32,181 nt of DNA, from the NCBI GenBank assembly GCA_030538425.1, contig JAUNTZ010000031.1, positions 1 to 32,181 of the forward strand. The letters run 5' to 3'. This document shows positions 1 to 32,181 of the stretch, piece by piece; position 1 is the first letter of the stretch, and each line of letters starts with the position of its first letter. The DNA comes from Paracoccus sp. (in: a-proteobacteria). Its GTDB lineage: Bacteria > Pseudomonadota > Alphaproteobacteria > Rhodobacterales > Rhodobacteraceae. The position numbers and the translations under genes are program-made. The notes under the pieces were generated by a model. The model was given only the letters and a program-made list of their open reading frames with translations. It had not been told where the DNA came from and made no database searches.

Positions 1-812
1 TGCTCAAGCCGTTCTTGCTCAAGCCGGGCGCGTTCGGCGGCCTCGCGGGCAAGCTGCTCAGCCAGGCGCTGTTCTTCGGCCAGCCGCTCCTGCTCAAGAC
101 GCTCGGCCTCGGCGCGCTCTGCCTCGGCTTCGGCTGCGGCGATGCGCTCGGCCTCGGCCTGCTCGGCGGCCAGTTCGGCCTGCCGCTCAGCCTCGATCCG
201 CGCGGCTTCGGCGGCGCGGTTGGCCTCGACCAGACCATCGGGGCGCAGGCGGGGCGCGGGGCTGTCGTCCAAAGCAAGCGCCGAACGCGGTGGCGCGGTA
301 TCAGCGGGCGATGGCGGCGCATCCAGCGGGCTCGGCGCGTCGGGCAGGGCGGGCGGCGCGCTGTCACTCGCAGGCGGCGTCACCTGCGGCTGCGGTTGTG
401 GCGCGGGCTCGGGCAGCGGAGCCACCGTCGCGACCTCAACCGGCGGGGCCGTGGGCGCGTCAAGCTGGGACAGATCGGGCGCATCCTCGGCGGCGGGCGG
501 GGCCAGCGTGGCGACCTCGGGCGGGGCTGACGGCGCGGGTTGCGACAATTCGGGCGCGGCGGGCGCGGTCGTGTCGCCCGGTGCCTCGGGCTGGACCGGG
601 GCCTGACCGTCAGCCTGCCCGACCGGGCCCGCGCCACGCGAACGGGCGGCAAGCGCGTCGAATTCAGCCTCAGAGATCGTCGTGACCTCGGCCATCTGCA
701 AGGGCGGCGCCGGGCGGGCGGCAAACAGGTTGCCGCCGATAATCGCCCAGATCAGCACGGCGCCATGCGCGGTTCCCGAGACCCAGAACCCGATGCGGTC
801 GGACCGGCTCAT
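1..812 (-). CDS. tolA: TolA, cell-envelope spanning protein (partial, 3' end outside window)
   Basis: TolA links the inner-membrane TolQ-TolR motor to Pal at the outer membrane and helps constrict the envelope at division. About 270 codons lie in the window. The frame starts at the ATG at 810-812 and is still open at base 1. Residues 9-32 form one hydrophobic inner-membrane anchor. Residues from about 70 to 170 are a Pro/Ala/Thr-rich linker. From about residue 175 to the window edge lies an Ala/Glu/Arg-rich stretch with repeats such as [16 protein letters not shown], the long helical domain II of TolA. The C-terminal domain III is outside. The gene starts 4 bases after the tolR stop (817), in the order tolQ-tolR-tolA. 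Sequence of TolA is poorly conserved, so the call rests on position, membrane anchor and coiled coil together. Confidence 0.88.
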
Positions 813-816
813 CTGC

Positions 817-1269
817 CTAGCCGCCCATCCGCGGCCCGCCGGCATCCGTCACCAGCACGATATCGTTGAACCCGGCCGCGTTCATCGCGCCCATCACCTG
901 CACGACACGGGCATAAGGCACCGCCCCGTCAGCGCGCAGATAGACCTTGCGCGAGGCCCGCCCCACGGACGCCTCAGCCAGCGCCGCGATCAGCCGCGCC
1001 TCATCGACCTGCTCGGTCATCAGCATCATCGGCCCCTCAGCCGGGATCGAGACGGTCAGCGGCTCTTGCGGCTCAGCGGCGACGGCATTCGCGGCGGTCT
1101 GCGGCAGTTGCAGCGGCACGCCCACGGTCAGCAGGGGTGCCGCGACCATAAAGATGATCAGCAGCACCAGCATCACGTCCACAAAGGGCGTGACGTTGAT
1201 TTCGGCCATCGGCGCGTGACGCCGCCTGCGCCGGCGCGGAGTGCGCGATTTGCCGGGGGCAACCTGCAT
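817..1269 (-). CDS. tolR: TolR, proton-channel subunit of the Tol-Pal motor
   Basis: This 150-residue protein belongs to the ExbD/TolR family. It pairs with TolQ in the inner membrane and uses the proton-motive force to energise TolA. After a basic N-terminus (residues 8-18, [11 protein letters not shown]) comes the family signature [18 protein letters not shown], which runs into the only membrane helix and holds the conserved membrane aspartate in FVDVMLV. The periplasmic part (residues 50-150) ends in a typical ExbD fold segment ([19 protein letters not shown]). The ATG at 1267-1269 was preferred over an upstream ATG at 1330-1332 because the latter would overlap tolQ by about 60 bases. The chosen start has GAGGA about 10 bases upstream and sits 4 bases after the tolQ stop. 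Confidence 0.95.
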
Positions 1270-1273
1270 CGGC

Positions 1274-1969
1274 TTAATCCTCGCTGAGCTGGCGCGACAG
1301 GATGGTCGAAAACTCATCCGCAAAGGCGTCATAGCCCTGCGTGATGCGGTCGGCGTCGGCGGTGAACTTGTTGTAGAAAATCACCGCCGGAATGGCCGCC
1401 AGCAGGCCAAGCGCGGTCGCAAGCAGCGCCTCAGCGATGCCCGGCGCCACGACCGCAAGCGAGGTATCCTGCGCAATCGCGATCTGCTCAAAGGCGGTCT
1501 TGATGCCCCAGACCGTGCCGAAAAGCCCGATAAAAGGCGCGGTCGAGCCAATCGTGGCCAGCAGCGGCAGGCCACGGGTCAGGCGGCTTTCCTCGCGGCC
1601 AATCGCGACATTCATGCTGCGGTCGATGCGCGCGCCTGTGCCGGGGATCATCGCCCCCTCAGCCCCTTGCGATTTGCGCCATTCGGACATGCCCGCCACA
1701 AAGACCCGTTCCGACGCGCCGCGCGGCGTGTCGCCCAGCCGGTCATAGACGTCATCAAGCGCCTCACCCGACCAGAAGGCGCGGTCGAACTTGGACGCCT
1801 CACGCCGGGCGGCGGCGAAGGTCAGGAATTTCTGGATGATGATGGCCCAGGACCAGACCGAGGCCAGCACCAGAATGACCATGACGATCTGCACCGTCAG
1901 CGAGGACCGCATGAACAGCCCGATCAACGTAAAGTCGAGCGGCTGGCCCGTGGATGCGAGTGTTTCCAT
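1274..1969 (-). CDS. tolQ: TolQ, inner-membrane channel subunit of the Tol-Pal motor
   Basis: This 231-residue MotA/TolQ/ExbB proton-channel protein has the usual family length. Three membrane segments are visible: residues 12-43 (LTVQIVMVILVLASVWSWAI), about 135-160 (LATIGSTAPFIGLFGTVWGI, the conserved channel helix with GTVWGI) and about 170-200 (an AEALLATALGLLAAIPAV helix). The cytoplasmic loop between the first two holds the charged RIDRSMNVAIGREESRL segment found in the family. It forms the stator with TolR. The upstream gap to ybgC is 76 bases and the downstream gap to tolR is 4 bases, so the order ybgC-tolQ-tolR-tolA matches the standard proteobacterial operon. No clear promoter was seen in the 76-base gap. 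Confidence 0.96.
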   Translation of the reverse strand: METLASTGQPLDFTLIGLFMRSSLTVQIVMVILVLASVWSWAIIIQKFLTFAAARREASKFDRAFWSGEALDDVYDRLGDTPRGASERVFVAGMSEWRKSQGAEGAMIPGTGARIDRSMNVAIGREESRLTRGLPLLATIGSTAPFIGLFGTVWGIKTAFEQIAIAQDTSLAVVAPGIAEALLATALGLLAAIPAVIFYNKFTADADRITQGYDAFADEFSTILSRQLSED

Positions 1970-2045
1970 TATCTTGCCTGTCTGCCTTATGGCTGTTTGT
2001 CCGACTGTCTATCAGATCAGTTCGGTCAGGAACAACGAATTGCGT

Positions 2046-2438
2046 TCAACTTTGCATGAGAGCCGCGAGATCAGCCGGAACCCGCGCCGCTCGCATGGTT
2101 GCGGTGCTGACGCAGACCATCGTGACGCGGGCCTGAAACAGCAGCCTGTCGTCGCGGGTGACGGTTTGGGCCACCTCGATGCGGGCATTGCCGATCTGGG
2201 CGGGCGCGGTGTTCACCCGCAACAGATCGTCAAAGCGGGCGGGGGCCAGATAATCGGCCTCAACCCGGCGCACCGCAAAGACGAGGCCCTGTTCGTCTTT
2301 CAGCCGGTTCTGGTCGATGCCCAGCTCACGCACCCATTCCGTGCGCCCGCGCTCGATGAATTTCAGATAATTGGCGTAATAGACGATCCCGGCAAGGTCG
2401 GTATCCTCATAATAGACGCGGACGGGAAGATGGTGCAT
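2046..2438 (-). CDS. ybgC: YbgC, hotdog-fold acyl-CoA thioesterase of the Tol-Pal operon
   Basis: This 130-residue single-domain hotdog protein matches the YbgC length. It carries the family signature with the catalytic aspartate: VRVYYEDTDLAGIVYYANY at residues 6-24, followed by FIERGRTEWVRELG. Members hydrolyse short-chain or hydroxylated acyl-CoA in the cytoplasm, and the gene is a regular first member of tol-pal operons. The start at 2436-2438 was chosen because homology begins there and AGGAG lies about 6 bases upstream. The frame stays open further upstream, but that part reads through a hairpin element and has no family similarity. tolQ follows after 76 bases. Confidence 0.93.
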   Translation of the reverse strand: MHHLPVRVYYEDTDLAGIVYYANYLKFIERGRTEWVRELGIDQNRLKDEQGLVFAVRRVEADYLAPARFDDLLRVNTAPAQIGNARIEVAQTVTRDDRLLFQARVTMVCVSTATMRAARVPADLAALMQS

Positions 2439-2460
2439 CACTGGCTCCTGTTCTCTGGCC

Positions 2461-2527
2461 GGGCAGGGGGCTGTCTGCCCCCATCCGCTTGCGCGGATTC
2501 CCCCGAGGATATTTGCGGACAAAAGAC
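2461..2527. repeat. Double-hairpin intergenic element of Rhodobacterales type
   Basis: Two adjacent perfect stem-loops lie between the 191-aa gene and ybgC. One is GGGGGC-TGTCT-GCCCCC (2466-2482) and the next is ATCCGC-TTGC-GCGGAT (2483-2498). They are followed on the plus strand by CCCCGAGGATATTTGCGG and an ACAAAAGA tail. From memory, this kind of block (GC hairpins plus GAGGATATTTxx...CAAAAGA) is common at gene ends in Rhodobacterales genomes. It probably terminates or stabilises the transcript of the gene ending at 2530. A related AT-rich motif recurs at 22086-22141. Copy number was not counted. Confidence 0.6.
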
Positions 2528-2529
2528 AA

Positions 2530-3105
2530 TCACGCCACGCCAAGCCGCGCCGCCAGCCGATAGGCATGGGCAGGATCGGTCGCAAGGCTTGGCAGGACGG
2601 GCGCGTAGGCCGCCCGGATCAGCAGGGCGAGTTCCGCCGAGGGCGTGACCTGCGCCGCAAAGCTGAGGGTTGAGCGCATTGCGACCATCTCGGCCAGTTG
2701 CGCGGGGTGGGTATCGGCAAAGGCGCCGCCCACGCGCAGAAAGGAGAGGCAGGCGCGGATTGCGCCGCTCTTGTCAAAGCGCATCATCTGGTAATGGTCG
2801 CGCCCCGCGAGCCGCGCGGGCAGATCGTCAAGCCCGGTCAACAGGTCCAGATCGGGGATGCCGTCCAGCTCGTCCCAGTCGCGGCAGACAAAGACCAGCA
2901 GGTTCGCACCGCTTTCGGGGTCGGTCTCGGCAATGGCATGGCCCGCATGGGCGTAACCCGCCCGGATCGCGGCGCGAAAGATGTCCAGGCTCTCATCCGC
3001 CAGCCCGAAAATCACCGGAGCCACGGGGCGCCCCCATCTGGCGCAGAGGAATGAGCCGTCCGAGCGGGTGAACAGAGCGGAGATCTGATCGGTGGTCATG
3101 GTCAT
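2530..3105 (-). CDS. Conserved hypothetical protein, 191 aa
   Basis: I do not recognise a named domain. The product has no signal peptide and no membrane helix. It is acidic in its middle (AETDPESGANLLVFVCRDWDELDGIPDLDLL), which suggests a soluble cytoplasmic protein. Segments such as CARWGRPVAPVIFGL and CRDWDELDGIPD read like normal conserved protein rather than random translation, and I recall similar unnamed proteins in Rhodobacterales. The start is uncertain. ATGs at 3103-3105 and 3097-3099 are possible, neither with a strong Shine-Dalgarno. The longer frame to 3183 runs into low-complexity sequence at the edge of array A. The gene lies between array A and ybgC. It is in the same direction as the tol genes but separated by a double hairpin. 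Confidence 0.7.
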   Translation of the reverse strand: MTMTTDQISALFTRSDGSFLCARWGRPVAPVIFGLADESLDIFRAAIRAGYAHAGHAIAETDPESGANLLVFVCRDWDELDGIPDLDLLTGLDDLPARLAGRDHYQMMRFDKSGAIRACLSFLRVGGAFADTHPAQLAEMVAMRSTLSFAAQVTPSAELALLIRAAYAPVLPSLATDPAHAYRLAARLGVA

Positions 3106-3219
3106 GGCGGCGAGATAGGCGAAGGCGGGGCGGAAATCCAGCCCGGTGCGGGTGGGGGCGCTGCCGGTGATGGGTTGGGGCAAACTTCGCGATGGCGGTT
3201 AGGTGGCGGCAAAGGGTGG

Positions 3220-4318
3220 TGGTTAAGCGATGGCCATGGGCGCGGTTCTTGCCGGGGGGCGGGTGCAGATGTCCCATTGGCTGGAGGCGCGGCTTTTGGT
3301 CAGCCTGTAGCTGCCGAAGGTTAGCGGGCGATGGGTTTCGGTAGCTCGGTGAAGGCTTGGGAAGTGCGAGAGATGGCCAGAGGCTGCGACTGGTGGCGGG
3401 GCTTCACGCGCCGAAGGTGCGACGGATGTAAGCGATGGATTTGGGTAAGGCGGTTATAGCTGAAGGTCGGTCGCAACAGGTGGTCGTTAACCGCGGATGG
3501 CTCAGTGGCGCGATTGGGTGCCGAGGTTCCATAGGCTGGAAGCTGTCGCTTTTGGGACAGTGTGGAACCGCTGACGGTCACCCGCCGATGGGTTGGGGGG
3601 TAGCCGGTAATGGCCGGCGGCGCGAGAGATGGCTACAGGCTGCGAATGTTGGCGCGGTGTCGGGCGCGAATGTCCGAATGGTTGGACGCGATGGCTTTAG
3701 CTCAAACGGTCGCCACTGGAGGTCAACCGCCGATGGCTCGGGAATGCGACGGGTGGCGGCTGGCTGAGTCTGGTGGCGGTGGCGGAGTCCGAAAGGCTGA
3801 AATGACGGCTTCGGCTCAGCCGGTAGTCTCTGAAAGTCAGCTGCCGAACGTGCAACGGCTGGAAGCGATGGCTTCGGTTCAGCGTATTATAACTGGATGT
3901 CGCCCGCCGATGGGCCGTCGTCCGCCACCGATGGCTCGGGAATGTGAGTGGTGGCGGCTGGCTGAGACTGGTGGCGGAGGGGGAGCCCAAAGGGTGAGAC
4001 TGACGGCTTCGGCTCAGCCGGCAATCCCTGAAAGTCAGCTGCCGAAGCTGCAACGGCGAGAGCTGTGGCTTCTGTTAAGCGTATTATCACTGAATGCCAC
4101 CCGCCGATGGGAGGTCGTCCGCCGCCGATGGCTCGGGAATGTGAGTGGTGGCGGGGGCTCAGTCTGGTGACTCTGCTTCGGAGCGGGTGTCCCTATGGCT
4201 GAGACCGACGGCTTCGGCTCAGCCCGTAATTCCTGAAAGTCCGCCGCCGAACGTGCAACGGCTGAAAGCGGTAGCTTCGGTTCAGCTGATTATCGCCGGA
4301 GATTAGCCGTCTATGGGC
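3220..4318. repeat. Tandem array A, about 198-bp higher-order repeat (non-coding)
   Basis: This gene-free stretch is a decaying tandem array. Landmark CGATGGCTCG starts at 3731, 3929 and 4126 (198 and 197 apart). ACGGCTTCGGCTCAGCC starts at 3805, 4003 and 4208. CTGAAAGTC starts at 3830, 4028 and 4233. Each 198-bp unit divides into three related parts starting at ACGGCTTCGG, ATGGCTTCGG and ATGGCTCGGG (3805, 3868, 3931, then 4003; 63+63+72). Left of about 3700 the same words recur in poorer form (GCGATGG at 3227, 3434 and 3686), so divergence grows leftwards. The plus strand is rich in GG runs. A plus-strand frame at 3610-4170 stays open only because the period is a multiple of three. No convincing gene, RNA or mobile element was seen. 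Outer borders are approximate. Confidence 0.85.
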
Positions 4319-4343
4319 GCTTCGGTGGTGGCCGAGAATGACT

Positions 4344-4369
4344 CCGGGACCAGCCGCAGGCGGCCCCGG
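4344..4369 (-). terminator. Probable terminator of scoAB
   Basis: An imperfect GC-rich stem-loop begins about 22 bases past the scoB stop. The left arm CCGGGACCAGCC (4344-4355) pairs with GGCGGCCCCGG (4359-4369), with one bulge and one mismatch. On the minus strand it is followed by AGTCATTCTC, so there is no long T-run. Position fits transcription ending after scoB and before array A. Confidence 0.5.
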
Positions 4370-4391
4370 GGTTGCTACCTATCGCCCTTGA

Positions 4392-5017
<626 letters not shown>

Positions 5018-5018
<1 letters not shown>

Positions 5019-5722
5019 TATTCGCTCTCCCGTTTGCGGGTGGTGCGCTGTTCGATGCGCTTTTCATGCTCGCCCTGAACGATCCGGTGAACATAGATGC
5101 CGGGCAGGTGGATATGGTCGGGGTCAAGGCTGCCGCGCGGGACGATTTCCTCGACCTCGGCCACGCAGATGCGCCCGCAGGTCGCTGCCGGGACGTTGAA
5201 GTTGCGCGCGGTCTTACGGAAGATCAGGTTGCCGGTGTCATCCGCTTTCCACGCCTTGACGATGGCCAGATCGGTGACGATGCCGCGTTCGAGGATATAC
5301 TCCTCACCGTCGAAGGTCTTGACGTCCTTGCCCTCGGCAATCACCGTGCCGACGCCGGTCTTGGTGTAAAAGCCGGGGATGCCCGCGCCGCCCGCGCGCA
5401 TCCGTTCGGCCAGAGTGCCTTGCGGGTTGAACTCCAGCTCCAGCTCGCCGGAGAGGTATTGGCGCATGAATTCGGCGTTTTCACCGACATAAGAGGACTG
5501 CATCTTGCTGATCTGCTTGCTGTCCAGCAGGATGCCCAGCCCGAACCCGTCCACGCCGCAATTGTTGCTGGCGATGGTCAGGTTTTTCGTGCCCGCCTTG
5601 TGGATGGCCGCGATCAGCAATTCGGGGATGCCGCACAGGCCGAACCCGCCGGCCGCGATCGACATGCCGTCTTGCAAAACGCCCTCAAGCGCCGCCTCGG
5701 CATTGGGGTAAATCTTGTTCAT
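5018..5722 (-). CDS. scoA: 3-oxoacid CoA-transferase subunit A
   Basis: This 234-residue alpha subunit of the SCOT/AtoD family carries the CoA-binding signature [16 protein letters not shown] (residues 22-37). It also has the typical [33 protein letters not shown] and [16 protein letters not shown] segments. It forms a heteromer with ScoB. The start at 5720-5722 has a strong GGAGG 6-7 bases upstream. The frame is open further upstream, but that part lies antisense to the DUF488 gene and has no similarity. The last residues ([15 protein letters not shown]) are a basic tail. The gene diverges from the DUF488 gene across a gap of about 93 bases. Confidence 0.95.
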
Positions 5723-5746
5723 TCGTTCCTCCGCAACAGTTGGCTT

Positions 5747-5775
5747 GTTCTCGCAGCGGGGTCGTGTTCTGTCAA
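5747..5775 (-). promoter_or_regulatory. Possible sigma-70-type promoter for scoAB
   Basis: On the minus strand a perfect -35 box TTGACA (5775-5770) is followed, after 17 bases, by a weak -10 candidate GAGAAC (5752-5747) about 25 bases before the scoA ATG. The -10 is poor, but Rhodobacterales -10 boxes are often degenerate. This is an inference from spacing and position only. Confidence 0.3.
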
Positions 5776-5815
5776 TCGGTGCAGCGCTTTTGCGGCGGAT
5801 TCGATGGGGGAAATG

Positions 5816-6169
5816 ATGGAGATTGCGATCAAGCGCGCCTACGCGCCGGCCGAGGCGCAGGACGGAGACCGGGTTCTGGTGGACCGGCTGTGGCCGCGCG
5901 GCCTGTCCAAGGCCCGAGCGGCGCTGAGCCTCTGGGACAAGGCCCTCGCCCCAAGCGACGGCCTGCGCCATTGGTATGACCACGACCCCGCCAAATGGCC
6001 CGAGTTCCGCCGCCGCTATTTCGCGGAACTGGACGCCAACGCTGCTGCGGTCGATGCGCTGCGAGAGATGGCCGGGCGGGGCAAAGTGACGCTGATCTAC
6101 GCCTCACGCGAAGAGCGGCTGAACAATGCGGTCGCGTTGCGGGATTATATGGCGGGGGTGCGGGCGTGA
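5816..6169 (+). CDS. DUF488 family protein
   Basis: This 117-residue protein has the full DUF488 pattern: an N-terminal [10 protein letters not shown] strand, then [17 protein letters not shown], a central [23 protein letters not shown] and a C-terminal [22 protein letters not shown]. Members are small cytoplasmic proteins of unknown biochemical role. The family position usually occupied by YAAKDE-like residues reads YASREE here. ATGs at 5804, 5813 and 5816 are in frame. I chose 5816 because family proteins start right before the IKR strand and GGGGGA sits just upstream. The gene is divergent from scoA and its 3' side faces array B. Confidence 0.88.
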
Positions 6170-6229
6170 GCGGGGGTGGGGCCGGTGGATGGTTTGCGAT
6201 GCGGCGATGTGCATATCGCTGGGGCGAGG

Positions 6230-7372
6230 TTGACGACGTCTGATCCGGGCATGGCAGCACCTGCCGGGGGCGGCGTGACCAAGCGGGCAATGCGGTCGAA
6301 TGAACGTGGAGGCGAGGCGGTCGCCTTTGGCGGGTGCGTGGTCAAGCCGGGATACGAGGGCTGAAAGCGCCTGCCGAGGCAGTCACCGCTTGCAAGCCCT
6401 GTCTGAGGCCGTGCGAACGCAGCCACGTTGCCCGAATGGATTATGGTAGAAAACTCAGCCTTTGTCGGCGGCATGATGTCCAGAGCAGGAGACGGAAGTA
6501 GCTTTTCAAGGGCGAAGCGTGACGGGTGATCACGCGGAGTATGCTGTCCGATGAACGCGGAGGCGAGGCGGTCGTTTTTGGCAGCCGCGTGGTCAAGCGG
6601 AGGATTCGAGGGCTGGCCCTTTCGCACATATGATCAGCTCTTGCGTGCCAGAGCCTGACCCGCTTGACCGTTACCTTGCTGGCCCGAGGCATGTAGAAAA
6701 ACGTCGCCTTTGTCGTCGGAGACCTGTCCTGATCCGAGGCATGCCAAGCCCTGTCAGGGTGCGCGGCGCCCGGTACGACCAATCGGATGATGCAACAGCT
6801 GGACTCATCCGCAGAGTTCAGCGACGCCTGCGCGACCGCGCCAAGCGTCCGAGCCTGAGCCAAACTTGACCGCAAGCGCTTTGCGCGTCCGGGCTAACGC
6901 GGAAAACGAGGCCTAGGCGGCGGCATCTTGGCTTGATCCGTATCACGCCAGAACCTGACCGTCCGGTTTGCTTTCCAGCCTGACCGAGCAGGTGATGCGA
7001 GGGCAGGCCGCGTCCTCGCTGGTCTCTGCCTGCGCGCCTGAGCCTGACGCCGTTCGAACCTAGCATCGTCGCCCGGGTGGATCACTGCGGAAAGCTCAGC
7101 CTTTTTCGGCGGCAACCTCTCCTGATACGGTTCACGCCAGAAACCGTCCGCAGGCGCGGCGTCCGGCGTGACCAAGCGGAGGATGCGGGCGCAGGAACGC
7201 GGACGTGAAACGGTCGCAGTTGGCGGTGCCTCTATGGCTTGGCGAATGATGCGATGGCTGGCGGCACCCGCCGAGCCGGTCACCGTCCAAGCCCGCGCAA
7301 AGCGTGCATGTTTGAGCCCCGCTTGACCGCAACCGACTTGCGCCGTCTGCTATCGCAGAAAACTCAACCTTC
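6230..7372. repeat. Tandem array B, about 190-270-bp units sharing the 3' end of topA
   Basis: The gap between the convergent DUF488 and topA genes is filled by about five diverged copies of one unit. GAGGCGAGGCGGTCG occurs at 6309 and 6560 and GTGGTCAAGC at 6338 and 6589, both exactly 251 apart. A GAAAACTCAGCCTT-like segment recurs at 6449, 6696, 6902, 7090 and 7358 (247, 206, 188 and 268 apart). It is usually followed by a GTCGGCGGCA-like motif. The last copy is the end of topA itself: the segment at 7358 spans its stop codon and last codons. TTGACCGCAA-like words precede several copies (6664, 6867, 7323). No gene was accepted here. Minus-strand frames through the units give repeated PPTKxEFS peptides but have different ends and no start signals. 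Confidence 0.8.
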
Positions 7373-10087
7373 GTCGGCGGCATCCTTCTTCGCCGCCGCC
7401 TTCCGCGTCGCGGGCTTTTTCGCGGCAGTCCCGGTCTCTTTGGCAGAGGCCGCCTTGGCTGCTGGCTTTTTCGCCGCCGCCTTCTTGGCCGGAGCCTTCT
7501 TCGCCGCAGCTTTCTTTGGCGTGGCCTTCTTTGCCGCCGGTTTCTTCCCGCCCTTGGCCGCCTTGGCTGCGATCAGCTCAAGCGCCTGCTCTAGCGTCAC
7601 ATCTTCGGGCGTCACATCGCGCGGCAGGGTCGCGTTTACCTTGTCCCATTTCACATAAGGGCCATAGCGCCCGTTCATCACCGAAATCGCGCCGCCCTCG
7701 GGGTGGTCGCCCAGCTCGCGCAAGGGGGCCGCCGCCGCCGCGCGACCGCGTTGCGGCTTGGCGGCCAGAACCTCGACCGCACGGTTCATGCCGATGGTGA
7801 AGACCTCATCCACATCGGGCAGATTGGCGTATTTCTTGCCGTGCTTGACGTAGGGACCATAGCGGCCAATCGCCGCCTCGATCATCTCGCCATCCTCGGG
7901 ATGCGGGCCGATCTGGCGGGGAAGTCCCAGCAAATCAAGCGCTTGCGCAAGGCTCAGCGTCGCCAGATCCCAGCTTTTCGGGACCGAGGCGCGGGGCGGT
8001 TTCGGCACATCTTCGGTGGCCTCGCCGCGCTGCACATAGGGGCCAAAGCGGCCATTGCGCAGGCTGATCTCATCGCCCGCATCCTCACCCAGAACGCGGT
8101 CGCCCGCGGGCTCTTCGCCGCCGGGCGCGGAGAGCGCGCGGGTATAGCGGCATTCGGGGTAATTGCCGCAGCCGATGAACGCACCGCCCGAACGCGCGGT
8201 CTTGAGGCTCAGCCGGCCCTCGCCGCATTGCGGGCAGGTGCGCGGGTCCGAGCCGTCCTCTCGTGGCGGGTAAAGGTGGTCGGCCAACGCGTCGTTGATC
8301 GATTCCAGCACCTCAGAGATCCGCAGCTCGGACGTGCCGTCCAGCGCGGCGCTGAAATCGCGCCAGAAGCGGCGCAGAACCTCACGATATTCGCGCCCGC
8401 CAGAGGAGATATCGTCCAGCTCAGACTCCATATTCGCGGTGAAATCATAACTGACATAGCGCGGGAAGTAGCGGCTGAGAAAGGCCGTCACCAGCCGCCC
8501 CTTATCCTCGGGGATCAGGCGGTTCTTGTCCTTGCGGACATATTCGCGGTCCTGAATGGTCGTCACGATGCTGGCATAGGTCGAGGGGCGGCCGATGCCC
8601 AACTCTTCCATCGCCTTGACCAGAGTGGCCTCCGTATAACGCGGCGGCGGCTGGGTGAAATGCTGGCGCGCCAGCACCGCATCGGCGTCGTCGGTGAGGG
8701 TCTGGGCGGGGCTGTCACCCTCGGCCAGCCGCGCGGCCTCGGCGCGCAGCCCGCCCGCGAGTTTGGCGGCGGGCTCACCTTCCGAGATCTGGGGCAGGCG
8801 GGCGCCGTCCTCATCATCCTCATCATCGCGGCCCTGATCGTAAACCGCCAGAAACCCGTCAAACAGCATCACCTGACCCGTCGCGCGCAGGCCGACCTGC
8901 GCGTCGGCGCTGGCAATCTCAACCGTGGTGCGCTCCATCCGCGCAGATTCCATCTGGCTGGCGATGGTCCGCTTCCAGATCAGATCATACAGCGCGCGCT
9001 GATCCTTGTCGGTGATCCGGGCGCGGTCGGGGGACAGGTTGGGGTCGGTCGGGCGGATACATTCATGCGCCTCTTGCGCGTTTTTCGCCTTGTTTTTCCA
9101 CATACGCGGCGATTTCGGCAGGTAATTCTCACCAAATCGCGCCTTGATCGCGTCACGCGCGGCCATCACCGCCTCAGGCGCCATGTCGATGCCGTCGGTC
9201 CGCATATAGGTGATCAGCCCGGCCTCATAGAGGCGTTGCGCGGTGGACATGCAGGCCCGCGCGCCCATGCCCAGCTTGCGGCTGGCCTCTTGTTGCAGGG
9301 TCGAGGTCATAAACGGCGGCCAGGGGTTGCGGCTGGCGGGTTTGGCGGTGACCGAGGCGACGCTCAGATCGCGCGAGGCGATGGCCGAGACCGCCAGCCG
9401 CGCCTTTTCGGCGCTTGCCAGATCGAAACGGTCAAGTTTTTTGCCGGTGAGGCTGGTCAGCGTGGCCTCATATTCCTCACCCGAGGGGGTGGCGAGGCGG
9501 GCGCGGACTGACCAGTATTCGCGGGGCTTGAAGGCCTCGATCTCCATCTCGCGTTCGACAATCAGGCGCAGGGTGACGGACTGGACGCGGCCCGCCGATT
9601 TGGCGCCGGGCAGCTTGCGCCAGAGCACCGGCGAGAGGTTGAAGCCGACCAGATAATCCAAAGCGCGCCGCGCCAGATAGGCGTCAACGAGGTCGCGGTC
9701 GATATCGCGCGGGTTGGCCATCGCCTGCGTGACGGCGGTCTTGGTGATCGCGTTGAAGGTGACCCGGCTGACCGATTTGCCCTTTTTGAGCGCGGGTGCA
9801 AGCGCCTCAAGAAGGTGCCACGAGATCGCCTCACCCTCGCGGTCGGGGTCGGTCGCAAGAATCAGCGAATCGTCATCGGCCAAGGCATCGCGGATGGCCT
9901 TGATGTGCTTTTTGCTGTCGCTCGCGACCTCCCATTTCATGTCGAAATCGGTGTCGGGATCGACCGAGCCATCTTTCGGCGGCAGGTCGCGGACATGCCC
10001 GAACGAGGCCAGAACCGTGTAATCGTCGCCCAGATATTTGTTGATCGTCTTGGCCTTGGCCGGAGATTCGACGACGACGACAGGCAT
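7364..10087 (-). CDS. topA: DNA topoisomerase I
   Basis: This type IA topoisomerase (907 aa) relaxes negatively supercoiled DNA by passing one strand through a transient break. The TOPRIM domain starts at residue 2 (VVVVESPAKAKTI), with the metal-binding acidic cluster ATDPDREGE at 78-86. The catalytic tyrosine is Tyr294 in LITYMRTDG. A zinc-ribbon-like module (CPQCGEGRL...IGCGNYPECRY) follows the core, then repeated C-terminal modules with GRYGPYVKxGKKYA and similar motifs. The last 55-60 residues are a lysine/alanine-rich tail of KKPAAKK-type repeats resembling histone H1. The start at 10085-10087 has GAGGAGA upstream. The stop codon lies inside the terminal copy of array B, so the extreme C-terminus may have been shaped by that repeat. 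Confidence 0.97.
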   Translation of the reverse strand: MPVVVVESPAKAKTINKYLGDDYTVLASFGHVRDLPPKDGSVDPDTDFDMKWEVASDSKKHIKAIRDALADDDSLILATDPDREGEAISWHLLEALAPALKKGKSVSRVTFNAITKTAVTQAMANPRDIDRDLVDAYLARRALDYLVGFNLSPVLWRKLPGAKSAGRVQSVTLRLIVEREMEIEAFKPREYWSVRARLATPSGEEYEATLTSLTGKKLDRFDLASAEKARLAVSAIASRDLSVASVTAKPASRNPWPPFMTSTLQQEASRKLGMGARACMSTAQRLYEAGLITYMRTDGIDMAPEAVMAARDAIKARFGENYLPKSPRMWKNKAKNAQEAHECIRPTDPNLSPDRARITDKDQRALYDLIWKRTIASQMESARMERTTVEIASADAQVGLRATGQVMLFDGFLAVYDQGRDDEDDEDGARLPQISEGEPAAKLAGGLRAEAARLAEGDSPAQTLTDDADAVLARQHFTQPPPRYTEATLVKAMEELGIGRPSTYASIVTTIQDREYVRKDKNRLIPEDKGRLVTAFLSRYFPRYVSYDFTANMESELDDISSGGREYREVLRRFWRDFSAALDGTSELRISEVLESINDALADHLYPPREDGSDPRTCPQCGEGRLSLKTARSGGAFIGCGNYPECRYTRALSAPGGEEPAGDRVLGEDAGDEISLRNGRFGPYVQRGEATEDVPKPPRASVPKSWDLATLSLAQALDLLGLPRQIGPHPEDGEMIEAAIGRYGPYVKHGKKYANLPDVDEVFTIGMNRAVEVLAAKPQRGRAAAAAPLRELGDHPEGGAISVMNGRYGPYVKWDKVNATLPRDVTPEDVTLEQALELIAAKAAKGGKKPAAKKATPKKAAAKKAPAKKAAAKKPAAKAASAKETGTAAKKPATRKAAAKKDAADEG

Positions 10088-10197
10088 GGGATTCTCCTCG
10101 CGGTTTGGGCGGGGAACATGGTGCTGCGGCTGGCCGGTGTCAACATCGCGCAGATCGGGGCGCATTGTCGCAGGGACGGGCTGGCGGGTTGAAGGGC

Positions 10198-12846
10198 TCA
10201 GCTCAGCGCGATCTGGTTGCCCCGCAAACGGATGACGCGGCCTTCAAGTTCAAGGGCTAACAGGGTCGGGGCGAGACCCGCAGCGGTGAGCCCGAGGTCT
10301 CGGATCAGCATGTTTTCGTCCGAGGGGCTGGCCGACAAAAGCGAGATGATCCGCGCCGCCAGATTGGCCGGTCCGCCATCGTCGGGGTGGGGTGGGGCTT
10401 GGCTGGCGGGGCCGCCGTCGCGGGGCGGGTGAGCGACGGGGTTGGTCGGGCCGCCATCGTCAGGGTGATGTGAGGCGCTGTTGATGGGTCCGCCATGGCG
10501 GCGCGGGTGAGCGGCGTGGTTGGCTGGGGTCTCGCGGTGAGGGTGCTGCGGGGCGCGGGTGCCATGGGCCGAGTGGTTCGAGACATAGCCGACCGGGCCG
10601 CATTGCCGGGGCGGCGGTGTGGTGTGGTTGTTCGGGGCGTGGTGATCCAGGTGCTGCCCGGCGCGGGCGACTGGGGCAACGTGGTCGGACTGATGGGAGA
10701 CCTCGCCGACGGGGCCGCATTGCCGGCGCGGCGGCGCGGTTTGATCGCCGGGGGCGCGGTGATCCGGCTGCTGCGCTGAGCGGGTGACATTGACGGCGTG
10801 CTCGGGGTGGTTCGAGGCTTCTCTTACGGGCTCACCTCGGTCGGTGTGGCGAGCGGTTTGATTGATGGGAGCATAGCGTCGCGGTTGCTGTGAGACCTGA
10901 GGGAAGTCCGCGCGATGGGGCGGGTGATGCGAGACCTCACTGATGCATGTGCCTTGTCGGGGCGGTTGCGCGCTGTGGCGGTTGGGGGCGCCGTGGTCTG
11001 GTTGATTTGAGACGCTATTGACCTCTGCCCCGTGGTCGGGGTGATGCGAGACATCGCTGATGGACATGCCTCTGTCGGGGCGCCGCTCGGTTTGCTTGGC
11101 GGGAGCGCCGTGTCGCTGTTGGTATGAGGCCTGGGTAACGTCGACGCCGTGGTCGGAATGGTGCGATACCTCGCGGATTGGCGCGGCTCGGAGCGGGTGT
11201 TGTGTGGTTTGGTCGTTGGTCGCTCTGTGGTCTGTGTGATGTGAGGTCTGGACGGCCTCCACGCCGCGATGGGAATGATGCGAGACATCGCTGATGAGCG
11301 CGCTTTTCCCAAGGTGCTGACGAGCGTGGTTGGTGGGGGCGCCATTGCGCCGTTCTTGTGAGGTGCGGGGGGGCTCGATGCGGTGGTCCGGGTGATGCGA
11401 GATGTCGCTGATGGGCATGCCACGGTCGGGATGGTTCGAGATGGCGCTGACGGGCACGCCGTCGCCGGGGTGCGGCGCGGGGTGGTCGGTGGGATCACCG
11501 TGGTCCGGGTGATGTGATGCGCGGGCGACTGGTACATCGTGGCGAGATTGTTGCGAGACCTCGCGGATAGGGCCTCCGTGGCGCGGCTGGTGTGAGGCGG
11601 GGGCGCCGTGGTGTGTGTGACGCGTGGCGGCGGCCGAGGTTTCGCCCGGCGTTGCGGGATGGTTCGGTGGCGGGGCGCTTGGGCGCGAGGATGGCTCTGC
11701 GAGCGTGGGTTTGTTGCGTTGAGATGCGGAGGGTGGATTCTCTGGGTTTAGCTCTCGCTGGTGTGAGTGGTCGGGCGGGGATGCGGCATCGCGGGATGCG
11801 TGCTGCGCGCCTTTATCGGGGTGCGGGCTGGCATGGTCCTCCCGCGCGGGTTTTGCCTGCGCGTTGGTGCGGTTGCGGTGCGCGGGCGTGTTGTTTCGGC
11901 GCGGCGAGGCTAGCGCGTCCTCGGTCGGAGCCGCGCGCGCAGCGGGCTGCCAGTCACTCGTGTCACCGCCAGGCCCGCCCGTCGCGGCGATCACGTCTGC
12001 CGCGTTGCGCACGAGGGTTGCGCCGTCGCGGATCAGCAGGTTGCAGCCGCCCGCGCGGCCATCGGCGGGGTGGCCGGGGACGGCCATCACCTCTCGGCCC
12101 TGATCGGCGGCGAGGCGCGCCGTAATCAGGCTGCCCGATTTCACCGCCGCCTCGACCACGACGACGCCTGCAGCCAGCCCTGAGATGATCCGGTTGCGCA
12201 ACGGGAAATGGCGCGCGACGGGCTCGGTTTCGGGGGGGTGTTCGCTGACCAGACAGCCCCGGTCGCAGATCGTCGCGGCAAGAATGCGGTTCTCGGACGG
12301 GTAAACCACGTTCACGCCGCCCGCCATGACGGCGATTGTGCCGTCTTTGAGGCTCGCCTCATGGGCGGCGGTGTCGATGCCGCGCGCGAGGCCCGAGACC
12401 ACGCCCATCCCCTCAGCCGCAAGGGCGCCCGCCAGCCCCCGCGCCATGCGCAGCCCAAGCGATGAGGCGTCGCGCGCCCCGATCACGGCGATCAGCCGGC
12501 GGTTCAGTGCGGCAAGGTTGCCCTTGACCCAAAGCGCGGGCGGTGCGTCCGGGATTTCGCGCAGCAGCGCGGGATAATCAGGCGAATCAATCAGGATCAG
12601 CCGCGCACCGGCGCGGTGGCCAGCCGTCAGCTCCGCCTCGGCCACGCCTTCGGGGCAAGGCGCGTAGCCGCGAACGCCCGACTGGGCCGCAATGTCGGGC
12701 AAAGCGGCAAGCGCTGCCGCAGCACCGCCATGTTCGGCGACCAGCCGGTGAAAGGTTGCGGGCCCGACCCGGCGCGAGCGGATCAGCCGAAGCGCCGAGA
12801 GCGCATCACCACAGATAGGGCGCGAGGGGGTGAACAGTTTCAGCAT
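10198..12846 (-). CDS. dprA: DprA (Smf), DNA-processing protein with a large repeat insert
   Basis: DprA binds incoming single-stranded DNA and loads RecA during natural transformation. In Rhodobacter capsulatus it is also needed to receive gene transfer agent DNA. Residues 1-75 form a SAM/helix-hairpin-helix-like N-terminus. The Rossmann domain covers about 80-290, with IAVIGARDASSLG, GMGVVSGLARGIDTAAH, GCLVSEHPP and SGSLITARLAADQGREVMAVPG. The C-terminal winged helix is at 831-882 (ARIISLLSASPSDENMLIRDLGL). The usual length is about 360-400 residues; this one has 882. The extra part is a Pro/Ser/His-rich linker (300-406) plus about 420 residues of 13-residue repeats (407-826). The frame is open throughout and both flanking domains are intact, so I treat it as one functional gene. 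The start is the ATG before the conserved N-terminus. Confidence 0.92.
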   Translation of the reverse strand: MLKLFTPSRPICGDALSALRLIRSRRVGPATFHRLVAEHGGAAAALAALPDIAAQSGVRGYAPCPEGVAEAELTAGHRAGARLILIDSPDYPALLREIPDAPPALWVKGNLAALNRRLIAVIGARDASSLGLRMARGLAGALAAEGMGVVSGLARGIDTAAHEASLKDGTIAVMAGGVNVVYPSENRILAATICDRGCLVSEHPPETEPVARHFPLRNRIISGLAAGVVVVEAAVKSGSLITARLAADQGREVMAVPGHPADGRAGGCNLLIRDGATLVRNAADVIAATGGPGGDTSDWQPAARAAPTEDALASPRRNNTPAHRNRTNAQAKPAREDHASPHPDKGAQHASRDAASPPDHSHQRELNPENPPSASQRNKPTLAEPSSRPSAPPPNHPATPGETSAAATRHTHHGAPASHQPRHGGPIREVSQQSRHDVPVARASHHPDHGDPTDHPAPHPGDGVPVSAISNHPDRGMPISDISHHPDHRIEPPRTSQERRNGAPTNHARQHLGKSALISDVSHHSHRGVEAVQTSHHTDHRATNDQTTQHPLRAAPIREVSHHSDHGVDVTQASYQQRHGAPAKQTERRPDRGMSISDVSHHPDHGAEVNSVSNQPDHGAPNRHSAQPPRQGTCISEVSHHPPHRADFPQVSQQPRRYAPINQTARHTDRGEPVREASNHPEHAVNVTRSAQQPDHRAPGDQTAPPRRQCGPVGEVSHQSDHVAPVARAGQHLDHHAPNNHTTPPPRQCGPVGYVSNHSAHGTRAPQHPHRETPANHAAHPRRHGGPINSASHHPDDGGPTNPVAHPPRDGGPASQAPPHPDDGGPANLAARIISLLSASPSDENMLIRDLGLTAAGLAPTLLALELEGRVIRLRGNQIALS
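10369..11628 (-). repeat. Coding minisatellite C in dprA: 39-bp units in 117-bp trimers
   Basis: About 32 copies of a 39-bp (13-residue) unit form ten or so 117-bp (39-residue) higher-order repeats. The Ser codon in the VS(H/N)(H/Q) motif starts on the minus strand at 11556, 11439, 11400, 11283, 11166, 11049, 10932, 10815, 10698, 10581 and 10473. The steps are 117, with one extra 39 (a single added subunit) and one 108 (a 9-bp deletion). All steps are multiples of three. Three subunits of one trimer read ISDVSHHPDHGAE, VNSVSNQPDHGAP and NRHSAQPPRQGTC. His makes up roughly 10-15 % of the units counted, and Pro, Gln, Asn and Arg are also frequent. No hydrophobic core is possible, so the segment is expected to be disordered. 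Confidence 0.95.
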
Positions 12847-12947
12847 CGCCTTGATCCGGTCATTTCCCGCATCAAGACGGCCAAAAGGTTAAGATTCGGT
12901 TAGCGCGGACCTGGAAAATACATCAAATGCCACGCATTTTTCGGGCC

Positions 12948-14369
<1,422 letters not shown>

Positions 14370-14559
14370 CGGCGGGCTCCGGGGCGTGAACAGGTCTTGA
14401 AGGCGGGCAAAAGAGGCGTTGAGGGTTCAGGTCTCTCTTGCCGCATGGGCTGAATTGTGGTTCTAGACAATTGAGAGCGAAACGGAAAGGTGCGCCGCTG
14501 CGGTCGCACTTTGGGAAACGTCATGTTACAGTGGCGGCTAACGGCAACGGGAAGACATA

Positions 14560-15465
14560 ATGGCAAAAGCGATGATGGGCCGCGCAGCCGCGGCAGGGAC
14601 GGGTCTGATTGCGGCGCTGTTCGCGAAGGCTGCGGTGGCGCAGGATGCGACGGCTTCGGTGCTGGGTGATCTGCCGATCATCGGCGCGCCGGTTGACGGG
14701 GGAATGGGCTTTCATCCGCCGGCGACCTCGCTTGCGCAGGATCAGCAATGGCTGGATCATTTCGTCCTGTATATCATCACCGCCATCACGATTTTCGTCT
14801 GTGCGCTGCTGCTGTGGTGCATTTTCCGGTTCAACCGCCGCAGCAACCCGACGCCCGCGCGGTTCACCCATAACACCCCGCTGGAGATCGGCTGGACGCT
14901 GGTTCCGGTGCTGATCCTGCTGGTGATCGGCGTGTTCTCGCTGCCCGCGCTGTTCCGTCAGCAGGAAATGCCGAACGATCCTGACGTCGTGATCAAGGTG
15001 GTCGGGCATCAGTGGTATTGGTCCTATGAATACCCCGAGGAACAAATCGGCTTCTCGTCGCTGATGCTTCAGCGCGATCAACTGGCCGAATATGGCTATA
15101 GCGACGCCGAATATTTGCTGGCCACCGACACCGCCGTTGTCGTGCCGACCGGCCGCGATGTGCTGATGCAGGTGACGGCCTCGGACGTGATCCACAGCTG
15201 GACCATCCCCGCCTTTGCCGTGAAGCAGGACGCCGTGCCGGGCCGGATCGGTCAGCTTTGGTTCAATGTCGATCCGGGCATGGAAGGCGTCTATTTCGGC
15301 CAGTGCTCTGAACTGTGCGGCGTGAACCACGCCTATATGCCGATCGTCGTCAAGGCCGTGACGCCCGAAGCTTACGACGCCTGGGTCGCCGCCGCGCAGG
15401 GTGAGTTCCCGATTGCCGCCGCGCCTGTGACCACCGGCGACCGCATGCTGGCCTCGGCCCGCTAA
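14560..15465 (+). CDS. ctaC: Cytochrome c oxidase subunit II (aa3-type)
   Basis: Subunit II takes electrons from cytochrome c through its CuA centre and passes them to heme a in subunit I. A signal peptide covers residues 1-27 (cleavage expected after AVA, before Gln28). Two membrane helices follow (about 66-90 and 110-132). The periplasmic cupredoxin domain has the aromatic patch [11 protein letters not shown] (149-159). The CuA ligands are visible: His212, Cys249, Cys253, His257 and Met260, in [12 protein letters not shown]. Length 301 is normal for Rhodobacterales, with a short C-terminal extension. GGGAAGA lies upstream of the ATG. The gene opens the cta cluster; ctaB starts one base after its stop. 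Subunit I (ctaD) is not in the window. Confidence 0.97.
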
Positions 15466-15466
15466 A

Positions 15467-16387
15467 TTGGCGGATACCGGCGCATATCACACCCCGAGTG
15501 AGGGCGAGTTCAGCGATTATGTCGCGCTGCTCAAGCCGCGCGTCATGTCGCTGGTGGTGTTCACGGCTTTTGTCGGGCTGATCGTGGCGCCGACGAATGT
15601 TCACCCCTTTCTGGCCTTTTGCGCGGTGCTGTTCATCGCGCTGGGCGGTGGGGCCTCGGGCGCGCTGAATATGTGGTATGACGCCGATATCGACGCCGTG
15701 ATGAAGCGCACCCGCAACCGCCCCGTGCCCTCGGGCCGGGTGGAGCCCTCGGATGCGCTGACCGTGGGCTTGGGCCTCTCGGGCATTGCGGTGATGATGC
15801 TGGGGCTTTCCGCCAACTGGTTCGCGGCGGGCTTTCTGGCCTTCACGATCTTTTTCTATGCCGTGGTTTACACGATCTGGCTGAAACGCTCGACACCGCA
15901 GAATATCGTGATCGGCGGCGCCGCGGGGGCCTTTCCGCCGATGATCGGCTGGGCCTGTGCCACGGGCGGGATTGCGACCGAATCGCTCTTGATGTTCGCG
16001 CTGATCTTCTTCTGGACGCCGCCGCATTTCTGGGCGCTGGCGCTGTTCATGAAGGATGACTATTCGAACGCGGGCGTGCCGATGCTGAACGTGACCCATG
16101 GGCGCGAAGTGACGCGGCGGCACATCTTTGGCTATACGCTGGTGTTGGCGCCCTTCGCAATCTGGCTGGGGCTGACCTCGATCGGCGGGGCGATCTATCT
16201 GGCGGTGGCCGTGCCGCTGAATGTGATGTTCATCCTTGGCGGCTGGCGCATCCTGCGGCGCAGCGATGCCGAGAGCTATGCCGACAGCCACAAGGTTGAG
16301 CGCGGCTTTTTCAAATTGTCGCTTTACTACCTGTTTGCGCATTTCGCGGCGCTTTTGGCGCAGCATTGGTTGGGGGGCTTGCTGTGA
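15467..16387 (+). CDS. ctaB: Protoheme IX farnesyltransferase (heme O synthase)
   Basis: CtaB adds a farnesyl chain to protoheme to make heme O, the precursor of heme A for cytochrome aa3. It is a polytopic UbiA-family membrane protein of 306 residues, the usual length. It begins with [21 protein letters not shown]. It also carries the prenyl-diphosphate/Mg site [19 protein letters not shown] and the second motif around [19 protein letters not shown]. About seven to nine hydrophobic helices are visible. The start codon is TTG at 15467, one base after the ctaC stop. No upstream ATG exists in this frame, and the first downstream ATG falls inside the conserved first helix. No clear Shine-Dalgarno is present, so translation is probably coupled to ctaC. 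Confidence 0.96.
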
Positions 16388-16689
16388 TGGCCCCGGTGCT
16401 GAAAACCGAACATGAGCTGCATGGCCGTCGTCGTGGCCGCAATATCGGGCTGGCGCTGGTGCTTTTGGGCTTTATCGCGCTGGTCTTTGGCCTGACCGTG
16501 GTCAAGATTCAGGGCGGCGCCTCGATGGAGGCGTTCGACCATCAGCCGCGCAGCTCGATCCTGCCGCCTGACGCAAACCCGCCGCCGCGCAATCCTGCGC
16601 CGGTGGCAGCCCCCGGAACCCCCGCCGCTGATCAGGGCGCGACCACCACCGCGCCCCAACCGACAGGAGCCGCCGATGCAAGCCGCTGA
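16387..16689 (+). CDS. Small CoxF-like membrane protein of the cta cluster
   Basis: This 100-residue protein lies between ctaB and ctaG, a position often occupied in alphaproteobacteria by a small protein called CoxF. Residues 1-20 are charged ([12 protein letters not shown]). Residues 21-43 form one membrane helix ([20 protein letters not shown]), then [16 protein letters not shown]. The last 45 or so residues are a Pro/Ala-rich low-complexity tail. The ATG overlaps the ctaB stop (TGATG; a GTG three bases earlier is also possible). The 3' end overlaps ctaG by 14 bases. The tight coupling suggests a role in oxidase assembly, but its biochemistry is not known to me. The CoxF label rests on position, size and topology. 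Confidence 0.8.
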
Positions 16690-17260
16690 CCAGAACCGAA
16701 AGATCGTGATCCGCCTTGTCGCATTGGTTTTGTTCATGGGCGCGATGGCCTGGGCGGCTGTCCCCTTCTATGACTGGTTCTGCCGGGTGACCGGCTATGG
16801 CGGCACGACAATGGTTGCCGATCAGACCCCCGATGAGGTGCTGGATGAGCCCATCCGCATCCGCTTTGACGGCAATGTGGACCCGAATCTGGAATGGAGC
16901 TTCCGCCCCATGCAGACCCAGATGAGCCTGCGCATTGGTGAGGATGGCATGGCCTTTTATGAGGCCGTGAACCTCTCCGATGAGGTGCTTGTCGGCACGG
17001 CCAGCTATAATGTCGCGCCCGATATTGCCGGGGTCTATTTCTTCAAGGTCGAGTGTTTCTGCTTCACGGAACAGGTTCTCCAACCCGGTGAGCGGGTTGA
17101 GATGCCGGTGCAGTTCTTTGTCGACCCCGAGCTTGTCAAAGACCGCGATGCAGGCCGCATCCGTGACATCACCCTGTCCTACACGTTCCACCTGACCTCG
17201 CGGCCCTCGGCCACGGCGCAGGCGGCACTGGACGCAGGGCCGCAACCGAACGTAAACTGA
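16676..17260 (+). CDS. ctaG: Cytochrome c oxidase assembly protein CtaG (Cox11)
   Basis: Cox11/CtaG delivers copper to the CuB site of oxidase subunit I. The 194-residue protein has one N-terminal membrane anchor (residues 10-30, [20 protein letters not shown]) followed by [16 protein letters not shown], a family signature. The periplasmic immunoglobulin-like domain contains the copper-binding Cys127 and Cys129 in the [11 protein letters not shown] motif, then [15 protein letters not shown] and the typical ITLSYTFH strand. Cys36 is the third conserved cysteine. The start overlaps the preceding small gene by 14 bases, and the CCGACAGGAGCCGCC sequence upstream supplies AGGAG. ctaE follows after 46 bases. 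Confidence 0.96.
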
Positions 17261-17306
17261 CGACAACATAACCTGACTTGAATCAGCGAATACCGGGACC
17301 GAAAGC

Positions 17307-18107
17307 ATGGCGCACGCAAAGAACCACGATTTCCACATCCTTCCGCCGTCGATCTGGCCCTTTCTGGGTGCTGTCGCGGCCTTCGTCATGTTCTTTGGCG
17401 GCGTGCTGTGGATGCACGATTCGGGGCCATGGATGTTCCTGGCCGGTCTGGTCGGGGTGCTTTACGTCATGTTCGGCTGGTGGGCCGATGTGACCCATGA
17501 GGGTGAGACGGGCGATCACACCCCGGTCGTCCAGATCGGGTTGCGCTACGGCTTTATCCTGTTCGTCATTTCCGAAGTGTTCTTCTTTGTCGCCTGGTTC
17601 TGGGCCTATTTCAAACATGCTCTTTACCCGATGACCGATCAGTCGCCCATGGTGGACGGCGTCTGGCCTCCCGCCGGTATCATCACCTTTGATCCCTGGC
17701 ATCTGCCCTTCATCAACACGCTGGTTCTGCTGCTCTCGGGCGTGGCGGTGACCTGGGCGCACCATGCGCTTGCCCATGAAAACGACCGCAAGACCGCGAT
17801 CAACGGCATTGCCATCGCGGTGGTTCTGGGCATCTGCTTTACCTTCCTGCAAGCCTATGAATACAGCCATGCGGCCTTTGGCCTCTCCGATACGGCCTAT
17901 GGCGGCGTGTTCTACATGGCGACCGGCTTTCACGGCTTTCACGTCATTGTCGGCACGATCATGCTGTTTGTCTGCCTGATCCGCCTGATGCGCGGCCAGA
18001 TGAGCCAGAAGCAGCATGTCGGCTTTGAGACCGCAGCGTGGTATTGGCACTTTGTCGATGTCGTCTGGCTGTTCCTGTTCTTTGCGATCTATGTCTGGGG
18101 CCGCTGA
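17307..18107 (+). CDS. ctaE: Cytochrome c oxidase subunit III
   Basis: Subunit III stabilises the aa3 oxidase core and its lipid pool. The 266-residue protein has the family length and seven visible membrane helices. It has the N-terminal [18 protein letters not shown], the conserved [21 protein letters not shown] helix pair, and the C-terminal [31 protein letters not shown] stretch precedes the ATG. It follows ctaG by 46 bases and is followed by a perfect hairpin (18131-18154) before surf1, so part of the transcript may end here. Confidence 0.97.
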
Positions 18108-18130
18108 CCCCCAAACCCAAGTCTGACCGG

Positions 18131-18154
18131 GGCGCAGGGTTCATCCCCTGCGCC
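18131..18154 (+). terminator. Stem-loop between ctaE and surf1
   Basis: A perfect 9-bp stem, GGCGCAGGG (18131-18139) and CCCTGCGCC (18146-18154), encloses a 6-base loop TTCATC. It is followed by TCATCTTGTTGG, a weak T-rich run that also holds the surf1 Shine-Dalgarno. It begins 23 bases after the ctaE stop. It may be a leaky terminator or a stabiliser that lowers surf1-thrC expression relative to the oxidase subunits. Confidence 0.6.
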
Positions 18155-18174
18155 TCATCTTGTTGGAGCGCCCG

Positions 18175-18846
18175 ATGCGCCGCATTCTCGTTCCGCTGAT
18201 ATTCGCCGTGTTCGGCTGCGCGATCCTGATCAGTCTGGGTCTGTGGCAGTTGCGCCGCGCCGAGGAAAAGACCGCCTATATCGCCGGGATCGAGGCGGCC
18301 ATCACTGCCCCCGCCGATTACCTGCCCGACGAGGTGGACCCGTCGATGAAATACCGCCCCGTCTGGGTCGAGGGGCGGACCACCGGGCAGGAGATCGACG
18401 TTGTGTCGGGGTCGAAGGTTCAGGGCGCGGGCTATCAGGTGATCTCGGCCTTTGAGACGCGCGAGGGCCGCCGCATCCTGATCGACCGTGGCTTTGTCCC
18501 GCAACAGGCGCGGCACGAGCCGCGCCCCCCGGTCGCGCTGTCGGTGACGGGCAACCTGCACTGGCCGGATGAGGCGGGCGGTTCCGTCCCTGCGCCCAAT
18601 CTGGCAGAGAATATCTGGTTCGCCCGCGATGTCCCCGCCATGGCTGAGGCTTTGGGGACTGAGCCCGTGCTGATCGTCGCCTCATGGGTTGAGGGGGACG
18701 CGCAGGGCATCACGCCCTTGCGGCTGGGGGTTGAGAGCATTCCGAACAACCATATGAACTATGCCGTGCAATGGTTTTTGTTCGCCGCGACGCTTGCGAT
18801 AATGACAGCATGGCTCATCTGGCGTATCAGACGCCGCACATATTAG
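18175..18846 (+). CDS. surf1: SURF1 family cytochrome oxidase assembly protein
   Basis: Surf1 proteins (Shy1/SURF1) help insert heme a into oxidase subunit I. The 223-residue product has the expected two-anchor layout. An N-terminal helix covers residues 4-22 (ILVPLIFAVFGCAILISLG) and runs into the LWQLRRAEEK motif. A periplasmic domain follows, with GAGYQVISAFET and RRILIDRGFVP. A C-terminal helix begins after the signature NNHMNYAVQWFLFA. The ATG at 18175 was chosen over an in-frame TTG at 18160 because TTGGAG is placed correctly before it. The gene lies 67 bases after ctaE, past a hairpin, and 9 bases before thrC. Confidence 0.93.
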   Translation: MRRILVPLIFAVFGCAILISLGLWQLRRAEEKTAYIAGIEAAITAPADYLPDEVDPSMKYRPVWVEGRTTGQEIDVVSGSKVQGAGYQVISAFETREGRRILIDRGFVPQQARHEPRPPVALSVTGNLHWPDEAGGSVPAPNLAENIWFARDVPAMAEALGTEPVLIVASWVEGDAQGITPLRLGVESIPNNHMNYAVQWFLFAATLAIMTAWLIWRIRRRTY

Positions 18847-18855
18847 GAAAAGACG

Positions 18856-20235
18856 ATGCGCTATATCTCGACGCGGGGTCAGGCTCCGGTTTTGGATTTC
18901 GAACAGGCGATGCTGGCCGGCCTGGCCCGCGATGGCGGGCTGTATCTGCCCGAGACCATCCCCGCGCTTGACGATATCGCGGGATTTGAGGGGATCAGCT
19001 ATGAGGATGCCGCGCTGCGCGTGCTGACGCCCTTTGTGGGCGACAGCTTTTCGCAGGACGAACTGAAAGCCGCCATCAACGCGGCCTATGCGGGCTTTGG
19101 CCATCCGGCCCGCGCGCCGCTGAAACAGCTTGCGCCGGGGCATCACCTGCTGGAACTGTTCCACGGCCCGACGCTGGCCTTCAAGGACTTTGCGATGCAA
19201 CTGATCGGGCAGTTGTTCCAGATCGCCCTTGCGCGCTCGGGTCAGCGGATCACGATTGTCGGCGCGACCTCGGGCGATACCGGCAGCGCCGCGATCGAGG
19301 CGTTTCGCGGGCTGGCGAATGTCGATGTGTTCATCCTCTATCCGCATGGCCGCGTCTCTGAGGTGCAGCGCCGCCAGATGACCACGCCCGACGACGCCAA
19401 TGTCCATGCGCTTGCCTTGGACGGGCATTTCGACGACTGTCAGGCCCGCGTCAAGGATATGTTCAACGACCACGCCTTCCGCGATGCGGTCGGGCTGGCC
19501 GGGGTCAACTCGATCAACTGGGCGCGGGTGCTGGCGCAGATCGTCTATTATGTCACCTCGGCGGTCAGCCTTGGCGCGCCGGGGCGTGAGGTCGATTTCA
19601 CCGTTCCCACCGGCAATTTCGGCGATGTGTTCGCAGGATCGGTCGCCCGCGCCATGGGCCTGCCGGTCGGGCGTCTGGTGGTGGCGACGAACCAGAACGA
19701 CATTCTGCATCGCGCGCTGTCGGGCGGCGAATACCGGGTCGGGCAGGTCGCGCCCTCGATCTCGCCCAGCATGGATATTCAGGTGAGCTCGAACTTTGAG
19801 CGCGCGCTTTACCTTGCTTACGCTGAGGCCGCGCCGGTGCGGCAGTTGATGGAGGAGCTGAAAACCGGCGGCTTCACCATCAGCCAGGGCGCGCTTCAGG
19901 CCCTGCGCGAGATCTACGATTCCGCCCGCGTGTCCGAGGATGAGACGTTAGCCATGATCGCCCAGATCCGGCAGGAAACCGGCGAGGTGATCTGCCCTCA
20001 CACTGCCGTCGCCGTCCATGCCGCCCGCGCGCATCTGCGCCCCGGCGTGCCGATGGTGACGCTTGCGACCGCGCATCCGGCCAAATTCCCCGATGCGGTG
20101 CAGCAGGCAACCGGCATCCGCCCCGAACTGCCGCCCGCCATGGCCGACCTGTTCAACCGCCCCGAACGGGTGACACGGGTTGAAAACGACCTGAGTGCGC
20201 TTAAATCCCTGATCCTTGATCGGAGGAACGCTTGA
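18856..20235 (+). CDS. thrC: Threonine synthase
   Basis: This PLP-dependent enzyme converts O-phosphohomoserine to threonine. It is 459 residues long, as in other proteobacterial ThrC. Residues 1-8 (MRYISTRG) and GLARDGGLYLPETIP (22-36) are typical. The PLP lysine is Lys110 in HGPTLAFKDFAMQ, and TIVGATSGDTGSAAIEAF forms the phosphate loop. NSINWARVLAQIVYYV and VPTGNFGDVFAG are further family motifs. AGGAAAAG precedes the ATG, 9 bases after surf1. The TGA stop overlaps the TTG start of the next gene. Its place behind the cta genes follows common Rhodobacterales gene order rather than a shared pathway. Confidence 0.97.
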   Translation: MRYISTRGQAPVLDFEQAMLAGLARDGGLYLPETIPALDDIAGFEGISYEDAALRVLTPFVGDSFSQDELKAAINAAYAGFGHPARAPLKQLAPGHHLLELFHGPTLAFKDFAMQLIGQLFQIALARSGQRITIVGATSGDTGSAAIEAFRGLANVDVFILYPHGRVSEVQRRQMTTPDDANVHALALDGHFDDCQARVKDMFNDHAFRDAVGLAGVNSINWARVLAQIVYYVTSAVSLGAPGREVDFTVPTGNFGDVFAGSVARAMGLPVGRLVVATNQNDILHRALSGGEYRVGQVAPSISPSMDIQVSSNFERALYLAYAEAAPVRQLMEELKTGGFTISQGALQALREIYDSARVSEDETLAMIAQIRQETGEVICPHTAVAVHAARAHLRPGVPMVTLATAHPAKFPDAVQQATGIRPELPPAMADLFNRPERVTRVENDLSALKSLILDRRNA

Positions 20236-21497
20236 ACGACACCAACATCACCACGCTGCCCAACGGGCTGCGCATCGTGACCCGCGATATGCCGGGGCTT
20301 CATTCCGCGACCGTCGGCGTCTGGGTCGGCGCGGGCGGAAGGGACGAACGCGCCGAGCAGAACGGCATCGCGCATTTCCTTGAACATATGGCCTTCAAGG
20401 GCACCGCCCGGCGCAGCGCGCTGCAAATCGCCGAGGAAATCGAGGATGTGGGCGGCTATATCAACGCCTATACCTCGCGCGACACGACCGCCTATTACGC
20501 CCGCGTGCTGTCGGGCGATGTGGCGCTTGCGCTTGATGTCATTGCCGATATCGTCCTGAACCCCGCCTTTGACGCCCGCGAGATCGAGGTCGAACGCGGC
20601 GTGATCCTGCAAGAAATCGGGCAGGCTTTGGACACGCCCGACGATATCGTGTTCGACTGGCTGCAAGAGGCTGCCTATCCCGATCAGCCGATGGGCCGCA
20701 CCATCCTTGGCCCGGCCGAGCGTGTCTCGGCCTTTTCGCGCGACGATCTGTCGGGTTTCGTGGGTGAGCATTACGGCCCGTCCGAACTGATCGTGGCCGC
20801 CGCCGGTCGGGTCGATCACGATGCGATCGTGCGTCAGGCCGAGGCCGCCTTTGGCCATCTCTCCGCGCGTCCGGCCTGTCCGCGCAGCCCGGCTTTGTGG
20901 CAGGGCACCGAGCAGCGGCGCGAGAAACCGCTGGAACAGGCGCATTTCACCCTTGCCTTCGAGGGGCCGGGCTATCTGTCGGACGATTATTTCGCGGCCC
21001 AGCTTTGGACGATGGCGGTGGGCGGCGGCATGTCCTCGCGCCTGTTCCAGAAGATCCGCGAGGAACGGGGGTTGTGCTATTCGATCTTTGCGCAATCAGG
21101 CTTTCACGACGATACCGGCATGATGACCATCTATGCCGGCACCGCCGCCGAGGATCTGGCTGAGCTTGCGCATCTGACCGTGGACGAATTGCGCCGCGCC
21201 GCCGAGGACATGAGTGATGCCGAGATTGCCCGCGCTCGCGCGCAGCTCAAGGCGGGAATGCTGATGGGGCTGGAAAGCAGTTCGGGGCAGGCGGAACGCA
21301 TCGCGCGGTCGCTGGCGATCTGGGGCCGGGTGCCGGACCCCGCGGAGACCGCCGCGCGGCTGGATGCCACGGGCCGGGCCGAGATCCGCGACTATGCCCA
21401 GCGGCTGATTGCGGGCGCGCGGCCTGCCATGGCGCTTTATGGGCCGGTGTCGCGGGCGCCTGCTCTTGGTGCTCTGGCTGAGCGGCTGGCCGCCTGA
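20232..21497 (+). CDS. M16 family zinc metallopeptidase (processing-peptidase-like)
   Basis: This 421-residue insulinase/pitrilysin-type protease resembles mitochondrial processing peptidase beta subunits. The inverted zinc motif HFLEH is at residues 48-52. The third ligand fits Glu128 in VILQEIG, 76 residues after His52, the classical spacing. The glycine-rich loop (MAVGGGMSSRLFQKIREERGLCYS) of the second half is also present. With both motifs intact it should be catalytic, acting on small peptides or presequences. Its physiological substrate in bacteria is uncertain. The start is TTG at 20232, supported by GGAGGAACGC just upstream; it overlaps the thrC stop. The GNAT gene follows with a TGATG overlap. 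Confidence 0.93.
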   Translation: MNDTNITTLPNGLRIVTRDMPGLHSATVGVWVGAGGRDERAEQNGIAHFLEHMAFKGTARRSALQIAEEIEDVGGYINAYTSRDTTAYYARVLSGDVALALDVIADIVLNPAFDAREIEVERGVILQEIGQALDTPDDIVFDWLQEAAYPDQPMGRTILGPAERVSAFSRDDLSGFVGEHYGPSELIVAAAGRVDHDAIVRQAEAAFGHLSARPACPRSPALWQGTEQRREKPLEQAHFTLAFEGPGYLSDDYFAAQLWTMAVGGGMSSRLFQKIREERGLCYSIFAQSGFHDDTGMMTIYAGTAAEDLAELAHLTVDELRRAAEDMSDAEIARARAQLKAGMLMGLESSSGQAERIARSLAIWGRVPDPAETAARLDATGRAEIRDYAQRLIAGARPAMALYGPVSRAPALGALAERLAA

Positions 21498-22087
21498 TGT
21501 TCGGGCGCAGGCGCAGCGTCACCGTCGAGACCGAGCGGCTGATCCTGCGCCTGCCCGCCCATTCCGATTTCAAGGCATGGGCGGGATTGCGTGAGGAAAG
21601 CCGCGCCTTCCTGACCCCCTGGGAGCCTGTCTGGGCCAATGACCACCTGTCGCGCAAAGCCTTCACCACGCGGGTCTATTGGGCGGCGCGGGCGGAACGC
21701 GCCGGCACGGCGGTGCCGTTCTTTCTGGAACGCCGTCTGGACGGAGCATTGCTGGGCGCGATCACCATCGACAATATCCGCCGCCGCGTCGCCCAGACCG
21801 CGACCATCGGTTACTGGATGGGCGAACGCCACGCCCGCCAAGGCTATATGACCGAGGCGATCCGCGCGACGGTGCATTACGCCTTCAACGTGCTTGATCT
21901 CTCGCGGATCGAGGCCGCCTGCCTGCCCGACAACGCCGCCTCTCGCGGGGTGCTGGAACGCGCGGGTTTCAAATATGAGGGCGTCGGTCAGGCCTATCTG
22001 CAAATCAACGGGCGTTGGCGCAATCACGTGCTTTATGCCCATCTGCGCCATGACCGGCGGGGCCGCGCCGACGCGGCCGAAGGATGA
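21497..22087 (+). CDS. RimJ/RimL-type GNAT N-acetyltransferase
   Basis: This 196-residue protein has the GNAT fold of the RimJ subfamily, which acetylates N-terminal amines of proteins such as ribosomal S5. It contains VETERLILRLPAHSDF at the N-terminus, LLGAITIDNIRRR, TATIGYWMGERHARQGYMTEAIRA (acetyl-CoA loop with RQGYM) and the C-terminal SRIEAACLPDNAASRGVLERAGFKYEG. Its exact substrate cannot be told from sequence. The ATG overlaps the protease stop by one base. The last nine or so codons (RRGRADAAEG) are read from a terminator-like hairpin at 22061-22078, so the C-terminal tail seems to have been supplied by that element. Confidence 0.9.
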   Translation: MFGRRRSVTVETERLILRLPAHSDFKAWAGLREESRAFLTPWEPVWANDHLSRKAFTTRVYWAARAERAGTAVPFFLERRLDGALLGAITIDNIRRRVAQTATIGYWMGERHARQGYMTEAIRATVHYAFNVLDLSRIEAACLPDNAASRGVLERAGFKYEGVGQAYLQINGRWRNHVLYAHLRHDRRGRADAAEG

Positions 22088-22141
22088 GTATTTTTGCACA
22101 GAAGAAACGCAGGATGATGCTTCTTCTGTGCCCAAATACTC
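22061..22141. terminator. Bidirectional terminator and palindromic gene-end element
   Basis: Two nested signals separate convergent genes. A perfect 7-bp stem GGCCGCG-CCGA-CGCGGCC (22061-22078) lies in the end of the GNAT gene. Next is a long palindrome whose 21-base arms (22086-22106 and 22121-22141) match at 19 positions around a 14-base loop. The left arm reads GAGTATTTTTGCACAG then AAGAA; the right arm is its near-perfect inverse. The T-run in the left arm suits the plus-strand transcript. The right arm, read on the minus strand, serves apt. The GAGTATTT word resembles the block at 2461-2527. Confidence 0.75.
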
Positions 22142-22160
22142 AAGATGAATGAATGGCCGG

Positions 22161-22694
22161 TCAGGCGCCCTCGAACTCGGTCAGCCAGTGCAGATCCATG
22201 CCCATATCCAGCAGGCGCTTGCGCCCGCCAAGCTCGGGCAGGTCGATCACAAAGGCGCAGCCGATGATTTCGGCGCCAAGACGGCGGCACAGCTTGATTG
22301 CGGCCTCGGCGGTGCCGCCGGTGGCCAGCAGATCGTCGACGATCAGCACTTTCTCGCCCGCGCGGATGGCGTCGTCGTGGATCTCCATCACCGCCTCGCC
22401 ATATTCCAGCGTATAGGCTTCGGAAATGACCGCGCCCGGCAATTTGCCCTTTTTGCGGATCGGCACGAAACCGGCGGAAAGCTGATGCGCCACCGCCCCG
22501 CCAAGGATAAAGCCGCGCGCCTCCAGCCCGACGATCTTGTCGATCCGGGTGCCGGCATAGGGGGTCAGCAGCTGGTCGATGGCCATGCGAAAGCCGCGCG
22601 CATCGGCGAACAGGGTCGTCACATCGCGAAAGATGATCCCCTCATGCGGAAAATCCGCGATGCTGCGGATATAGTCGCGGATGTCGCGGCTCAT
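22161..22694 (-). CDS. apt: Adenine phosphoribosyltransferase
   Basis: Apt salvages adenine to AMP using PRPP. The 177-residue length is normal. The N-terminus [21 protein letters not shown] is typical, with the [17 protein letters not shown] segment and the PRPP-binding motif [15 protein letters not shown] at residues 116-130. [19 protein letters not shown] is also characteristic. The ATG at 22692-22694 overlaps the stop of the upstream flavin-reductase-like gene (ATGA), and the frame upstream of this ATG has no family similarity. The 3' end faces the palindromic terminator at 22086-22141. Confidence 0.97.
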
Positions 22695-23287
22695 GCGGGC
22701 CGCTCCCGCTCGAAGAGCTCGGTGACGGCGGCGTAGTCTTTGTAGCCCAAGCGGGCCAGCCACCCCTCGGCGGGTTTGAACCGCCCGTCGATGATGCAAT
22801 CGTCGCGCAGATGGATGCCGGTGACGACGCCGATCACCAGATAATTCGCCTGCCCCGCCAGTGGCACGATCTGGGTGGCGCGGCATTCCAGTGATGCGGG
22901 GGCGTGTTTGACGCGCAGGCAGGGGATCGTCTCACAAGGGGCGGATTCGATCCCGGCGGCCTCGAATTCGGACATGCCGGCGGGCATGGCGGCGCTTGAG
23001 GCATTGACCGCATCGACCTGCGCCGCCGAGGGGATGTTCACGCAGAAAAAGCGGTTCTCCATGATCTGCGCCAGGCTGTCCTTGGTGCCCTGCCGGTCGC
23101 CCTTCGCCGCGACCGAGGAAAACACCACCTGCGGCGGCGTATAGGCCACCGCGTTGAAAAAGCTGTAGGGAGCCAGATTGTCGCCCATCTCCCCCCGGGT
23201 CGAGATCCAGCCAATGGGCCGGGGCGCGACAATCGCGTTGAACGGGTTATGCGGCAGGCCGTGGCCGTTTTCGGGGCGATAGAACAT
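22691..23287 (-). CDS. Flavin reductase-like FMN-binding protein
   Basis: This 198-residue protein has the flavin-reductase-like split-barrel fold. It shows [18 protein letters not shown] followed by [22 protein letters not shown], then [19 protein letters not shown] and a C-terminal strand set ending in [16 protein letters not shown]. Members bind FMN and reduce flavins for partner oxygenases or act on aromatic or other substrates; the specific role here is unknown. It is translationally coupled to apt (ATGA overlap). It is separated from the nir-side small membrane genes by 75 bases, so it is probably not part of the nir unit. The ATG start directly precedes FYRPENGHG, the usual N-terminus of this subgroup. 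Confidence 0.88.
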
Positions 23288-23362
23288 GCGCAGCGATGCC
23301 TTTTTTCAGGATTCCGTCTGGCATATTGCACTCCGGACCGGCGTTTTTCCAGCCCTGTTCTG

Positions 23363-23653
23363 TCAATGCGGCTGGCGGAAACGGCCCACAAGCGCGCCAA
23401 TCGCCGCGCCAAGTGTGATGCCGACAAAGCCGGGCAGCAGCACGAAATAGATCGAGACCGAGCGGCGCATCGCCGCCGCGCCGAACAGGGGCTCTCGCGT
23501 CTCGATCCAGCCGTAAATGCCCAAGCCCGCGCCAAGGATCAGTGCGGCCCAGACGATTTGCAGGCCAAGCCGCTTTGCTGCAAAAAACGCCAGCAAGCCC
23601 GGCAGAACAAGAGAGGCCATCGCCAACAGGACAAGCTGCGCCGGGTCAGTCAT
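23363..23653 (-). CDS. Small membrane protein downstream of nirN (second of two)
   Basis: This 96-residue, unrecognised protein has about three hydrophobic helices: residues 4-25 (PAQLVLLAMASLVLPGLLAFF), 32-48 (LQIVWAALILGAGLGIYGW) and 68-90 (SIYFVLLPGFVGITLGAAIGAL). There is a short polar loop (IETREPLFGAAAMRRS) between the last two. No cysteine or heme motif is seen. The ATG (23651-23653) overlaps the stop of the preceding small gene in an ATGA junction, the same coupling found along the nir cluster. It is therefore probably the last gene of that unit. Function is unknown. Confidence 0.75.
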   Translation of the reverse strand: MTDPAQLVLLAMASLVLPGLLAFFAAKRLGLQIVWAALILGAGLGIYGWIETREPLFGAAAMRRSVSIYFVLLPGFVGITLGAAIGALVGRFRQPH

Positions 23654-23934
23654 TCTGCCGCCTGATCCATCAGATGCCGCGCCCACCGGCCCGCCGCCCA
23701 TGTCGCGGGGATGCCCAGAAACACCGCGATGACCACCGATTGCCACGGATCAAGGCTTTGCCAGCCCACCGCGCGAAAGATCAGCGAGCCCAGAAACAGG
23801 TTGATCGCCACCGCCGCCGCCGTGAACGGATAAAGCAACAGCGCGAGTTTCCAGACCGGCCACCGGCCCGGTTCGGGGCCCGCACCCGGATCAGTGACTG
23901 GTTCCATCGCTGAAGGTGATCTTGTTCCAGACAT
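23650..23934 (-). CDS. Small membrane protein overlapping the 3' end of nirN
   Basis: This 94-residue, unrecognised protein has two hydrophobic helices: residues 28-52 (WKLALLLYPFTAAAVAINLFLG) and 62-80 (PWQSVVIAVFLGIPATWAAG). The C-terminus is polar (RWARHLMDQAAE). It overlaps nirN by 44 bases if the ATG at 23934 is used (weak GGGGA upstream) or by 17 bases with the ATG at 23907 (MEPVTDPG). The choice is uncertain. It is coupled by ATGA to a second small membrane protein. Being locked to nirN by overlap, it is likely co-expressed with the heme d1 genes. No domain was recognised, so a role in d1 delivery or nitrite reductase assembly is only a guess. Confidence 0.72.
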   Translation of the reverse strand: MSGTRSPSAMEPVTDPGAGPEPGRWPVWKLALLLYPFTAAAVAINLFLGSLIFRAVGWQSLDPWQSVVIAVFLGIPATWAAGRWARHLMDQAAE

Positions 23935-25447
23935 TGTATTTCCCCGAAGGCTTGCTCATCGGCAGGCGGGTGACTTCTTCCAGCGTTTGCGCATCATAGA
24001 CGATCACCGCGCCGTCGTCCTCCCAGATCGACACAAGCGCATAGCGCCCGTCGCGGGTGAACTCGGTATGGGCGACCGTCATGCCGGGGGCCGGGTCAAG
24101 CGTGCGCACGATTTCCAGCGTTTCCTTGTCGATGATATGCATCTTGTCGCGGTTCGGGCCAAAGAACACATCGGCCCAGACATAGGGGCTGTTTTCGTGG
24201 CTGCGCAGGAAAAAGCCCGGGCCCATCGTCTCGATGGTCTTGACCAGTTCCCATGTGTCGATGTCGATCACCGACAGCACGCCTTCGTTCAGGTGCGGGG
24301 TGGCCATGACGCGGCGACCGCCGCTTTCCCATGTGATGCCGGAACCCAGATGCGGCATCCCCGGCAGCGGAAGTTCCGCGATCTCGCGTCCCACGTCCAG
24401 ATTGACGACAACGCCCTTGTCACCCTCGCGGTTGGTGCCGATCAGGTGGCGATAGTCGGGGGTGAAGAAAAAGTCGTCAAGCGGCTGAGAGGTCAAGATG
24501 CGGCGGCGGGCGAACAGGCCCTCTTGCGCGCCCACGGCCTCGACCGCGCCGGGCTGATAGTTATGGACAAGTCCTTCGTAAAAGGGGCCGAATCCGTCGC
24601 TTGTCCCGATTTCCCAGATCTCGGGGGCGTCTTTCAGCGCGAGGATGAAGCTTTCGCGCTGCGGGGCCTGATAGACCGCGCTGACCCGGCTTGTCGCGCC
24701 GTCGCGGGTCTCGATGGGGATGATGCGCAGCGGCGTCAGATCCTCCGTTGACAGGATGGTCAGCGTGTGAGGCAGGTAATTCGCGACCGCCAGATATTGC
24801 CCGTCCGAGGACATGGCGATGTTGCGGCTGTTGATGCCCGCGCGGATGCGCCCGACCTCTTGCAGCGACCAGATGTCGTATTTCTGCACCCAGCCATCGC
24901 GCGCCATCACAAAGACATAGCGCCCGTCGGGGCTGAATTTTGGCCCGCCATGCACCGCATAGGGCGTCTCGAACCGATCCAGCACGGTCAGCGCGTCGCC
25001 GTCCAGAACCGAGATATGGCTGTCTCCGGTTTCCACCGCGAGGGTGATATTCATCGGGTCGGCGTCAAAAACCGGGGCGTCGGCGGGCGTGTAATCGGGG
25101 CGCATCTCGCGGCTGGCCAGCATATCCGCCTCGGTCCAGTCGGGCATCTCACCCAGGGGCGTGCGGATATAGTCGACAAGCGCTTCGATCTGCGCAGGCT
25201 CCAGAATGTCGGAATAACCGATCATCTGCGTGGCCGGGCGGCCGTCCGCGATGGTCGTGGCAAGCGCTTCGGCGCTTTGGCGGCCCAAAGCCTCGGGGAT
25301 CAGCGCGGGGCCGGTGCCGCCCAGACGGGTTTCGGCGTGGCAGGTCGCGCAATAATCATTGTAATCGCCCACCGCATCCGCAGCGGCGGCAAGCGGGAAC
25401 AGCGCCGCAATCAGCGCGAGATTAAAAGAACTGATGGGCCGGATCAT
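23891..25447 (-). CDS. nirN: NirN, periplasmic c/d1-type dihydro-heme d1 dehydrogenase
   Basis: NirN is a NirS paralogue that oxidises dihydro-heme d1 to heme d1, the last synthesis step. The 518-residue product has a signal peptide (residues 1-23, ending AAAADA) and one c-heme site at Cys33-Cys36-His37 (CATCH). A short cytochrome c domain has MIGYSD as the likely Met-ligand region. The C-terminal eight-bladed propeller shows repeated strands such as [30 protein letters not shown] and [15 protein letters not shown]. The ATG at 25447 was chosen because it begins the signal peptide; it overlaps nirJ by 26 bases. Full nirS has the same architecture, but gene order and the much lower similarity identify this as NirN. 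Confidence 0.92.
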
Positions 25448-26645
25448 GGCTTTTGCCCCTGAAGGGAAGGTTGGTGACGCGGGCCATATCGGCATCGACG
25501 CCGATTTCCGCATTGGTGAGATAGCAGGCCGGGTCCTCGGCCCAGGGGTCGCCGGTCAGTTGCAGCGCGCGGATGCGCGTGTTGCCGCCGCAAACAGCCT
25601 GAAACGCGCAGGCCCCGCAGCGACCCTTGAGCGGGCGCGGGCGGGTGCGCAACGTGGCCAGCATCGGATCGTCGCCGGTCCACCATTCCGAAAACGGGCG
25701 CTTCTTGACGCTGCCCACGGTATAGTCGGACCAATAGGTGTCGGGATGGACATTGCCCTGCGGGTCGATATTCGCCACCCCCACGCCCGAGGAATTGCCA
25801 CCCCATGCCTCAAGATGGGCGCGGACATGGGCGACCTGTTCGGGCGAGAAACGCTGTTCGGCCCAACGCAGAAACCAGACCGCATCGGCGTCATTATTGC
25901 CCGTCACGATTTCCAGATCCCGCCCCGCCTCGACCGCAGCCCATGCACGATCCAGCAACATATCCATCGCGGCGCGGGTATGGGCATGTTCGGTATCCTC
26001 GCCGCGATGCTTGTCGCCGCGCCCCGCATAAACCAGATGCGAGAGATAGAACTTGCCCACGCCCTCGGCCTCGCACAGGTCGATCATCGCGCCCAGATCA
26101 TGCGCGTTCTCGCGGGTGATGGTATAGCGCAGGCCCACCTTGACGTCGCGGGCGAGACAAGCGCGCACGCCCTCCAAAGCCTCGGCATAGGCGCCCTCGA
26201 CGCCGCGGAACCAGTCATTGACCGCGCCAATCCCGTCCAGCGAGATCCCCACATAATCAAAGCCCAAATCGGCCACCCGCGCGGCATTCTCGCCGCCCAG
26301 ACGGGTGCCGTTGGTGGACAGCGACAGATGACGAAAGCCCAGATCGCGGGCGCGTTCCGCCAGTTGCCAGAAATCGAACCGCGACAGAGGCTCGCCGCCC
26401 GACAGGATCAGCGCGGGGATGTCGAACGCTTTCAGGTCGTCCAGAACCCCCATCGCCTGTTCGTGGCTCAGCTCGCCCGGAAAATGCACATCGGCGCTTG
26501 TGGTGTAGCAATGACGGCATTTGAGGTTGCAGCGCCGGGTCAGGTTCCAGATCACCACCGGCTTGACCATGCCGCCTTTGGTTGCGCGGCGGCGCACGGG
26601 CGTGGGGTTCACCAATTGGTGCATATATTGGGTCAGGCGAAACAT
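25422..26645 (-). CDS. nirJ: NirJ, radical SAM enzyme of heme d1 synthesis
   Basis: NirJ is a radical SAM protein that removes the two propionate side chains of 12,18-didecarboxysiroheme on the way to heme d1. The [4Fe-4S] motif is Cys39-x3-Cys43-x2-Cys46 in [17 protein letters not shown], with SGGEPL at 82-87. A C-terminal SPASM-like cluster has Cys343, Cys346, Cys352 and Cys374 ([14 protein letters not shown]). The length of 407 is close to other NirJ proteins. The start follows nirH by 13 bases, with GGAAAG upstream, and the 3' end overlaps nirN by 26 bases. The protein resembles AhbC/AhbD of alternative heme synthesis, but the nir context makes NirJ clear. Confidence 0.95.
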
Positions 26646-26658
26646 CGTTGCGCTTTCC

Positions 26659-27159
26659 TTATTTGTTCAGCCGCAGCCCGGTTTTCTTGAGAATCCGCGT
26701 CGAATAGAGGATATCCGAGGCGCGGCAGGCATCACCCAGAATATCCGCGATCTGTTCGCGTTTGGCCTCGACCGTGTCGCGATCCGGGCCGTGGACCATC
26801 GCAAACAGGTTATAGGGCCAGATCTCGCCGGCGCGCGGGCGCAGATAGCAATGCGTGACAAAGGGCAGCGCGCCGACCTTCTCACCCAGTTCCACCGCGA
26901 GGGCGTCCTCGACATCCCAGACGCTCATCCCGTTGGCCTTCATGCCAAGCGCGTAATGGTTCGGCGCAAGCGCGATGCGGCGGATCACGCCGCGCTGATG
27001 GAGGCATTGCATGCGGGCGATGATCTCAGCCTCAGAGCGGCGCAGCCATTGGGCAATCTCGGCATAGGGCCGCTCAACCAGAGGCAGGCCCGCCTGCGTC
27101 GCCGCGACGATCTTGCGGTCGATCTGGTCCAGCGGTTCGGGCGGCGAATGGGCGTTCAT
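26659..27159 (-). CDS. nirH: NirH, siroheme decarboxylase subunit
   Basis: This 166-residue AsnC/Lrp-like protein works with NirDL and NirG to decarboxylate siroheme to 12,18-didecarboxysiroheme. It has an N-terminal winged-helix ([27 protein letters not shown], then [21 protein letters not shown]) and a C-terminal Lrp-type domain. The latter has the conserved [24 protein letters not shown] segment. The helix-turn-helix is a remnant in this family rather than a proven DNA binder. The ATG overlaps the nirG stop (ATGA). The C-terminus [13 protein letters not shown] is typical of this subunit type and is shared with the NirL half of NirDL (STRCFKQTGALI). Confidence 0.93.
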
Positions 27160-27662
27160 GCGGCGACCCTGAAACCGATGAAGAATTCATGCAATTTGGG
27201 AAATAGCAGCACGGGGATGCCTGTCTCTTTCTCGATCCGGCGCGCGCAGCGCCCGATTTCGTCGGGTGTTTCGGTGGCCAGCACGAACCACATGTTCAGC
27301 TGGTGGTTGCGTTCATAATTATGCGCCACTTCGGCATTCGCATTGACCAATGTCATGACGCGTTCGAAATCGGCGGCGGGCACCTCCATCGCGCAAAGGC
27401 AGAACGCGCCACCCATCGCGGCGGCGTCATAGAAGGGGCCAAAGCGGGTGATTGCGCCGATCTCACGCAGATGGCGGATGCGGTGGATCAGCTCGGCCTC
27501 GGAGATGCCGAACTGGCTTGCGGCCTCGGCGAAGGGGCTCTCACAGATCGGCAAGCCGTCCTGCAAGCCGTTGATGATCTGGCGGTCGGTCTCATCCAGA
27601 GCATCGGGCGGCAGGGTGTGGCGCAACTTGCGGGCGGGCTGTTCGGCGGCTTCGGTGGTCAT
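27156..27662 (-). CDS. nirG: NirG, siroheme decarboxylase subunit
   Basis: This 168-residue AsnC/Lrp-like protein is a paralogue of NirD, NirL and NirH. It contains LDETDRQIINGLQDGLPICESPFAEAA and SEAELIHRIRHLREIGAITRFGPFYD in the helix-turn-helix part. Then come MEVPAADFERVMTLVNANAEVAHNYERNHQLNMWFVLA-type core strands (residues about 90-127) and the C-terminal FIGFRV. The His-Asn-Tyr in AHNYER matches the His of NirD (NHSYLRE) and NirH (THCYLR). It is coupled by ATGA to nirDL upstream and nirH downstream, which suits a multi-subunit decarboxylase made in fixed ratio. Confidence 0.93.
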   Translation of the reverse strand: MTTEAAEQPARKLRHTLPPDALDETDRQIINGLQDGLPICESPFAEAASQFGISEAELIHRIRHLREIGAITRFGPFYDAAAMGGAFCLCAMEVPAADFERVMTLVNANAEVAHNYERNHQLNMWFVLATETPDEIGRCARRIEKETGIPVLLFPKLHEFFIGFRVAA

Positions 27663-28654
27663 TGGCCTTGCTCCTGCTGGGGGGCGATCAAGGCCCCGGT
27701 TTGTTTGAAACAGCGCGTTGAGAACAATACCTTATGGGCCGTATCGCGCAGTTCCGGCAGGGCGCGGGCGCGGGCCAGAACCGCACTCGCCTCATCGCGC
27801 GAACGGCCGTGGATCATGCAAAACAGCGGCCAGTCCCAGACCCCCGGCACGATGCGGCGGCGATAGGAGAGGGTGACGCCGGGCAGCGCGGCCAAGGCGC
27901 GACCCGCCGCGTCGATGCGGTCCTCGGCGGGCCGCCAGACCACCATCGCATTGTCGCGCCATCCAAGCGGGCGGTGGCGCACGATCACGCCGACCCGAGT
28001 CAGCAGCCGCGCGCGGGACAGCGCGCCGATGCGGTCGATGATCTCACCCTCGTCGCGGTCCAGCCGCGCGGCCAATGCGGCAAAGGGCTGCGGCACAAGC
28101 GCCAGACCGGATGACAGCGCCTGCATCAGCGGGCGGTCATCCTCGCGCAGAACCGACAGATCGGCGTCACGATCCGCGCCCATCGCGCGCCGCGGCCCGT
28201 TCAGGCGAAAGCCCAGGTCGATATTATAGGGCGTCACCAAAGGCAGCGACAGCACCCGCAGCCCCGCGCGCGCCCCGATCCGCGCAAGGCTCGCGTCAAG
28301 TGCTGTCTGATCCGGCGCGGTGGCGACGAACCAAAGATTCCATGCATCCTCACGCAAATAGGAATGGTTCACGCCCGGCTCGGCACCCACAATCGCCGCC
28401 ACCTCGTCGATGCGCCCCTCGGGGATGGCAAGCGCGGCAAGGGTCGAGGCCCCGGCGCAATTGGGCCGGCAGGTCGCGCCCACCCGCGTGATCCGCCCCG
28501 CCCTTTGCAGCGCGTCAAGCCGCGCGATCACCTCGGCCTCGGGGATGCCAAGCGCCTGACCGATGACCGCGAAGGGGCGCGAGACAAGCGGAAAGTCGCG
28601 CTGAAACTCATCCAGCAGGCGCAGATCGGTGGGGCAGGGGCGTTCGTCCAGCAT
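27659..28654 (-). CDS. nirDL: NirDL, fused siroheme decarboxylase subunits D and L
   Basis: This 331-residue fusion joins two complete AsnC/Lrp-like subunits that are separate genes in Pseudomonas. Residues 1-155 are NirD-like (LLDEFQRDFPLVSRPFAVIG, EAEVIARLDALQRAGRITRVG, VNHSYLREDAWNLWFVATA). A linker around 160-180 contains LNGPRRAMGADRDADLSVLRE. Residues about 182-331 are NirL-like (PLMQALSSGLALVPQPFAALA, EIIDRIGALSRARLLTRVGVI, VTLSYRRRIVPGVWDWPLFCM). Fused NirDL is known from other Rhodobacterales. The start at 28652-28654 was chosen because similarity begins there; it lies one base after the nirF stop. An in-frame upstream extension to 28726 overlaps nirF and lacks similarity. Confidence 0.93.
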   Translation of the reverse strand: MLDERPCPTDLRLLDEFQRDFPLVSRPFAVIGQALGIPEAEVIARLDALQRAGRITRVGATCRPNCAGASTLAALAIPEGRIDEVAAIVGAEPGVNHSYLREDAWNLWFVATAPDQTALDASLARIGARAGLRVLSLPLVTPYNIDLGFRLNGPRRAMGADRDADLSVLREDDRPLMQALSSGLALVPQPFAALAARLDRDEGEIIDRIGALSRARLLTRVGVIVRHRPLGWRDNAMVVWRPAEDRIDAAGRALAALPGVTLSYRRRIVPGVWDWPLFCMIHGRSRDEASAVLARARALPELRDTAHKVLFSTRCFKQTGALIAPQQEQGQ

Positions 28655-28655
28655 C

Positions 28656-29828
28656 TTACAGCCCCAGCCTGTAGGCGCGGTCGGTGAAGAAGATGCCCGA
28701 GGGCGCCTCGGCCTCGATCTCGCCAATCACCTCATAGCTGCGCGTGTCGCGGATCTCGACCCGGTTTTCATCGCGCACTGACAGCCAGACCTCGCGCCCG
28801 CGCGGCGTGAATTCCATATGCAGCACGCCGGGACCGGGGGTGAGGGTCTGGATGACCTCATGCGTCATCGTATCGATGACTTGCAGCGTGTCGTTATGCG
28901 GCGGTGCGAAGTTCACCCAGATTTCCCGCTCATCCGGGCGGGCAAGGGCAAAGATCGGCTGGCCGTGAAGCTCAGTGCGCCCGGCCTCGGTCAACCCTTC
29001 CGCATCGACCCAGAGAAGCTGATGGAGGCCGACCGCTGGCAGCGCGAATGTATCACCTGCAAGCGTCCAGCCCTGAAGATGGGGCATCTTGTAAACCGGC
29101 AGGTCTTCTTCATCCTTGCCGTAATCGGGCAGGAAGCGGACCGGCTGCGGGTCGTCCGCCCACAGGTCGATGGCGGTCAGGCCCTTTTCACCGAACAGCC
29201 CGACGATATAGGTCCGCCCGTTGCCGGTCATCAGCGCGTCATAGGGGTTCGCGCCCACGCCCTCCAGCCGGGTGATGGCGGGATTGGCGGGGTCGCCCGA
29301 ATGATCGAGAATCCAGACCTCGCCCGTGTCCCATGTCGCGACTATAAAGCGGTTGCCGGGCACATCGGCCAGACCTACCGTCTTGCTGTCCATCGGGATA
29401 TCGGCCACCAGTTCCAGCGTGTCCGCATCAAAGACCTTGACCCCGCCGGGTTCGTAATTCGACACGGCGACAAGGCGACCGTCATCGGAAATCGCCCCGC
29501 CGATGGAATTGCCGCCCTGAATGATGCGATTCGCGATGTCCATCGTGGTCAGGTCGATCTTGGTCAACCCGCCATCGCGGCCAAAGACATAGGCAAACCG
29601 CTGATCGGGCGAAAAGGTCACGCTGGCATGGGACAGATCGCCCAGACCCTCAATCCGCGCCAGTGATTCGCGCCGGGTATGCGAGACGACAAGGACCGAG
29701 CCCGTTGCGCGTTCGATCACAAGGCCCAGCTCGCCTGTGACAACGACATCATGCGCGGCGGTTTCGGCCATCGCCGTGGCGGCAGGAAGGGCCAGTAGCA
29801 GGGCGGCAAGGGCGGGGCGGAGCATCAT
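28656..29828 (-). CDS. nirF: NirF, periplasmic heme d1 biosynthesis protein
   Basis: NirF is a d1-propeller protein without a c-heme domain, needed for a late step of heme d1 synthesis; in Paracoccus and Pseudomonas it is periplasmic. The 390-residue product has a signal peptide (residues 1-21, LAALLLALPAATAMA). Beta-propeller strands follow: GELGLVIERATGSVLVVSHTRRES, VTFSPDQRFAYVFGRDGGLTKID, YIVGLFGEKGLTAIDLW and EVWLSVRDENRVEIRDT. No CxxCH is present, as expected. Two adjacent ATGs exist (29828 and 29825). The first forms an ATGA overlap with the nirC stop, so it was chosen. nirDL starts one base after the stop. Confidence 0.94.
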   Translation of the reverse strand: MMLRPALAALLLALPAATAMAETAAHDVVVTGELGLVIERATGSVLVVSHTRRESLARIEGLGDLSHASVTFSPDQRFAYVFGRDGGLTKIDLTTMDIANRIIQGGNSIGGAISDDGRLVAVSNYEPGGVKVFDADTLELVADIPMDSKTVGLADVPGNRFIVATWDTGEVWILDHSGDPANPAITRLEGVGANPYDALMTGNGRTYIVGLFGEKGLTAIDLWADDPQPVRFLPDYGKDEEDLPVYKMPHLQGWTLAGDTFALPAVGLHQLLWVDAEGLTEAGRTELHGQPIFALARPDEREIWVNFAPPHNDTLQVIDTMTHEVIQTLTPGPGVLHMEFTPRGREVWLSVRDENRVEIRDTRSYEVIGEIEAEAPSGIFFTDRAYRLGL

Positions 29829-30205
29829 TCGGCCTCCTTTTCGGTCAGAAGATAATCGGCAATCCAGCGGGCTTCGGCTTCGGTTAACAGCGGACGCCAG
29901 GGTGGCATCGCGGTGCCGGGAAGCCCGTCAAGAATGATCTCGGCCAGTCCCTCGGGATCGCGTCCGGCAAGATCAGCGGGGGTGATCGCGGCGCCAAGAC
30001 CGCCTTTCATGGTCAGCCCGTGGCATGATCCGCAATCCTGAATGACGATATGTTCCAGCACCGCCGCGCGTTCGGGCGTGACGGCAGCAATCGCCGTTGA
30101 TCCGGCCGCATCCGTCGCCGTGCCGCCCGCCAGCACCACCGCCGCGCCAAGGCACAGCGTGGCGGTGGCGGCACCCATCGACAGGATCAGGGCGGCCTTA
30201 TGCAT
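29825..30205 (-). CDS. nirC: NirC, c-type cytochrome (cytochrome c55x)
   Basis: This 126-residue mono-heme cytochrome of the nir cluster is thought to pass electrons to NirS or to take part in heme d1 maturation. An N-terminal hydrophobic signal segment covers residues 4-27. The heme site is Cys58-Gly-Ser-Cys61-His62 (CGSCH). The C-terminal GTAMPPW supplies the usual Met ligand, and the protein ends in ARWIADYLLTEKEAE. Spacing is normal for class I cytochrome c. It overlaps nirE by 8 bases and nirF by the ATGATG junction. Confidence 0.93.
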   Translation of the reverse strand: MHKAALILSMGAATATLCLGAAVVLAGGTATDAAGSTAIAAVTPERAAVLEHIVIQDCGSCHGLTMKGGLGAAITPADLAGRDPEGLAEIILDGLPGTAMPPWRPLLTEAEARWIADYLLTEKEAE

Positions 30206-30986
30206 GGGCGATCCTTAATGCAGGGCGCTGTGGCAGCAATTCGGCAGGCAAGGGCAGGCTGGCATCGCCGTAAAGCGACACCACCCGCCCGATCATGAAC
30301 AGCACGGGCGCGGGCATCGGGTTGGCGGCGATTTCATCGGCAATCCGGTCAAGGGTCGAGACCAGCCGCCGCTCGCGCGGGGTGGTGGCGTGGGATACGG
30401 CCATGACCGGCGTTGCGGCAGGCAGGCTATGGGCGATGAGCTGCGCCGAGATCTGGCCGATATTCGCCGCGCCCATATAGACGACAAGCGTCGCGTCAGG
30501 ATCGGCCAGCGACCCCCAGTCAAGCGTCAGCGCCGCGTCGCAGGCGCGATGCCCGGTCACATAGCGCAACCCGGTCGCCAGCCCGCGATGGGTCAGCGGC
30601 ACCCCGGTCGAACAGGCCGCCCCTTGCGCGGCGGTGATGCCGGGCGTGTAATCATAGGCGATGCCTGCGGCGCGCAGCTCTTCGGCCTCTTCACTGCCGC
30701 GCCCGAAAATCAGCGGGTCGCCCCCCTTGAGCCGCGCCACGCGCAGCCCCTCACGGGCCAACTCGACCAGAAGCGCGTTGATCCGGTCCTGCGGGACGGC
30801 GTGAAAACCGGCCTCTTTTCCGACCGCGATGCGGCGGGTGGCGCGCGGGACAAGCGCCATGATCTCGTCCGAGACAAGCCGGTCATAGACCACCACATCG
30901 GCGCCTTCGATCAGGCGCAGCGCGCGGATGGTCAGCAATTCGGGGTCGCCCGGACCCGCGCCGATCAGATGGACCTTGCCTGACAT
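30198..30986 (-). CDS. nirE: NirE, uroporphyrinogen-III C-methyltransferase
   Basis: NirE (SUMT family, 262 aa) methylates uroporphyrinogen III with SAM at C2 and C7 to give precorrin-2, the entry to siroheme and heme d1. Visible family motifs are VHLIGAGPGDPELLTIRA (residues 5-22), VVYDRLVS, ARLKGGDPLIFGRGSEE (84-100), YTPGITAAQGAACSTGVPLTHR and a late VVYMGAANI. It lacks the CysG dehydrogenase/chelatase domain, so another protein must make siroheme from precorrin-2; none is in the window. It is the first gene after nirS, separated by 76 bases and a strong hairpin. A cobA-type gene would look the same, but the context is nir. Confidence 0.94.
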   Translation of the reverse strand: MSGKVHLIGAGPGDPELLTIRALRLIEGADVVVYDRLVSDEIMALVPRATRRIAVGKEAGFHAVPQDRINALLVELAREGLRVARLKGGDPLIFGRGSEEAEELRAAGIAYDYTPGITAAQGAACSTGVPLTHRGLATGLRYVTGHRACDAALTLDWGSLADPDATLVVYMGAANIGQISAQLIAHSLPAATPVMAVSHATTPRERRLVSTLDRIADEIAANPMPAPVLFMIGRVVSLYGDASLPLPAELLPQRPALRIAHA

Positions 30987-31023
30987 TCTGGCTTCCTCGA
31001 TGGGTTGCTGGAAGGGAAAGGGC

Positions 31024-31042
31024 GGGGGGCTGCGCGCCCCCC
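31024..31042 (-). terminator. Stem-loop between nirS and nirE
   Basis: A perfect 7-bp GC stem (GGGGGGC at 31024-31030 with GCCCCCC at 31036-31042) encloses the loop TGCGC. It begins 20 bases past the nirS stop and lies 38 bases before the nirE ATG. On the minus strand it is followed by GCCCTTTCCC, a pyrimidine run but not a pure T-run. It probably ends or stabilises most nirS transcripts, while readthrough feeds the heme d1 genes. This gap is the only nir junction in the window of more than 20 bases. Confidence 0.65.
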
Positions 31043-31062
31043 GGCCCGGTTGTCAAAAGGGA

Positions 31063-32181
<1,119 letters not shown>

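Follow-up and report, generated by a model that had tools for sequence, protein, structure and literature searches.

DprA loads RecA onto incoming single-stranded DNA (ssDNA), and the role of its C-terminal winged-helix (WH) domain is only partly worked out. The locus described here raises the question of what has become of a DprA in which the link between the Rossmann-fold domain and the WH domain has reached a length of several hundred residues: whether the protein is still a DprA, how its linker was enlarged, and whether selection has acted on the enlarged linker as protein. The window analysed is a stretch of 32,181 nucleotides from Paracoccus sp. (contig JAUNTZ010000031.1). On its minus strand, at positions 10,198–12,846, it carries an open reading frame that starts with ATG and encodes 882 residues without an internal stop.

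The dprA gene and its domains

Judged by its sequence, the frame is a genuine DprA with three intact domains. It scores 234.4 bits against the TIGR00732 dprA model (cut-off 191.15), and all three of its Pfam domains, encoded like the whole gene on the minus strand, lie above their own cut-offs. These are the DprA_N HHH domain in residues 14–75 (positions 12,622–12,807; PF21102, E 6.5e-26), the Rossmann-fold domain DNA_processg_A in residues 78–280 (12,007–12,615; PF02481, E 2.6e-72, 242.9 bits for a cut-off of 29.6) and the winged helix, DprA_WH, in residues 818–877 (10,216–10,395; PF17782, E 6.2e-11, 42.6 bits for a cut-off of 22.9). The last of these is one of the three weakest DprA_WH matches by E-value among the 122 genomes having one, and in Pfam it begins within the final repeat of the array described below. 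The original prediction had placed an intact Rossmann domain and an intact winged helix on either side of about 530 intervening residues, and this description holds: both domains are there, and the linker measures 528 residues. The neighbouring frames are TopA and TldD (NCBIfam), and TopA adjoins dprA also in the genomes G086, G132 and G131.

The domains, their order and both ssDNA-binding motifs are those of three-domain DprA/Smf proteins (HHH/SAM, Rossmann, WH/DML1) such as PDB 3maj, which we take to be the DprA of Rhodopseudomonas palustris and to which residues 17–289 align. The R. palustris protein is described as having all three domains, and motif 1 is defined as G-S/T/A-R and motif 2 as F/L/Y-x-x-R-N/D (PMC9769556). 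A pattern scan finds the first as GAR at residues 123–125 (12,472–12,480, minus strand) and the second as FPLRN at residues 214–218 (12,193–12,207, minus strand); these patterns are short and each matches twice within the first 300 residues (GAR also at 80–82, motif 2 also as LLIRD at 270–274), residues 123–125 being picked by their position inside the Rossmann domain. The window protein therefore has the Rossmann domain and motifs 1 and 2 of DprA/Smf proteins, together with the C-terminal winged helix that part of the family carries. It departs from them in a feature that is usual without being defining, the short interdomain linker: in place of the genus median of 38 residues, or of the 8 residues described for Helicobacter pylori (PMC4489622), there are 528, and most of them belong to tandem repeats.

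Structure of the repeat array

The linker has two parts. The first, residues 291–426 (11,569–11,976, minus strand), is recognised from the translation as a stretch of low hydropathy that lies outside the unit segmentation. The second, residues 427–826 (10,369–11,568, minus strand), is a tandem array in which autocorrelation, segmentation and direct-repeat families spaced 117 and 39 nt mark out 31 units of 13 residues (39 bp), ordered in 117-bp trimers. The tandem 13-residue units had been foreseen, but as about 32 copies beginning at residue 407; residues 407–426 may include degenerate leading copies. Exactly 13 residues are found in 29 of the 31 units, and the two short ones, of 12 and 11 residues (10,525–10,593, minus strand), hold a 9-bp in-frame loss. 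Segmentation also reveals an extra 39-bp unit, nearest to type A, outside the trimer order (residues 466–478; 11,413–11,451, minus strand). Both length changes in the array thus keep the frame, as had been claimed.

The period of 39 bp within trimers of 117 bp is supported by two approaches that agree with each other. Nucleotide identity is 0.556 at lag 117 and 0.495 at lag 39, against a mean of 0.31 over lags 1–359, and the peaks at 117 nt and its multiples come first, followed by the one at 39 nt. When 28 full units are compared, with the out-of-order copy and both short copies set aside, units of the same type are 0.59 identical and units of different types 0.487, a separation that none of 2000 label permutations equalled. 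Having constant-length tandem units in one frame and a higher-order trimer register, the array can be classed as a coding minisatellite. Its copies are far from uniform: complete trimers next to each other are 53 to 71% identical, the longest exact repeat within the gene is 21 nt, and Tandem Repeats Finder (TRF) detects just the last few copies. The absence of a stop in 2.6 kb, which had been brought forward as a sign of selection, is confirmed as an observation but is weak evidence of coding when taken alone, because, on the same strand, a shift to the +1 frame meets a single stop across the array (a shift to +2 meets five).

Selection on the protein

The pattern of changes between copies suggests that natural selection acted on the protein itself. 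A comparison of nine complete trimers, without the gapped one and the extra 39-bp unit, gives an omega of 0.369 when they are read as DprA codons and of 1.13 and 1.90 when the reading is shifted; with 10 trimers or 29 units it ranges from 0.32 to 0.46, depending on the model. Tested against omega = 1 under the MG model, the likelihood-ratio statistic (twice the gain in log-likelihood) reaches 18.7 for the DprA frame; it is 0.02 for the +1 frame and 5.5 for the +2 frame, where omega lies above 1. In 40 simulations of neutral change along the tree, omega never fell as low as 0.369 (the minimum was 0.669), and dN/dS between repeats, which had been named as a way of checking the claim of protein-level selection, speaks in its favour.

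Omega by itself is no proof that individual positions matter, since 6 of 40 simulations in which selection acted on composition only reached the observed value or a lower one. A sharper signal comes from the codon positions: positions 1 and 2 are conserved in excess of position 3 by 0.128, and this excess was reached by 2 of 500 composition-only simulations (five tree scales), although the nulls began from equilibrium sequences and not from one founder unit, which limits this test as well as that of omega. Residue identity between trimers is 36%, and the corresponding test against the composition-only null depends on scale, with 94, 71, 23, 4 and 0 of 100 simulations reaching the observed identity at tree scales 0.6 to 1.0, and it is given no weight here; in a separate composition-only run at full tree scale, 0 of 40 did so. 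It can be said with moderate confidence that residues at set positions of the 13-residue unit have been conserved.

Composition and predicted disorder of the linker

The segment had been described as a disordered tether rich in His and Pro. His accounts for 11.9% of the window linker, compared with 2.0% in 116 other linkers pooled and a maximum of 6.4% in the 54 other linkers of at least 40 residues; the linker of G140, of only 30 residues, has 10% His (3 residues). Pro, at 14.4%, is not above the 16.7% of the other linkers. The distinctive residue is His, not Pro, and to that extent the description has to be amended.

The remaining part of the description, disorder, is probably correct. Acidic (D, E) and basic (K, R) residues number 53 each in residues 296–826, and in a charge-hydropathy comparison the linker and array, with a net charge of about zero, fall on the disordered side and both ends of the protein on the folded side. 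An AlphaFold model built from a four-row alignment contains neither helix nor strand between residues 290 and 825, followed by helices and strands at 826–881, and block means of 65 to 83 in the winged helix from residue 821. Mean pLDDT is 39 overall and, because most of the Rossmann domain is poorly modelled too, low confidence in the linker proves little and adds weakly to what hydropathy and charge indicate.

Linkers across Paracoccus and the family

The dprA region was surveyed in 125 genomes of the genus, and in 117 of them both domains lie in one frame. The linkers of these 117 have a median of 38 residues and a range of 15 to 528, that of the window being the longest and the next measuring 159, so that its enlargement is extreme for the genus. 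Among the eight other genomes, G033, G092 and G137 end at a contig end inside the linker or at its start, which means that further expanded linkers may be hidden in draft assemblies; the remaining five show breaks or cuts of a different sort.

Lengthened linkers are not unique to the window dprA, which is the extreme case in Paracoccus. In a quick tree made from DprA alone, long linkers concentrate in two groups: the group of the window (support 98), in which 13 genomes have full linkers of 26 to 528 residues (median 53), and a second one (support 83) of 16 genomes with linkers of 44 to 158 (median 87). The remaining 88 genomes have linkers of 15 to 65 residues (median 29). The nearest relative, both by TopA (92%) and by the dprA tree (support 94), is G132, and it is this genome that has the second-longest linker.

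Repeats at this place are likewise shared by several members of the genus. With a TRF score of at least 50, they are found in 11 of the 117 linkers, including that of the window (best periods between 6 and 48 bp, each a multiple of three), and in 0 of 116 equally long core stretches of the same genes, a control that is too lenient for low-complexity sequence. The stricter control, codon shuffling of 116 linkers in 50 rounds, marked a mean of 1.7 linkers (range 0–5, best score 97), against 10 of 116 observed, and the periods were divisible by three in 50 of 86 cases, against 11 of 11 in the real linkers. This excess over the shuffled expectation implies that repeats recur at the linker place in the genus. 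One or two repeat-bearing linkers per survey are expected by chance; five of the ten other repeats score at least 80, and the weak matches, with scores of 51–59 (G117, G148, G004, G023 and G064), may include chance ones.

The repeats in other Paracoccus linkers resemble the array in that they are whole-codon tandem repeats and sit at the corresponding point of dprA: 6-bp repeats in G013 and G027, 48/90-bp repeats in G090, the strongest among them and in a linker with one undetermined base, and a 30-bp repeat in G102. They differ from it in their unit sequences, in length (at most 158 residues where repeats were detected) and in His content (at most 6.4% in linkers of at least 40 residues). Those of G013 and G027 and the 48-bp repeat of G090 are probably young, since their copies are 100% matched.

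Beyond the genus, 16 long-frame DprA proteins from other genera of the family were taken among the matches listed of 374 matching genomes, without being strictly the 16 longest. Their linkers measure 14 to 79 residues, with the WH side set about three residues earlier than in the genus survey, so the extra length of these frames lies mostly elsewhere; the matches listed with positions covered just part of the 374 genomes, and a longer linker may occur among the others.

Age and origin of the array

The array does not appear to be the product of a recent burst, given how far its four-fold sites have diverged between trimers. Identity at these sites is 0.572 (0.31 when corrected for composition), whereas between the window dprA core and the cores of seven relatives it is 0.48 to 0.54 (0.15 to 0.24 corrected); synonymous divergence among the copies has gone almost as far as that of dprA between species. 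By this measure the array would be old, yet somewhat younger than the splits from those seven relatives.

Comparison with relatives, which the original prediction had called for, gave a divided answer: lengthened linkers occur elsewhere in the genus, as described above, and the array is seen in the window genome only, with 0 of the 124 other genus genomes surveyed having it. A tblastn search of plasmids and phages (E 0.01) found no match. In a family sample of 394 genomes (E 0.001) there were two matches, the window's own and one in G521 (80 residues, E 5.6e-4), which contains a stop, sits in a short frame and was taken as chance. Within its own genome, the array DNA gives just short matches besides itself (best other E 0.005, 26 bases). 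A shared origin with the linkers of relatives was likewise rejected, since for G132 and seven others 13 to 182 of 200 shuffles scored as well against the array (60 of 200 for G132 itself). The linker of G033, cut by a contig end, was equalled by 9 of 200 shuffles both against the array and against the part that precedes it; with nine comparisons made, this is a weak lead.

As for the way in which the array was built, one unit may first have tripled and the trimer then multiplied, via slippage or unequal crossing-over. This growth would have occurred within a linker where Paracoccus tolerates in-frame lengthening.

Explanations considered

The reading preferred here, which we regard as rather probable on the sequence evidence, is that of a real DprA with a disordered tether that lengthened through the duplication of repeats, has been kept under selection at the level of the protein and would uncouple the WH domain. 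It is possible, though we think it the poorer bet, that the array is a passenger that does nothing: any soluble disordered sequence would then serve, and frameshifts and stops would be purged because only loss of the winged helix is selected against. Such an account sits well with linkers that are hypervariable in length within the genus (15 to 528) and differ by species in sequence and repeats, and the omega of the array lies within reach of composition-only selection (6 of 40). It has more difficulty with the rejection of frame-only neutrality (0 of 40) and with position-specific conservation of a degree that only 2 of 500 composition-only simulations attained. Nor does it readily explain why 36% of residues match between trimers whose four-fold sites are so far diverged.

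An opposite view would credit the array with a gained function, as a multivalent segment responsive to metal or pH, or as a scaffold for condensates, bringing DprA together on incoming ssDNA. The conserved unit positions, the balance of 53 acidic and 53 basic residues and a His content well above both the pooled 2.0% and the 6.4% ceiling of the 54 longer linkers would suit it; we nevertheless consider it very unlikely, as the first unit may simply have been rich in His and passed this on (a founder effect), the short G140 linker also reaches 10%, and searches of the genus, the family sample, plasmids and phages turned up nothing that could convincingly be related to the array. Still harder to credit is an artefact, that is, an array misbuilt or misplaced by assembly or binning. 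The window genome is a draft of 2.69 Mb in 92 contigs, 86.6% complete and probably metagenome-assembled, and the lack of the array in 124 other genus genomes might raise the suspicion. However, collapse or invention by short reads is improbable because the copies are unequal, share no exact repeat longer than 21 nt and escape TRF except for the last few; the frame is open through the whole gene, and the TopA neighbour is the same as in three other genomes.

Proposed role of the tether

If the preferred reading of a selected, repeat-grown tether is right, the flexible Rossmann-WH link, once some tens of residues long, came to measure about 530, and the near-neutral, disordered, His-rich tether would uncouple the WH domain from the Rossmann core. 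WH domains could then make contact over a distance with DNA or with further DprA molecules, with a longer reach and, by analogy with the tip of the single-stranded DNA-binding protein (SSB), a lower local concentration at their own Rossmann core. The higher-order DprA-ssDNA assembly would be changed, in transformation or in the uptake of gene-transfer-agent (GTA) DNA, and the core chemistry would be unchanged. In H. pylori DprA, the N-terminal (Rossmann) domain is reported to suffice for DNA binding, whereas higher oligomers and the assembly of nucleoprotein require the C-terminal domain that follows the linker (PMC4489622). In Rhodobacter capsulatus, acquiring GTA-delivered DNA is reported to require DprA (PMC10883770). 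A role in DNA uptake is plausible, since the window genome encodes both a ComEC-type Competence domain, within a 778-residue open frame, and a GTA TIM-barrel domain, within a 1292-residue open frame (a second copy is broken).

Long reach, metal binding and condensation are put forward here as inferences, and the earlier suggestion that the tether could alter ssDNA holding or RecA loading is likewise putative. Mammalian histidine-rich glycoprotein has a His-rich, Pro-rich repeat region and resembles the window protein in having a repeated segment of this kind; the unit and the protein are different, and metal binding by the DprA array is putative. Another parallel, by analogy only, is offered by bacterial SSB, in which a disordered linker of about 25 to 125 residues joins the DNA-binding domain to a small C-terminal interaction element, and the cooperativity of ssDNA binding is influenced by how long this linker is and what it is made of (PMC7145534). 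Both are length-variable tethers, that of SSB disordered and that of DprA probably so; SSB is a different protein, and the description consulted includes no 13-residue array (PMC7145534).

In the literature searched, outside which subscription papers and preprints mostly lay, there is no report of a repeat-built DprA linker. The DprA family itself is known, and what is probably new is a DprA with a repeat-grown and probably disordered linker. A bolder proposal, which we consider unlikely, is that the array acts as a multivalent, His-rich element with conserved positions and endows this DprA with a new property, such as pH- or metal-dependent clustering on incoming ssDNA or the bridging of distant complexes via a long-reach winged helix, and that Paracoccus clades tune DNA uptake or GTA reception by tether length.

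The locus presents a bacterial coding minisatellite in a recombination gene that has been retained long enough for signs of protein-level selection between its copies to show. The Paracoccus tethers, from 15 to 528 residues and partly grown by repeats, form a natural length series and, if tether length alters oligomerisation, DNA bridging or GTA uptake, these orthologues can reveal it directly.

Neighboring genes and GTA genes

On the minus strand of the window, positions 23891–32130 hold cytochrome d1 heme domains in three ORFs, together with a radical SAM ORF, and this region resembles a heme d1 (nir) cluster for nitrite reductase. The C-terminal tail of TopA, the product of the gene adjoining dprA, contains a short Ala/Lys-rich coding repeat of 15/30 bp (window 7465–7546), and this tail repeat weakly matched histone H1-like proteins. 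Elsewhere in the same genome (G000) there are two GTA_TIM-like genes: one, on contig C38, lies in an open frame, and the second (contig C71, 50410–51007) is broken into three pieces, one of them with a TAG.

Split and truncated dprA loci

In five other Paracoccus genomes (G030, G128, G101, G146 and G001) the dprA match is in pieces or carries a stop or a frame change, which may reflect sequencing error or true decay; in G101 and G128 a single frame nevertheless spans both the Rossmann and the winged-helix domain. In G033 (locus L058), G092 (L129/L073) and G137 (L071/L072) dprA is cut by a contig end, located inside the linker between these domains or at its start. The linker fragment of G033, of at least 96 residues before the cut, contains several His and may be weakly similar to the linker of the window (9 of 200 shuffled sequences scored as well). 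Since these three contigs stop at or in the linker, expanded DprA linkers may be more numerous than their count in draft assemblies indicates.
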